A stretch of 64,000 nucleotides of DNA from Mycolicibacterium aromaticivorans JS19b1 = JCM 16368 (GTDB lineage Bacteria > Actinomycetota > Actinomycetes > Mycobacteriales > Mycobacteriaceae): positions 186,001 through 250,000 of the forward strand of contig NZ_JALN02000001.1 in NCBI RefSeq assembly GCF_000559085.1. The letters run 5' to 3'. Of this stretch, positions 1 through 64,000 are shown piece after piece; position 1 is the stretch's first letter; each line of letters opens with the position of its first letter. Under the pieces are notes generated by a model. The model was given only the letters and a program-made list of their open reading frames with translations. It searched no databases and was not told where the DNA came from. The position numbers and the translations under genes are program-made.

Positions 1-2
1 CG

Positions 3-1259
3 GTGCTCACGGCGCTCGCTCATCGCGACGACCCGTTCGCCCGACTGGTCATCGACAGCGGTGGACCCGAGAACACCTATCGCCTCATCGAGGAGGTCCG
101 CCGTCGGGGTCGAATGTCTCCCGGGATCGGCGGCGGTTGGGTCACCGCTGACGCGCAAATCGTCCGAAACATTCTGCGCGACGACCGATTCCGGACCATC
201 AAACCGCAGGATCGGTTTCCTGTTCGTGCGGTCCGGTGGCTGGCCGCCAAGACGGCCCCGGACATGATGAATCCCGTCGAGCCACCGTCACTCCTGGTGG
301 TGGATCCGCCCGTGCACACCCGGTTGCGTCGCCTGGTATCGCGTGCTTTCACACCTCGAGCGATCGACGGACTTCACGATCGCATTCACGAGATCACCAA
401 CAGGGTGCTCGACGATCTCGACGGCCAGTCGCACTGCGATCTGATCGCCACCTTCGCGGCCCGGATCCCCATCGAGGTCATTGCCGAGATGCTGGGACTC
501 CCCGGCGAGGAGATAGCGGGGCTTCACGCTCTCGCCGACCCCGCGGCCAAGCTGCTGACCACAACAGTGCCCGCCTGGAACGACTTCTACACCGCCTCTG
601 TAGCGCTGCGCGATTTCGAAGGCTACATCGCCGCACATATCGAGCGACTTCGGCTCAACGACGCGGACAACAGCATCCTGTCGGCCGTACTCCACGACGA
701 CGATCTCACCGAAGACGAGGTCAGGATGTTCGCCGGCCTGCTCCTCGGTGCCGGATTCATCACCACCACACACGCATTCGGCAACGCGGTGGTCGCGCTA
801 CTGCGTCATCCGGAACAGCTGGCGCACCTGCAAGCTCATCCCGAAGGCTGGTCCAACGCGGTCGAGGAGACGCTCCGCTACGACTCCGTCGCCCAGCTCG
901 GGGTACGGGTGGCGACAGAGCCGCTGCAGATCGAGGGCTGCCCCATCGACGAAGGGCAGGCAGTATTCGTGCTCCTCGCCGGAGCGAACCGCGATCCGGT
1001 GCTGTTCGAGCGTCCCGACGAATTCGACCCCACACGCGCCAACGCGCGCGAACACCTCAGCTTCAGTTCCGGCATTCACGTCTGCATCGGCGCAGCGCTC
1101 GCCCGCCTAGAACTGAACATCGGCCTGGAAGCACTGTTTCGGCGCTTTCCGGCACTCGCACTGGATGGCGAGCCGACGCTCAACGACAGCACGTTGCTCC
1201 GCGGCGTGAAACGCCTACCCGTCAGCCTGGGAGCCGCACCGCGAGGTGCCGGCCGCTAG
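3..1259 (+). CDS. Cytochrome P450, CYP140-like (5' end probably cut by window edge)
   Basis: Heme-thiolate monooxygenase; substrate unknown. Seen: the ExxR motif (EETLR, near residue 283) and the heme-binding loop FSSGIHVCIG with the thiolate ligand Cys361, followed by a normal C-terminus. The N-terminal part (RWLAAKTAPDMMNPVEPPSL, then VDPPVHTRLRRLVSRAF) resembles the mycobacterial CYP140 family from memory. That family has about 25 more residues before the first one visible here, so the GTG at position 3 is probably internal and the true start lies outside the window. Odd: the I-helix motif reads GAGFITTTH, with Ile253 where P450s normally carry Glu or Asp before the conserved Thr. It converges on the minus-strand genes that follow. 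P450 call certain, subfamily moderate. Confidence 0.9.
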   Translation: MLTALAHRDDPFARLVIDSGGPENTYRLIEEVRRRGRMSPGIGGGWVTADAQIVRNILRDDRFRTIKPQDRFPVRAVRWLAAKTAPDMMNPVEPPSLLVVDPPVHTRLRRLVSRAFTPRAIDGLHDRIHEITNRVLDDLDGQSHCDLIATFAARIPIEVIAEMLGLPGEEIAGLHALADPAAKLLTTTVPAWNDFYTASVALRDFEGYIAAHIERLRLNDADNSILSAVLHDDDLTEDEVRMFAGLLLGAGFITTTHAFGNAVVALLRHPEQLAHLQAHPEGWSNAVEETLRYDSVAQLGVRVATEPLQIEGCPIDEGQAVFVLLAGANRDPVLFERPDEFDPTRANAREHLSFSSGIHVCIGAALARLELNIGLEALFRRFPALALDGEPTLNDSTLLRGVKRLPVSLGAAPRGAGR

Positions 1260-1263
1260 CGCG

Positions 1264-1383
1264 TCACCACCAGGGGTCACCGGGGTCGGTGCCTGACCAC
1301 TCGCCCAAGACCTGTGCTGCGGTCTGCGGCAGCGGTCCGAGCAGCTCGGCGGTGTTCTCCAGAGAGCAGTCGGGTTGTGTCAT
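1264..1383 (-). CDS. Candidate 39-aa small protein, unknown function
   Basis: An ATG at 1381-1383 opens a 39-codon frame ending in TGA at 1264-1266. The product begins MTQPDCSLEN and ends SGTDPGDPWW. It fills the gap between the convergent P450 gene and the DUF309 gene, starting 36 nt after the latter's stop. A TAGCGT hexamer (1394-1399) lies 10 nt before the ATG; no Shine-Dalgarno sequence is visible. No family recognised. It could be a real sORF of the ppc transcript or a chance frame in GC-rich DNA. Confidence 0.3.
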   Translation of the reverse strand: MTQPDCSLENTAELLGPLPQTAAQVLGEWSGTDPGDPWW

Positions 1384-1419
1384 AAACGTTTTGACGCTAT
1401 CGGCCAGCTATTGGTTCCG

Positions 1420-1887
1420 TCACCGGGTCAGTCGCGGCCGCAACCGCTCCGCATCGATCTCGGCGCCTGCGGAGAGATCGTCGGCGAGCTCGGCCCCGGT
1501 TGCGGTCAGACCGGCGATGTCGATGCCGTAGGGCGCTCCCGGGACCTCGGCAAGCAGCGTTGATGCCCGGCGCAGCAGGGCGGCGGCACCCATGCGATTG
1601 CCGCGTTGGATGTGGGTGACGCCGACCGCGAACTGGGCCAGCCCCTGCCACAGCGGCCGCTCGCCGTCGGGTCCGTTCTTCCAGGCCGCCTCGAAGACTT
1701 CGTGAGCGTGAAACGCGCTCCCTCGGCTGAGCAGATCTTGCGCGTAGGCCAGGGTTTCGGCCGGCGGAAGACTCAGGTCGTCCGGAATTCGGGGTTCCCC
1801 CTGCGCGCCCGGCGGCAGAGGTCGGCCGAGTGCGTCGCGGGCCCTGGCATTGCGGGGTCGGCCGGACTCGTCGCGATCGCGATCCAT
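1420..1887 (-). CDS. DUF309 family protein
   Basis: 155-aa soluble protein with the DUF309 signature: FHAHEVFEAAWK followed by LWQGLAQFAVGVTHIQRGN and an alpha-helical C-terminal half. The family has conserved His and Glu residues in HAHEVFE, but its biochemical function is not known. The first 30 residues are charged and low in complexity. The ATG lies 3 nt after the ppc stop codon, so translation is probably coupled to ppc and the two are one transcript. Family call confident; role not inferred. Confidence 0.88.
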   Translation of the reverse strand: MDRDRDESGRPRNARARDALGRPLPPGAQGEPRIPDDLSLPPAETLAYAQDLLSRGSAFHAHEVFEAAWKNGPDGERPLWQGLAQFAVGVTHIQRGNRMGAAALLRRASTLLAEVPGAPYGIDIAGLTATGAELADDLSAGAEIDAERLRPRLTR

Positions 1888-1890
1888 CTG

Positions 1891-4698
1891 CTAGCCGCTG
1901 TTGCGCAGCGCCGATGCCAGCCCGCTCATGGTGAGCAGGATGCCGCGCTGGACCAGCTCGTCGTCGTCTCCGGACCGGTAGCGGCGCAACAGCTCGACTT
2001 GTAAGTGGTTGAGCGGCTCCAGGTATGGAAAGCGGTTGAACACCGACCTGGCCAGCGCCGGGTTGTCGGCGAGCAGGTCGTCCTGGCCGGTGATCAGCTG
2101 ATGGACCCGCAGCGTGCGGCCGTACTCGGCGACGATCTTGTCGAACACCCGGGCGCGCAGTTCCTCGTCGTCGACCAATTCGGAGTACCGCGCGGCCAAC
2201 CCCATGTCTGCCTTGGCCAGTACCTGCGCCATGTTGGACAGCACGGTGGCGAAGAACGGCCAGTTCTTGTAGAGCTCCTGCAGCACTTCGAGCCGGGCCT
2301 CGGGCGATTCCGGACCATCGGCGATCCACTCCTCGACCGCGGTACCCGTGCCATACCAGCCGGGCAGCATCACCCGCGACTGGCTCCAGGCCAGCACCCA
2401 CGGGATGGCCCGCAGATCGGAGATCGATGTGGTGGGTTTGCGCGACGTCGGCCTGCTGCCGATGTTGAGGGAACCGATCTCGCTGACCGGTGTCGAGGCC
2501 TTGAAGTAGTCCACGAAACCCGGTGTCTCGTGCACCAATTCGGCGTACGCGCGCTGGGCACGGGCGGCCAGGTCGTCGAGTACCTCGTAGGCCTGCTCGG
2601 CGAGGTCGCCGAGGCCCTCGGTGTCGAGCAGCGTCGACTCCAGCGTGGCGGCGAGCAAGGTCTCCAGATTGCGGTGCGCGATCCGCGGCTCGGCGTACTT
2701 GGCGGCGATCACCTCGCCCTGTTCGGTCAGCCGAAGCGAACCGTTCACCGCGCCAGGCGGCTGGGCCAAAATCGCATCGTAGCTCGGGCCGCCGCCGCGG
2801 CCGACGGTGCCGCCCCGACCGTGGAAGAGCCGCAACCGAATTCCGGTCTTGCGGGCCGATTCCACGAGATCCAGTTCGGCCCGGTAGAGCGCCCAGTTGG
2901 CGGCCAGGTATCCGCCGTCCTTGTTGGAGTCCGAATAGCCGAGCATCACCTCCTGGCTCTCGCCTCGGGCGTGCACCATCGCGCGGTAGAGCGGCAGGTC
3001 CAGCGCTGACTCGAGGATCGACGCGCCGTGCTGCAGGTCGTCGATCGTTTCGAACAGGGGCACAATCCCGACGGGCGCGTAGACGTCTTCACCCGAAACA
3101 TCAAGCAGCCCAGATTCTTTGAGAAGGATCGCGGCTTCCAGCATGTCCGAGACCGACTGGCACATCGAGATGATGTAGTTGGGCACCGCTTCGGGGCCGA
3201 ACACCGTGACCGCGCGGGCGGCGGCGAACACGATGTCGAGCTCTTTGCGGGCCAGCTCGGAGAGCTCGGAGTCGTCGCGGACCAGCGGCCGGCGGGTCTT
3301 CAGCTCGGCGGCCAGCACCTCGACCCGCTCCGGCTCGGACAGCGACGCATAGTCCGGATGGACCCCGGCCCAGGACAGCAGTTCGGCGACGACCTCTTCG
3401 TGCACCTCGGAGTTCTGCCGCATGTCCAGGCTGCTCAGGTGAAAACCGAACACGTCCACGGCCTCCCGCAACCGGGCAAGCCGGTCGTCGGCCAGCAGGG
3501 TGCTGCCGTGCGCGCGCAGTGATGCGTCGATGGTGTTCAGGTCGGCGAGCAGCTCGTCGGGTGTCTCGTACGGTTCGAGGCCGAGATCGAGGGTGTGCGC
3601 CGGTTCGCGATCGAGGATCTTCTGCCCGGTCGCGGTGAGCCGGGCGTGCACCACCCGCAGTGCGCGCCGGTAGGGTTCGTCCATCCGGGCCGGCTCGTGG
3701 CAGGCGTCGGCCAGTGCGACGAGAGCGTCGGTGGTCTTCACCAGGCGCGCCGACATCGACAATTCCTGTTCGAGCTTGTTGAGCTCGGCGAAGTAATGGC
3801 CCAACGCGGTGTAGGAGGCGCTGCCGGTGGCCAGCCGGACCACCTCGGCGGTGACGTTCGGGTTTCCGTCGCGATCGCCGCCGATCCAGGAGCCCGGCCG
3901 CAGGATCGGCTCGGGCAGCAGGCCGGCGTCGGGCCAGCGGGTTCGCAGCGCTTCGCGAACCTCGGCATTGACCTTCGGGATCACGTCGAAGAAAGCCGCT
4001 GGGTAGTACCGCAGGCCGACTTCGATTTCGTCCTGGATCTTCAAGCGGGACAACCGGATCAACGCGGTCTGCCACAGCGTGAGGATCTGCCTGCGCAGCT
4101 CGGTCTCGACCGGCCGGCCGTCCTCGGTTTCGTCCTGACCATGCAGCCGCACCCGCATGAGCTGGGTGATGCGGTGCTGGGTGTCGAAGACGGTGCGTCT
4201 GCGGGTCTCGGTGGGATGGGCGGTGATGACCGGCGCGACCAATGCTCCCGTGAGTGCTTTCTGCACCGTAGCCGCGTCCAACTGCGCGGCATCGAGCTTG
4301 GCGTAGGTGGCGGCCAGGGTGCTGTTCTGCGGCGCTTCGCCGGCGGCGACGTGGATCGCGCGGCGCCGTTCGCGGTGGATGTCCTCGGCGACGTTGGCCA
4401 GCAGGGCGAAGTGACTGAAGGCGCGGATCACCGGGATGGCCTGGTGGACGTCGATGCCGTCGAACAGCTGGGCCAGCTCGGACCGGTCGATCTCGGATCG
4501 GCGCACCCGGAACGATTCGACGCGGGCCTTTTCGACGAGGTCGAACACCTCGTCGCCGTTCTGCTCGCGCACGGTGTCACCAAGGATCGCCCCGAGCAGC
4601 CGGATGTCCTCCCGCATCGGCTCGGTGGCCTCCCGCCCGACCTGGGTGCGCTGTACCGCGCCGATCGGTTCCAGCGACACATCCGGAGCTTCAGCCAT
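1891..4698 (-). CDS. ppc: Phosphoenolpyruvate carboxylase
   Basis: Converts PEP and bicarbonate to oxaloacetate, replenishing the TCA cycle. The 935-aa length is right for a bacterial PEPC. Seen: the catalytic histidine motif [10 protein letters not shown], the [15 protein letters not shown] block, the loop [14 protein letters not shown], the EQGEVI segment and a terminal RNSG. Most PEPCs end in an Asn-Thr-Gly tripeptide, so the Ser is a mild variant. The frame is open upstream to 4773, but ATG 4698 (MAEAPDVSL) is chosen because it gives the family's N-terminus and follows a G-rich stretch (TTGGGGG). A DUF309 gene follows after 3 nt, and secG ends 135 bp upstream. Confidence 0.97.
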
Positions 4699-4833
4699 CC
4701 CCCAAGTATTCCGGTGTCCGCTATCCCGTGCAGGGCGTGGGGTCGTGGCGTTGTCCACAGAGCAGCGGGTCAATGACGCGCACCATCCAGAACGGTTGCT
4801 CCGGGAGGACGACGGGGAGTCGGCTTGAGGCGA

Positions 4834-5067
4834 CTAGCTGTACTTGATCTGCAGCGCCATGCCGATGATGGACACCACCCAGATACCGGTGACGAACAGC
4901 GTGAGGCGGTCGAGGTTCTTCTCGACCACGGTCGACCCGGAGAGGCTGGACTGCACACCGCCGCCGAACAGCGTCGACAGGCCGCCACCCTTGGCGCGGT
5001 GCAGGAGCACCAAGAGCACCACCAGAACGCTGGTGGTGACCAGGATGATCTGCAGAGTCAAAACCAT
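4834..5067 (-). CDS. secG: Preprotein translocase subunit SecG
   Basis: 77-aa membrane protein, a non-essential partner of the SecYE channel. Seen: a first transmembrane helix (about residues 3-21, LQIILVTTSVLVVLLVLLH), the conserved cytoplasmic loop RAKGGGLSTLFGGG, and a second helix (about 55-72). The position between tpiA and ppc fits the mycobacterial order. The ATG at 5067 is preceded by TAGTCT with a 7-nt gap, which suggests its own leaderless transcript, separate from tpiA 54 bp upstream. Confidence 0.95.
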   Translation of the reverse strand: MVLTLQIILVTTSVLVVLLVLLHRAKGGGLSTLFGGGVQSSLSGSTVVEKNLDRLTLFVTGIWVVSIIGMALQIKYS

Positions 5068-5074
5068 GGCGACC

Positions 5075-5080
5075 AGACTA
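5075..5080 (-). promoter_or_regulatory. Predicted -10 element of secG (leaderless)
   Basis: The minus strand reads TAGTCT, a TANNNT hexamer, 7 nt before the secG ATG. In mycobacteria this spacing places the transcription start on or next to the start codon. Inferred from sequence only. Confidence 0.45.
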
Positions 5081-5097
5081 CCTGGTGGGGGCCATCG

Positions 5098-5127
5098 TCA
5101 CGGAATCGGTCACGGCATCGGTCACGG
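5098..5127. repeat. Short 12-bp tandem repeat at the tpiA stop codon
   Basis: The unit TCACGGnATCGG occurs twice (5098-5109, 5110-5121), followed by a partial third copy from 5122. Because the period is 12, tpiA reads an in-frame TGA in each copy (5122-5124, 5110-5112, 5098-5100), giving three successive in-phase stops. Confidence 0.7.
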
Positions 5128-5907
5128 GAGGGGACCGCCCGCGGCGATCGCCGACAGGGTGGCGAACTGCTCCCCGTCCAGCGACGCCCCGCCGACCAGG
5201 GCGCCGTCGACGTCCTGCTGAGCGACGATCTCACCGACGTTCTTGGCGTTCACCGAGCCGCCGTAGAGCACCCGGACGCCATCGGCGATCTCCTGCGTCG
5301 CGATGTTGCCGAGCTCGGCCCGGATCGCGGCGCACACCTCCTGCGCGTCGGCAGCGCTGGCCACCCGGCCCGTGCCGATCGCCCACACCGGCTCGTAGGC
5401 GATGACGACGTCGGCGAGTTGCTCCTTGGTGAGCCCGGCCAGCGAGCCGCGTAACGAGTTCACGTTGAACTCGACGTGGTCGCCCGCCTCGCGGACCTCG
5501 AGCTGCTCACCGATGCAGACGATCGGCGTCAGTCCGTGCCGGAACGCCGCGGCCGCCTTCTCGGCGACCACCGCGTCGTCCTCGTGGTGATACGTACGCC
5601 GCTCGGAGTGCCCGACCACCACGAATGTGCACCCCAGCTTGGCCAGGAACGCACCGCTGATATCGCCGGTGTAGGCGCCCGAATCGTGCTGCGACACGTC
5701 CTGCGCGCCGTAGGTCAGCCGCAGCTTGTCGCCATCGACCAGGGTCTGCACGCTGCGCAGATCGGTGAACGGCGGGATCACCGTCACGTCGACCTTGTCG
5801 AAGTACTTGTCGGGCAACGAGAACGCGATCTTCTGGACCAGCGCGATGGCCTCGAAGTGGTTGAGGTTCATCTTCCAGTTGCCCGCGATCAGCGGTTTAC
5901 GGGACAC
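5122..5907 (-). CDS. tpiA: Triosephosphate isomerase
   Basis: Interconverts dihydroxyacetone phosphate and glyceraldehyde 3-phosphate in glycolysis. The 261-aa TIM barrel shows GNWKMN (Asn and catalytic Lys near residues 11-13), the catalytic His in VVVGHSERR, the general base Glu and flexible loop in [11 protein letters not shown], and the phosphate-binding YGGSV. The start is GTG 5907 with an AGGAG Shine-Dalgarno sequence that overlaps the pgk stop region (pgk ends at 5915). It is the third gene of the gap-pgk-tpiA operon. Confidence 0.98.
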
Positions 5908-5914
5908 AGGGCTC

Positions 5915-7123
5915 CTAGTTCAATACTTCGATGCCGGGCAGTGTTTTGCCCTCAAGGTATTCCAGCGATGCACCGCCGCCGGTCGAAATGTGCGAGAAAC
6001 CGTCCTCCGGCAGACCCAGTTGGCGCACCGCGGCCGCCGAATCGCCGCCGCCGACGACACTGAACGCGCCCTTGCCGGTCGCGGCGACGATGGCCTCGGC
6101 CACGCCCTTGGTCCCCGCGGCGAACGCGGGGAACTCGAACACGCCCATCGGTCCGTTCCAGAAGATGGTGCGGGCGTTGGACAACAGCTTGGTGAACCGC
6201 TTCACCGACTCCGGGCCGATGTCCAGACCCATCTTGTCGGCCGGGATGCTGTCCGCCCACACGGTTTCCGCCGGCGAGTCGGCCGCAAACTTCTCCGCGA
6301 CCACAATGTCCACCGGCAGGTGGATCACGTCACCGTAGGTCTCCAGCAGCTGACGGCAGGTGTCGATCATCTCCTCCTGCAGCAGCGAAGTGCCGACCGA
6401 AACACCTTGCGCGGCAAGGAAGGTGAAGCACATGCCGCCACCGATGACGATGCTGTCCGCCTTGGTCGCCAGATTCTCGATGACGGCGAGCTTGTCCGAC
6501 ACCTTCGACCCGCCGAGCACCACGGCGTACGGCCGCTCACTGGAGCTGGTCAGCTGTTGGAGCACCTTGACCTCGGCGGCGACCAGCGTTCCCGCGTAGT
6601 GCGGCAGCAATGTGGCGACGTCGTACACCGACGCCTGCTTGCGGTGCACCACACCGAACCCGTCGGAGACGAAAGCGCCGTCCTCGCCGACCAATTCGAC
6701 GAGCGCCTTGGCCAGCGCCAGCCGTTCGCTGTCGTCCTTGCTGGTCTCACGCGGGTCGAACCGGATGTTCTCCAGCAGCAGGACATCGCCGTCGGTGAGT
6801 CCCTCGGCGCGGGCGAGCGCATCTGTGCCGACCACGTCCCCGGCCAGCTGGACGTGCCTGCCCAGCCGCTCGGACAACGCGGTAGCCACCGGCGCCAGCG
6901 AGAACGCCGGATCCACACCACCTTTGGGGCGGCCGAGGTGAGCGGTCACGATGACCTTCGCCCCGGCGTCGGCCAGCGCCTTCAGCGTCGGGACCGACGC
7001 GATGATGCGACCCGGATCAGTGATCTTCCCACCGTCGAGCGGGACGTTCAGGTCGGAGCGCACGAGAACGCCCCGACCCGAAACACCCTCGGCCAGCAGG
7101 TCGTCGAGTGTCTGGACGGCCAT
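5915..7123 (-). CDS. pgk: Phosphoglycerate kinase
   Basis: Transfers phosphate from 1,3-bisphosphoglycerate to ADP. 402 aa. Seen: the N-domain substrate signature [22 protein letters not shown], the hinge and nucleotide domain motifs ([19 protein letters not shown]), and the C-terminal [10 protein letters not shown] and STGGGASLE. The frame runs open far upstream only because it shadows gap. ATG 7123 is chosen because it gives the family N-terminus (MAVQTLDDL) and lies 5 nt after the gap stop, with no strong SD, consistent with translational coupling. Confidence 0.97.
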
Positions 7124-7128
7124 TGCTG

Positions 7129-8172
<1,044 letters not shown>

Positions 8173-8228
8173 TCAGTACCCGCCCAGCCTAGTGGCCTGT
8201 TCACCGGCATGCGCGACCGCCTGGAACC

Positions 8229-8951
8229 TCAGGAGATCCGGGGCCCGCTCTGGTCGGCGCGCGGCGAGCCGGTCCACCGCTCCCGGATCGCCGGCAACGT
8301 CCCGTCCTCCTCGAGACCGGCCTGCGCGACGGTGATCCGGCCCAGCAATGCGGTGTCGGTGGTCGGTACCGCGATCGCGATCTTCTCGGTGGTGATGCCG
8401 CGCTGAACGACGGCCACGCCCGGCGCCGCCTCGGCCAGCCGGGTCAGTACCGGGTCGAGTTTCATGAACGCATCGCAGCGACCGCTGGACAGATCCCGCA
8501 GCGCGGTCCGGATGTTGCCGTAGTCGTACACTCGGACCCGAGCGACCTTGCCGTCGGCAAGCAGCCGGTTGGCGATCGGCTGGCTGGTGTTGCCCTGCTG
8601 TACGCCGAGGGTCAGCCCGTCGAGATCGTCGATCGAGGTGACGTCGGGCAGCCGGGTGGCGTCGACGGCGAGCGCCTGACCGGAGATCAGGTACGGATCG
8701 CAGAACGCGGCCTTCAGCGCGCGGGATCCGGTGATCGTGGTGCCGGAGGCGACGCAGTCGAACTCACCGGAGTCCAGCGCGTCGAAGATGCCGTTGAAGT
8801 CGCGGCCCTGGTAGCGCACGAACTCCACCGACGCGCCCAGCCGCTCGCCGATGGCGGCCATGAGCTCGACGTCGAGGCCGGAGCCCGTTGGCCCGGTGTC
8901 GTTGAACGGCGGGTCGGGCAATGCCGCCCCGACGCGCAACGCCTCAGTCAT
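8229..8951 (-). CDS. Solute-binding-fold (SBP family 3) protein without signal peptide
   Basis: 240 aa matching the amino-acid-binding fold of bacterial extracellular solute-binding proteins family 3. Seen: GLDVELMAAIGERLG, FDCVASGTTITGSR (the Arg that usually grips the ligand carboxylate), GLTLGVQQGNTSQ and RCDAFMKLDPVL. No signal peptide or lipobox is visible at ATG 8951. An upstream extension to 8996 (MVACRGAGLGASVHH) does not make one either. There is no ABC permease or ATPase nearby, so import is not shown. Members of this fold also act as enzymes (cyclohexadienyl dehydratase), which is an alternative. TAGCGT 7 nt before the ATG suggests a leaderless mRNA. Confidence 0.8.
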   Translation of the reverse strand: MTEALRVGAALPDPPFNDTGPTGSGLDVELMAAIGERLGASVEFVRYQGRDFNGIFDALDSGEFDCVASGTTITGSRALKAAFCDPYLISGQALAVDATRLPDVTSIDDLDGLTLGVQQGNTSQPIANRLLADGKVARVRVYDYGNIRTALRDLSSGRCDAFMKLDPVLTRLAEAAPGVAVVQRGITTEKIAIAVPTTDTALLGRITVAQAGLEEDGTLPAIRERWTGSPRADQSGPRIS

Positions 8952-8958
8952 GTGATGA

Positions 8959-8964
8959 ACGCTA
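8959..8964 (-). promoter_or_regulatory. Predicted -10 element of the SBP-fold gene (leaderless)
   Basis: The minus strand reads TAGCGT, separated by 7 nt from ATG 8951. This supports the short start without the 15-residue extension. It lies in the 165-bp region between two divergent genes. Confidence 0.45.
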
Positions 8965-9104
8965 GCCCCTAGGCCGGCGCCGCGGCAGGCGACCAATTCG
9001 GGCCTGCGTGAAAATACTTACCGCACAGCTCCAATCGAGCCGTCGGTAGGTACTGTGTCGGCGCCGGCGTCGCATCCACGTCGGTTCGAATAGCGCGGCG
9101 CCAT

Positions 9105-9110
9105 TACCCT
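9105..9110 (+). promoter_or_regulatory. Predicted -10 element of the MOSC gene (leaderless)
   Basis: TACCCT ends 6 nt before the third of three consecutive GTG codons (9111, 9114, 9117). The spacing fits initiation at GTG 9117. Confidence 0.4.
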
Positions 9111-9116
9111 GTGGTG

Positions 9117-9782
9117 GTGGCAAGTGTGTTGTCGGTCAATCTGGCCCGCGTCCGCGCGAATCCCGACAAGCCGGCGAGGCGCACCGGCATCGACAAGGCG
9201 GCGACCCCCGACGCGGTGATGGTGCGCGCGCCGGGGCCGATGCGCGGCGGTCTGGGCAGCGGTCTGGTCGGGGACACGATCGGCAACCACAAACTGCACG
9301 GGGGCGACGATCAAGCCGTCTACGTCTATTCCCGCGAAGACCTCGACGAGTGGGAAACCCGCCTCGAACGCCCGCTGACCGACGGGATGTTCGGCGAGAA
9401 CCTCACCACCTCCGGAGTAGACGTCACAGGAGCGCTGATCGGCGAGCGCTGGCGGGTGGGCACCGGCGGTCTGCTGCTCGAAGTCTCGGCGCCCCGCACC
9501 CCGTGCCGGACATTCTCGGCGTTCCTCGACATCGCCGGCTGGATCACGACGTTCACCGACGCCGGCAAGCCCGGGGCCTACCTACGGGTCATCTCCCCCG
9601 GCCCCGTGCGTGCGGGAGACGAGATCGTCGTCGAGGACAGGCCCGATCACGATGTGACGATCGCCCTGGTGTTCCGCGCGCGGATGACAGACCCCAGCCT
9701 GCTCCCCCGGTTGCGGGCTGCCGACGCGCTGTCCGACGAACTCAAGGCCTTTGTAGCCAAGAGAGTGGCCAAGTCGATCTAG
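9117..9782 (+). CDS. MOSC domain-containing protein (YiiM-like)
   Basis: About 221 aa. The MOSC (Mo cofactor sulfurase C-terminal) fold is seen from [33 protein letters not shown], and [10 protein letters not shown], whose Cys is the conserved MOSC cysteine. YiiM-type proteins bind molybdenum cofactor and reduce N-hydroxylated compounds; that role is inferred from the family only. Start: three GTG codons in a row. 9117 is preferred because TACCCT lies 6 nt upstream; 9111 is the longest option. The stop overlaps the whiA stop in a shared CTAG (9779-9782). Confidence 0.88.
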
Positions 9783-10762
9783 GCGTCTTCCAGCAGATCG
9801 GGCGTCACGGCCGACTCGGTGTCCGGGATACCGTCCTGCTTGGCTTTGCGATCCGCCATCGACAACAGCCGCCGAATACGCCCGGCCACAGCATCTTTGG
9901 TCATCGGCGGGTCGGCGAGGCGGCCCAGTTCCTCCAGCGACGCCTGCCGGTGTTCGACCCGAAGCTTGCCCGCCGCGGCCAGATGGTCGGGCACTGTGTC
10001 GGCCAGGATCTCCAACGCCCGCTCCACACGGGCCGCGGCGGCGACCGCGGCCCGGGCCGAGCGGCGTAGGTTCGCGTCGTCGAAGTTGGCCAGCCGGTTC
10101 GCGGTGGCGCGCACCTCGCGGCGCATCCGCCGCTCCTCCCAGGTGAGCCGGGTGTCCTGGGCGCCCATCCGGGTCAGCAGCGCACCGATGGCCTCGCCGT
10201 CGCGCACCACGACCCGGTCGGTGCCCCGCACCTCTCGCGCCTTCGCGCTGACCCCGAGCCGCCGGGCCGCACCCACCAGCGCCAGCGCGGCTTCTGGTCC
10301 GGGACAACTGACTTCGAGCGCCGAGGACCGACCTGGCTCGGTCAGCGAGCCGTGTGCAAGGAACGCACCCCGCCAGGCCGCCTCGGCGTCGCCGACGCTG
10401 CCGCCCACCACCTGTGCGGGCAGTCCGCGCACCGGCCGGCCGCGCATGTCCAGCAGACCGGTCTGACGGGCCAGCGCCTCACCGTCCTTGGCGACCCGCA
10501 CCAGATACCGGGTGCTCTTGCGGATGCCACTGGCCGACAGCACATGCACCACCGCGTTGTAGCCGTACAGGTCGTAGATGTCCTTGCGCAGCCGCCGGGC
10601 GATGATGCCCAGGTCCACCTCGGCCTCGACCACGACTCTGCCCGACACGATGTGCAGGCCACCGGCGAATCGCAACAGCGAAGCCACCTCGGCCCGGCGT
10701 GCGCTCACAGAGTTGACGGCCAGCCGGCTGAGTTCGTCCTTCACCTCGGCAGTCATCGCCAC
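9779..10762 (-). CDS. whiA: Sporulation-type transcriptional regulator WhiA
   Basis: 327 aa, the WhiA family shared by actinobacteria and firmicutes, with an N-terminal LAGLIDADG-like domain and a C-terminal helix-turn-helix. Seen: [34 protein letters not shown], and the C-terminal [21 protein letters not shown] preceding the HTH. In Streptomyces it works with WhiB on cell division genes; the mycobacterial role is less clear. GTG 10762 gives the usual N-terminus; the alternative ATG 10756 overlaps the yvcK stop as ATGA. Last gene of uvrC-rapZ-yvcK-whiA. Confidence 0.96.
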
Positions 10763-11814
10763 AGGTCGTCACCTCTCGGTCCGTTGCCAGTCGGGTCCTG
10801 CACCCCGTCCCCCTGTCGCCCACCGCCGGCCTGCACGGATGCAGCGGGTGGAGGGGAGGGCGGCGCGGTCACCGAATTTCGGGTGCGCACACCGTCAAGC
10901 GCTGCAGCCAGCTTGGCCGGGTCATGTAAAGGTGTACCAGGTCTGGTCACGTCGGCAAACTGAACTGAAGCTTCCAGCAGGCTTGCGGTACGCCGCAGTT
11001 GGTCACGCTCCCGGTCAGACGGGACGCGGGTGGCGTCGACCACGATCTCATGCACCGAGAAGCCCGGCGCATGCTGAGCGAGAACGTGCAGATGCCGCTC
11101 GGCGGAGAAACCGGCCGTCTCCCCCGGCTCGGCGGCCAGGTTCAGCACCAGCGCGCGGCGGGCGGTGGTCGCCTTCAGCGCGGCGGCCAGGTCCGGCACC
11201 AGCACGTGCGGGATCACACTGGTGAACCAGGAGCCCGGTCCCAGCACCACCAGATCGGCATGCATGATCGCGTCGACGGCCTGGCGGGTGGCCGGCGGGT
11301 CACCCGGCAGCAGACGCACCCGGCGGACCTTGCCCGGCGTCGTCGCGACGGCCACCTGACCGCGGATCACCCGGCTCATCCGGGGATCGCCCTCCAGTCC
11401 GGCGACATCGGCCTCGATCTGCAGCGCGATCGGGCACATCGGCAGCACCCTGCCTTTGACACCGAGGATGCGACCGAGCTCGTCGAGCGCGGCCACCGGA
11501 TCGGCCAGCAACTCGTTGAGGCCGGCCAGCATCAGGTTGCCGATCGGATGCCCGGCCAGTGCGCCGCTGCCGCCGAACCGGTGCTGGATGATGGTGGCCC
11601 ACAGCCGGCCGTGTGGACTGTCAGATGCCAACGCCGCCAACGCCATTCGCAGATCACCCGGCGGGATGATGTCTAGCTCGCTGCGCAGCCGTCCGGAGGA
11701 ACCACCGTCGTCGGCGACCGTGACCACCGCGGTGACGTGCGGTGTCAGCCGGCGTGCCGCGGACAGGGTCGCGTACAAACCGTGGCCACCGCCGAGGGCG
11801 ACGATGCGTGTCAT
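10753..11814 (-). CDS. yvcK: Gluconeogenesis/cell-shape factor YvcK (CuvA)
   Basis: 353-aa CofD-like nucleotide-sugar-binding protein. Seen: the start VALGGGHGL, the loop [25 protein letters not shown], and the [18 protein letters not shown] block. YvcK proteins bind UDP-sugars and link carbon status to cell-wall synthesis and shape; in mycobacteria the homologue is called CuvA. The last about 40 residues are Pro/Gly-rich and probably disordered. ATG 11814 overlaps the rapZ stop (ATGA), and its own stop overlaps the whiA start, indicating coupled translation. Confidence 0.95.
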
Positions 11815-12728
11815 TCGCGACCCAGATCGCGGTGCAGGACGCGAACAGTCAGGTGCTCGTGGCTCTCCAGCAGTCCGGCGAGTGCCTCGGCCATCGCCAC
11901 ACTGCGGTGCTTGCCGCCGGTGCAGCCGATGGCCACGGTCATGTAGCGCTTCCCCTCCCGGCTGTATCCCTCGACGACCAGCCTCAGCAGCTGATGGTAG
12001 GTCTGCAGGAACTCCGCGGCGCCCGGTTGGCCAAGGACGTAATCCCGGACCGCCGGGTGCTGGCCCGAGTGCGCCCGCAACTCGTCCACCCAGTGCGGGT
12101 TCGGCAGAAAGCGAACGTCCATCACCATGTCGGAGTCCATCGGCAGCCCGTACTTGAACCCGAACGATTCGACCGTGACGCTGATCTGCGCGACGGTCTG
12201 CCCCGCGAAGGCCCGTTCGATGCTCTCGCGCAGGCCGTGCACGGACAGGGTCGAGGTGTCGATGACCAGATCCGCCGACGCCCGCACCGGGGCCAGCATG
12301 GCCCGCTCGGCGGCAATGCCTTCGGCCAGGGTCTGGTTGCCCTGCAGCGGATGACTGCGCCGGTTGCTCTCGTAGCGGCGAACCAGGATGTCGTCAGAGG
12401 CCTCCATGAACAGGACCCGCGGATCGATTCCACGGGTCACCAGCTCGTTGCGTACCCAGTCCAGATCCCCGGTGAACCCACGGGACCGGACATCCATCAC
12501 CACCGCCAGCTGGGTGATCCGCGAGCCGGCCGCCAAGCCGAAGTCCACCATCCTGGCGATGAGTTCGGGCGGCAGATTGTCGGCGACGTACCAACCCAGG
12601 TCTTCGAGCACCTTGGCCGCGGTTCCCCGGCCTGCCCCGGACAGGCCGGTCACCAACACCACGTCGATACCTGAATCCTCGCCGGTGTGGCCGGTGTGCA
12701 TCTCTTCGCCTGTGCTGTGCTCTGTCAT
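11811..12728 (-). CDS. rapZ: RNase adapter protein RapZ
   Basis: 305-aa P-loop protein of the RapZ (YvcJ) family. Seen: the Walker A variant [10 protein letters not shown] (Arg where Lys is usual, which I recall is typical of actinobacterial members), [20 protein letters not shown], the C-terminal domain [11 protein letters not shown] and [12 protein letters not shown]. In E. coli RapZ controls GlmS synthesis by steering RNase E to an sRNA and binds glucosamine-6-phosphate; that mechanism is not established in mycobacteria. ATGA overlaps on both sides join it to uvrC and yvcK. Confidence 0.95.
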
Positions 12729-14725
12729 CGGGTCGCCTGTTCAGCAGACTGATCTTTGCCGACCGGATCTTCCGGTGCAGCCGATACCGGCGAATCCACT
12801 GTCACCCCTAGCGCTTCCAGCACCGCGGCGGCGGTCGCGGTGCCGATGCCCGGCACCGTGATGATCTCCTCGACACTGGCCTGGCGCAGTCGGGCCAGCG
12901 ACCCGAAATGGCTCACCAGCGCCTTGCGCCGGATCTCCCCGAGCCCCGGCACCGAGTCCAGCGCCGACGCCGTCATCCGCTTGGAGCGCTTACTGCGGTG
13001 GTACGCGATGGCGAAGCGGTGGGCTTCGTCGCGGACCCGCTGCAGCAGGTAAAGCCCTTCACTGTTCCTCGGGAGGATGAGCGGTTCCGCTTCGGCGGGG
13101 ACCCACACCTCCTCGAGGCGCTTGGCCAGACCGATCACGGCGACATCGGCGACGCCGAGGTCGTCGAGCACCGCCTGGGCGGCGTTGACCTGGGGAGCGC
13201 CCCCGTCGACGACGTAGAGGTTGGGCGGGTAGGCGAACTTGCGCGACTTGCCCTCCGGGGCCAACTCGTCAAGGGGCTGCTGTTGTTCATGGACATGGCG
13301 CGCGAACCGCCGCCGCGTCACCTCGGCGATCGAGGCGACGTCGTCGGAGCGGCCCTCACCCGCGGCCTCCCGGATGGCGAAGTGCCGGTAGTCGGACTTG
13401 CGCGGCAGACCGTCCTCGAACACCACCATGGAGGCCACCACATCGGTGCCCTGCACATGGCTGATGTCGACGCACTCGATGCGCAGCGGCGCATCGGCCA
13501 GTCCCAGTGATTCCTGAATATTCTGCAGCGCAGCAGATCTCGCGGTGAAGTCGCCGGCCCGCTTGAGCTTGTGCTGCTGCAACGCCTCTTTGGCGTTACG
13601 GTGCACCGTCTCGGCCAGCGCCTTCTTGTCGCCGCGTCGCGGCACCCGCAGTGCCACCCGCGAACCGCGCAACCCGGACAGCCAGTCGGCCAGCTCATCG
13701 GCGTTGGGCGGCAGGCACGGCACCAGCACTTCGCGCGGCACCGGATTGGTGGATTCGTCTGCGGCACCGCCCAATTCGGCCTGGTCACCATAGAACTGGG
13801 TAAGGAACTGCTCGACCAGCCGCCCTTCGGCCGATTCGCCGGGGTCGGAGGGCTTTTCGACGACCCAGCCGCGCTGGCCACGCACCCGTCCGCCCCGGAC
13901 GTGGAAGACCTGCACGGCGGCCTCCAGATCGTCGTCGGCGAACGCGACGACGTCGGCGTCTGTACCGTCCCCGAGCACCACGGCCTGCTTCTCCAGCGCC
14001 CGCTTGAGGGCGGCGATGTCATCGCGCAACCGGGCGGCGCGCTCGAAGTTCAATTCGGCGGACGCCGCGTTCATCTCCAATTCGAGTTCGCGGGCGAAAC
14101 GGTCGGTCTTGCCGGACAGGAAGTCGCAGAAGTCCAGGACGATCTTGCGGTGTTCCTCGGCGCTGACCCTTCCGACGCACGGCGCCGAGCACTTGTCGAT
14201 GTATCCCAGCAGGCACGGACGCTCGATCTGGCTGTGCCGCTTGAATACTCCGGCCGAACAGGTGCGGGCGGGAAAGACTCGGGTGAGCAGGTCGAGGGTT
14301 TCGCGGATGGCCCAGGCATGCGAATACGGGCCGAAATAACGCACGCCCTTGCGGCGCGGACCGCGGTAGACCGACAGGCGCGGATACTCTTCGTTGAGGG
14401 TGACGGCCAGCACCGGATAGGACTTGTCGTCGCGGTAGCGGACGTTGAACCGCGGATCGAACTCCTTGATCCAGTTGTATTCCAGCTGCAGGGCTTCGAC
14501 CTCGGTGTTGACCACCGTCCACTCGACCTTGGCCGCGGTGGTCACCATCTGGCGGGTGCGTGGATGCAGGGCGGAGATGTCCTGGAAGTACGACGTCAGC
14601 CGGGGCCGCAGGCTTTTGGCCTTGCCGACATAGATCACCCGGCCATGCGGATCTCGGAATCGGTAAACACCAGGTTCCACCGGAATGGACCCGGGCGCCG
14701 GGCGGTACGTCGACGGGTCGGGCAC
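12725..14725 (-). CDS. uvrC: Excinuclease ABC subunit C
   Basis: 666-aa dual nuclease of UvrABC nucleotide excision repair. Seen: the N-terminal GIY-YIG domain ([20 protein letters not shown]), [11 protein letters not shown], the Cys-rich segment ARTCSAGVF...[15 protein letters not shown], the UVR motif region ([17 protein letters not shown]), the RNase H-like C-terminal nuclease ([26 protein letters not shown]) and tandem HhH motifs ([23 protein letters not shown]). The frame is open to 14974, but that extension lies antisense to the GNAT gene. GTG 14725 gives [13 protein letters not shown] and lies 7 nt after TAACCT; GTG 14731 is the alternative. Confidence 0.97.
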
Positions 14726-14732
14726 GTCCACA

Positions 14733-14738
14733 AGGTTA
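14733..14738 (-). promoter_or_regulatory. Predicted -10 element of uvrC operon (leaderless)
   Basis: The minus strand reads TAACCT, 7 nt before GTG 14725. It faces the GNAT -10 (14759-14764) in a divergent gap of under 50 bp. No mycobacterial LexA box (TCGAAC-N4-GTTCGA) is visible here. Confidence 0.45.
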
Positions 14739-14758
14739 GTCCGAGCGCCGACAGGCAC

Positions 14759-14764
14759 TACCGT
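14759..14764 (+). promoter_or_regulatory. Predicted -10 element of the GNAT gene (leaderless)
   Basis: TACCGT, 7 nt before GTG 14772. It supports 14772 over the in-frame GTG at 14766, which sits too close to the hexamer. Confidence 0.4.
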
Positions 14765-14771
14765 CGTGGGC

Positions 14772-15222
14772 GTGCCAGCAGCGCGCATCACTCGTCTCAC
14801 CGAGTCGGACTGGGAACAGTTCGCCGAGTTGAGGCTGCGCGCACTCACCGAGACGTTTGGGACGACCGACACGCAGTACCTCATCGAGGCGCGCTTCACC
14901 GCGCCCGACTGGCGCCGGCGGCTGCGGGACCATGCGCAGTTCGTGGCGATGCTGGACGGCAGGCCCGTCGGCATGGTCGCCGCCTACCAGGAGAGCGCTC
15001 AGGCGGCGTACGTGTACTCCCTGTGGCTCGAGCCTGCCGCACGCGGGCACGGGCTGGCCCGCAGACTGGTGGCCGCCGCGGTGGACTGGGCCCGCAGGCG
15101 CGGGGCACGCACCGCGACTCTGCGGATGGCGCCCGACAACAGCGCGGCGCGAACGGTCTACGAAAGCCTGGGGTTCACCGAGGTGCCGAATTGTGGGGCC
15201 ACCGGCGAAGTGGTGATGAGAC

Positions 15223-15236
<14 letters not shown>
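14772..15236 (+). CDS. GNAT family N-acetyltransferase
   Basis: 154 aa, a single GNAT domain. Seen: an N-terminal [21 protein letters not shown], the acetyl-CoA pyrophosphate-binding loop in [17 protein letters not shown] (motif A, R-x-x-G-x-G/A type), and the motif B region [16 protein letters not shown]. Substrate unknown. Divergent from uvrC with about 45 bp between the starts. Its last 14 nt overlap the 3' end of the convergent PH-domain gene (15223-15236). Confidence 0.9.
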
Positions 15237-16163
<927 letters not shown>

Positions 16164-16197
16164 TCACTCGCTCCGCAAGCGTCGCTCGTGGCGCTCA

Positions 16198-17469
16198 CTA
16201 CAGGGCCCCGCCCAAATCACCGGGAACAACCTGGTCGTAGTCATCGAGGCCGGTCAGATCGTGACCCATCCGGTCGCGCTTGGTCATCAGGTAGCGAATG
16301 TTCTCGGCGTTCGCCCGCACCGGCAGCGGCACCCGCTCGATGATGTGCAGCCCATAGCCGTCCAAGCCGACCCGCTTGGCCGGGTTGTTGGTCAGCAGCC
16401 GCATCGAGCGCACACCGAGGTCCACCAAGATCTGCGCGCCGATCCCGTAGTCGCGCGCGTCGGCAGGCAAGCCGAGCTCCAGGTTGGCGTCGACGGTGTC
16501 GGCGCCGGCGTCCTGCAGCTGGTAGGCCTGCAGCTTGTGCATCAGACCGATGCCCCGGCCCTCGTGGCCGCGCATGTAGAGCACGATCCCGCGACCCTCA
16601 CGCGCGACCATTGCCAGTGCGGCGTCCAGCTGGGGGCCGCAGTCGCAGCGCCGCGAACCGAACACGTCACCGGTCAGGCACTCGGAGTGGACTCGCACCA
16701 GCACGTCGTGGCCGTCATTCTCCGGGCCGCTGATGTCACCCTTGACCAGGGCGACGTGCTCCACCTCTTCGTACATGCTGGAGTAGCCGACGGCACGGAA
16801 CTCGCCATGGCGGGTGGGGATACGGGCCTCGGCGATGCGCTCGATGTGCTTTTCGTGCTTGCGCCGCCACTCGATCAGATCGGCGATGGAGATCAGGGCC
16901 AGGTCGTGCTCGTCGGCGAACACCCGCAACTCGTCGGTCTGGGCCATCGAACCGTCGTCCTTTTGGCTGACGATCTCGCAGATCGCGCCGGCCGGCTGCA
17001 GACCGGCCAACCGGGCCAGGTCGACAGCGGCTTCGGTGTGGCCGGGGCGGCGCAGCACGCCACCGTCCTTGGCGCGCAACGGAACTACGTGACCAGGCTT
17101 GGTGAAGTCCTCCGAGACACTGCCCGGGTCGGCCAACAACCGCATCGTCGTCGCCCGATCGGCGGCCGAAATGCCAGTTCCCACACCATGTTTGGCGTCG
17201 ACGGTGACGGTGTACGCGGTGCCGTGCTTGTCCTGGTTGACCGCATACATGGGCAGCAGCCCCAGCTTGTCGCAGATCTCGCCGGACAGCGGCACACACA
17301 GGTAGCCCGAGGTGTAGCGGACCATGAACGCGACCAACTCCGGCGTCGCCTTCTCGGCGGCGAAGATCAGGTCACCCTCGTTCTCGCGGTCCTCGTCATC
17401 GATGACGACGACGGCCTTGCCGGCCGCGATATCGGCGACCGCCCGTTCGACGGTGTCCAGCCTCGTCAT
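16198..17469 (-). CDS. ribBA: Bifunctional 3,4-DHBP synthase / GTP cyclohydrolase II
   Basis: 423 aa, called ribA2 in M. tuberculosis. The N-terminal half (about 1-200) makes 3,4-dihydroxy-2-butanone 4-phosphate: metal-binding [11 protein letters not shown] and [16 protein letters not shown]. The C-terminal half is GTP cyclohydrolase II: zinc cysteines in [30 protein letters not shown] and the catalytic RLLTNNPAK. Both active sites look intact, so it feeds both branches of riboflavin synthesis. A CAAGG Shine-Dalgarno sequence precedes ATG 17469. Confidence 0.98.
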
Positions 17470-17891
17470 CCTTGCCGCCTACCCCTGTCCAATGTTGCTG
17501 CTACCAGACAGTATGAACCACCTGCGGCGCGTGATTATTGCCCGTCCTGTTGAGCGGTCCGCTCACTCGGCTGCCGGCCGTTCGAGAGTCCGGTATGCGC
17601 AGGCCAGAGGCGTGGTGTGACGTACGTGACAGGACAGATCCGAGGGGTGAGCAGCCGATGCACTCTGGCCGCGGCCGCCCCCTCGACGCCCCGCACAGCC
17701 CGCCGGGCGATCGCGCATATGTCCGGCAGTCGTACCCACCGCGAGGAGTGCGGTGAAGGAACCCGGCCCTAGGTGGATGTGCTCGGCGTTCCGCCGCCGC
17801 GGGCTGGCGGAGTGGACGTCCCGGGGCGGGCTGGACGCATGGCCACGATCAAACCCGCGCCCCTCCGCGAAACCACTGACGCACCAACGCC
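17470..17891. other. 422-bp gap upstream of ribBA, no confident gene
   Basis: The ribBA 5' region. On the minus strand TACTGT (17508-17513) is a plausible -10, giving a leader of about 30 nt. A weak inverted repeat TCCGCC/GGCGGA (17790-17795 / 17806-17811, 10-nt loop) follows the end of the repeat-protein gene and could help termination. The only long frame (minus strand, 113 codons, ending near 17563) has the Arg/Pro/His-rich composition of a GC shadow. I see no RFN (FMN riboswitch) consensus. Confidence 0.5.
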
Positions 17892-20672
17892 TTAGAACGT
17901 CCACGACTTCGTTGCGTTGCTCAGCGTGGCCTGGACCACACCGTTGACGACGTTGTAGTAACCGTCGTAAACAGTGAGGGTGACTGTCTTTCCGGAGTAG
18001 TTGGTGGTCGCGGACTGGGCGTTTATCGAACTGGTTCCGAGGCTCTGCTGATTGCCTAAGTAGACGAAGTTGAACCCGCTGGTGATGGTGTACCCGGCAC
18101 CTCCGGAATACGCACTGCCACCGGAATTGTCCCCATCCGCGTCATAGACGGCGATAGATGTCACCGTCGGAGACAGACCGAAGAAGCTCGCCGTGGTACC
18201 CCCGGAGATCGTCGGCGCGCTGTTGACCGCATAGATCGGCACTGTCACGAGCACACCGGTGCTGCCTCCGAATCCGTCGCTGACTGTCACGGTGAACGTC
18301 TGGTTCTTGGCGCTGGCAGCCGCCCCGACCTTCGCGGCCGCGTGGCGGGTAGCCGTCGGTATGTCGGCGGTATAGGTGAAACTTCCGTCCGAGCCGAAGC
18401 TCACAGAAGCCCCGCTGGCCAACCCACTGGCGCTATAGGTGAGCGTGTCACCGTCTGCGTCGCTCGCCGTGATCTTCCCGGTGCTCGTCTGAACGGTTCC
18501 GCTCAGGGTTCCGACTGTCGGCGCCGTGGTAAGAGTCGCTGAAGGTGCGTTGTTGGCGATCGTGGGTGTGACCGCCAGATCCAGGCTGACCGTGCGGCCA
18601 TTGACGTCGGTGGCGATCACGGTGACCACGTCACCGGCCGACGTGGTGTGGCCCAGGCTCGAGTTGCGGGTGTAGGTGAACGTGCCGGTGGCCGGGTCGA
18701 ACGATGTCACGGTGCCCTTGGCCGGAGCCGCGCCCAGGCTGTAGGTGAACATTCCGGCGTCGTTGGCCGGGGCCGGCACCGAACCGGTGACGACGTTCAC
18801 CGTCGAGGTGTTGACGTTGGCCGGGGTGATCGAGGTGGTGTTGGGCACCGTGACCGTCGTGATCGTGTTGCCGCCATGGCCGTCGGACAACTGCACCTGG
18901 AAGTTCTGCGAGGTGCCTGCCGTCGACGTCGAGACGTAGGTGAACGCGCCCGTCGACTGGTCGAGGGTGACAACACCGCCGTTGCCGGAACCGTTCTTGG
19001 TATAGGCGGAGTTGCCTATGACGCTGTTGACCGACGAGTTGACAAGCGAATAGGTCAACGTGTCACCGTCGGCGTCGCTGCCTCCCACGGTGCCCCGCAC
19101 CACGCCCAGCGCATCGGCGCCGCTGTTCGAAGGGGACGCGGTCGGGGCGCTGTTCACCGTGGAGACGATCTTGATCTGGAAGGTCAGCGTGTACGGCGCG
19201 CCGTCCACCGTAGTCACCGGTATCTGTACGGTGTCGGACTGGCCGGCAGCGCCCGCGTGGAAGTACGCGGTGCCCGGAAGCGTGGCCGTATAGGTGTATC
19301 CACCGCCGTACGTGTTGATCGTCACCAGAGCGCCCCATGCCGAGGTGTAGGTATTCCCGTCCGCGGGCTGGAAACTCACCGCGTTGCCGTTCTCGTCGAC
19401 CGCGCTGAACGATCCGTTCGCGTACTCGGAGCGGGTGCTGGCGCTGCCCAGATCAATGGTGTAGGGGGTCCCGGAGTTGTACTGCGTGCCGACCGTGAAG
19501 GTCTGCAGGGCGGCCGTCTCCTGGAAGCGCTTGTATAAGCCGACCAGGACCACGTACGTCACGACTGTGAACGGGTTCACCTGGGCGGCAGTCCACGTCG
19601 GCAAAGTTTGGTTGAACGCCTCTGCCGGGCTGCTGTACACGCCACCGCCCAAGGCGACAGAAGCGGCAATCTTTGTTTCGAGACTGGTGGAGTCGGTGAG
19701 GTCGGCCCTGGTGACCGTCGCCCCGGTGGTCGTCTTGATGACATCGATCTCGATCTGGGCCGGGTCATAAGTGCCATTCAGCATGTCCGTCAATGCCGTT
19801 GCCGTCCCGGCTACGGCGGCACCCATGATCTTGTACGGCGTGATGATTCCGAAAGTGCCCGCCCCGGGGGCGATGGTGAACGGCGGCACGACCCGGTTCA
19901 GGAGGTCGCCCCACGCGTTGAGGGTGTCACTGAAGGTATAGGTGGGGATCGCCGACGTCACGAAGAGGTGCAGTACACCGATGAGATCGGGAACCCATCT
20001 AGCCGGACTGCCCGGGACCGCCGTCGCGACCAAGGAATTGAGCTGAGCGTCGGCGGCGTCGAGACTCTGATCGATCTGATAATTGGTCACCGCGACGAAG
20101 CTGTGCGGCAGCCCAGGCCAGCCGACCAGCCGGTCGAGCGCCCTCTGCACGGTGGCTACCCACGACGTGTTGTCTGGCGTCGCAGCAGCTGCGGTCGGCA
20201 CCGACGCCGCAGCGGCCGCCACCACCGAGGACGCGGCCGGAGCGGCCTTCGCCGTGGTTGCGGCCGCCTTGGCGACATTGAGCGGGCCGGCGGCCGGCGC
20301 GACCGTCGCGGAAGTTTGCAGGCTGGCCGAGGTGGCCGCGGTGGTTGCCGAGGTCGAACCGGGCACACTCGCGGCCGATGGGGAACGGACCGCCGCCGAC
20401 GATTGCTTACTTGAGGTCCGCTGACGCGCAGATCCGGCAACACCTTTGGATTTCGCGGGATTACTCGTCGAACTCGGTTTTGGTCCGGAATCCGAACCGC
20501 CGCCATCGGTGGCTGCCGACGCCACTCCTTGACCGGCGGCCACCGCCAGACCGATTCCCACGGCAGCAGCCATAATCCCGTTGCGGGCCGCGCGCTGCCG
20601 ATTGCGAGTCGCGGTTTTCCGGTGGCGAGCTTTCTGCTTGCGGTGGCGACCCACGCGTTTCTTGGAACTCAA
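17892..20672 (-). CDS. Large exported VCBS/cadherin-like repeat protein (paralogue A, 926 aa)
   Basis: Not assigned to a characterised protein. Architecture: residues 1-33 very basic (SSKKRVGRHRKQKARHRK...RAARNG), a hydrophobic export segment (about 34-54, MAAAVGIGLAVAAGQGVASA), an Ala/Ser/Thr/Pro-rich linker to about 170, and a conserved N-domain (TFSDTLNAWGDLLNRVVPPF ... VNPFTVVTYVVLVGLYKRFQE). Then come beta-sandwich modules with DADGDTLTYS and TVSDGFGGST signatures of VCBS/cadherin-like bacterial Ig repeats, and a C-terminal cap with LTVYDGYY. The DADGD loops could bind calcium. No LPXTG or C-terminal membrane helix is seen. The frame opens at 20735, but TTG 20672 is chosen: GGGAG lies 5 nt upstream and the alignment MSSKKRVGR matches both paralogues. 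Last of three tandem copies. Confidence 0.8.
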   Translation of the reverse strand: MSSKKRVGRHRKQKARHRKTATRNRQRAARNGIMAAAVGIGLAVAAGQGVASAATDGGGSDSGPKPSSTSNPAKSKGVAGSARQRTSSKQSSAAVRSPSAASVPGSTSATTAATSASLQTSATVAPAAGPLNVAKAAATTAKAAPAASSVVAAAAASVPTAAAATPDNTSWVATVQRALDRLVGWPGLPHSFVAVTNYQIDQSLDAADAQLNSLVATAVPGSPARWVPDLIGVLHLFVTSAIPTYTFSDTLNAWGDLLNRVVPPFTIAPGAGTFGIITPYKIMGAAVAGTATALTDMLNGTYDPAQIEIDVIKTTTGATVTRADLTDSTSLETKIAASVALGGGVYSSPAEAFNQTLPTWTAAQVNPFTVVTYVVLVGLYKRFQETAALQTFTVGTQYNSGTPYTIDLGSASTRSEYANGSFSAVDENGNAVSFQPADGNTYTSAWGALVTINTYGGGYTYTATLPGTAYFHAGAAGQSDTVQIPVTTVDGAPYTLTFQIKIVSTVNSAPTASPSNSGADALGVVRGTVGGSDADGDTLTYSLVNSSVNSVIGNSAYTKNGSGNGGVVTLDQSTGAFTYVSTSTAGTSQNFQVQLSDGHGGNTITTVTVPNTTSITPANVNTSTVNVVTGSVPAPANDAGMFTYSLGAAPAKGTVTSFDPATGTFTYTRNSSLGHTTSAGDVVTVIATDVNGRTVSLDLAVTPTIANNAPSATLTTAPTVGTLSGTVQTSTGKITASDADGDTLTYSASGLASGASVSFGSDGSFTYTADIPTATRHAAAKVGAAASAKNQTFTVTVSDGFGGSTGVLVTVPIYAVNSAPTISGGTTASFFGLSPTVTSIAVYDADGDNSGGSAYSGGAGYTITSGFNFVYLGNQQSLGTSSINAQSATTNYSGKTVTLTVYDGYYNVVNGVVQATLSNATKSWTF

Positions 20673-20907
20673 CGACTCTCCCGACCGCGTCGCTACGTGA
20701 CCATCTGGCAACGTATCACGCTGACGGTTGTTCAACCAAAGCTTGCGACAATCAAGCTTTATATATGTAGTTCAACAGTATGTTTGGCGAGACCACGCGG
20801 GTTCTCACCGCCCTACGGCGCCAACTTTGGGAAATACAGCAAATAAACAGCAAATTCACAACGAAGCGCACCGTGTGGCACATGCCGGGTCCCGATCCGA
20901 GCAACCG
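20673..20907. promoter_or_regulatory. AT-rich upstream region of repeat-protein gene A
   Basis: 235 bp between the stop of gene B and the start of gene A, clearly richer in A/T than its surroundings (for example tttatatatgtag at 20759-20771). On the coding strand it has a TTTGCTGTTTATTTGCTG stretch near 20850, an element TGATACGTTGCC (20708-20719 region) related to elements upstream of genes B and C, GTCACGTAGCGACGCGG, then the GGGAG SD and the TTG start. Probably holds a separate promoter for A. Confidence 0.5.
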
Positions 20908-23900
20908 TCAGCTCCACGACTTGGAGGTACTGGCCACGATCTTGTTCCCGGAACCGTCGACCGCGATCGTCCCATCGGCATTCGTGAGGTAGTACCCATC
21001 GCGGACGGTGATGGTGAGGGTTCCGGAACCGAACCCATAACTTGCACCGCCGGTATCGAGGTTGCCGGTGATGTTGCCGCCCTTGCTGTTGTCGTAGCCG
21101 GGCGTGCCGCCACGATTGGTACCGACGAGGTCGCCGTCGGCATCATCGACATTGAGCCCCCATACCACCTTGGTGCCGGACAGACCCGTTACGTAGGAGC
21201 CGGAGGCGAACGTCGGCGCGCTGTTCACCGCGAAGACCGGCACATTGACCCGGACTACGCTCGTGCCCCCGTACGCGTCGGTGACCGTGAGGTTGAACCA
21301 GTCCGTCGTGGTGGTGCCCGAGGCGCCGATCTTGGCCGCACCGTGGTAGTAAGCCGCGTTCTTGGTGATCGAGTAGGACATCGTCCCGTTCGAGTTCACG
21401 GTCACAGTGCCGCCGTTGGCCGTCGAGATCGTGCCGCCGCCGGCCAGCGCGAAGGTGGTGCCCGTGCCGTCGTACTTGTTGTTGATGGACAACGTGTCTC
21501 CATCGGAATCCGTTGCACTGAAGGTGATTCCGTTGATGGTCTGCACGTAGGTCGACGTGTTCAGCGACCCCGGCGACGAGAGATTGACAGTCCCCGTTCC
21601 CCCGTTGACCGTCACGGTGGGTGCATTGTTGCTCACCGAAGGCGCCACGCTGATCGTGGCGACGATCACCGATTTGCCGCTGGCATCGGTGGCTTTGATC
21701 GTGAACGAATCGTTCGGGGTTTGGGAGTGCCCCAGCCCTGCGGTCCGCGTGTAGGTGTAAGTACCGTCCGAATTGACGACGACGCCGCCCTTCGACGGGC
21801 CGCTACCCAGGCTGTAGGTCAGCCCGAGGCTGCTGTCCCCGGCCACGTTCAGCGAACCTGTCGTCACGCCTGCTGTCGTGTTGGTATTTGTCTGCGGCGA
21901 CGGCGTCGAGAGTCCGGACAGATTGACCGTAGCGGTCGTCACGCCTCCATGACCGTCGTCGACCTGCACCTGGAACGAATCCGAAGTGACTCCCACCTTG
22001 GGGATGTAGGTGAACGAGGTGCCGCTCATGGTGACGATGCCACCGTTTGCGGTGTAGGCCGATCCCCCGCTGACGTTGATAAGACGGTAGGTCAGACTGT
22101 CACTGTCGGCGTCAGACGCGCTCGAAATGGTGCCGCGTACGACGCCAAGGCCGCTGGTGCTCGAACTGCTCACCGATCCACTCAAAGTCGGTGCGGCATT
22201 TTGCTTTTCGATCGGGATTCCGTAGGTCACCGCGGTGGTGCCGCCGAAGCCGTCGCTGACGTTGATCGTGAACGTGTCGCCGGGGTCGCCGGCGACAGCG
22301 TGGTCGTGCCAGTAGCTGTCCGAGACGCCGAACCACGCGTATTTCTGATTCGTGTAGCTGAACGTGCCGTTCGCGTTGACAGTGATCGTGCCGCCCTGGG
22401 CGGTGCTGTAGGTGCCTGCAGCCCAGGTGAGCGTGTCACCTTCGGCGTCAGTCGCTTTGAGCGTGCCGGACGTGTCCTGCCGGTCATACGGACCGACGAT
22501 GCGTGACAGCGCCGAACTTGCCACCGTCACACCGTTACCCACCGGGGCGGTATTGGACACCGTCGGATTGACGTTGACCACCGCGACGGTCGTCGTCTTC
22601 CCGGAGCTGTCTGTGCCGAGGATCGTGAACGAATCCTGAGTGGGCTGGGTGTGACCCGCTGCTGTGCGGGTGTAGGTGAAGGTGCCGTTGGCGTTCAGCG
22701 TGACGATGCCCCGCAGCGAATTCGGCGGGGTGCCGATGCTGTAGGTCAGTAGTCCGGCGTCGGTGCCGTTGTTCAGGCTGCCGGTGACCGTGCCCGTGGT
22801 CGGGTTCGTGGTCGTCACCGGCGACGCCGAACTCACCGGCACGGTCACGGTCGTCGTATAGCTGTAACCGAAGCTGTCGGTGCTTGTCATCTGGAACGAG
22901 TCCGAGGTCGCACTCGACGACCGGTTCGGAACGTAGGTGTAGGCCCCGGTAGTTGAATTGAGCTTGATGATGCCGCCGTTGGCGGTGTAGGCCGATCCCC
23001 CGCCGGCACCGACCAGAGAATAGGTCATCGGGTTGTCCGGGTTGCTCGGTGCCGACACGGTGCCGCGGACGACGCCCATCGGTGAGGTGCTGCCGACAGT
23101 ATTGGTCAGCGATCCGACAGCCTGGTTGTAGTACACGGTGACGGTGACGGTCTTCTGGGTTTCGTTGCCGTTCGGCATGTACGGTTTGGACACGCTGATC
23201 TGACCATCACCCTGGGCGAGTACCGTCATCGTGAACGTCAGCGTCTTCGGAGACTTGTCGCTGGACAAGGGATTCCAGTCCCACACCGTCCAGTTCATCC
23301 GCCCGTTGGTCCCGTCGACCACCGTGACGGTGAACCGACTGTCGTTGGGCTCGGTGAAACCGTACGAGGTGATCGGGTCGCCGTCGGCGTCGTAGAACTG
23401 CACGTATCCCGATACGGTCGTGCCGCTGGCGTTCGGCAGATGCTGACTGGTCTGCTGCATGTCAGTCACGACGGGCTGGTGATCGGTCGCCACGTCGGCG
23501 AAGCGCCGGAAGATCGCGACCACGACGACATACATCGCCAGCGACACCGGATTCGGCGCCGGACCGAGGTCAATTGTAATGTCCAACACCGTCTTTGGCG
23601 AAAGGAATGCCGCCCTCGCCGCACCGATGACACCGTCCATGTCGTTCGCGGTCAGCCCGTTGACGACCGGGTTCGCAGCGATATCCTGCAACGCCCCGGC
23701 GAGGCTCACGGCCTCGGCGATCCAGTGGTTGACGTCGACGGTCTGCGAGGTGTTGAACAACACGATGGCACCCGCGAGGACCGCGGCCGTGACCGACGCC
23801 TGCGTGATTATCGACGGTGCGCCGTCGACCATCTTGAACGGCGGCACGAATTGGTCCATCAGGGTGGCCAGGCCGTTGAGGCCGTAGGACAGCCGGTCGA

Positions 23901-24708
23901 CCACGATCGAAGGCTTGAAGAACGCGTCCAAGAACGTGACCGGGAACTTGAGCCAGCCGTTGCTGGAAGTGAGCGGAGCCGCCATCAGCGCATCGAGTTG
24001 CGCCGCCCAGGCGTCGAGCGTGGTCTGGATGGAATAGTGCGCCGGCGTGGTGATCGGACCCGCGCCGTCCTGGACGGCCGTCAGGTCGCCGTCCATCGAG
24101 TAGGCGGCGGCCGAGGGGGCGACGGCGGACCTGGCAGTGGTGGACTTGCGCGCGGTGACGGTTGCGGGCGTTGAGGACGCGGCCGGCGGGGTCGCCTCGG
24201 CCGGCGCGGCGGGCGCGGTCGCGGTGTCTACGGTGGCAGTGGGCGGCGTGGCCGGCGTGGTCACCGTGTCGCTCGGCGATGCTGTGGTGGTGGATGATTC
24301 GGGCCGCGCGGTCGTCGTGACGGTCGCCTCGACGGCGCTGTCCGCTGACGGGGTCCTCCCCGTCGTCGACGGCCGGATAGCCACCGCGGAACCGCTGTTG
24401 GAGTCCGACGACGCCGGCTGCTTGACAGTCGAGCGGGTGCGCGCGGGTCCGGCGTTCTTGGGCCCGCGGGCCGAGGTCGAAGAGTGACCGGAATTGCTGC
24501 CGGAGTTGCTCGCCGACGAGGATCCGGAATCGGAGCCGCCGTCGGTGGACGCCGCGGCCACACCGTTCCCGACGCTTGCCGCCAGCCCCAGGCCGACCGC
24601 GGCCGCCAGGATTCCGTTGCGCGCCGCGCGCTTGCTGCTTCCGGCGGCTCGTTTCCGATGACGGCCTGCCAGCTTCCGGTGGCGAGCCGCATGCTTCTTG
24701 GAACTCAA
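20908..24708 (-). CDS. Large exported VCBS/cadherin-like repeat protein (paralogue B, 1266 aa)
   Basis: The longest and most divergent of the three paralogues. Start TTG 24708 (MSSKKHAARHRK) with GGGGAG upstream; the frame extends 69 codons further, but that part covers the promoter region. Basic N-terminus, then hydrophobic ILAAAVGLGLAASVGNGVAA, then a Ser/Thr/Ala/Pro linker to about 215. The conserved N-domain is recognisable but diverged (DQFVPPFKMVDGAPS, LAMYVVVVAIFRRFADV). At least four to five beta modules follow, with YDADGDPIT, TDAEGDTLTW, SDADSDSLTY, TDSDGDTLS and DDADGDLVG loops and NANGTFTYT/NANGTFSYT strands. The C-terminal cap has ITVRDGYY. Probably cell-surface or secreted; adhesion or matrix function is inference only. 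Confidence 0.8.
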   Translation of the reverse strand: MSSKKHAARHRKLAGRHRKRAAGSSKRAARNGILAAAVGLGLAASVGNGVAAASTDGGSDSGSSSASNSGSNSGHSSTSARGPKNAGPARTRSTVKQPASSDSNSGSAVAIRPSTTGRTPSADSAVEATVTTTARPESSTTTASPSDTVTTPATPPTATVDTATAPAAPAEATPPAASSTPATVTARKSTTARSAVAPSAAAYSMDGDLTAVQDGAGPITTPAHYSIQTTLDAWAAQLDALMAAPLTSSNGWLKFPVTFLDAFFKPSIVVDRLSYGLNGLATLMDQFVPPFKMVDGAPSIITQASVTAAVLAGAIVLFNTSQTVDVNHWIAEAVSLAGALQDIAANPVVNGLTANDMDGVIGAARAAFLSPKTVLDITIDLGPAPNPVSLAMYVVVVAIFRRFADVATDHQPVVTDMQQTSQHLPNASGTTVSGYVQFYDADGDPITSYGFTEPNDSRFTVTVVDGTNGRMNWTVWDWNPLSSDKSPKTLTFTMTVLAQGDGQISVSKPYMPNGNETQKTVTVTVYYNQAVGSLTNTVGSTSPMGVVRGTVSAPSNPDNPMTYSLVGAGGGSAYTANGGIIKLNSTTGAYTYVPNRSSSATSDSFQMTSTDSFGYSYTTTVTVPVSSASPVTTTNPTTGTVTGSLNNGTDAGLLTYSIGTPPNSLRGIVTLNANGTFTYTRTAAGHTQPTQDSFTILGTDSSGKTTTVAVVNVNPTVSNTAPVGNGVTVASSALSRIVGPYDRQDTSGTLKATDAEGDTLTWAAGTYSTAQGGTITVNANGTFSYTNQKYAWFGVSDSYWHDHAVAGDPGDTFTINVSDGFGGTTAVTYGIPIEKQNAAPTLSGSVSSSSTSGLGVVRGTISSASDADSDSLTYRLINVSGGSAYTANGGIVTMSGTSFTYIPKVGVTSDSFQVQVDDGHGGVTTATVNLSGLSTPSPQTNTNTTAGVTTGSLNVAGDSSLGLTYSLGSGPSKGGVVVNSDGTYTYTRTAGLGHSQTPNDSFTIKATDASGKSVIVATISVAPSVSNNAPTVTVNGGTGTVNLSSPGSLNTSTYVQTINGITFSATDSDGDTLSINNKYDGTGTTFALAGGGTISTANGGTVTVNSNGTMSYSITKNAAYYHGAAKIGASGTTTTDWFNLTVTDAYGGTSVVRVNVPVFAVNSAPTFASGSYVTGLSGTKVVWGLNVDDADGDLVGTNRGGTPGYDNSKGGNITGNLDTGGASYGFGSGTLTITVRDGYYLTNADGTIAVDGSGNKIVASTSKSWS

Positions 24709-24969
24709 CCGATCTCCCCACGCGGGTCCTACGTGACGGGGCTCGCACATTGGCGGGTGGGAGACGTACGCCACTCTGACTGATCCGCAACGTAACATGG
24801 CGCACAGGTATTTGCCAAAGTTTGTCTCAGTCAAATTTATCTGGAACGCCTTCAACTGGTGATTTAGGCGAAATTTTGTCCGGTTGTATCGCCGTGTCGC
24901 GCCCGATGTCCGCACGGTAAATAAATTTCAGCAAATTTGCACACACGCAGGTGCTGATTTGGTATGAGG
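24709..24969. promoter_or_regulatory. AT-rich upstream region of repeat-protein gene B
   Basis: 261 bp between genes C and B. AT-rich in its middle (caaatttatc, gaaattttgt, taaataaattt). On the coding strand: AATTTGCTGAAATTTATTT, a TGTTACGTTGCGGA element (24784-24798 on the plus strand as TCCGCAACGTAACAT), then a segment CGTCTCCC...GAGCCCCGTCACG that matches the upstream region of gene C almost base for base, and GGGGAG before the TTG start. Confidence 0.55.
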
Positions 24970-27780
24970 CTAAGCGTTCTGCTGGGCGGTGAACGTCACC
25001 GCATAACTCGCCGGGGTGCTGCTCACCACGCCGCTGGTGACCACGTAGTAGCCGTCGTACACGGTCAGCACGATCGTGTCGCCGGTGTGGGTGCCGCTGG
25101 TGCTGAGGACGTTCAAGACGGAGTCGTAGCTCGCGCTGCCGTGCGCAGGCTGCTGCGTGATGGTGTACGTCATCGAGTCGCTGTCGCCGTCGCTGCCGTT
25201 CACCGATGTCCAGTACGTGTAGGTGTTGAGGAAGTTGCTTCCGGCCCAGCGGATGCCACTGGAGAGGGACGGCGCAGTGTTGGCGGCATAAATCGGTACT
25301 ACCGCCGTGTATGTCGTTGTGCCACCGAACGGGTCGCTGACCGTCGCGGTGAAACTGTCGCCGACCGCGTTGCCGGTTGCCCCGATCTTGGCCGCGGCGT
25401 GGTAGTACGAATACCCCTTGTCGATGCTGTAACTGAACGTTCCGTTGGCGTTGATGACCACCGTGCCGCCATTGCCGGTCGCATATGTGCCGGCGGTGTA
25501 GGTGAGAGGGTCGCCCTCGGCATCGGTCGCGTGCAGTGTGCCGGTGGTCGTCTGATTCAGATTGCCGATGCCGAGGATGCGGTTGTCTTGCAGGTTCGAC
25601 GAGCCGATTGTCGTCGCACCGGGCGTCGGGGCCGTGTTGACCACCGAAGGCGTGACGGCCATCGACAGGGTGACGGTGCGTCCGTTGGCGTCGGTGGCGA
25701 TCACGCTGACCACATCGCTGTTCGCCGTCGTACGGCCCACGTTGGAGGTGTAGGTGAACGCGCCGGTGGCCGGATCGAAGGACGTCACCGTCCCCTTCGT
25801 CGGGCTGGCACCAAGGGCGTAGCTGGTGAAGATGCCGGTATCGCCGCTCGGGACGGGCACCGAACCCGTCACGACGTACGGCGTCGAGGTATTGAGGTTG
25901 CCCGGAGTGATCGTCGTGGTGTTGGCCACCGTGACCGTCGAGACGGTCGTGCCACCGTGCCCATCGGTCATCTGCACCTGGAAGCTCTGCGCCGCACCGG
26001 CATTCGCCGACGAGACATAGGTGAAGGCGCCGGTGGTCGAGTTCAGGGTGACAATGCCGCCGTTCCCGGAGCCATTCTTGGTGTAGCCGGAATTGTTGCT
26101 CAACGCGTTCACCGACGAGCCGACCAGTGAGTACGTCAACGTGTCGCCGTCAGAGTCACTGCCGCCGACGCTGCCACGCACCACGCCGAGTCCGTCGGCG
26201 GCACCTGTCGTCGGAGACGACGTCGGCGGGCTGTTCGATCCGTCGATGATCTGAATCTTGAAGCTCAGCGTGTATTTGACGCCGTCCGCGGAGGTCACCG
26301 GGATGCTCACCGAGTCGTACCTGTCAGCCGGGTTGTCCGAGGTCGCCCGGTGGAAGAACGCCGCGCCGGGAAGCGTGTTCGTGTAGGTGAATCCACCGTC
26401 GCTGGTGTTGATGGTGACCAGCCCGCCACCTGCTGAGGTGAACGTACCGAGCAGCGACGTCCCGAAGTCCACCGATCTACCATCAGGATCCACCGCATGG
26501 AACGTGCCGGCCGCGTATTCGGAGCGCGAGCTGTCACCGCCCAAACTCAGTGTGTAGAGCCAACTGTCGTATGTCGTGCTCGTCGTGAACGGTGTCAGGA
26601 CCGCCATTTCCTGGAACCGCTTGTACATGGCGACCAACGCGACGTAAGCCACGACCGTGAACGGATTGACCTGGGCCGCAGTCCACGTCGGCAGCGTGAC
26701 GTTCCATGCCCGGGTCGGGTCGTAGTACGCGCCGCCGTCGCTGAGCCCGAGGGTCAGAATCGCTGCCGCCTGCGCCGCGGCGATCTTGGTCTCGAGACTG
26801 GTGGAATTGGTGAGGTCAGCCCTGGTGACGGTGGCGCCGGTGGTTGCCTTGACGACGTCGATCTCCCACTGGGCCGGGTCGTAGACACCAGTGAGCATGT
26901 CCGTCAACACCGTCGCCGTCCCGACCACGGCAGCACCCACGATCTTGTACTGCGTGATGACGCCGAAGGTGCCCGCCGCCGGGGAGATGGTGAACGGCGG
27001 CACGATCCGATTGAGGAAGTCACCCCACGCGTTGAGCGTGTCGGAGAACGTATAGCTGGGGATCGCCGGCTTGACGAAAAGGCCCAGGATGCTGGACAGG
27101 TCGGGAATCCATCGGGCCGGGCTGCCCGCGACCGCGCCGGCGATCAACGCATCGAGCTGATTGTCGAGAGCGTCCAGATTCTGGTCGGTTACGTAGTTGG
27201 TGACCGTGACGAAATTGTGCGGCAAGCCGGGCCACCCCGCGAGGCGATTCACCGCCCTGGTCAACGCACCCATGAAGTACCAGGCACCAGTTCCCGGGGC
27301 GGCGGTGTCAGCGGCGGCAACCGGCTTGGCGGCGGCCGTTGTGGACGTCCCCGCCGGCAACGGCTCGGAGACCGCCTCGACGGCTTGCGGAGTCTGCACC
27401 GAGGCGGTGGCCGCACTGGTCCGGGTCGCCGGGCTGGTCGGGTTGATCGTGCGAATGGGGGTCGAAATCACGGCACGCCGCGGAGAGGCTGACGTTTGTG
27501 TGCCGGCGGGGCGGTTGCGGGCGGACCCGGCGGTTCCGGTTGCGCGGATCGGGTTCGAGGTAGATCCGGCACCGGCGGCAGAGCTCGCTTTGGGCGCCGA
27601 ATCCGGCGAACCCCCCTCCGTCGCAGCCGACGCCACTGCCTGACCGGTCGAAACGGCCAGCCCGACGCCTACCGCTGCCGCGAGGATTCCGTTGCGAGCC
27701 GCGCGCTGTCTGCGACGCGTCTGCTTCCGATGCCCGGCCGCCCGCTTCCGATGGCGACCGACGCGCTTATGAGAACTCAC
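24970..27780 (-). CDS. Large exported VCBS/cadherin-like repeat protein (paralogue C, 936 aa)
   Basis: First of the three tandem copies and the closest relative of A. GTG start 27780 with a good SD (GGAGGG) 3 nt upstream. Basic N-terminus (SSHKRVGRHRKRAAGHRKQ), export segment GILAAAVGVGLAVSTGQAVA, low-complexity linker to about 165, then a conserved N-domain nearly identical to A (RLAGWPGLPHNFVTVTNYV; TFSDTLNAWGDFLNRIVPPF; YVALVAMYKRFQE). The beta modules have SDSDGDTLTYS, TDAEGDPLTYTAG and NANGTFSYS, and the C-terminal cap has LTVYDGYY. No sortase or lipoprotein anchor, so secretion or non-covalent wall attachment is likeliest. Function unknown. Confidence 0.8.
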   Translation of the reverse strand: MSSHKRVGRHRKRAAGHRKQTRRRQRAARNGILAAAVGVGLAVSTGQAVASAATEGGSPDSAPKASSAAGAGSTSNPIRATGTAGSARNRPAGTQTSASPRRAVISTPIRTINPTSPATRTSAATASVQTPQAVEAVSEPLPAGTSTTAAAKPVAAADTAAPGTGAWYFMGALTRAVNRLAGWPGLPHNFVTVTNYVTDQNLDALDNQLDALIAGAVAGSPARWIPDLSSILGLFVKPAIPSYTFSDTLNAWGDFLNRIVPPFTISPAAGTFGVITQYKIVGAAVVGTATVLTDMLTGVYDPAQWEIDVVKATTGATVTRADLTNSTSLETKIAAAQAAAILTLGLSDGGAYYDPTRAWNVTLPTWTAAQVNPFTVVAYVALVAMYKRFQEMAVLTPFTTSTTYDSWLYTLSLGGDSSRSEYAAGTFHAVDPDGRSVDFGTSLLGTFTSAGGGLVTINTSDGGFTYTNTLPGAAFFHRATSDNPADRYDSVSIPVTSADGVKYTLSFKIQIIDGSNSPPTSSPTTGAADGLGVVRGSVGGSDSDGDTLTYSLVGSSVNALSNNSGYTKNGSGNGGIVTLNSTTGAFTYVSSANAGAAQSFQVQMTDGHGGTTVSTVTVANTTTITPGNLNTSTPYVVTGSVPVPSGDTGIFTSYALGASPTKGTVTSFDPATGAFTYTSNVGRTTANSDVVSVIATDANGRTVTLSMAVTPSVVNTAPTPGATTIGSSNLQDNRILGIGNLNQTTTGTLHATDAEGDPLTYTAGTYATGNGGTVVINANGTFSYSIDKGYSYYHAAAKIGATGNAVGDSFTATVSDPFGGTTTYTAVVPIYAANTAPSLSSGIRWAGSNFLNTYTYWTSVNGSDGDSDSMTYTITQQPAHGSASYDSVLNVLSTSGTHTGDTIVLTVYDGYYVVTSGVVSSTPASYAVTFTAQQNA

Positions 27781-28032
27781 CGACCCTCCGACTCATCGAG
27801 GCGTGCCGACACTTGCGTGACGCGGCTCACACACATGGCTCGGGAGAGACGCAGCGTTACTTGCTTTCCGCAACCTAACATCGCCCGGCATTTCCGCCAA
27901 GGACAATTTCATCGGCCCAATTAGATGGGCTCTGATCAGCGAATTCGATAGATCAGGGACGGTTTTTTCTCAGTTGTGTCTAATTGCGCAGCAAAGGTCC
28001 GTACTGATCAATTGATTAGTCACACCACGGCG
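27781..28032. promoter_or_regulatory. Upstream region of repeat-protein gene C, between it and ribC
   Basis: 252 bp, AT-rich from about 27890 to 28025. On the coding strand it carries CCTTTGCTG near the ribC end, TGTTAGGTTGCGGA (27867-27881 on the plus strand as TCCGCAACCTAACAT), CGTCTCTCCCGAGCC and GTGAGCCGCGTCACG. These are the same ordered elements as upstream of gene B, so the promoter was duplicated with the gene. No terminator hairpin for ribC is obvious. Confidence 0.5.
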
Positions 28033-28632
28033 TCAACGCGCGCGGTCGGCGAGCAAACGTTCCACGTATTTCGCGATGACATCGACTTCGAGGTTCACCG
28101 GCGTGTCGACCGCCGCGCGACCGAGTGTGGTGAGCGCCAGCGTGGTGGGGATCAGGGATACCTCGAACCAGTCGTCACCCAACCCGGACACCGTCAGGGA
28201 GATGCCGTCGACGGTGATCGAGCCCTTTTCCACCACGTACCTCGACAACTCCGTGGGCAGTGCGATCCGCACGATCTCCCAGTGCTCGGACGGCGCGCGG
28301 GAAACGACGCGGCCCGTCCCGTCGACGTGGCCCTGGACGATATGGCCGCCGAGCCGACTGTTGACCGCAGCGGCGCGTTCCAGGTTCACCGCACTTCCGA
28401 CGTCGACCGCGGCCAGGCTGGACCGATTGAGCGTCTCGGCCATCACATCGGCACTGAACTGCCCGCCGGGCAGGACCTCGACGACCGTCAGGCAGACGCC
28501 GTTGACGGCGATCGAATCGCCGTGCCGGGCGTCGGCGGTCACGACCGGACCGCGGATCACGAACCGGGCCGAGTCGGCCAGCTCATCCTTGCCGACGATC
28601 TCACCCAATTCCTCGACGATTCCGGTGAACAC
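28033..28632 (-). CDS. ribC: Riboflavin synthase, alpha chain
   Basis: Dismutates two molecules of dimethyl-ribityllumazine to riboflavin (the enzyme is RibE in other naming). 199 aa, two tandem lumazine-binding barrels: MFTGIVEELG, NGVCLTVVEV and FSADVMAETLNRSSL in the first; LGGHIVQGHVDGTG, DGISLTVSG and SLIPTTLALTTLG in the second. GTG 28632 lies 6 nt after a TAGATT hexamer, so it is likely leaderless. In M. tuberculosis ribC lies close to ribBA; here the three repeat-protein genes separate them. Confidence 0.98.
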   Translation of the reverse strand: MFTGIVEELGEIVGKDELADSARFVIRGPVVTADARHGDSIAVNGVCLTVVEVLPGGQFSADVMAETLNRSSLAAVDVGSAVNLERAAAVNSRLGGHIVQGHVDGTGRVVSRAPSEHWEIVRIALPTELSRYVVEKGSITVDGISLTVSGLGDDWFEVSLIPTTLALTTLGRAAVDTPVNLEVDVIAKYVERLLADRAR

Positions 28633-28638
28633 GCGCCC

Positions 28639-28644
28639 AATCTA
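28639..28644 (-). promoter_or_regulatory. Predicted -10 element of ribC (leaderless)
   Basis: The minus strand reads TAGATT, 6 nt before GTG 28632, in the 130-bp gap shared with lprG. No FMN riboswitch consensus is seen, and a leaderless start leaves no room for one. Confidence 0.45.
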
Positions 28645-28750
28645 GCCCCGACGTGACGACACTCGCTTAGGTGCACTAAATCTGCAGCTCAGGAGCTATA
28701 CCGCGGACCGGGTGCAGCCTGGCGCCGCAGGTCCGGTCACCCCGACCCTC

Positions 28751-28756
28751 TACGAT
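28751..28756 (+). promoter_or_regulatory. Predicted -10 element of lprG-P55 (leaderless)
   Basis: TACGAT, 6 nt before ATG 28763. It supports that ATG over the upstream in-frame codon at 28712. Confidence 0.45.
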
Positions 28757-28762
28757 GCACCT

Positions 28763-29461
28763 ATGCCGACGCGCCGCCGAATGTTCGCCGTCCTCACCGC
28801 CCTCCTCGCAACAGCAGCACTGTTCGTCGCGGGCTGCTCCTCCTCCTCGAAGCCCTCCGAGCCGCTACCGGATGCCGCCGGGCTGCTGCAGCAGTCCATT
28901 CAGGTCACCAAGGCCCTCAAGAGCGCCCACCTCGACATCACGGTGGGCGGCAAGATCGCGGGTCTGCCGGTCAAGAAGCTCTCCGGTGACCTCACCAACG
29001 TGCCCGCGACCGCGGTGTCCGGGAACTCGACGATCTCGATGGGCGGGTCGGACGTCGACATCCAGCTGGTCGTGCTCGACGGCACCCTGTACGCCGCGCT
29101 GACCCCCAACAACTGGCTCGACATGGGCCCGGCCAAGGACATCTACGACCCCTCGGTGGTCCTCAATCCGGACAACGGCCTGGCCAACTGGCTCGCCTCC
29201 ATCACCGACGCCAAGTCGGAGGCCAGCGAGACGATCAATGGTGTGGACACCGTCCGCATCACAGGCAAGGTCACCGCCGACGCCATGAACAAGCTGATCC
29301 CGCTGAAAGCGACCAGCCCACTGCCCGCCACCGTGTGGATCCAGAAGGCCGACCCGCATCAGCTGGTCCAGGCCAAGGCCGACACGGGTAACGGCAGCAG
29401 CATCCAGATCACGCTGTCGGAGTGGGACAAGCCGGTCACCGTCACCAAGCCCGCCGTCTGA
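28763..29461 (+). CDS. lprG: Lipoprotein LprG
   Basis: 232-aa cell-envelope lipoprotein of the LppX/LprAFG family. In M. tuberculosis LprG carries triacylated lipids and lipoarabinomannan across the periplasm together with the P55 exporter. Seen: an n-region PTRRR, a hydrophobic core, and the lipobox FVAGC with the acylated Cys near residue 24, then a Ser/Pro linker. The family's beta-sheet domain follows ([20 protein letters not shown] ... [15 protein letters not shown] ... [16 protein letters not shown]). The adjacent P55 gene, 11 bp downstream, supports the call. Confidence 0.96.
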
Positions 29462-29472
29462 CGGGCCCGGTG

Positions 29473-31011
29473 ATGGCTGAGTCTCTCGACACCGCCGCCC
29501 ACCGGGCGGGGACCTCCGGCCGCAGCCGCCGGATCGTGATCAGCGCGGGTAGCCTCGCCGTTCTCCTCGGGGCGCTCGACACCTATGTCGTGGTCACGAT
29601 CATGGTCGACATCATGTCGACGGTCGGCATCCCGGTGAACAAGCTGCAGCAGGTCACCCCGATCATCACGTGGTACATGCTGGGCTACATCGCGGCGATG
29701 CCGCTGCTGGGCCGGCTGTCCGACCGCTTTGGGCGCAAGCTGATGCTGCAGCTGTCGCTGGTCACGTTCGCGGCCGGCTCGGTGGTGACCGCGCTGTCCA
29801 CCGACCTGACAATGCTGGTGATCGGGCGACTCGTCCAGGGCATCGCCGCAGGCGCGCTGCTGCCCGTGACGCTCGCGCTCGCGGCCGACCTGTGGGCCGC
29901 CCGCAGCCGCGCCGCGGTGCTCGGCGGCATCGGCGCCGCCCAGGAACTGGGCAGCGTGCTGGGCCCGCTCTACGGCATCGGTGTGGTGTTGCTGCTGGGC
30001 AAGTGGCAGGACGTCTTCTGGATCAACGTGCCGCTCACCGTGGTCGCGATGGCGGCGATCCACGTCAGCCTGCCCTCTCATGACCGCAGCGAGAACCCGG
30101 AAAAGGTCGATCTGATCGGTGGCATCCTGCTCGCGATCGCATTGGGTTTGGCCGTGATCGGGTTGTACAACCCGAACCCCGACGGCAAGACGCTGCTTCC
30201 GCCGCACGGCCTGATCCTCGTCATCGGCGCGGTCGTCGCGGCCGTCGCATTCTTCGTCTGGGAACGGTTCGCCCGCACCCGGTTGATCGAACCGGCGGGC
30301 GTCCGGTTCGTGCCGTTCCTGGCCTCGCTGGGCACCTCGCTGTGCGCGGGCGCGGCGTTGATGGTCACGTTGGTCAATGTCGAACTGTTCGGCCAGGGTG
30401 TGCTGGGCAAGGACCAGACGCAGGCCGCGTTCCTGCTGCTGCACTTCCTGATCGCGCTGCCGGTCGGAGCGCTCATCGGTGGCTGGGTCGCCACCCGGAT
30501 CGGCGATCGGATCGTCGCCGTCGTCGGCATGCTGATCTCCTCGGGCGCATACCTGCTGGTGTCGCACTGGGGCACCAATGTGGCCGGCGCCCGCCACGAT
30601 TTCGGGTTCGTGTCGCTGCCGGTGATCGACACCGACCTGGCGCTGGCCGGCTTCGGGCTCGGTCTGGTGATCGGCCCGCTCACCTCAGCCGCACTGCGGG
30701 TGGTGCCGCCTGCTCAGCACGGCATCGCGTCCTCACTCGTCGTGGTGGCCCGCATGACCGGCATGCTGATCGGCGTCGCGGCGCTCAGCGCGTGGGGTCT
30801 GTACCGGTTCAACCAGATCCTGGCCACACTGCCGAGCCCGGGCGGCAACAGCCTGGCCGCCAAGATCGCGGGCGAGGCCGAGCGCTATCGCACCGCGTTC
30901 GCCATGCAGTACGGCTCGATCTTCTTCGTCACCGTGATCGTGTGCCTGGTCGGCGCCGTTCTGGCCCTGTTCATCGGTGGCAGGCAGGCGCACGCCGACT
31001 CCGCGGCTTAA
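29473..31011 (+). CDS. P55 family MFS transporter (lipid/drug efflux)
   Basis: 512 aa, DHA2-type major facilitator with about 14 transmembrane segments. Seen: TM1 with [16 protein letters not shown], motif [14 protein letters not shown] between TM2 and TM3, and motif C-like [15 protein letters not shown] in TM5. The homologue Rv1410c (P55) exports triacylglycerides with LprG and affects drug tolerance. It follows lprG closely and is probably cotranscribed. ATG 29473 is chosen; GTG 29470 is also possible. Its TAA shares the TTAA at 31008-31011 with the convergent decarboxylase-like gene. Confidence 0.95.
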
Positions 31012-32261
31012 ACATCACGGGCCAGCAGGTCGGCCCAGGTGTCCCGGCGCACCACGAGCCGGGCGTCGCCGTTCCCGGCGAACACCACCGGGATGCGGCG
31101 CGCGCCGTTGTACTGATTGGACATCGTGTAGCAGTACGCCCCGGTGACCGGAACGGCCAGCAGATCGCCGACCACCGGATTGTCAAGGGGGACAACGTCG
31201 ATCAGCTGGTCGCCGGATTCGCAGTGCCTGCCGACGACGGTGACGCAGGCTCCCCCACCGACCCGGTCGACGAGGGTCGCCTCGAACCGTTGTCCGTACA
31301 GCGACACCTCGAGGTTGTCGCCCATCCCGCCGTCGACCGCGACATGGGTGACGACCCCGTGTTTGACGGTGGTCACCCGGTAGACCGTGCAGGCAGCGGC
31401 CGCTGTCATCGACCGGCCGGGTTCCACGATGATGCGAGCCTCGGCGGGAAGCAGTCCGCGCGCCTTCTCGACGATGGCGTGGGCGTAGGCGTCGACCGTC
31501 GGAGGCTGATCAACGTAGGTGTAGCGCACCCCGAGCCCGCCGCCGAAGTCGTATACGTCGAAGCTGCCCAGCTCGGCGACCGGTGCCACGGCGGCGGCGA
31601 GCTGTTCGGCGTCGAGGAGCTGCGAGCCGACGTGAGTGTGCACCCCGTCGCAGCGCAACACCCGGCTGCGGCGGATCCTCTCGATCGCCACCCGCGCGTC
31701 CGCGGGCAGCAGACCGAATTTCGAGCCGGCATGCCCGGTCGCCACCGCGGCATGGGTGTCGGCTTCGATACCGGGCACGACGCGCACCAAGCAGGCCTGC
31801 CTGGTGCCCGGCTCGACGATGCGTTCCAGCCGGTCGATGTCGTCGAAGTTGTCGACAACGATCAGGCCGACACCATTGCCGACGGCCATGCCGATTTCTT
31901 CGTCGGTCTTGGCGTTGCCGTGCAACAGCATCCGCGCCGGGTCAGCGCCGGCAGCCAAGCCGGTGGCGATCTCTCCCCCGCCGGCGACGTCGAGTAGTAG
32001 CCCTTCCTCGCTGGCCAGTCGCTGAATTGCGGTGCAGGGGAATGCTTTCGACGCGAAAGCCACATCCGCTCGGGCCCACCTGCTGCGGAACGCCTTCAGA
32101 TAGTCCCTGGCTCGCTGGCGCACCGCGTCCTCGGCGACCACCATGACCGGGGTGCCGAATTCGGCCGCCAGCTCATCGAGGCGGCAGCCCCCGACGGTCA
32201 GCCCGCCGTCGGCCATGAGGGTGCCGGGTGGGAACAGACCGAGTAGATCGGGATCGTTCAT
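31008..32261 (-). CDS. Diaminopimelate decarboxylase-like PLP enzyme (fold type III)
   Basis: 417 aa. Seen: the PLP-lysine region [10 protein letters not shown], the His-stacking HVGSQL, SKFGLLP, the Gly-rich phosphate loop [16 protein letters not shown], the cross-subunit CESGD and the C-terminal [12 protein letters not shown]. These are the LysA/DAP decarboxylase features, and substrate preference for D-centred amino acids such as meso-DAP is inferred from them. The housekeeping lysA is expected elsewhere, so this is probably a catabolic or salvage paralogue. The start codon overlaps the upstream nagB-like stop (TGATG at 32259-32263). Last gene of the 11-gene operon. Confidence 0.85.
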
Positions 32262-32986
32262 CACGCCATCCTGCTCCATGCCGCGCGGTCGGCGATCACC
32301 GTGACATCGGCGTGCCGCTGCAACACCGATGCCGGGACAGCGGCGTCGACGGGTCCGCACAGTGCGGCCGCCAGTGCGTCGGCCTTTGCCGAGCCGGCCG
32401 CCAGCAGCAGGATGGAACGTGCGCGACCGATCGTCGCCAGGCCCTGGGTGATCGCCCGCCGCGGCACGTCCTCGACCCGGCCGCCGAAGAACCGGGCGTT
32501 GTCGTGCCGGGTCTGTTCGGACAGCTCCACCACCCGCGTGGTCGAATCGAGCGCCGAGCCGGGCTCGTTGAACGCCAGGTGCCCATTGGAGCCGATCCCG
32601 GCGATCTGGACATCGACACCGGCCGCCTCGGCGATCTGCTGTTCGAACGCCTCCGCAGCCGCGACCGGATCGGCGCTATCTCCCTGCGGCACATGAACAT
32701 TGGGGGACGGGATGCCCAGCGGGTCGGCGATGCGCGTGCGCACATACGCCGCATAGCTGCGGGGGTCATCGGCGTCGAGGCCGACGTACTCGTCGAGTGC
32801 GACCACCGTGGCACCGGAGAGGTCGACCTCGCCGCGGCGGCTGCGTGATGCCAACTCGGCGTACACCCGCATCGGGGTGCCGCCGGTGGCCACCCCGAGG
32901 GTGGGTCCGCCGGACGGCAGCCCCGCCAACAGCGCGGTGGCCGCGATGGTGGCGAAGATGTCGTCGTCGACGACGGTCACTTTCAT
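32261..32986 (-). CDS. Glucosamine-6-phosphate deaminase-like protein (NagB family)
   Basis: 241 aa. Seen: the phosphate loop LGVATGGTPMRVY, the catalytic ALDEYVGLDADDPRSY (general base Asp), HVPQGDSADP, and GIGSNGHLAFNEPGSALDS, which contains the active-site His region. Family members turn glucosamine-6-phosphate into fructose-6-phosphate plus ammonia; a related sugar phosphate is possible. ATGA overlap with the kinase upstream and TGATG overlap with the decarboxylase downstream place it firmly within the operon. Confidence 0.88.
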   Translation of the reverse strand: MKVTVVDDDIFATIAATALLAGLPSGGPTLGVATGGTPMRVYAELASRSRRGEVDLSGATVVALDEYVGLDADDPRSYAAYVRTRIADPLGIPSPNVHVPQGDSADPVAAAEAFEQQIAEAAGVDVQIAGIGSNGHLAFNEPGSALDSTTRVVELSEQTRHDNARFFGGRVEDVPRRAITQGLATIGRARSILLLAAGSAKADALAAALCGPVDAAVPASVLQRHADVTVIADRAAWSRMA

Positions 32987-34419
32987 CGGTTCACCTTCGC
33001 GCGGGCCCGCAGCCGTGCGTCGTCATGGTGGACCAGGCATTCGGTCCACCAGCCGTGCCGTTCGGGTCGGGGCGAAACGATCCGCGGGGCATCGTCGCGG
33101 ACGATCGGGCTCCCGGTCGCGCTCGCGGCGAACAGCGCCGCACCGATCGCCGAATGGTCGGTCACCGCCGGATCCACCCACACCTCTCGTCCCGTCGCAT
33201 CCGCGATGTCCTGCCACATCAGCGGGCTCACCGCGCTACCGCCGCCGAGCCGGACCGGACCCGACTCACCCGTCGCGGCGGACAGCACGTCGACGCACCG
33301 GCGCAGTTCGACCACGATCCCGGTCAGCAGTGCCCGGCCGATATGGCCGACACCCATCCCCAGCCGGAGCCCCTGCAGGGTGCCGGTCAGGCTGGGGTCC
33401 CACAGGGCGCCCTGCTCCCCTGGCGACAGGTACGGCAGGAACAACGGTGCATCGGCGAGCGCCACCGCGGCCGCCGCCTCGAGGAGATCGGCCGGTCCGT
33501 CCAGGCCGAAGAGAGCCGCGACGGCGTCGAACGCCGAACCCATTGCCAGCAGATCCATTTCGAGCCCCCAGCCGGACCCGGCGAGCGGGGTGATCAGGTA
33601 GCGCATGGCGGGGTCGCGAATCGGCCGATCGGAAATACCGAGCACGACAGCACTGGTACCGGCGATCACCCCGACTTCGCCGTGACCGCGCGCCCCCACT
33701 CCGAGTACGCCGAGCACCGAGTCCGCCGCGCCCAGCACCACGGGCAGCTCCCCCGGCACTCCCCACCGCTGCCGCCATCGTTGCGTGAGCGGCAGTGCGG
33801 TGGCCGAATCGGCCACCTGGGGTAAGTCCGGCAGACCGGACGCGGCGACCAACTCCGCACTCCAACAACCACGTTCGAGATCGAAGACGGCGCTGCCCGC
33901 CGCGGTGCTGGGGTCGGTGAGCAACGCCCCGGTCAGCTGGTGGAACAGCACGTCCTTGGCGCCGGCGACAGTCGTACCAGCGTTGCCCAGCTCCTGCAGC
34001 CGAGCGTGCATCGGAGCCAGGTACCGCCCGTCGACGCGTTGTCCGGTGATCCGATAGAGCTCGGCGTCCCCGACCACGGCACGTAACCGGTCTGCCTGCC
34101 GCTCAGCCCGGCCGTCCTCCCAGGTGATCGCCGCTCCCACCGGCTCGAACGCCGCGTCCAGCTCGACCAGTGTCGGCAGCATCGCGCTCAGCCCGATCGC
34201 ACGCCATCGCCGCGGCGAGACCATGCCGGCCACGGCGTCGCCGGCCGCTCCCAGCGCCTCCCACCAATGATGCGGATCTTGTTCGGCGGCTTCGTGTTCG
34301 GGACGCCGGGTGGCATACTCCGAGCGCGCAGATGCCACGACCGCCCCGTCGTGATCGACCGCGACGACCTTGACCGCTGAGGTGCCGAGGTCGATGCCGA
34401 TGAGTACCGGTGCGGTCAC
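32983..34419 (-). CDS. FGGY family carbohydrate kinase (xylulokinase-like)
   Basis: 478 aa. Seen: the N-terminal phosphate-1 motif GIDLGTSAVKVVAVDHDG, the WEDGRAE segment, the central GEVGVIAGTSAVVLGIS and the FGGY C-terminal domain with VRLGGGSAVSPLMWQDIADA. Closest by eye to xylulokinases; the sugar substrate cannot be read from sequence. GTG start 34419 overlaps the aminotransferase stop (GTGA). In this operon it could phosphorylate the sugar or polyol that the NagB-like enzyme then uses, but that order is inference. Confidence 0.87.
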   Translation of the reverse strand: MTAPVLIGIDLGTSAVKVVAVDHDGAVVASARSEYATRRPEHEAAEQDPHHWWEALGAAGDAVAGMVSPRRWRAIGLSAMLPTLVELDAAFEPVGAAITWEDGRAERQADRLRAVVGDAELYRITGQRVDGRYLAPMHARLQELGNAGTTVAGAKDVLFHQLTGALLTDPSTAAGSAVFDLERGCWSAELVAASGLPDLPQVADSATALPLTQRWRQRWGVPGELPVVLGAADSVLGVLGVGARGHGEVGVIAGTSAVVLGISDRPIRDPAMRYLITPLAGSGWGLEMDLLAMGSAFDAVAALFGLDGPADLLEAAAAVALADAPLFLPYLSPGEQGALWDPSLTGTLQGLRLGMGVGHIGRALLTGIVVELRRCVDVLSAATGESGPVRLGGGSAVSPLMWQDIADATGREVWVDPAVTDHSAIGAALFAASATGSPIVRDDAPRIVSPRPERHGWWTECLVHHDDARLRARAKVNR

Positions 34420-35780
34420 GACCGGGACGCGGGCGTCCGGGTGCGGGCCACGACGGTCAGCGCGTCAGCGGCGGCCTGGAGCGTCTCGTCGATGTCGCGG
34501 TCGTCGTGGACCAGCGACACGAACAGATTCTCGAACTGCAGCGGATGGAACAACACCCCGCGAATCACCATCTCCTCGTACCACCGGGTGAACAGAGCCT
34601 CGTCGGCATGGCTCACCGCGTCGCGCCAGTTGTGGATAGGACCGTCGGCGAACCACAACTGGAACACCGTGCCGAGTCCCTCACAGTAGGCATCCAGGCC
34701 GCGCTCGGCAGCCAGCTCGCCGAGACCAGCGGCCAGACGATGCCCCAGTGCCCGCTGCCGCTCGTACAACCCCGGTTCGGCCAGCAGGTCCATGGTCGCC
34801 GACACCGCGGCGCATTGCACGACGTTGGCGTTGTAGGTACCCGAGTGGGAGTAGACGCCCTCGGCAACCAGGTGCATGGCCTCCGTCGAGCCGCCGACCG
34901 CGGCGACCGGGAAACCGCCGCCGAGGCCCTTGGCCAGGGTGGTGAGATCCGGTGTGACCCCGAACCATTCCTGGGCACCGCCGCGGGCAAACCGGAAACC
35001 GGTGATCACCTCGTCGAAGATCAGCAGGGCGCCGTGCTTGCGGGTTTCACTGCGCAGCAGTTCCAGATAACCGGGTTCGGGCAGGATGCACCCGGTGTTG
35101 AAGACCGCGGGTTCGGTGAGCACGGCGGCGATCTCGTCGCCGCGCCGGTTCATCAGGTCGACGAAACTGTCCGGGTCGTTCCACGTCAGCACGACCAGGG
35201 TGTCCTCCAGTTCGGCGGGGACCCCCGGGCCCATCGCGACCGGCCGGGGATGGTCGGCGGGCCCGGCCAGCTCCGGGTCGACGTGATTGGACCAGTACAC
35301 GGTGTCCTGCCAGCCGTGGTAGTGCCCCTCGAATCGGACCACGATTCGCCGTCCCGTGGTCGCCCTGGCCAGCCGCACGGCCGTACCGACCGCCTCGGAT
35401 CCGGAATTGGTGAATCGGACCTGTTCGATACCGGGTACTGCGGCCACCACCTTTTCGGCTGCTTCGATCTCCAGCTCATACGGCAACCCGAAGCACGTGC
35501 CGAGATCGCGGATCGCCTCGGTGACAGCGCCGGTCACGACCGGATGGCGATGCCCGAGGATCATCGGGCCAAGCCCCAGCAGGTAGTCGATGTAGGTGTT
35601 GCCGTCCACATCGGTCAGGCGCGATCCGCTGCCGTGCGCCATCACGATCGGATAGGGCTTCCACCCGTTGCGGGGCAGCCGGGCCGTCGAGCCCGCACCG
35701 CCGGGGATCGTTCGCTTGGCCCGTTCGTACAGCGCCTTGGTGACGGGGGTCCGGGCTGCGTAAGCATCGGTGAAGTGCAT
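34416..35780 (-). CDS. Class III aminotransferase, glutamate-1-semialdehyde aminomutase-like
   Basis: 454 aa, fold type I PLP enzyme. Seen: RAKRTIPGGAGS and the DVDGNTYIDYLLGLGPMILG block typical of the GSAM subgroup, FTNSGSEAVGTAVRLAR, EGHYHGWQD, the PLP-Asp in LIFDEVITGFR and the Schiff-base Lys in LAKGLGGGFP. It is unlikely to be the housekeeping hemL, because it lies in a peptide/sugar uptake operon away from heme genes. Probably acts on an amino acid or amino sugar delivered by the importer or permease. Confidence 0.87.
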   Translation of the reverse strand: MHFTDAYAARTPVTKALYERAKRTIPGGAGSTARLPRNGWKPYPIVMAHGSGSRLTDVDGNTYIDYLLGLGPMILGHRHPVVTGAVTEAIRDLGTCFGLPYELEIEAAEKVVAAVPGIEQVRFTNSGSEAVGTAVRLARATTGRRIVVRFEGHYHGWQDTVYWSNHVDPELAGPADHPRPVAMGPGVPAELEDTLVVLTWNDPDSFVDLMNRRGDEIAAVLTEPAVFNTGCILPEPGYLELLRSETRKHGALLIFDEVITGFRFARGGAQEWFGVTPDLTTLAKGLGGGFPVAAVGGSTEAMHLVAEGVYSHSGTYNANVVQCAAVSATMDLLAEPGLYERQRALGHRLAAGLGELAAERGLDAYCEGLGTVFQLWFADGPIHNWRDAVSHADEALFTRWYEEMVIRGVLFHPLQFENLFVSLVHDDRDIDETLQAAADALTVVARTRTPASRS

Positions 35781-35843
35781 CAGGACATCTCTTTCATCAT
35801 TGCATGTCGTGGTAAGTGAAGTAGCCGGCTCTTGCCGGCCGGG

Positions 35844-37256
35844 TCAGTGCGGATTTTGTGGCGCGGTGTAGAACGGCGCCTTGCCGACTTTTGCCGAGAT
35901 GACGGACAGCAACAGCCCGACCAGGGCAAGGCCGACACCGAACCCGAGTTCGATTCCGTTCAGCGACCCCGAGGTGATCGAGTAGACGACGACGAACGCC
36001 ATGAACGCCGCGCCCAGGCCCGGCATCAGTCCCCCGATGACGAAATCCTTGGCTGAGGAGACGATCTGGCGCCGGTAGCACCAGATTGCGGTCACCGCGG
36101 TCAGCAGATAGAAGATCGCAGCCATTAATCCGAGCGTGCTCACGATGTTGGCCAGCGCCTCGCCCACCGCGCCGATAAGCGTTGAGCCCCAGAGGAATGC
36201 GATGTTGAGCAGACCGAACAGGATTGTCGCGTTCAACGGTGTGCCGTACTTGCCGCTCACGCGCGCCAGCCAGGGCGGCACGACACGGTCCCGTCCCATC
36301 GCGAACCCGATCCTCGAAGCGCTGACGATCGCCGCCAGCAACGACGCGAGGGTGCCGCCGAGTACCGCGACGATCATCACGTTCGCCCAGAAGCCGCCAC
36401 CGATCCGTTCCCCTACGAACGCAAGGATGTTCGCCGCGTGATCCTGCATGTCCTGTATCGGCGCGATGCCCTGGAAGGCCAGCACCGACACCGAGTAGAT
36501 GACGAAGAGCAGGACAACGCTGGTCACTGCGGCCCGTCCGGCGGTGCGGCCGGAGGCTTCCTCGCCGACGTAGGCGGCGGTGTCCCAGCCCGAGTACAGG
36601 AAGATCGCCAGCAGCACGCCCGATATCAACGACTTGAAGCCGCCCGCCCCCTCGACCGTGAACCACGACATGCTGGGCTTGACCACGTCACCATTGCCGC
36701 GGGCGATGAATATCACGGCCAGTACCGCGAACCCGATGAGCAACGCGTATTCGAAGATGGCCCAGCCCAATTGGAACCTGGCTGATAGGGCCACGCCCAG
36801 TGCTGCCACTGCGGTGACCATCAGGTCGAACACGGTCCCCACCACGGCCACCGCGACCGGGCTGTCGGCGGCATGATCGGAGAAGAAGCTGAGCAGGTAG
36901 CTTCCCAGCGGGATGGTCAGGCTCGTCGTACCGACCGTGTAGTACAGCAACATGATCCAGCCGGCGAAGAACCCTGCATGCGGGTTGAGCACACGGCCCA
37001 CCCACGTGTACGTCGCCCCCGCACTCGGTTGCCATGCGTGCAGACGTTGGTAACCGAGTGCGATGCCGAGCATCGGGACGAAGCAGATGAGGATCGGCAC
37101 GAAACCGGCGTACGCGACGGTCGCCAGGATCGCGGCCAGTGAGACAGCCACGCTCTGAATGGGCCCCGAACTGGCCAGTGCCATCACCACCACGTCCACC
37201 GCGCGCAGTGCACCTGACCGCAGTCCCACAGCCGGGGCAGCGGTGTCCTGGGTCAT
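35844..37256 (-). CDS. APC superfamily amino acid permease
   Basis: 470 aa with about 12 predicted transmembrane helices. Seen: the APC helix 1 motif VVVMALASSGPIQSVAVSLA, SAGATYTWVGRVLNP, LYSGWDTAAYVGEEASGR, and ASRIGFAMGRDRVVPPW followed by KYGTPLNA. Likely a proton-coupled uptake or exchange system for an amino acid or amine. Its ATG overlaps the M20 peptidase stop by 1 nt (TGATG at 37254-37258); the aminotransferase follows after 63 bp. Confidence 0.9.
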   Translation of the reverse strand: MTQDTAAPAVGLRSGALRAVDVVVMALASSGPIQSVAVSLAAILATVAYAGFVPILICFVPMLGIALGYQRLHAWQPSAGATYTWVGRVLNPHAGFFAGWIMLLYYTVGTTSLTIPLGSYLLSFFSDHAADSPVAVAVVGTVFDLMVTAVAALGVALSARFQLGWAIFEYALLIGFAVLAVIFIARGNGDVVKPSMSWFTVEGAGGFKSLISGVLLAIFLYSGWDTAAYVGEEASGRTAGRAAVTSVVLLFVIYSVSVLAFQGIAPIQDMQDHAANILAFVGERIGGGFWANVMIVAVLGGTLASLLAAIVSASRIGFAMGRDRVVPPWLARVSGKYGTPLNATILFGLLNIAFLWGSTLIGAVGEALANIVSTLGLMAAIFYLLTAVTAIWCYRRQIVSSAKDFVIGGLMPGLGAAFMAFVVVYSITSGSLNGIELGFGVGLALVGLLLSVISAKVGKAPFYTAPQNPH

Positions 37257-38437
37257 CAGGAATCACCGTCCTTCCGACCGATGAGCGTCACCAGGGTCTG
37301 GCGCAGGATCTCGGCGGTCGCGATCATGTCGGGAATGGACACCCACTCCTGGGCCGCGTGGTAGTTGCCACCTTCCGGGCCAAACAAAACCGTTGGGATA
37401 CCGGCACTTTGGAACAACGCGGCGTCAGTCCACGCGTTGAGACCGGTCACCGGTGAGCGGACCCCGTTGACGGCTTCCGTCGCGTCACCGAGTGCGCTCA
37501 GCAGTGACTCGTTGCCCGCACCCGTGAAGGGATCGCGGTCAAGGCGGACGACGACCTCCCCGCGAAAACGCGGCTCGGATTCGGTGACCTCGGCGAAGAT
37601 CGTCTCGATCTCGGCGACCCGGTCAGCCAGCGACTCGCCAGGCTGGGTACCGATCTCGATCCCCAGCACGGCCTGGTTGGGATAGGTGGCGTAGTCGGTG
37701 CCGCCGCGAATCGTCCCGGTATGGAACACAGTTCGGCCGTTCTTGGGATCGGGGTTAGGTTTCCAGCGTGTCTCGTCGAGCCGGTGCAGGCGGGTCACCA
37801 CCTCGGCCATGTGCACGATGGCGTCGACACCCTTGTCGGGTGCCGAACCGTGCGCCGGCTCGCCGTGCACCACGATGTCGATCCAGCCGAACCCCTGGTG
37901 TTCGCCGTAGATGGTGTGGGAACCGTCGGGTTCGAGGTTGATGGCGAGGTCGATCTCGGCGGCATGGTGGGCGACAAGGTGCTCGGTGCCGATGCTGACT
38001 CCCTCCTCGTCGATGACCAGGGCGACCAATACATTGCCCGCCAATTCTGTTCCGGAGCGCACCAGTTCGCGCACCGCGAGCATCGCGGCGGCGCAGCCGC
38101 CCTTGTCGTCGGCCACGCCGAGTCCGATCATCCGGTCACCTTCGACGACCGGGTGCAGTGCGCTGTCAGCCCAGTTCGCGTAGCCGACGGTGTCGCTGTG
38201 CGCGGACAGACAGATCGTCGGGCCCGGCGCGCTGCCCCGCAACCAGGCCATTACGTTGGGGCGGCCGGGTTCCACCTCCTCCAGCGTCGCCTCCAGCCCG
38301 AGGTCGGCCAGCCAGTCGCGTGTGAAGCGGGCGATGTCGCCCTCGCCGGCCCCGCCCGGGATCAGCCAGGGCGTCACGGAGTCGATTCGAACCATCGCCT
38401 CGAGTAGCTCGATCGCTTCCTCACGAGTGACGGTCAT
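37256..38437 (-). CDS. M20 family metallopeptidase (ArgE/DapE/CPG2-like)
   Basis: 393 aa, a cytosolic two-metal hydrolase. Seen: the first metal ligand and catalytic Asp in CLSAHSDTVG, the bridging Asp in GLGVADDKGGCAA, the general-base Glu pair in VIDEEGVSIG, and the dimerisation domain with HGEPAHGSAPDKG. The C-terminal metal His is probably in GPEGGNYHAAQEW. Family substrates are N-acyl amino acids and small peptides, which fits the peptide importer encoded just upstream. ATG 38437 has AGGAG 8 nt before it and overlaps the stop of the ABC ATPase gene (ATGA). Confidence 0.9.
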   Translation of the reverse strand: MTVTREEAIELLEAMVRIDSVTPWLIPGGAGEGDIARFTRDWLADLGLEATLEEVEPGRPNVMAWLRGSAPGPTICLSAHSDTVGYANWADSALHPVVEGDRMIGLGVADDKGGCAAAMLAVRELVRSGTELAGNVLVALVIDEEGVSIGTEHLVAHHAAEIDLAINLEPDGSHTIYGEHQGFGWIDIVVHGEPAHGSAPDKGVDAIVHMAEVVTRLHRLDETRWKPNPDPKNGRTVFHTGTIRGGTDYATYPNQAVLGIEIGTQPGESLADRVAEIETIFAEVTESEPRFRGEVVVRLDRDPFTGAGNESLLSALGDATEAVNGVRSPVTGLNAWTDAALFQSAGIPTVLFGPEGGNYHAAQEWVSIPDMIATAEILRQTLVTLIGRKDGDS

Positions 38438-39456
38438 GTGGTGTTCTCCTTCGGTGTTGGTGATTTTGCGAGATCTGAAAAATGGCACGCCACTTGGTGT
38501 TCCGGCGCGGCGTCGGTGAGCAGCGGTTGCTCGGCACGGCAGCGCTCGGGTTCACCGAGCTGCCGGTACAGCGGACAACGCGGCGCGAACCGGCAACCTG
38601 GTGCGGTGGCGGTGGCGTTGGGCGGCTCACCGCTCAACAGCCCGCGGGCTGTCCGCCTGCCGCTACCCGCCTTGGGCATGACATCCACCAGCGCACGGGT
38701 GTAGGGATGCCGGGGTGTACCGATCACATCGGCGGCGCGACCCTGCTCGACCACGCGACCCAGGTAGAGAACGGCGACGCGATCCGCGAAGACACCCGCG
38801 AGCGCAAGATCGTGGGTGATGAAAAGGATTGCCACGTCCAGACGTTCGCGCATATCCAGTAGCACCCGGATGACTCCGGCACGCAACGAGACGTCGAGCA
38901 TGGACACCGGCTCGTCGGCCACCAGCAGCCGGGGCTGCAGCGCGAGTGCGGCCGCGATCGCGACCCGCTGGCGCTGCCCACCGGATAATTGGAAGATGCG
39001 GCGGTGTGCGATCGTCCCGGCCGGCGTCAGCCCGCACATCTCCAGTGCCGCCAACGCGACCCCTCGTCGCGCCGCCGCATCCAGGTCAGCCCGGTGGATC
39101 GCCAGTCCCTCGCTGACGACGTCGACCGCGGTCGCGTTGACCGGCAGGCTTTCGAACGGGTCCTGGAAGATCATCTGGAACTCGCGGCGCTGTCTGCGCA
39201 ACGCGGCACCGCTGGCGTGGGTGATGTCCACACCCCCGACCGACACCGTCCCCGAGCTGGGTTCGACCAGCCGCATCAGGGTGCGCGCGACAGTGGTTTT
39301 GCCGCAGCCGGATTCACCGACCAGCGCCACGATCTCCCCTTCGTGTACGGACAGATCGACACCGTCGACCGCGCGTGCGGTCAGCCTGCGCCGACCGTGC
39401 CGGACCGGATAGTGCACATGCAGGTCGCGTACCTCCGCAACCACCGGCTCGGTCAT
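38434..39456 (-). CDS. Oligopeptide/dipeptide ABC transporter ATP-binding protein (DppF-like)
   Basis: 340 aa. Seen: Walker A GESGCGKTTVARTL, Q-loop IFQDPFESLP, signature LSGGQRQRVAIA, Walker B LLVADEPVSML, switch His in FITHD, and the C-terminal oligopeptide-transporter extension GCRFAPRCPLY. Start ATG 39456: GGGAG lies 7 nt upstream and it forms an ATGA overlap with the preceding ATPase gene. It pairs with the DppD-like subunit to drive the importer. Confidence 0.93.
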   Translation of the reverse strand: MTEPVVAEVRDLHVHYPVRHGRRRLTARAVDGVDLSVHEGEIVALVGESGCGKTTVARTLMRLVEPSSGTVSVGGVDITHASGAALRRQRREFQMIFQDPFESLPVNATAVDVVSEGLAIHRADLDAAARRGVALAALEMCGLTPAGTIAHRRIFQLSGGQRQRVAIAAALALQPRLLVADEPVSMLDVSLRAGVIRVLLDMRERLDVAILFITHDLALAGVFADRVAVLYLGRVVEQGRAADVIGTPRHPYTRALVDVMPKAGSGRRTARGLLSGEPPNATATAPGCRFAPRCPLYRQLGEPERCRAEQPLLTDAAPEHQVACHFSDLAKSPTPKENTT

Positions 39457-40424
39457 GCGCATGCTCCCACCAGATGGCATGCCGCGAAGTGAGCGGCAGC
39501 ACCGGGCACCCGGTGCAGCGCCGGGTCGTCGCTCGCGCACCGAGGCAGCTTCTCAACACACCGGTCGTTGAATCGGCAGCCAGCGGGCGGGTGCGCGAGA
39601 TCGGGTGGGCTGCCCGGGATTCCGTTTATCGATGCCTGCCCGGAGTCCAATCGGGGATAGCAGTCCAGCAGTCTGCGGGTGTACGGGTGTGCGGGCTCGG
39701 AGTTCGAGCTCAAGATCTCCTCGGCATTCCCGCGTTCGACGATGCGCCCGGCATACATAACCGCGACCCGGTCGCACAGTTCGGACAGCACGGTGAGGTC
39801 GTGGGAGATGATCAGCATCGCCAAGCCCAGTTCGTCGGCCAGACCGCGGATCAGCTCCAGGATCTGGGCCTGGGTCATGACGTCGAGGGCAGTCGTGGGT
39901 TCATCGGCGATCACCAGGTCGGGACGGCAAGCCAGCGCCATCGCGATCATCGCCCGTTGCTTCATCCCGCCGGACAACTGGTGGGGATAGTCGGCTGCCC
40001 GGCCCGAGGCGATCCCCACCTGGGTCAGCAACTCGGCGACCCGGCGCCGCACCGCCTTGCGGTCGATCTCCGGTTCGTGCGCCCGGATCGCCTCACGTAT
40101 CTGATCGCCGATCGTCATCACCGGGTTGAACCCGTTCATCGCACCCTGGAACACCAGCGACAGCCTTCGCCAGCGCAGTGCCCGCAGCCCGGCCTCGGCG
40201 ACGGTGCTCAGATCCGTGCCTGCGAAGGTCATCTCGTCGGCGGCCGCCACAGCGCCGGCTGGCAGCAGACGGGCCACGGCGAGCGCCAAGGTGCTCTTCC
40301 CGCAGCCGGATTCGCCGGCCAACCCGACCACCTCGCCGGCGGTCACGTCCAGGTCGACACCGTCCACCGCGCGAACGCCACCGCGGTAGGTGACACTCAG
40401 GTTGCGAACGCTCAACAGGCTCAT
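39453..40424 (-). CDS. Oligopeptide/dipeptide ABC transporter ATP-binding protein (DppD-like)
   Basis: 323 aa. Seen: Walker A GESGCGKSTLALAV, Q-loop VFQGAMNGFNPV, signature LSGGMKQRAMIA, Walker B LVIADEPTTALD, switch His in IISHD, and the C-terminal GCRFNDRC segment of peptide transporters. ATG 40424 overlaps the permease stop (ATGA at 40421-40424). The frame open further upstream is a shadow of the permease gene. Confidence 0.93.
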   Translation of the reverse strand: MSLLSVRNLSVTYRGGVRAVDGVDLDVTAGEVVGLAGESGCGKSTLALAVARLLPAGAVAAADEMTFAGTDLSTVAEAGLRALRWRRLSLVFQGAMNGFNPVMTIGDQIREAIRAHEPEIDRKAVRRRVAELLTQVGIASGRAADYPHQLSGGMKQRAMIAMALACRPDLVIADEPTTALDVMTQAQILELIRGLADELGLAMLIISHDLTVLSELCDRVAVMYAGRIVERGNAEEILSSNSEPAHPYTRRLLDCYPRLDSGQASINGIPGSPPDLAHPPAGCRFNDRCVEKLPRCASDDPALHRVPGAAAHFAACHLVGACA

Positions 40425-41338
40425 TCGGCCACCGCCAGCCGAGGGTTGAGGATGCGTTCCAGACTCTGCCCGACGAGCGAAAACGCCAGCACTACCAGCA
40501 CGATGCCGATGCCCGGCGGCAGGAAGTACCACCAGAAACCGTTGCCCACAGCCCCGGCGGCGAAAGCGTTGTGCAGGATCTGGCCCCACGACGTTCGGGT
40601 CGGATCGCCGAGGCCCAGGAAGGAAAGCGTGGCCTCGGCGAGAATCGACCCGGCGATGACCAGCACGGCGTTGGCGATCACCAATGCGAGCACCCCGGGC
40701 AGGATCAGTCGCCACAGGATGCCCGCCGAGGACAGGCCGACGGTTTTGGCGCGGGCCACCACCTCGCGTTCACGCAGCGCCAGCGCCTGAGAGCGGACGA
40801 TTCGCGCCGTACTCGGCCAACTGGTGATCGCGATGACCAGAACGATCATCGGCAGGCTCTGCCCGATGATCGCACCGAGCGCGATCATCAACGGCAGGTT
40901 GGGCAGCACTAGGAAGAAGTCGGTGATCCGCATCAGCACGGCGTCTATGAAGCCGGTGAACCAGCCCGCCAGCACCCCGACCAGGGTTCCGATGAACACG
41001 GTGACGACAGTGGCGATAAGCCCGATCTCCAATGACACCGATGTTCCGGCCAGTACCTGCCGCAACACGTCGCGACCGAGTTCGTCGGTGCCCAGCCAGT
41101 GGGCGTTACTGGGCCGCAACAGGATTCCGGCGCGAGTGTCGGCGACGTGGGTGCGGTCGTAGGGCGCCAGCAGCGGACCGACGATCGCGACGACCATGAC
41201 CGCGAGAACGGTCAGCAGTCCGGTGCGGCCCATCGGGTCGGCGAAGAGTTGATGCAGCACTCCACGCCAGCCGCCCGGCACGTGTGCCGCCGCAGGTTCC
41301 TCGGGTTCGAGGGAGGGGTCCATCAGCGGTCCGGTCAT
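40421..41338 (-). CDS. Peptide ABC transporter permease (DppC-like)
   Basis: 305 aa with a cytosolic N-terminus and about six transmembrane helices. Seen: the N-terminal OppC-type segment (LLAPYDRTHVADTRAG, HWLGTDELGRDVLRQVLAGT) and the coupling EAA-like loop REREVVARAKTVGLSSAGIL, then LSFLGLGDPTRTSWGQIL. Its start overlaps the DppB-like gene stop by 4 nt. Confidence 0.94.
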   Translation of the reverse strand: MTGPLMDPSLEPEEPAAAHVPGGWRGVLHQLFADPMGRTGLLTVLAVMVVAIVGPLLAPYDRTHVADTRAGILLRPSNAHWLGTDELGRDVLRQVLAGTSVSLEIGLIATVVTVFIGTLVGVLAGWFTGFIDAVLMRITDFFLVLPNLPLMIALGAIIGQSLPMIVLVIAITSWPSTARIVRSQALALREREVVARAKTVGLSSAGILWRLILPGVLALVIANAVLVIAGSILAEATLSFLGLGDPTRTSWGQILHNAFAAGAVGNGFWWYFLPPGIGIVLVVLAFSLVGQSLERILNPRLAVAE

Positions 41339-42303
41339 GTCAGCCGCACCCGTGGATCGAGCATCCGGTAGACCAGGTCACTGGCGAAGTTGGCCAGCAC
41401 GACCACTACCGCGAAGATCAGGAAGCAGGCTTCCATCACCGGGTAATCGCGCCGGATCACCGACAGGTAGATCAGCTGTCCCATACCGGGCCAGGAGAAC
41501 ACCGTCTCCACTTGAATGGTGCCGCCGACGGTGGCGCTGGCGTAGAGCGTGGTGGCGGTCACCACGGGCAGCAGCGCATTGCGCACGCCATGGCGCCACA
41601 GCACCCGCCGCGGGGTCAGACCCTTGGCTCGGGCCGTAGTCATGTAATCCTCGGACAGTGTCGCCAGCAGCGAGCTGCGGGTGATCAGGACGAACTGGGC
41701 GATGTCGACCAAAACCATGGCGACGGTCGGCAGGACGAGATGGCGTGCCAGGTCTGCCATTCGGGTAAACGCGGTGGGATACAGCGCGTCGGCGGTGTAC
41801 ATGCCTGCGATCGGAAACCAGCCGAGTGTCACCGCGAAGACGAAGATCAGCAGCATGCCCACCCAGAACGTGGGCAGACTCCAGAACACCAGCGAACCGA
41901 TGACCAGCCCCGAGTCGGTGCGCGTACCGCGCCGGGAGGCGGCGAACACCCCGATCAGAACGCCGAGGAGGATCACCAGCAGCGTCGACACGGTGACCAG
42001 AATCAAAGTGTTGGCAAGCGCTTTCACCACGATCGGGCCGACCGACGCCTGGTAGGTGTAGGAGAAGCCGAGGTCTCCCCTGAGCAGGTTCTGCAAATAG
42101 GTCACGAACTGCGAGGCCATCGGCTGGTCCAGCCCGTAGTAGGTGCGCAGCCGGGCGATCGCCTCGGCGTCGAGGTGTTGGCCGCGCGCGATGTGGGTCA
42201 CCGGATCACCCGGCATCAGATGGAAGAGAACGAAATTCGTCGCGACCACCGCGATGAGCGTGAGCACCAGGTACGAGATCTTTTGGCTCAGATACCGAAG
42301 CAT
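41335..42303 (-). CDS. Peptide ABC transporter permease (DppB-like)
   Basis: 322 aa, about six transmembrane helices. Seen: the N-terminal helix, FHLMPGDPV, YYGLDQPMASQFVTYLQNLL, LRGDLGFSY, and the EAA loop EDYMTTARAKGLTPRRVLWRHG, then ETVFSWPGMGQL. Lies 6 bp after the substrate-binding protein gene. Confidence 0.94.
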   Translation of the reverse strand: MLRYLSQKISYLVLTLIAVVATNFVLFHLMPGDPVTHIARGQHLDAEAIARLRTYYGLDQPMASQFVTYLQNLLRGDLGFSYTYQASVGPIVVKALANTLILVTVSTLLVILLGVLIGVFAASRRGTRTDSGLVIGSLVFWSLPTFWVGMLLIFVFAVTLGWFPIAGMYTADALYPTAFTRMADLARHLVLPTVAMVLVDIAQFVLITRSSLLATLSEDYMTTARAKGLTPRRVLWRHGVRNALLPVVTATTLYASATVGGTIQVETVFSWPGMGQLIYLSVIRRDYPVMEACFLIFAVVVVLANFASDLVYRMLDPRVRLT

Positions 42304-42309
42304 CGATGC

Positions 42310-43953
42310 TCAGGCCGGCTTCACGTCGAGGTAGTTCACCCGCGGGAAGTTGAGGATCATGCCGCCGTTCATCGGCTGCCAACCGGTCCAGGTGTTGGTC
42401 CGGGTCCCGGTCAACTTCTTCTGGTACCACATGACGATGTACGGGCAGGCGGCGTAGTGAATCGCCTGCATCTCCTGCACAAGTGCGACCCGTGCGCCGC
42501 GGTCGATGGTCGTCGACTGCTGGTGGTAGAGGTCGTCGTAGCGCGGGTCGGTCCAGAACGTGTCGTTGTTGCCACCGATCTGGTCGGTGGTGGGAATGCC
42601 CAAAAGGTAGGACGGGTCGTAGAACGAAGAATCCCAGCCCCAGATCATGACATCCCAGTCCGGCGTTTCGGCGTTGTAGACCGTCGCGCTCATGCTGTCG
42701 GCATCGGTACTGGACAGCTTGAGGTTCACACCGATGGCCTTGGCGGCCGTGATGAACAGATCGGCGGCCTTCATGTCGACAGTGGTATCGGCGATCACCA
42801 ACAGCCGAAAGTCAAGCGGTGCACCATCTTTGGACTCTCGGATACCGTCGCCGTTGCGATCGGTGTAGCCGGCCTTGTCGAGCAGTTCTTTGGCCTTGGC
42901 CGGGTTGTTGTCCAGGACCGCGTCCGGTGCGGGGACGAAGTGAAAATCGCCGAAAGCGGGCGGCAGCAGATCGGTGCCGGGCTCTCCGTAACCGGCCAGC
43001 GCGAGTTCCACGAGCTGTTGCCGGTTGACGGCACAGGCCAGCGCCTGACGGACGACCTGATCCTTCAGGATGGGGTTACCCTTCGATCCCGGTGCGGTCG
43101 AACAGTTGAAGCCGATCATGTGGAACGAGAACGATTCCATCGCAGTGGTTTTGACGTCCGCGGCATTCTGCAGTCCGGTGTAGATCGTCGGCGGGACCTC
43201 CGGGACGATGTCGATGTCTCCGGTACGCAGCGCCTGCGTGACCACGTCGTCGGATCCGAACTTGGTCCAGGTGACTTTCTGCGCCGCCGGTTTCGTACCC
43301 CACCACGAGTCGTTTCGGATAACGGTGGCAACGCTGCCCTTGTCCCACGACACGAAGCTGAACGGTCCGGTTCCGACCGGTTTGTCGTTGGCGTACTTGG
43401 GCAGATCGTTCTTGGCCACGCTCTCCCACAGGTGCTTGGGGGCGATCGGCATGATGACGCCGGGTTGCAGCGTCTGTGGCTGCGAATACGTCAGCCGGAC
43501 CTGGTTGTCGCCGACCTTGACCACGTCGGTGAGGTCCTTGAGGTAGGCCCCGTACGTGCCATAGTCGTTGTCGCGCACCATCAGGAAGGTGAACACGACG
43601 TCGTCGGCACTGAAATCCTTGCCGTCGTGCCACTTCACCCCGGACCGCAGCGTGTAGGTGAAGGTCTTACCGCCGTCGGCCGTCTGCATGTCGGTGGCCA
43701 GCGAGGGTTGGATGTTGAGCTGTGCGTCGTAGCCCATCAGCCGGTCGTAGACCAGCTGCAGGACGTCATCGGACTGAGTGGAGTCGGCGGTGAACGGGTT
43801 CAGCGAGTCGATGTCGGTGGTGGACCCGACCCGCAGCACGGTGCTGCTTGCGGTCTGCGGAGCACACGACGCCAGCGCAGCCGCGCCGCTGAGTGCGGCC
43901 GCAACCACCGCCGACGTCCGGAGAAACTTCCGACGATCCATCGCTGAGGCCAT
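42310..43953 (-). CDS. Peptide ABC transporter substrate-binding lipoprotein (SBP family 5)
   Basis: 547 aa. The N-terminus MDRRKFLRTSAVVAAALSG is a Tat-like RR signal followed by a lipobox ALASC, so it is probably an exported lipoprotein. Seen: STTDIDSLNPFTADS, the SBP5 signature region SGVKWHDGKDFSADDVVFTF, PVGTGPFSFV and LQNAADVK. Family 5 proteins bind oligopeptides, nickel or oligosaccharides. Start ATG 43953 follows GAAGGGAT; ATG 43941 is an internal alternative. First gene of the operon running to 31008; a 16-bp palindrome sits just upstream. Confidence 0.93.
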   Translation of the reverse strand: MASAMDRRKFLRTSAVVAAALSGAAALASCAPQTASSTVLRVGSTTDIDSLNPFTADSTQSDDVLQLVYDRLMGYDAQLNIQPSLATDMQTADGGKTFTYTLRSGVKWHDGKDFSADDVVFTFLMVRDNDYGTYGAYLKDLTDVVKVGDNQVRLTYSQPQTLQPGVIMPIAPKHLWESVAKNDLPKYANDKPVGTGPFSFVSWDKGSVATVIRNDSWWGTKPAAQKVTWTKFGSDDVVTQALRTGDIDIVPEVPPTIYTGLQNAADVKTTAMESFSFHMIGFNCSTAPGSKGNPILKDQVVRQALACAVNRQQLVELALAGYGEPGTDLLPPAFGDFHFVPAPDAVLDNNPAKAKELLDKAGYTDRNGDGIRESKDGAPLDFRLLVIADTTVDMKAADLFITAAKAIGVNLKLSSTDADSMSATVYNAETPDWDVMIWGWDSSFYDPSYLLGIPTTDQIGGNNDTFWTDPRYDDLYHQQSTTIDRGARVALVQEMQAIHYAACPYIVMWYQKKLTGTRTNTWTGWQPMNGGMILNFPRVNYLDVKPA

Positions 43954-43972
43954 GACAATCCCTTCGAGTCTC

Positions 43973-43988
43973 ACTCTGTATACAGAGT
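43973..43988. promoter_or_regulatory. Perfect 16-bp palindrome, likely GntR operator
   Basis: ACTCTGTATACAGAGT is identical to its reverse complement. It lies 20 bp before the ATG of the binding-protein gene and about 160 bp before the divergent GntR gene. A minus-strand TACTCT hexamer (43984-43989) lies inside it and is the best -10 for the operon, so a bound repressor would cover the promoter. GntR/HutC sites are short palindromes with GT...AC halves, and the GTATAC core fits loosely. Confidence 0.6.
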
Positions 43989-44149
43989 AGTATGAGTGAT
44001 GTTGATTGCCGGATAATTGCGCAAATGTTTCGGAAACTTTTCCAATGAGCCGTAAGAAATCCCAGCTCTTACCGCATGATTATGGACATACCTGGGTAAC
44101 TGCATACTGAGTGCATGAAGCTGATGGCTTCAGGACGGAGGACGTGAGG

Positions 44150-44983
44150 ATGCCGACGACGAAGCGCGCCGACAGCGCGGGGGCGTCCACCGAGCGCAAG
44201 CTGCGCTACCAGCACGTCTATGACCTGGTGCTCGGGATCATGGCCGAGCGTGGGTTACAACCCGGTGATCGACTGCCGTCGACCACCGAACTGGCCGAGA
44301 TCGCCGGCGTCAGTGGCATCAGCGTCCGGCGCGCTCTCGACGAGCTCGAGCGAGCCGGCAAGATCACCCGGCGACAAGGCCTGGGAACCTTCGTCGCCGA
44401 GCCGCGCATCGCCAGCGACCCGACCCGGCCGGGCGAGCTGCTGCACACCCTGCTGGACAACGAACTCGGGTTGCCTACTGTCAGAACGGCTCTGATCTCG
44501 ATCAGTGTCGGACTGCCCAGCATGACGATCGCGACCGCACTCGGCGTCGACCCCGGCCAACCGGTGTGGGAGATCTGGCGCAAGCGCGTCATCGGCGGCA
44601 CCGACAAGATCCTCGAACGCGCGGTCCTGCCGCTGGACCGGGTACCGGCGATCGACCACGATCTGCTGGCCGAAGGAGGATCGCTGTACCGCTTCATCGA
44701 GGAGCGCTACCAACTCACCGACGAATACACCGAGCAGGCCTTCGAAGTCGACACCCCCAGCAGCTGGGAGGCCGAACATCTCGAGATGCCGGAGGGTGAC
44801 CCGATAGTGCGGGTGCGCGGGGTCAGCTTTGACGCCGACGGGCGGGCCTTCGACTGCTTCGAACAGTGCTACCGCGCCACGAAATTCACGTTCTACACCG
44901 CGGGCCAGACCCGTCACCGCATTCTGGGTCCGACGGAGCTGTCGAACTGGTCGGTGGCACCGCTGACCAACCCGGGGTATTGA
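44150..44983 (+). CDS. GntR family transcriptional regulator (HutC subfamily, UTRA domain)
   Basis: 277 aa. An N-terminal winged HTH: YDLVLGIMAERGLQPGDRLP, ELAEIAGVSGISVRRALDEL, GKITRRQGLGTFVAEP. A C-terminal UTRA effector-binding domain follows (VWEIWRKRVIGGTDKILERA, DEYTEQAFEVDTPSSWEAEHL). HutC regulators usually repress neighbouring uptake and catabolic operons until a pathway metabolite binds. Start ATG 44150 with GGAGG 8 nt upstream. It is divergent from the 11-gene importer operon, which is its probable target through the palindrome at 43973. Confidence 0.92.
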   Translation: MPTTKRADSAGASTERKLRYQHVYDLVLGIMAERGLQPGDRLPSTTELAEIAGVSGISVRRALDELERAGKITRRQGLGTFVAEPRIASDPTRPGELLHTLLDNELGLPTVRTALISISVGLPSMTIATALGVDPGQPVWEIWRKRVIGGTDKILERAVLPLDRVPAIDHDLLAEGGSLYRFIEERYQLTDEYTEQAFEVDTPSSWEAEHLEMPEGDPIVRVRGVSFDADGRAFDCFEQCYRATKFTFYTAGQTRHRILGPTELSNWSVAPLTNPGY

Positions 44984-45012
44984 CCGCGCGGTCGGCGGGT
45001 ACCCGACTGGTC

Positions 45013-45567
45013 ATGAGCAACGAACTCTCTGGCAAGAAGATCGCATTCCTGGTCGCCCCCGAGGGCATCGAGCAGGTCGAGTTGACCAAGCCGTGGGAAG
45101 CCGTCGAGAAAGCCGGCGGCACCCCGGAGCTGGTATCGACCGAGGTCGGCAAGGTCCAGGCGTTCAATCACCTGACCCCGGCCGACACCTTCGAGGCGGA
45201 CAAGGCGGCCGACACCGTCTCGGCGGCCGACTACGACGGTCTGGTGCTGCCCGGCGGGGTGGCCAACCCCGATCTGCTGCGCACCAACTCCTCGGCGGTC
45301 GACTTCGTCAAGGGCTTCTTCGATGCGGGCAAGCCAGTCGGCGTGATCTGCCACGGGCCGTGGACCCTGATCGAGGCCGACGTGGTCGAGGGCCGTCAGA
45401 TCACCTCGTGGCCCAGCGTGCAGACCGACCTGCGCAACGCCGGCGCCGAGTGGGTGGACCAGGAGGTCGTGGTGTGCACCGGCGGCCCAAATACGCTGGT
45501 CTCCAGCCGCAAGCCCGATGATCTGCCGGCGTTCTGCGGGCAACTGGTCGAGACGTTCGCCGGCTAG
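45013..45567 (+). CDS. DJ-1/PfpI family protein (YhbO/YraA-like)
   Basis: 184 aa class I glutamine amidotransferase-like fold. Seen: KKIAFLVAPEGIEQVEL with the conserved acidic residue, DYDGLVLPGGVANPDLL, and the nucleophile elbow VICHGPWTLIEA with the reactive Cys. Members are reported as stress proteins, deglycase/glyoxalase-like enzymes or proteases; which applies is open. It begins 29 bp after the GntR gene and may be cotranscribed with it. Its stop shares CTAG (45564-45567) with ribD. Confidence 0.9.
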   Translation: MSNELSGKKIAFLVAPEGIEQVELTKPWEAVEKAGGTPELVSTEVGKVQAFNHLTPADTFEADKAADTVSAADYDGLVLPGGVANPDLLRTNSSAVDFVKGFFDAGKPVGVICHGPWTLIEADVVEGRQITSWPSVQTDLRNAGAEWVDQEVVVCTGGPNTLVSSRKPDDLPAFCGQLVETFAG

Positions 45568-46583
45568 CCTGGCACCAGACTCAGCAGCAAGTCCGGCCCG
45601 ATCCGGTCGACGCCGTCGTAGCGCCAGCGCAGCGCCCGCGCGATGCTGGGCACGCCGACGTCGTCGACGGCGGTGACCGGACCGCCGAGCAGGATCGGCC
45701 CGACGTAGGCCAGAATCCGGTCGATGACACCGGCCCGCAGGAACGCGCCGGCCAGCGTCGGCCCGCCCTCAAGTAGCACATCGGTGCGATCGGACAGCGC
45801 CTGGATCACTTCGTGCGGATCATGGGTGCGGATCACCATCGTGTGCGAATCCTCGTTGAGCACATTGGCTTCCGGCGAGATCTCCCGCATGCCCACCACC
45901 ACACGCAGCGGCTGTCGCTCGGCGAGCCCGCCACCCGGCAGCCGGGCGGTCAGCGTCGGATCGTCGATGTCCACCGTGCCGGTGCCGACGACGATCGCGT
46001 CGCACGCGGCGCGGCGCAGGTGCAGGTCGGCGCGGGCGGCCGCACTGGTGATCCACTGCGAGGACCCGTCCGCCGCCGCGCTGCGCCCGTCCACACTGGT
46101 GGCGAATTTCCAGGTGACGTGCGGACGTCCGGCCCGCTGCTTGTGCAGCCACTCCCGCAGCGGACCAGCGGCCGCCTCCTCGGCGCACGCTCCGGCGACA
46201 ACGTCGATTCCGGCACCGCGCAGGCGGTCAGCACCACCGGCGGCCACCGGGTTGGGATCGGCGACGGCGTATACCACCGTGGCCACCCGGGCCTGGATCA
46301 GGGCATCGACGCACGGCGGGGTGCGCCCGTGATGGTTGCACGGTTCCAGCGTGATGACGGCGGTGCCGCCGACCGCACGCTCCCCCGCCTCCCGCAGCGC
46401 GACCACCTCGGCGTGCGGGCCGCCGGTCGGCTCAGTGCCTCCGACTCCGACGACCTCGCCCTTCGCACTCAGAATGACCGCTCCCACAGGCGGATTCGGA
46501 TACGTCGAGCCTTTGACCCGCTGCGCCTGGTCGATCGCCAGCCGCATCGCGGCGTCGAATTCCGCCGGAGTGGGTGCGGTCAT
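45564..46583 (-). CDS. ribD: Bifunctional riboflavin deaminase/reductase
   Basis: 339 aa (ribG in M. tuberculosis). The N-terminal deaminase domain has zinc ligands in [14 protein letters not shown] and [17 protein letters not shown]. The C-terminal NADPH-dependent reductase domain has [38 protein letters not shown] and [14 protein letters not shown]. It catalyses the second and third steps from GTP. ATG overlaps the rpe stop (ATGA at 46580-46583); last gene of fmt-rsmB-rpe-ribD. Confidence 0.97.
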
Positions 46584-47275
46584 ATGCGCAGATGCTGCGA
46601 TGCGGTGGCGGCCTGCCTGCGCAGCGCCTCGACCGCCGCGGCCGGGTCACCGGCGCCGTACACCGCCGAGCCGGCGACGAAGCAGTCGACGCCGGCCTCG
46701 GCGGCCTGCTCGATTGTGTCCGCGTTGATGCCGCCGTCGATCTCGACGAGGATCGTCAGCTCACCCGAGTCGACCAGCCGGCGGGCGGTCGCAACCTTGG
46801 ACAGCACCTCGGCGATGAAGCTCTGGCCGCCGAAACCCGGCTCCACCGACATCACCAGCAGCGTGTCGAAGTCCCGCAGGACCTCCAGGTACGGCTCCAG
46901 CGGGGTGCCCGGCTTGACCGACAGGCCGGCCTTGGCGCCCGCGGCGCGGATATCACGTGCCACCGCGACCGGGTTGTCACACGCCTCGGCGTGAAACGTC
47001 ACGTTGTACGCGCCGGCCTCGGCGTAGCCGGGCGCCCAGCGGTCCGGGTCGTCGATCATCAGATGGCAGTCCATCGGGATGTCGGTCGCTTTGAGCAAGC
47101 TCTCCACCACCGGCAGACCCAATGTGAGGTTGGGAACGAAGTGGCCGTCCATCACGTCGACGTGCAGCCAGTCGGCGCCCTCGACCGCGGCGGCCTCCTC
47201 AGCCAAGCGGGCGAAGTCGGCGGACAGGATCGACGGGGCGATCATCGGACGAGAGGGTGTCGCCATGGCAGCCAT
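46580..47275 (-). CDS. rpe: Ribulose-phosphate 3-epimerase
   Basis: 231-aa TIM barrel of the pentose phosphate pathway. Seen: [30 protein letters not shown] (metal-binding His-x-Asp), [20 protein letters not shown] and [15 protein letters not shown] 47275 overlaps the rsmB stop as TAATG and matches the M. tuberculosis N-terminus; the open frame further upstream is inside rsmB. Confidence 0.97.
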
Positions 47276-48753
47276 TAAACAGTCTTCTGCAGAGCGGCCG
47301 CGAACATGGCGTCGGTGCCGTGCCGGTGCGGCCACAGCTGCACGTGCGGGCCGTCACCGAGTTGGTCGGCCGGGGCGAACAGCGGCCGGGTGTCCAGTGC
47401 GGTGACGGGATGGCGGCGCAGCGCATCGGAAACCACCCCGACGGTCTCGACCAGATGCGGTGAACAGGTCGCGTAGAGCACTACCCCGCCGGGGCGGACC
47501 AGGGTGATCGCGGCGCCCAACAGTTCGCGCTGCAGCTTGGCCAGCACCGGGACGTCGGCCGGGGTGCGGCGCCAGCGGGCCTCCGGGCGGCGCCGCAACG
47601 CCCCCAGTCCGGTGCAGGGCGCGTCGACGAGTACCCGGTCGAAACTGCCGGGCTGCAGCGCCGACTCGCGGCCGTCGACGCGCAGCACCTCGACCGGCAG
47701 GCCGCGGGTGTTCTGCTCGACCAGCTCGGCCCGGCGCGAGGCAGGCTCGATCGCGGTGACGGTGCCGCCCTGCTGCACGGCGATCGCGGCGATCAGCGCG
47801 GTCTTGCCGCCTGGGCCCGAGCACAGGTCCAGCCAGTGGCCGCCGTCGTCGCCGACCAGCGGGGCCAGCGTCAGTGCCCGGGCCACCAGCTGGCTGCCCT
47901 CGTCCTGCACCAGCGCCTTGTCCTCGCGCACCGCGGCCAGCCGGCCCGGGTCACCGCCGCCGAGGTAGACCGCGTACGGCGAGTACCGGCCGACGGTCCC
48001 GTCGACCGCGCTGGCCAGCTCGTCGGCGGTGAGCACACCGGGGCGGGCTGCCAGGTGCACACCGGGGCGGGCGTTGTCGGCGGCCAGGGCGGCGGCCAGC
48101 TCCCCGGCGTGGGCGCCGAGCGCATCGGCGAACGACTGGGCGATCCAGCGTGGATGTGCGTTGACGAACGCCAGGTGACCGACCGGATCGGTGTCCTTGG
48201 GTGGGGCCAGTTCGGCCACCCAGCCGGCCTCGTCGCGGCCGGAGATCGTGCGCAATACGCCGTTGACGAAACCCGCTCGGACACTGTCGAATTCGATGCC
48301 GGCCTGCTCGACGGTGGTGGACACCGCGGCATGCTCGGCGACGTTGGTGCGCAGCAGCTGATAGCTGCCGAGGCGCAGCAGGTCCAGAAGCACCGGGTCG
48401 ATCTGCTCGATCGGGCGTCCCGCGGCGGCCGCGATCACGGCGTCCAGCAGACCCATGGTGCGGCAGCTGCCGTAGGCGAGTTCGGTGGCGAATGCCGCGT
48501 CGCGGCCGTGGATGCCGCGCTCGGCCAGCATCGACGGCAGCACCAGATTCGCGTAGGCGTCCCGCTCCGATACCGCGCGCAACACGTCGAACGCCGCTTG
48601 ACGGGCCGGATCGAGCGGCGTGCGCCGCGGCCTGCGCGGCGGGCGCTGTTGGGCACGATCCCGCCCGGGGGGCGCCCCGGTTCGGTCACGCTTCTGAAAG
48701 CCCTTGCTGCCCTGCGGTTTACCGCGTCCTGCCCGCTCCGGTCGCTCAGTCAT
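47275..48753 (-). CDS. rsmB: 16S rRNA (cytosine-C5) methyltransferase RsmB/Fmu
   Basis: 492 aa. A basic N-terminal extension of about 45 residues, then a NusB-like RNA-binding domain ([39 protein letters not shown]), then a SAM-dependent methyltransferase domain: [16 protein letters not shown] (SAM site), [20 protein letters not shown] (catalytic region) and [12 protein letters not shown] (catalytic Cys). Expected target is C967 of 16S rRNA (E. coli numbering). Overlaps fmt by ATGA. Confidence 0.95.
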
Positions 48754-49679
48754 GATGCCCGCACCGTCTGGTCGAGCCGGGCACCGCGGGCCCAGTCCGC
48801 CGCCTTCATGAGCTTCTTGCCGGGCGGCTGCACCTGGCCGAGCAGTACCGGCTGCGACCCGGTGCCCACCCGAACCCCGGACCGGTCCACGGTCATCTCC
48901 CCCGGCGCCAACGCCGGGGCCGCCTCGTCGACGCTGACCGGGCCGACCTTGACTCGTAGATCACCGATCATCGTCCACGCGCCGGGATTGGGGGTGACGG
49001 CGCGGATCCGGCGGTCGACGACGTGAGCAGGCAGGTCCCAGGAGATCCGCGCCTGCTCGACGGTGATCTTCGGCGCGACACTGATTCCCTCGGCGGGCTG
49101 CGGCACCGGTGTGAGGTTTCCGTCGCCGATGCCGTCCAGCGTCGCTTCCAGCAGGCCGGCTCCCGAGACGGCCAGCCGGTCGAGCAGGTCACCGGAGGTG
49201 TCGGTGGGTCGCACCGTCTCGGTGACCACGCCGTAGACCGGACCGGAGTCCAGGCTCGGTTCGATCAGGAAAGTCGTTGCGCCGGTGACGGAGTCGCCGG
49301 CCGCAATAGCGGCTTGCACGGGCGCCGCGCCGCGCCAGGCGGGCAGCAGCGAGAAGTGCAGGTTGATCCAGCCGTGCGGGGGAACCGCGAGCAACGCCTC
49401 CGACAGCAGTGCGCCGTAGGCCACCACCGCGCAGCATTCCGGCGCCAGCTCCGTCAGTTCGGCGATGAACGAGGGCGAGTTGGGCCGCGCCGGGCGCAGC
49501 ACCGGGATCCCTGCCTCGTCGGCCAGTCGCGCAACCGGTGACGGCGCGGGTTTGCCGCGGCGTCCGGCGGCCGCGTCCGGACGGGTGAGCACCGCGATCA
49601 CGTCGTGGCGCGGTGAGTCGATCAGCCGCTGCAGCGACGGCAGGGCCGGTTCTGGTGTGCCGGCGAAAACGATTCGCAT
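48750..49679 (-). CDS. fmt: Methionyl-tRNA formyltransferase
   Basis: 309 aa; formylates initiator Met-tRNA. Seen: [36 protein letters not shown], the catalytic [18 protein letters not shown], the Asp in [10 protein letters not shown], and a C-terminal OB-like domain. The sequence INLHFSLLP has Phe where most Fmt enzymes have Ala or Pro; the catalytic Asn and His are kept. A LemA-like gene ends 4 bp upstream; rsmB follows with overlap. Confidence 0.97.
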
Positions 49680-49683
49680 GCCT

Positions 49684-50025
49684 CTACTTTGGCACCTGGT
49701 AGAACTCGCGCTGCGACACCCCGGCCATCGGCGCCACGAACATCGTCGGAATCGTGGTGATCAGCCGGTTCACCGCCAGCACCTGACCGACCGCGCTGCC
49801 GAACTCTTTTTCAGCCGAATTCCGTTGCACCACAGATTTTCCCGTGGTCGCCGAGGCCAACGCGGTCCGCCCGTCGGCGACATGGTCCAGGATGGCCTTC
49901 TCGTGCGCCGCGAAGCTCTGGACGGTCTGCACCAGGCTGCCGGTGAACGCGAGCGGCCACGGCAGGCCGATAACGATGAGCAAGGCGGCGATCGAGAGCC
50001 AGATGACCCGACCGGCCCACTTCAT
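49684..50025 (-). CDS. Small membrane-anchored LemA-like protein
   Basis: 113 aa. A single N-terminal membrane anchor or uncleaved signal (about residues 7-28, [20 protein letters not shown]) is followed by a short alpha-helical domain. The stretch [19 protein letters not shown] followed by [10 protein letters not shown] resembles the LemA family core by eye, but LemA proteins are longer, so this could be a reduced member or a chance resemblance. Strong SD (GGGGGAGG) 4 nt before ATG 50025. It lies between priA and fmt, 25 bp after the priA stop, and is probably cotranscribed. Confidence 0.7.
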
Positions 50026-50050
50026 CGCACCTCCCCCGTTTCGACGGGTT

Positions 50051-52048
50051 TCACCCTATGTGCAACGGATCGATCTGTACCCGGACTGCTTCATGGTCGT
50101 GCCGGGCGCTGGCGATCGCGATGGCGGTGCGCAGCGAGGCGGCCAACGCCAGACCCTCGTCCCGGCCGACCCGTACCAGCATTCGGATGACGGGTTCACC
50201 GGGTGCGGTGGCGGGTGGGCGGCGGACACCCGGCGGCAGGTCGACGGGTCCGAGCTGGTCGGCGTCCTCGGGCAGTTCGGCGTGGTCGAGCAGGGCACCG
50301 ACCGCGGCCGCGCCGCCGTCGACGGCGGCCATGTGCACGCTCGGCGGCAGCCCGACCTCGGCGCGGGCCTCCAGCTCGGCTTCGGCATGGCCGACCGGAT
50401 CCCACTTGATCAGCGCCTGCACGGTCGGGATGGCCGATTCGGCGACCACCGCCACCACCCCGCCGTCGCCGCGGGGCCGTACCTGCGCGGCGGCGGCCAT
50501 CCAGCGTCGCAGGGTGTCCTCGGCCGCGCGCAGGTCTTGCCTGCCCAGCAACGCCCAACTGTCCAGCAGCAGCGCGGCGCCGTAACCGCCCTTCACCCGG
50601 GGTTCGGCGCCGGGGGTTGCCACGACGAGCGCCGGTCCCGGCTCGATCTCGGTGTGCACGGCGTCGCCCGCCGAGGTGATCACCGCGGTGCCCGGGAAGG
50701 CCCGGCCCATCTCCTCGGCGGTCCGCCGCGCGCCGACGACGACCGCGCGGATCGCGTCCGAGCCGCAGCGCCGGCAGCGCAGCGCGGTGTCCATCCGGCC
50801 ACACCAGCGGCACACCGCTCCGGCGGCGTCCCGTTCGGACAGTGACAGTGGTCCCATGCAGTGCCGGCATCGCGCGATCGTGCGGCAGCGCGCGCACGCC
50901 ACCGACGGCACGTAGCCCCGGCGCGGGACCTGTATCAATACCGGTGCCTCGTGCTCGAGCGCAGCGCGGGCCGCGCGCAGGGCGAGCGAGGGCAACCGCG
51001 CCGAGCGGGCAGCCGGGTCGCGTTCCTCGGCGTACCCCTCGTCGTCGAGGGCGACCACCCGGGGGGCCTCCGCCCGCACCAGCGGCCGCGCCGCCACCAG
51101 GTCATGCGCCCAGCCACTGCGTACCAATGCGTGCGCCTCGGCGGTGCGGGCGAAGCCGCCGATCACCGCCGCGCAGCGCAGCTGATGCGCGCGCAGCATC
51201 GCCACCTCGCGGGCGTGCGGATACGGGGCGCGTGGTTCGGCAAGGGTGTCGTCGCCGTCGTCCCAGACGATCACCAGACCGAGGCGCTCGACGGGCGCGA
51301 ACACCGCGCTGCGAGTGCCGATGACCAGGCGGGCATGGCCCCGCAGCGCCGACAGCCAACGCCGGTAGCGCGCGGAGGGCCCGAGTCCCGCCGACAGCGC
51401 GACGACGGCGGCCGGGTCGATCCGGGCGGTCGCGGCCTGCCACAGTGCGTCGATGTCGCGTTGATCGGGAACCACGGCCAGCACTCCGTAGCCGCCGCCG
51501 ACCGCGGCCGCGGCGGCTTCGGCGATCCGGTCGCACCACTGCTCGCCGGGCAGCGCCTGCCACACCGCACGGGCGGCCCGGCCTTCACTCAGGGCGGTCA
51601 GGAACTGGTCGCCGCGGCCGTAACGAGCCCAGCCTGCCGGGTCGACCGGCTCGACGACGGGTAGCAGCGACGCCTCGGCCTGCATCTTCTCGGCGCGGGC
51701 GTGCCGCGGCGGAATGGCCAGCCGCAGCACGTCCGGGCGGGTGCCCGCGTAGCGGGCGGCGACGGCGTCGACCAGCCTGCGCACCTCCGGGGTGAGCACC
51801 GGCTCGGCCGAGATGACCCGGTCCAGCCAGCCCAACTGGCCGACGTGGTCGGTGTCGGACCGTCGCTCGAGCACGAACGCGTCGACCAGCCTGCCGTGGA
51901 AGCGGACCCGCACCCGCACCCCTGGCTGGGCGTCGTCGGACTGTTCGGCCGACACCAGGTAGTCGAACTCGCGGTCCAGGTGCGGCACCGACAGCATCGG
52001 CAGCACCCGGGCGATGGGTTCGTGCTCGGCGGCGCGCCGGATCGGCAT
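50051..52048 (-). CDS. priA: PriA-like primosomal protein N', degenerate ATPase
   Basis: 665 aa. Recognised from the N-terminal 3'-DNA-binding domain (ARVLPMLSVPHLDREFDYLV), IGTRSAVFAPVERLGLVIVW, and the zinc-binding cysteine cluster (ACARCRTIARCRHCMG ... CRWCGR ... CRRCGS). Unlike E. coli PriA, no Walker A GxGKT is seen, and the DEEH box reads WDDGDD. I recall that actinobacterial members generally share this loss. It may therefore load replication proteins without unwinding DNA. TAGTCT 6 nt before ATG 52048 suggests a leaderless mRNA. Confidence 0.92.
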   Translation of the reverse strand: MPIRRAAEHEPIARVLPMLSVPHLDREFDYLVSAEQSDDAQPGVRVRVRFHGRLVDAFVLERRSDTDHVGQLGWLDRVISAEPVLTPEVRRLVDAVAARYAGTRPDVLRLAIPPRHARAEKMQAEASLLPVVEPVDPAGWARYGRGDQFLTALSEGRAARAVWQALPGEQWCDRIAEAAAAAVGGGYGVLAVVPDQRDIDALWQAATARIDPAAVVALSAGLGPSARYRRWLSALRGHARLVIGTRSAVFAPVERLGLVIVWDDGDDTLAEPRAPYPHAREVAMLRAHQLRCAAVIGGFARTAEAHALVRSGWAHDLVAARPLVRAEAPRVVALDDEGYAEERDPAARSARLPSLALRAARAALEHEAPVLIQVPRRGYVPSVACARCRTIARCRHCMGPLSLSERDAAGAVCRWCGRMDTALRCRRCGSDAIRAVVVGARRTAEEMGRAFPGTAVITSAGDAVHTEIEPGPALVVATPGAEPRVKGGYGAALLLDSWALLGRQDLRAAEDTLRRWMAAAAQVRPRGDGGVVAVVAESAIPTVQALIKWDPVGHAEAELEARAEVGLPPSVHMAAVDGGAAAVGALLDHAELPEDADQLGPVDLPPGVRRPPATAPGEPVIRMLVRVGRDEGLALAASLRTAIAIASARHDHEAVRVQIDPLHIG

Positions 52049-52054
52049 CGTCGA

Positions 52055-52060
52055 AGACTA
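52055..52060 (-). promoter_or_regulatory. Predicted -10 element of priA (leaderless)
   Basis: The minus strand reads TAGTCT, 6 nt before ATG 52048, in the 32-bp gap after the YhhN-type gene. It suggests priA-fmt-rsmB-rpe-ribD has its own promoter. Confidence 0.4.
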
Positions 52061-52080
52061 ACGACGACGCCGACAAACGT

Positions 52081-52800
52081 TTAGTCAGCCGCCGTCTTGT
52101 CGTCAGACCCGGCGCGGCCGAAGAAGAAGCCAGCCGTGATCAGCACCTGTGAGGTGGCGTACGCCCACCAGATCGGGACCTCCAGCGCGTTGGAGTCCAG
52201 CACGAAGCGGCCGATGCCGATCATCCCGTCCGACACCGCGAAACACACCGCCCCCAGCGCCGTCCACACCGTGGGGAGCCGGGCCAACAACGCCGAACAC
52301 ACCATGGCGGCCAGCACGGCCATATAGACCAGGACAGGGATGGTCAGCCCATCGGCCACCAGGCTCGGCCAGAACCAGATCAGCAAACTCACGCAGGCGA
52401 TGAACACGACGGCGCAGACGACCAGGCGCGGCCGGCTGGTACCCCGCAGCGGCAGCAGCGCGCCCAGGAAGCAGAGGTGGGCCACCAGGAACGAGCCGAG
52501 GCCCAGCACGAACGACGGCTGCCACCAGGGCATCGCCAGGAAGAAGTCACCGCCCGCCGAGAACAGCAGGGCCGCCAGCAGCCAGCGTCGCTCGCGGACG
52601 ATCGGGTGCCAGAGCGCAGCCACCGCCAGCAGCACGGCCATCAGCGCCTTGACGGCGGGCTGGCCGGGGAACCGGCCGGTGAGCTGTGCGTTGTCAGGCA
52701 GTCGCAGCGCCTCGACGGCCAGGAAGACGCCATAGCCGATCGCGACCGCGGCACCGACCGCCCACCAGGTTGTCAGGGTGCGTAAGTACGGTGATTTCAT
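52081..52800 (-). CDS. YhhN family membrane protein (lysoplasmalogenase-like, Rv1401-like)
   Basis: 239 aa, about 8 transmembrane helices. Seen: [49 protein letters not shown], and [16 protein letters not shown], with conserved Asp residues in the SAGGDFFL and SDGMIG positions characteristic of YhhN/TMEM86 proteins. Known family members hydrolyse lysoplasmalogens; mycobacteria are not known for plasmalogens, so the substrate is open. ATG 52800 is the only good start, and it overlaps head-to-head with the lipH-like ATG (shared CATG, 52798-52801). Confidence 0.85.
52787..52792 (+). promoter_or_regulatory. Predicted -10 element of the lipH-like gene (leaderless)
   Basis: TACGGT, 6 nt before ATG 52799. 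It lies within the first codons of the divergent YhhN-type gene, so the two transcription units must overlap. Confidence 0.4.
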
Positions 52801-53737
52801 GCCCAGCTCGGACAAACCGCCGGTCGATGCCATCTTGCAGAAGGTACTGGACGCGGTGCCGTTCCAGTTGACCGTCGACGGCGGCATCGATGAGGCGCGC
52901 CGCCGGCTGCGCGATCTGCCGCGCCGCCCAGTACACCCGGACCTTCGGGTGGAGAATCACCAGATCGACGGGCCCGCAGGCCCGATTCCGGTCCGGGTCT
53001 ACTGGCCGGACGGCATCGCGAACCCGCCGGTGACCATGTACTTCCACGGCGGCGGTTTCGCCGTCGGTGACCTGGACACCCACGACGGCACGGCCCGCGA
53101 ACACGCCGGCGCCGCGGGCACTCTGGTGGTGTCGGTCGACTATCGATTGGCCCCCGAGTATCCCTACCCGGCCGCGGTCGACGACGTCTGGGCAGCCACC
53201 CGGTGGGTGGCCGACAACGCCGACGGTTTCGGGGCGGACGGTTCGCGACTGGCAGTAGCCGGCGACTCGGCGGGCGGCACGCTGTCGGCGGTCGTGGCGC
53301 AATTGGCCCGGGACAACGGCGGGCCGCCGATCGCGTTCCAGCTCCTCTGGTACCCGTCGACGATGTGGGACAACTCGCTGCCGTCGTTCGCCGAGAACGC
53401 CGATGCACCGGTGCTCGACAATGCCGCCATCGAGGCGTTCACCAGGTGGTATGCCGGCCACGTCGACCTGACCGATCCGCCCGCCGCCCTTGCGCCGGGC
53501 CGCGCTGCCGACCTCTCCGGTCTGCCCCCGGCCTACGTCGCCGTCGCCGGCCACGACCCGCTGCGCGATGACGGTGCCCGCTACGCCGAGCTGCTGGCGG
53601 CCGCGGGTGTAACAGTCGAACTGCATTTGGCCGACACATTGGTGCACGGCTACCTCGGTTACGCCGGGGTGGTGCCGGCCGCCACCGAGGCGACCGACCG
53701 TGGATTAGCCGCTCTACGCGCAGCGTTGCACGCTTGA
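52799..53737 (+). CDS. Alpha/beta hydrolase, LipH/LipI-type esterase (HSL family)
   Basis: 312 aa, hormone-sensitive-lipase family. Seen: the oxyanion-hole motif [11 protein letters not shown], the nucleophile elbow [12 protein letters not shown] (catalytic Ser), the catalytic Asp in [10 protein letters not shown] and the catalytic His in [10 protein letters not shown]. Acts on short acyl esters in this family. M. tuberculosis has lipH and lipI (Rv1399c, Rv1400c) in the same place next to Rv1401; only one copy is here. ATG 52799 is preferred (TACGGT 6 nt upstream); GTG 52778 is an alternative. Confidence 0.92.
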
Positions 53738-53830
53738 GCGGACGAAAACGCACGGCTAGCAGCAACCTTGTCGGGACCGTCCGGACAGGCCACAATGGCA
53801 CCAATCGCCACTATCGGGAGGATCTACCCC

Positions 53831-54226
53831 ATGAACATTGCTGAAGCCGCCGGCACCCGGCGCACGCTCGGCATCTGTCTCGGCGCAGTCGCGGTCGGTC
53901 TGGCATCGGCCGTCATCGCCGCTCCTGCCGCCGTCGCGGCGCCGGACTGCAGCAAGCCCGCCGTCGATGCCCAGGTCGCCCAGTCTCAGGGCGCAATCCA
54001 GGGCTACCTCAACACGCACCCGGACGGGCAGCGGATGCTGATGACCGCGGCGCTGCAGCCGCGCGCTCAGGCCTCCGCCACCCTGCAGGCCTATGCCCAG
54101 TCGAACCCGCAGGAATACCAGGAGTTCACCGCACTCCTGGCTCCGCTGGGCACGTTGCAGAAGCAGTGCGGCGTGCAGGTCATCCCGCCTCAGTATCAGT
54201 GGGCGTTCGACCAGTTCGTCGGCTGA
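53831..54226 (+). CDS. Hemophore-like secreted heme-binding protein
   Basis: 131 aa with a cleavable signal peptide (about residues 12-37, LGICLGAVAVGLASAVIAAP...AVAA). The mature domain is all-helical with two cysteines (PDCSKPAVDA and LQKQCGV), the layout of the mycobacterial hemophore family (Rv0203 type). Seen in the middle: IQGYLNTHPDGQRML and YAQSNPQEYQEF. Role in heme capture is inferred from the family. SD GGGAGG lies about 9 nt before ATG 53831. A strong hairpin follows the gene. Confidence 0.85.
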   Translation: MNIAEAAGTRRTLGICLGAVAVGLASAVIAAPAAVAAPDCSKPAVDAQVAQSQGAIQGYLNTHPDGQRMLMTAALQPRAQASATLQAYAQSNPQEYQEFTALLAPLGTLQKQCGVQVIPPQYQWAFDQFVG

Positions 54227-54246
54227 TCAACTCCGCCTCACCAGTA

Positions 54247-54279
54247 CAGCCCGGCCGTTATGACTCGACGGCCGGGCTG
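54247..54279 (+). terminator. Strong 12-bp inverted repeat after the hemophore gene
   Basis: CAGCCCGGCCGT (54247-54258) pairs perfectly with ACGGCCGGGCTG (54268-54279) across a 9-nt loop. The tail is only weakly U-rich (ACTGTTTG), as often seen in mycobacterial terminators. It lies 20 bp after the hemophore stop and ends 8 nt before the cyclase ATG, so it may also shape initiation of that gene. Confidence 0.7.
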
Positions 54280-54287
54280 ACTGTTTG

Positions 54288-55880
54288 ATGCCCGCACCAC
54301 GAACTCACCGAGTCCTGGAGTGGCTCACCCAGCAGAGCACCCAGGCGCAGGCCACCCCGGAGTACGGCTCCTGGCTGCTGGGGCGGGTCTCGGAAAGCCA
54401 GCGCCGCCGGCGCATTCGGATCCAGCTCATCCTCACCGTCTTCGTGGTGGTTGCCAACCTCATCGGTGTCGCCGTCGCGATGTCGGTGATCACGGTCGCC
54501 ATCCCGGTGCCCAACATTTTCGCCGGCCGCGCCCACCTGATCACGACCGTGGTGGCCCCGGCCTACGTGGTCGTGGCGGTGATCGTCGGCTGGGTGTGGG
54601 CCACCCGGCGCATCCTCGACGCATTGCGGTGGTCCATCGAGGACCGCCCGCCGACCGCGCGCGATCAGCGCAACACGTTCCGCGCCCCGTGGCAGTTGAC
54701 CGTTATCCCGTTGGTGCTCTGGGGCGTTGGTGCGGCGTTGCTGACGACGTTGTACGGCATGGTCGACACGGGATACATCCCCAAGATGCTGTTCGGGATC
54801 ACGTTCAGCGGGATCGTGGTGTCGGCGAGCTGTTACTTCTTCACCGAGTTCGCGTTGCGTCCGGTCGCGGCTCAAGCGCTCGAGACCGGCACACCCGAGC
54901 ACCGCGGCGGCCCGGGAGTGCTGGGCCGCACGATCATGGCGTGGGTGCTGGGGTCCTGCGTGCCCGTCATCGGGATCGCTCTGGCGGCGGGTTTCACCCT
55001 GACACTGCGCAACATGACGGTGACCCAGCTGTCGGTGGCGGTTTTGCTGTTGGCCGGTGCCGCAGCGATTTTCGGCTTCATCCTGATTCTGATCGCGTCC
55101 TGGTTGATCGCGACGCCGGTTCAGGTCGTGCGCGCCGCGATGCAGCGGGTCGAGGACGGTGATCTCGACGCCCATGTGGTGGTGTTCGACGGCACCGAGC
55201 TCGGCGAACTGCAGCGGGGGTTCAACCGGATGGTCGAGGGGCTGCGCGAGCGTGACCGGGTCCGGGATCTGTTCGGACGCCACGTGGGGCGCGACGTCGC
55301 GCTGGCGGCCGAGAAGCGCAACATCAACCTCGGCGGCGAAGAGTGTTCGGCCGCTGTGTTATTCGTCGATATCGTCGGATCGACTCAGGTGGTGGGCAGC
55401 CGGCCGCCGGTCGAGGTCGTCGACTTGCTCAACGAATTCTTCGGCGTGGTGGTCGACGAGGTCGAGCGCTGCGGCGGGCTGATCAACAAGTTCGAAGGCG
55501 ACGGCGCACTGGCGGTGTTCGGTGCACCGGTGGCGCAGGAACACCCCGAGACCAACGCGCTGGCCGCCGCCCGGGCGATCGCCGATCGCCTCCGCCGCGA
55601 CGTTCCCGACATCTCGGTGGGCATCGGGGTGGCGGCAGGCATCGTGGTGGCCGGCAACATCGGGTCCCACCACCGTTTCGAGTACACCGTCATCGGCGAC
55701 CCCGTGCACGAAGCGTCCCGACTGTGCGAGATGGCCAAGAAGACCGGCGCCGGGGTGCTCGCGTCCGCGCCCGCCCTGGAAGCCGCCGACGCCGACGAGC
55801 AACGCTTCTGGACACTGGGCGACGAGGTCGTGCTGCGCGGCCGCTCGTCGCCGACCAGGCTGGCCGTACCCGCGGAATGA
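54288..55880 (+). CDS. Class III adenylate cyclase, six-TM with HAMP domain
   Basis: 530 aa. Six predicted transmembrane helices (about residues 45-265), a HAMP linker (ATPVQVVRAAMQRVEDGDLD, then ELGELQRGFNRMVEGLRER), and a C-terminal cyclase homology domain. Metal-binding Asp residues are seen in VLFVDIVGSTQV and FEGDGALAVFGAP, with YTVIGDPVHEASRL and the transition-state Arg nearby. Like M. tuberculosis Rv1318c-Rv1320c/Rv3645. It makes cAMP in response to an unknown membrane signal. ATG 54288 is chosen; the preceding TTG is in frame. No SD is visible because the hairpin at 54247-54279 occupies that place. Confidence 0.93.
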   Translation: MPAPRTHRVLEWLTQQSTQAQATPEYGSWLLGRVSESQRRRRIRIQLILTVFVVVANLIGVAVAMSVITVAIPVPNIFAGRAHLITTVVAPAYVVVAVIVGWVWATRRILDALRWSIEDRPPTARDQRNTFRAPWQLTVIPLVLWGVGAALLTTLYGMVDTGYIPKMLFGITFSGIVVSASCYFFTEFALRPVAAQALETGTPEHRGGPGVLGRTIMAWVLGSCVPVIGIALAAGFTLTLRNMTVTQLSVAVLLLAGAAAIFGFILILIASWLIATPVQVVRAAMQRVEDGDLDAHVVVFDGTELGELQRGFNRMVEGLRERDRVRDLFGRHVGRDVALAAEKRNINLGGEECSAAVLFVDIVGSTQVVGSRPPVEVVDLLNEFFGVVVDEVERCGGLINKFEGDGALAVFGAPVAQEHPETNALAAARAIADRLRRDVPDISVGIGVAAGIVVAGNIGSHHRFEYTVIGDPVHEASRLCEMAKKTGAGVLASAPALEAADADEQRFWTLGDEVVLRGRSSPTRLAVPAE

Positions 55881-55947
55881 TCTCGGCCCTCCGCTACTTG
55901 TTCTGGTTTGGCATTCCAACAGCCGAACAACGTGACGGAGGAACCCC

Positions 55948-56691
55948 ATGACCACACCCCTGGCCGGCCGGCGCGCACTGGTCACCGGCGGCTCGCGCGG
56001 CATCGGCGCCGAGATCGTGCGGCGCCTGGTCGCCGACGGCGCCGCGGTGGCGTTCACCTACCAATCGTCGGCGCAGACAGCTCGGGCCCTGGCCGACGAG
56101 CTGGTCGCCGCGGGGGGCAAGGTCGTCGCGATCCAGGCTGACAGCGCAGACGCCGACGCCGTCGCCGCGGCGATCGACGAGACCGTCGCCGCCCTTGGCG
56201 GGCTGGACATCCTGGTCAACAACGCCGGCATCGCGCTGGCCGGGACGATCGACGAGTTCTCTCTCGAGGATTTCGACCGCCTTCTCGCTGTCAACGTGCG
56301 CGGCGTGTATGCGGCCATCCAGCGCGCGGTCCCGCATCTGGGCGAAGGCGGGCGGATCATCACCATCGGCAGCGTCAACGCCGACCGGGTGCCGATGAAC
56401 GGGCTGGCGGTGTACGCGCTGACGAAGGCGGCCGTCGCGGGCCTCAGCCGCGGCCTGGTACGCGAGCTCGGGCCGCGCGGTATCACGATCAACACCATCC
56501 AGCCCGGACCGGTGGCCACCGACATGAATCCCGAGGTGGGTGGATTCTCCGACCAGGTGCGCCCGTTCATCGCGGTCGGCCGCTACGGGCAGCCGCGCGA
56601 TATCGCCAGTGCGGTGGCCTATCTGGCGTCACCGGAGGCCAGTTACGTCACCGGTGTGACCTGGAACGTCGACGGCGGCTTCGTCATCTGA
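55948..56691 (+). CDS. SDR family NAD(P)-dependent oxidoreductase (FabG-like)
   Basis: 247 aa classical short-chain dehydrogenase. Seen: the cofactor loop TGGSRGIGAEI, ILVNNAGIAL, and the catalytic Ser (IGSVNADR) and Tyr/Lys (AVYALTKAAVAG), then PGPVATDMNP. Substrate not predictable. SD GGAGG lies 6 nt before ATG 55948. Converges on metK with 17 bp between stops. Confidence 0.94.
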   Translation: MTTPLAGRRALVTGGSRGIGAEIVRRLVADGAAVAFTYQSSAQTARALADELVAAGGKVVAIQADSADADAVAAAIDETVAALGGLDILVNNAGIALAGTIDEFSLEDFDRLLAVNVRGVYAAIQRAVPHLGEGGRIITIGSVNADRVPMNGLAVYALTKAAVAGLSRGLVRELGPRGITINTIQPGPVATDMNPEVGGFSDQVRPFIAVGRYGQPRDIASAVAYLASPEASYVTGVTWNVDGGFVI

Positions 56692-56708
56692 CGCCGAATC
56701 GACGAGAG

Positions 56709-57917
<1,209 letters not shown>

Positions 57918-57945
57918 AGTGTTTTCCTTTCAAGAACTTAGTTCG

Positions 57946-57962
57946 GCGAATCATATATTCGC
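57946..57962. promoter_or_regulatory. Inverted repeat over the predicted metK -10
   Basis: GCGAAT (57946-57951) and ATTCGC (57957-57962) form a perfect 6-bp inverted repeat with a 5-nt loop. The near-consensus -10 hexamer TATGAT of the minus strand (57950-57955) lies inside it. It could be an operator or simply promoter sequence; no SAM riboswitch is seen in the short leader. Confidence 0.4.
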
Positions 57963-58032
57963 CCCTGACAGACCAAACCGGCACGGTACGTCCCGCGCAA
58001 GGCTTATGCGCACGTTTCGTTATCTTGCGAAG

Positions 58033-59277
58033 CTAGGCCTCGCGCCGCAGAAGCATCGCAATCGCGTCCACGATACGGCTTGCCATCAGCGTCTTCGACC
58101 CGTGTTCCAACGCGAACTCGGTGCCGTCGGCGCTCAACAACCATCCGTCGTTGTTGTCCACCTCGAATGCCCGCCCCTCGCCGACCGCGTTGACGACGAG
58201 CAGATCACAGCCTTTGCGGGACAGCTTGGCGCGGGCATGGAACAGCACATCGCCGTTGGCGTCGCCGGTTTCGGCGGCAAAGCCGACGATGGCCCGCATA
58301 TTGGGAAGCTGCCCGTCGGTGCGCTGACGCACCGCCCCGGCCAGCACGTCGTCGGTGCGCACCAGGTCGATCGCCGGACCCTCGGTCACGTCGAGCTTCT
58401 TCTTGATCTTGCTGGTGGCCACGTGGGCGGGCCGGAAGTCGGCGACGGCGGCGGCCATCACCAGAACGTGGGCGTCCGGCGCGTGCTTGGTGACGGCCTC
58501 GTGCAGTTGCTCGGCGGACGTGATGTGCAGGACGTGGACGCCGGCCGGGTCGGCGAGCCCGGCGGTGTTGCCGGCGATCAGCGTGACGTCGGCGCCGCGC
58601 TGGGCGGCGACCCTGGCCACCGCGTACCCCTGCTTGCCGGAGCTACGGTTGCCGATGAAGCGGACCGGGTCGATCGCTTCGCGGGTGCCACCAGCACTGA
58701 CCAGGAGCTTGATCCCGCACAGGTCGAAGGGCATCGCGTCGGCGCGGGCCAGCAGAAGTTCGGCGAAGGTGGTGATCTCCTCCGGCTCGGGCAGCCGCCC
58801 CGGGCCGGTGTCGGCGCCGGTGAGTCGCCCGGATGCCGGTTCCAGCACCACCGCCCCGCGGCGGCGCAGCGTCTCCACATTGGCGACGGTGGCCGGGTGC
58901 AGCCACATCTCGGTGTGCATGGCGGGCGCGAACAACACCGGGCAGCGGGCCGTGAGGAGAGTCGCGGTCAGCAGGTCGTCAGCGCGGCCGGCGACGGCGC
59001 GGGCCAGCAGGTCCGCGGTGGCCGGGGCGACGACGACGAGGTCGGCTTCCTGCCCGAGCCGGACGTGCGGCACTTCGTCGACGTCCTCGAAGACGCCGGT
59101 GTGGACCGGATGCCCGGACAAGGCCTCAAACGTGGCAGCACCGACGAACCGCAGTGCCGATTCGGTCGGGATGACGCGAACGTCATGGCCGGCCTCGCTG
59201 AGCTGGCGGACGACCGAACACGCCTTGTATGCGGCGATGCCTCCGGCGACGCCGACGATGATCCGCTTGCGGTTCAT
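58033..59277 (-). CDS. coaBC: Bifunctional phosphopantothenoylcysteine decarboxylase/synthetase
   Basis: 414 aa (Dfp), coenzyme A synthesis. The N-terminal CoaC flavoprotein decarboxylase has VGVAGGIAAYKA, the active-site His in VPHVRLGQEADL, APAMHTEMW and the Cys in LLTARCPVLF. The C-terminal CoaB synthetase has SAGGTREAIDPVRFIGNRSSGKQG split across its cofactor site, MAAAVADFRP and KIKKK. ATG 59277 is chosen; TTG 59280 is in frame. rpoZ lies 21 bp upstream. Confidence 0.97.
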   Translation of the reverse strand: MNRKRIIVGVAGGIAAYKACSVVRQLSEAGHDVRVIPTESALRFVGAATFEALSGHPVHTGVFEDVDEVPHVRLGQEADLVVVAPATADLLARAVAGRADDLLTATLLTARCPVLFAPAMHTEMWLHPATVANVETLRRRGAVVLEPASGRLTGADTGPGRLPEPEEITTFAELLLARADAMPFDLCGIKLLVSAGGTREAIDPVRFIGNRSSGKQGYAVARVAAQRGADVTLIAGNTAGLADPAGVHVLHITSAEQLHEAVTKHAPDAHVLVMAAAVADFRPAHVATSKIKKKLDVTEGPAIDLVRTDDVLAGAVRQRTDGQLPNMRAIVGFAAETGDANGDVLFHARAKLSRKGCDLLVVNAVGEGRAFEVDNNDGWLLSADGTEFALEHGSKTLMASRIVDAIAMLLRREA

Positions 59278-59298
59278 CAACTGGCCCGGGCTGCTGGG

Positions 59299-59601
59299 CT
59301 ACTCGCCTTCGGTGTGCTCGAGCAGGTCACCGTGGATCTCACGCATCGAGATCGACAGCGGCTTCTCCTGCAGGCCTGGCTCGACCAGCGGGCCGACGTA
59401 TTCGAGGATGCCGTCGCCGAGCTGGTTGTAGTAGTCGTTGATCTGCCGGGCACGCTTGGCCGCATAGATCACCAGCGCGTACTTGCTCGACACCCGGTCC
59501 AGCAACTCGTCGATGGGCGGGTTGGTGATGCCCAACGGTGTGTCATAGGCGGTTGCGGCACCCGGGGCCGGATCGTAGTGATCCGTGCTGGCTTGCGTCA
59601 C
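59299..59601 (-). CDS. rpoZ: DNA-directed RNA polymerase omega subunit
   Basis: 100 aa. Seen: [34 protein letters not shown], and the C-terminal [15 protein letters not shown], the omega-subunit core that stabilises beta'. GTG 59601 with SD AGGAAG. Between gmk and coaBC as in other mycobacteria. Confidence 0.97.
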
Positions 59602-59682
59602 GTAGAACTTCTTCCTGGCGGATTGTGTGTCTGACTCGGTCTGGTGAGGCGGTGTCTCACGCCGGCTTCGGGGGCTGGATTG

Positions 59683-60300
59683 TCATGAATCTTCGCGGCC
59701 CACCAGCAAGGATACCAATTCAGCGCAGGCCGACTCCAATTGGCTGTTCACGACGACGACGTCGAACCGCCCCTGAGCTGCGAGCTCGGCCCGGGCGGTG
59801 GCGAGGCGACGCTCGACGTGGTCCTTGGTTTCGGTACCCCGACCGGCCAATCGCTGTTCGAGGGCCTCCCAGCTGGGCGGCGCCAGGAACACGGTCACCG
59901 CCTCCGGCATCGCCCGTTTGACGGCCTCGGCTCCGGCCAGGTCTACCTCGATCAACACCGGGTTCCCGGCCGCGGCGGCGTCGGCCACCGGCGCGGCCAG
60001 CGTGCCGGAACGCTGCAGACCGTTGTGGATCTCTGCCCATTCGAGCAGCTCACCGTCGTCGATCAGTTGCTGAAAACGTGCGGGGGTGACGAAGTGGTAG
60101 TCGACCCCGTCCACCTCACCCGGGCGCCGGGCCCGAGTGGTGGCCGACACGCTGAAGTGCAGGTCGGGTACCTGCTCACGCAGGCAACGGACGATCGTCG
60201 ACTTTCCCACCCCGGATGGCCCGGACAGCACCACCACTCGGCCACGGCCGCGGTGGTCGGGCGTACCGCCCGCGCTGTCCGGCCCTCCGCCGGCATTCAC
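59683..60300 (-). CDS. gmk: Guanylate kinase
   Basis: 205 aa. Phosphorylates GMP to GDP. Seen: P-loop [35 protein letters not shown] (GMP-binding), FLEWAE-type segment [20 protein letters not shown], and the lid region. GTG 60300, 7 bp after the mihF stop. Confidence 0.97.
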
Positions 60301-60307
60301 CGACTGT

Positions 60308-60631
60308 CTAGTCAGCGGTGAAGTCGAACTTTTCCAGCAATGCCTTGCGCTGCCGATCGCCGAGTCCGCGCAGGCGGCGGGTCGGGGCGATCTCGAGCTC
60401 GGTCATGATTTCCTGCGCCTTGACCTTGCCCACCTTGGGCAGGGCTTCCAGCAGTGCGGAAACCTTCATCTTGCCGAGGACCTCGTCGGTCTCAGCGTCC
60501 TTCAGCACCTGCTTGAGGTTGGTGCCACCACGCTTGAGCCGATCCTTGAGCTCAGCTCGTGCGCGACGCGCGGCAGCAGCCTTCTCCAACGCGGCTGCAC
60601 GCTGCTCGTCGGTCAACTGGGGAAGGGCCAC
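60308..60631 (-). CDS. mihF: Mycobacterial integration host factor mIHF
   Basis: 107 aa nucleoid-associated protein, unrelated to E. coli IHF. Helix-two-turn-helix DNA-binding domain. Seen: an Ala/Arg/Lys-rich helix ([18 protein letters not shown]), [31 protein letters not shown] and [21 protein letters not shown] 60631 preceded by GGAGGA. In minus-strand sequence TAGATT (60719-60724) is a possible -10 with a leader of roughly 85 nt. Confidence 0.97.
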
Positions 60632-61100
60632 GGGTTCCTCCGTCTCATCACCATCATTGTTTTGCCTGGGCCGGGTACTTCAGCCAGCGACGCCGACCGT
60701 ACCCACGCTCTCTGACGAAATCTAACCCCACCCCCTGCTTACCGGTGCAAAGCCGCAGGATATGGCCCAAGATCACCTTGTTCGGACAGCTGTCGGGACA
60801 GCCGTCCGCCCGCGCAGCGGCGGCGCTGGCATCTTCGCGAGCAGACCGGGAAATGCGGCTCCACCTGCATGTTCTCTACCGGCGGGCAGTTCACCGTGGA
60901 CCAGACACCCGTCCGACGTGCTCGACCGGGGCCGAATTTCACCTCACAGGCAGGTCGCGGCGTGTCGGGCGTGTCGAGACGCACCCGTCCGCGCGCTTAC
61001 CGCACACACAGCTGAGCGAAAGATTTTGCATAGCCCGGCTACCTAACGTGGCCGGTGTCGGGGTGTTCAGCGAGAAATTCGACCCTCGAAGGGACGTGCC
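60632..61100. other. 469-bp divergent region between mihF and the Gly/Pro-rich gene
   Basis: No confident gene. Contains the mihF leader and promoter, and a dyad-rich patch: the perfect palindrome GACAGCTGTC (60785-60794) inside a larger CGGAC...GTCCG dyad (from 60784 to about 60808). M. tuberculosis has the PE15/PPE20 pair between mihF and pyrF; nothing like PE or PPE is seen here. The minus-strand 81-codon frame ending at 60739 looks like a GC shadow. Confidence 0.45.
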
Positions 61101-61532
61101 ATGTCCATCACACATTCCACCCGGATCGCCGCAGTGGCAGTCGGGATCACCATCGCCGGGCTGACGGTCGGAGCGGTGCCGGCATTCGCCGACCCAGGCC
61201 GGGGCCCCGACCCAGGCCAGTGCGATTTCCCGGGTTGCCAGGGACCCGGCCAGCGCGGTCCTGACGGACCGGGAGGCGATCGCCGCGGCCCCGGCCCGGC
61301 AGACTGGCGCGGCGGCCCTGATGGCGGGCCTGGCGGGCCGCAATGGCGCGGCGGCGACGACCGCGGCTGGCGACCCGGACCGCCGCCGCCCGACCTCGGC
61401 TGGCGCGGGATCGACCAGGCCCGCTGGGACCACCAACCGTTCAACTACAACGGCAATTGGGTCAATCCGGTCTTCGACCAGGGCTACCAGGCCTGGGGAT
61501 TCTGGCTGTTCGGGGTGTGGATCCCGCTGTGA
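61101..61532 (+). CDS. Secreted Gly/Pro-rich protein with aromatic C-terminal tail
   Basis: 143 aa, no functional family recognised. Signal peptide about residues 1-30 (AAVAVGITIAGLTVGAVPAFA). Two cysteines follow (QCDFPGCQG), then a Gly/Pro/Asp/Arg-rich low-complexity stretch, and a conserved-looking tail rich in Trp, Phe and Tyr (ARWDHQPFNYNGNWVNPVF ... WGFWLFGVWIPL). Similar short exported proteins with such tails are common in mycobacteria. SD AAGGGA lies 8 nt before ATG 61101. The 36-bp tandem array begins 2 bp after its stop. Confidence 0.75.
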   Translation: MSITHSTRIAAVAVGITIAGLTVGAVPAFADPGRGPDPGQCDFPGCQGPGQRGPDGPGGDRRGPGPADWRGGPDGGPGGPQWRGGDDRGWRPGPPPPDLGWRGIDQARWDHQPFNYNGNWVNPVFDQGYQAWGFWLFGVWIPL

Positions 61533-61534
61533 CG

Positions 61535-61678
61535 CTCCGGCGGGCAGGAGCGCAGCGACCCGGGAAATCACTCCGGCGGGCAGGAGCGCAGCGACCCGGG
61601 AAATCACTCCGGCGGGCAGGAGCGCAGCGACCCGGGAAATCACTCCGGCGGGCAGGAGCGCAGCGACCCGGGAAATGG
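61535..61678. repeat. Four tandem copies of a 36-bp repeat (VNTR-like)
   Basis: Units at 61535-61570, 61571-61606, 61607-61642 and 61643-61678. The first three are identical; the last ends in GG instead of CA. Each holds CTCCGGCGGGCAGGAG (a small dyad CTCC/GGAG), GCGCAGCG and CCCGGG. The array exactly fills the space between the stops of the Gly/Pro-rich gene (61532) and the convergent pyrF (61680). No spacers, so it is not a CRISPR array. Confidence 0.9.
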
Positions 61679-61679
61679 C

Positions 61680-62501
61680 TCAGGCGAGGTAGGCGACCGC
61701 GTCGCGCAACTGCTCGGCCGCCGCCCGCATCGCGGCAACGTCCGGTCCGGCGCGCAGGACCTCCCGGCTCACCGCCGGCAGCACCTGCCCGGGCCGGGCG
61801 CCCCCGAGACCACCGAGCGACTCGGGGCGTCCCCCCTGGGCGCCGATGCCGGGCACCAGCACCGGCCCGCCGAGCTCGCTGAGATCGGGCACCACGTCCA
61901 GCGTGGCGCCGACCACGACGCCGACCGAACCCGGCCGCGGCCGGTCGGCCCGGTTGATCGCGGCCGCCTCGTCGACGATCGTCTGCGCGACGGTGCGCTG
62001 CCCGGCCATCGCGCGCTGCACCGAAGCCCCCTCGGGGTTCGACGTCGCGGCCAGCACGAATACCCCGCGGCGGTTGCGCGCGGCCACGTCCAAAAGCGGC
62101 TGCAGCGAACCGAATCCGAGATAGGGCGAGGCGGTGACAGCGTCCGCCGCAAGGGGGCCGTCACCGGCCCAGGCCTGGGCGTAGGCCGCCATCGTCGACC
62201 CGATGTCGCCCCGCTTGGCGTCAGCGAGCACCAGCACACCCTCCGCCCGCAAGGCAGCCATCGTGGACTCGAGCACCGCGAAACCCGCTGACCCGTAAGC
62301 CTCGAAGAACGCCACCTGCGGCTTGACGATCGCGAATCCTGCGTAGGCCTGCACACAGATCTCGCTGAACCGGGCCAGGCCGTCGGCACCGACCGGCAGG
62401 TCCCAGGCAGCCAACAATTCCGGGTGCGGGTCGATGCCCAGGCACAGCGGACCGCGCTGCGCGATCGCGGCGGCCAGCCGAGCGCCGAAGGCCTCAGTCA
62501 T
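61680..62501 (-). CDS. pyrF: Orotidine 5'-phosphate decarboxylase
   Basis: 273 aa, type 2 (long) OMP decarboxylase, the last step to UMP. Seen: [28 protein letters not shown], the catalytic [24 protein letters not shown], and the phosphate-binding [12 protein letters not shown] 62501 is 9 bp after the carB stop. The gene stops just before the 36-bp tandem array. Confidence 0.97.
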
Positions 62502-62510
62502 CGGCCCATC

Positions 62511-64000
62511 TCAGTCATGACCCAGCGCGGCGTGCAGTTCCTGCAGCGAGCGCACGTCGATGTCATCGCGGATGCCGGCCTCGATGCCCTGCACCGCCGC
62601 AGACGCGCCCTGCACCGTGGTGATGCACGGGACGTTCATCGACACCGCGGCTGATCGGATCTCGTAACCGTCGATGCGCGGCCCGGAGTTTCCGTACGGA
62701 GTGTTGATCACCATGTTGACGTCGCCGGCGAGGATGGCGTCCACCGCCGACATCGCCGGGCGGCCGTCCCCTGGTTCCTCGAAATGCTTGCGCACGACGT
62801 CGCACGGAATTCCATTGCGCCGCAGCATCTCCGCGGTTCCTTCGGTGGCCAGCACCCGGAAGCCGAGGTCGGCGAGGCGCTTGACCGGGAAGACGAGCGA
62901 ACGCTTGTCCCGGTTGGCCACCGACACGAAGATCGTGCCGGTGCTGGGCAGCGATCCGTAGGCGGCGGTCTGACTCTTGGCGAACGCGCTCCCGAAGTCG
63001 CGGTCGATGCCCATCACCTCGCCGGTGGACTTCATCTCCGGCCCGAGCAGCGAGTCGATGCCGGTGCCGTCGGCCTTGCGGAACCGGTGGAACGGCAGGA
63101 CCGCCTCCTTGACCGCGATCGGGGCGTTCGGCGCGGGGGTGGCACCGTCGCCGGTCGCATCCAGAACCCCTTCCGCGCGGAGCTGGGAGATACTGGCGCC
63201 CAACATGACTCGTGCGCAGGCCTTGGCCAGCGGTACCGCGGTGGCCTTGGAGACGAACGGCACGGTGCGGCTGGCCCGCGGGTTGGCCTCCAGGACATAG
63301 AGGACATCGTCTTTGAGCGCGTACTGCACGTTGAGCAGTCCGACCACCCCCACTCCGTGGGCGATCGCCTCAGTGGCCCGCCGTACCGCCTCGATGTCGC
63401 TGCGGCCCAGCGTCACCGGTGGCAGCGCGCACGCCGAGTCACCGGAGTGGATGCCGGCTTCTTCGATGTGCTCCATCACGCCGCCGATGTAAACCTCGGT
63501 GCCGTCGCAGAGCGCGTCGACGTCGATTTCGATGGCGTCTTCGAGGAAGCGGTCGACCAGGACCGGGTGTTCGGGTGAGAGCTGGGTGGCGCGGGTGATG
63601 TAGCCGTGCAACGTCTTCTCGTCGTAGACGATCTCCATGCCGCGCCCGCCCAGCACGTAGGACGGCCGCACCAGCACCGGGTAGCCGATCCTGGCCGCGA
63701 TCTCGCGGGCCTGCTCGAAGCTGGTGGCGGTGCCGAATTTCGGTGCGGGCAGGCCGGCTTCGTGCAGCACCTGCCCGAAGCGGCCGCGGTCCTCGGCCAG
63801 GTCGATGGCCTCGGGCCTGGTACCGACGATCGGCACCCCGGCATCGGCCAGCCGCTGCGCCAGGCCCAGCGGGGTCTGCCCGCCGAGTTGCACGATCACT
63901 CCGACCACACCTGGGCCGCCGTGCCCGGACTGTGATTCGGCGTGGTACACCTCGAGGACGTCCTCGAAGGTGAGCGGTTCGAAGTACAGCCGGTCGGCGG
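62511..64000 (-). CDS. carB: Carbamoyl-phosphate synthase large subunit, C-terminal part (cut by window edge)
   Basis: About 496 residues visible of a protein usually near 1100; the frame stays open to position 64000 ([16 protein letters not shown] at the edge). Seen: the start of the second synthetase half ([17 protein letters not shown]), the second ATP-grasp domain ([53 protein letters not shown]), then the C-terminal MGS-like allosteric domain ([33 protein letters not shown]). Makes carbamoyl phosphate for arginine and pyrimidine synthesis; pyrF follows after 9 bp. Confidence 0.97.

What the first reader, a model, noticed from the sequence alone, without database searches (positions are those of the whole stretch)
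17892..27780. Three tandem giant exported repeat proteins inserted in the riboflavin gene region
Nearly 10 kb holding three paralogues (926, 1266, 936 aa) lies between ribC and ribBA, genes that sit close together in M. tuberculosis. All three share a basic leader, an export segment, a low-complexity linker, one conserved N-domain, VCBS/cadherin-like modules and a common C-terminal cap. No function is known to me for this combination. Surface adhesion, biofilm matrix or self/non-self contact are possible roles.
Basis: partly seen in the sequence, partly recalled or inferred. Interest (0 to 1): 0.75.

Follow-up and report, generated by a model that had tools for sequence, protein, structure and literature searches.

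The report
Mycobacterial surface rods with swappable tips
Three side-by-side genes in an environmental mycobacterium encode long, probably exported, rod-like proteins whose last domain has been exchanged like a tool bit between related genes and species, which suggests that this tip decides what the cell surface recognises.

Summary
Confirmed: three paralogues (925, 1266, 936 aa; - strand) fill the ribC-ribBA interval. Of 41 genomes with the N-domain (41 of 396 searched), 24 have every copy in this interval, 16 elsewhere, one is cut by a contig end; in 28 of 29 genomes checked without it the interval is only 55-2094 bp.

Architecture: basic Sec-type leader, low-complexity linker, helical N-domain without a Pfam family, then Big_9/cadherin-like modules in cyclic order, (a-b-c)n-d. 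The rod folds like an RTX-adhesin extender and cadherins.

Of 466 protein pairs with N-domains at least 80% identical, 274 have tips under 50%; of 4019 pairs with N-domains under 50%, 101 share tips at 70% or more, up to 98%. One genome keeps a headless old tip just downstream of the gene.

Best reading: calcium-stiffened surface rods presenting interchangeable recognition tips, diversified by Rhs-like C-terminal displacement. Export, calcium binding, anchoring and ligand are inferred, not shown.

The parts
17892..20669 (-). ORF1, 925 aa: leader 1-50, linker 51-165, N-domain about 166-384, first module 385-504, a-b-c 506-815, tip d 816-925
20908..24708 (-). ORF2, 1266 aa: leader 1-50, linker 51-203, class-B N-domain about 204-416, extra module about 417-527, a-b-c 528-836, a-b-c 837-1161, tip d 1162-1266
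24970..27780 (-). ORF3, 936 aa: leader 1-50, linker 51-165, N-domain about 166-394, first module 395-513, a-b-c 516-833, tip d 834-936
17895..18224 (-). tip d of ORF1 (type shared with ORF1-class proteins of L029, L032, L034 and with class-B protein P0122)
20911..21225 (-). tip d of ORF2 (type shared with L031, L033, P0114)
24973..25281 (-). tip d of ORF3 (type shared with ORF3-class proteins of L026, L027, L029, L033 and with class-C proteins L083-2171 and P0124)
26599..27285 (-). all-helical N-domain of ORF3, no Pfam family, no PDB match
19518..20174 (-). N-domain of ORF1 (72% identical to that of ORF3)
23461..24099 (-). class-B N-domain of ORF2 (29% identical to that of ORF3)
27872..27900 (-). 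promoter-like block before ORF3: TTGGCG, 17 bp, TAGGTT
   Evidence: the TGTTA(C/G)GTTGCGG part is conserved in the alignment of 15 upstream regions, the first hexamer less so; not picked up by the sigma-70 consensus scan
24789..24818 (-). same block before ORF2: TTGGCA, 18 bp, TACGTT
   Evidence: read by eye; the window's ORF2 was not a row of the alignment
20710..20739 (-). same block before ORF1: TTGGTT, 18 bp, TACGTT
16198..17469 (-). ribBA, downstream flank of the cassette
   Evidence: (translation; name recalled)
28033..28632 (-). ribC, upstream flank of the cassette

Best explanation
The three genes make exported, rod-shaped surface proteins. A strongly basic Sec-type signal starts export; a low-complexity linker gives reach through the envelope; a helical N-domain with hydrophobic helices holds the protein at the envelope; a row of Ig/cadherin-like modules, stiffened by calcium at D-x-D-G-D junctions, forms the rod; the last module (d) is the tip that meets the outside world. 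Evolution keeps the base and exchanges the tip: recombination in the repeated modules replaces the C-terminal end with another type from a shared mycobacterial pool, and in-register unequal crossing-over changes rod length by whole a-b-c units. The likely job is adhesion or partner recognition, with the tip setting the specificity. Shown here: architecture, cyclic order, tip exchange, one displaced tip, chromosomal homes. Inferred: export, anchoring, calcium, ligand binding.
Against: No experiment, transcript or proteome was at hand. The N-domain model alone is weak (pLDDT 67), and the highest 19-residue mean hydropathy per N-domain is only 1.28-2.07 (median 1.55, 44 rows), so membrane anchoring is open. 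D-x-D-[GSN]-D motifs number 3, 4 and 2 in the three proteins, fewer than the modules. Exchange is limited: N-domain classes are still clustered on the tip tree (32 changes against a shuffled mean of 70.5). Inner modules are swapped too: in ORF1 against L032 the c module is 51% but the tip 87% identical. Tips of one genome are not more different from each other than chance (1 of 25 pairs shared, permuted mean 2.13, fraction as low 0.357). Dissociated tips are rare: of 70 tip matches (E up to 1e-8) in 41 genomes one is headless and one lies in a broken gene; a shorter remnant was seen in L087.
Confidence: 0.6

Rival explanations
1. Matrix protein that binds the cell's own polysaccharide, like rhizobial Rap or Saccharophagus Cab proteins; tip types follow the local glycan rather than a partner cell.
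For: Cadherin-like modules that bind polysaccharide are on record (titles of the RapA2 and Cab papers seen in reference-list passages of PMC12153261). No cell anchor is proven here. The same genome has other Big_9 proteins with a leader, fused to a GH16 and a GH5 domain.
Against: The constant N-domain, seen only in mycobacteria apart from one weak match, and the exchange that is strongest at the tip are not explained by a general matrix role.
Confidence: 0.2
2. The tip is a phage or predator contact point, and exchange lets cells escape recognition.
For: Tip replacement on a conserved base is what escape by recombination would leave.
Against: Within a tip type dN/dS is low (0.03-0.18 in six comparisons), with no sign of point-mutation escape; no phage counterpart was found (no PHROG match; no relative in the one viral-contig scan).
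Confidence: 0.1
3. Polymorphic-toxin or contact-inhibition system: constant stalk, variable C-terminal effector.
For: Core-tip decoupling and one displaced tip as in rhs (PMC2935791, abstract and section 10 read).
Against: The tips belong to one Ig-like family with the same DxDGD start and DGYY end in most types, and no enzyme family matches 21 of them. No clear immunity gene follows: the 238 bp after ORF2 and the 422 bp after ORF1 hold only short same-strand frames, the longest 98 and 113 aa and both overlapping an ORF end; the gap after ORF3 was not listed.
Confidence: 0.04
4. Structural envelope protein with a loosely constrained C-terminus; tip differences are plain fast divergence.
For: Mean identity falls towards the C-terminus.
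Against: Tip identity is bimodal (for N-domain pairs at 80% or more: 274 under 50%, 58 at 50-70%, 134 above 70%), and tips 93-98% identical sit on N-domains only 22-27% identical.
Confidence: 0.06

Closest known systems
RTX adhesins with calcium-stiffened beta-sandwich extenders (AhLap, MhLap, MpIBP, SiiE)
   Same: The ORF3 rod matches the AhLap tetra-tandemer 6xi1 best of the PDB by Foldseek; calcium in the linkers and distal ligand-binding domains are reported for those proteins (PMC7493085, passages; PMC12077191, passages).
   Different: No RTX repeat family was found by Pfam; leader looks Sec-like; host is a mycobacterium; the recognition unit would be the last Ig-like module itself.
BapP of Pseudoalteromonas tunicata (Ca2+-dependent adhesin with Calx-beta/cadherin-like and Big_9 repeats)
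   Same: Sec signal, non-repeat N-terminal domain, array of cadherin-like and Big_9 modules (PMC12153261, passages).
   Different: BapP has a five-bladed propeller as N-domain; here it is helical; no tip exchange is described in the passages seen.
rhs genes of Enterobacteriaceae (C-terminal displacement)
   Same: Base and tip evolve apart; new tips displace old ones, which can stay downstream as headless fragments (PMC2935791, abstract and section 10).
   Different: Tips here are one Ig-like family; no Rhs core; displaced tips are rare (1 headless of 70 matches).
Other Big_9 proteins of the same genome (with GH16, GH5, beta-propeller and other partners)
   Same: Hydrophobic leader, low-complexity linker, Big_9 domain.
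   Different: They lack the N-domain (three copies in the genome, all in this cassette) and most lack more than one or a few Big_9 domains; several carry an enzyme or propeller domain.

Membership tests
RTX adhesin | tandem beta-sandwich extender modules | tested here: met
RTX adhesin | calcium bound in linkers | not testable with these tools
   only motif counts: 3, 4, 2 D-x-D-[GSN]-D motifs
RTX adhesin | C-terminal RTX repeats for type I secretion | tested here: not met
   Pfam at E up to 10 lists Big_9, Cadherin_4/5 and two chance-level families, no RTX repeat
RTX adhesin | N-terminal retention module | tested here: inconclusive
   N-domain is helical with no PDB or credible Pfam match; model weak
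BapP-type Big_9/cadherin-like adhesin | Big_9 and cadherin-like repeats above curated cut-off | tested here: met
   Big_9 over cut-off in all three; Cadherin_4 over cut-off in ORF2 and ORF3 only
BapP-type Big_9/cadherin-like adhesin | needed for attachment or biofilm | not tested
   no experiment
Rhs / polymorphic toxin | core and C-terminal tip evolve independently | tested here: met
   not fully independent, N classes stay clustered on the tip tree
Rhs / polymorphic toxin | Rhs core repeats | tested here: not met
   no such Pfam or NCBIfam family listed
Rhs / polymorphic toxin | toxic tip with adjacent immunity gene | tested here: inconclusive
   21 tips match no enzyme family; gaps after ORF1 and ORF2 hold only short or overlapping frames; activity not testable

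The most novel reading that the evidence does not exclude
Mycobacteria of the M. rhodesiae/sphagni group carry a modular kin- or partner-recognition surface system: a constant helical base and a calcium rod present interchangeable Ig-like tips drawn from a pool of about two dozen types, and cells diversify their identity by C-terminal displacement at the ribC-ribBA locus.
Probability: 0.2. Interest if true: 0.85.

Novelty: new variant of a known kind. Interest (0 to 1): 0.62.

Why it matters
I found no paper on a mycobacterial surface protein with a swappable tip in my searches of the open-access library (listings; passages of a mycobacterial adhesion review). If right, the finding gives a concrete, testable answer to what sets contact specificity in some environmental mycobacteria, and adds a case in which an Ig-like rod evolves by displacement of its C-terminus. 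It also defines a helical domain family that Pfam does not list and that, so far, is confined to mycobacteria.

Full report
WHAT IS THERE. Three ORFs on the - strand fill 17892-27780 between ribC (28033-28632) and ribBA (16198-17469). Each begins with a leader of 27-28 residues of charge +11 to +13 before a hydrophobic stretch and an A-x-A-like site (signal features recalled), then a low-complexity linker; the rest is acidic, and the proteins have no cysteine. No signal-peptide predictor was available, so export is inferred. Each gene has its own promoter-like block whose second hexamer ends about 40-92 bp before the start codon (TTGG(C/T)N, 17-18 bp, TA(C/G)GTT). The second part is conserved in an alignment of 15 upstream regions from this and related loci, the first less so; for ORF2 it was read by eye.

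DISTRIBUTION. The class-A N-domain was found in 41 of 396 genomes of the genus and in 7 of 298 of the order: six of the same genus plus one weak, probably chance, match. Locations were worked out for 70 genomes, namely all 41 positives and 29 of the 355 negatives. In 24 positives every N-domain found lies between ribC and ribBA (interval 3.8-15.8 kb, one to four copies). In 16 they lie elsewhere, and the rib interval is 84-305 bp in 14 and about 1750 bp in two. One (G301) is cut by a contig end. In 28 negatives the interval is 55-2094 bp; the other, G034, has 7.8 kb holding different proteins, two of them with Big_9 modules and the largest with a tip of this family near its end. Of the other home sites, three checked by Pfam (L073, L074, L082) have a histidyl-tRNA synthetase nearby, two of them also a periplasmic binding protein. 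On a tree of 44 N-domains the ten rows from other sites form one side of a branch (support 91). The family is thus chromosomal, clade-wise placed, and not found in 355 of 396 mycobacterial genomes. Named relatives include M. rhodesiae, M. sphagni and M. vinylchloridicum.

ARCHITECTURE. Profiles built from the three proteins show a regular grammar: in the 123 module-bearing proteins, 573 of 583 neighbouring pairs fit a-b-c followed by a or d. Class A is N-domain, a first c-like module, (a-b-c)n, d; class B (ORF2) is a diverged N-domain, an extra module, (a-b-c)n, d. n runs from 1 to 4; units measure 302-348 residues. In 9 of 10 proteins with three units the middle unit is a mosaic: its a module (and in 8 of the 9 its b) resembles the last unit, its c resembles the first; P0123, a class-C protein, is the exception, and the two four-unit proteins are less clear. 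That is the product expected of one in-register unequal crossover; the nine may share one event. The AlphaFold model of ORF3 without leader and linker has mean pLDDT 87 but pTM 0.54, so single domains are trusted and their relative placement is not. The rod part matches 6xi1 (RTX-adhesin extender) and cadherins. The N-domain is all-helical, has no credible Pfam match in 44 members (best E 0.002, in one member, to an unrelated eukaryotic family) and no solved relative.

THE TIP IS EXCHANGED. In ten orthologue comparisons, module by module, tip d is 83-98% identical in six and 31-52% in four (ORF3 against L036 and L038, ORF2 against L029 and L038), while the N-domain is 83-94% identical in all ten. 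Inner modules can differ too: in ORF1 against L032 the c module is 51% and the tip 87%. I then took the C-terminal piece of 176 of 186 proteins with an N-domain; 134 were unique and fall into 24 types at 65% identity (12 at 50%) by single linkage. Tip types cross N-domain classes: the largest type sits on four of the five classes. Of 466 pairs with N-domains at least 80% identical, 274 have tips under 50%; of 4019 pairs with N-domains under 50%, 101 have tips at 70% or more; the rank correlation of N and tip identity is 0.08. Pairs are not independent of each other. As a control, the same counts for other modules rise stepwise towards the end: 60, 127, 205 and 274 of 466 for a, b, c and d, with rank correlations 0.46, 0.43, 0.19 and 0.08. 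So decoupling is strongest at the tip, and breakpoints also lie further in. On unlike N-domains, alike modules are more frequent for a, b and c (331, 251, 118 of 4019) than for d (101), so that count alone does not single out the tip. The tip tree rejects class B as one group (p 0.0002), but it rests on 128 columns and is poorly resolved, and N-domain classes are still clustered on it (32 changes, shuffled mean 70.5, 0 of 200 as low): exchange is real but not free. P0038 and P0039 have 25-residue windows mostly at 92-100% from the N-domain on (one of 76% and one of 52%), up to VPIYAxN, and 36-64% beyond it (tip 40% overall).

A DISPLACED TIP. In M. rhodesiae JS60 (L027) the ORF3-class gene ends at 13225 with the same tip type as ORF3. 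About 120 bp further on begins a headless piece of a c module with a different tip, in an open frame. From 13348 to 14180 this DNA, with the sequence downstream of it, is 90.8% identical to 12830-13651 of M. vinylchloridicum (L030), where that tip is attached to the ORF3-class gene. The simplest history is that the old tip was displaced by an incoming one. This is the pattern described for rhs genes (PMC2935791, abstract and section 10 read). It is one case: among 70 tip matches at E up to 1e-8 in 41 genomes, 68 lie in frames of at least 737 aa; the exceptions are a 212-codon frame in G288 (by spacing and sequence the same genome as L027) and the broken genes of G009. A further short tip remnant lies between genes in L087.

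HOW IT LIKELY WORKS. The gradient from a conserved base to an exchanged end is what one expects of a rod fixed at the cell and touching something variable at its far end. Tips within a type are under purifying selection (dN/dS 0.03-0.18 in six comparisons), so types are kept and swapped rather than mutated freely. Most tip types keep a D-x-DGD start and a DGYY end (weighted frequencies 79-96% and 83-96% per column), so the fold is probably one. 54 of 134 tips carry at least two cysteines, although the window's three proteins have none. Calcium stiffening is taken from solved relatives (PMC7493085, passages) and from BapP (PMC12153261, passages); here only motifs were counted. Whether the tip binds glycans, surfaces, other cells or like tips cannot be said from sequence.

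NOVELTY. Calcium rods with distal recognition domains and C-terminal displacement are both known kinds. Their combination on a Sec-type mycobacterial protein with an unlisted helical base and a single-family pool of tips did not turn up in the searches made (papers: listings; families). The paper library is open-access only.

Noticed in passing
L085 2479-3915, L086 2569-3978, L087 2496-3947: An MgtE-type divalent cation transporter lies, convergent, between ribBA and the rod genes in three genomes; no such gene lies in the window's interval. A link with calcium-binding rods is possible but untested.
   Followed up: partly
L071 1992-9009 (G034): In a genome without the N-domain the ribC-ribBA interval holds three other frames, two with Big_9 modules, the largest 1534 aa with a tip of this family near its end.
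   Followed up: partly
L027, L028, L030, L033, L034 against window, L026, L029, L036, L038: ORF3-class proteins carry one of two different leaders (MAAxSPRK-like...GRHRKPS or VSSxKR...GRHRK), so the N-terminal end may be exchanged too (visible part).
   Followed up: no
L084 1147-8682 (G009): The rod genes and ribBA are broken into pieces in this genome; one search also lists two distant ribBA-like genes (35-42% identical) there.
   Followed up: no
own genome, L017-L025: A set of other proteins with a hydrophobic leader and the same kind of linker, seven of the nine loci with Big_9 domains, joined to GH16, GH5 plus Calx-beta, beta-propeller or other partners; L024 has an S15-type peptidase and L025 a sub-threshold C39-like match, without Big_9 at E 1e-3.
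   Followed up: partly
L027 16770-17072 and L081 5057-5359: These tips have an odd DRDGSGNRYYNVDAYGR ending in place of the usual DGYY.
   Followed up: no
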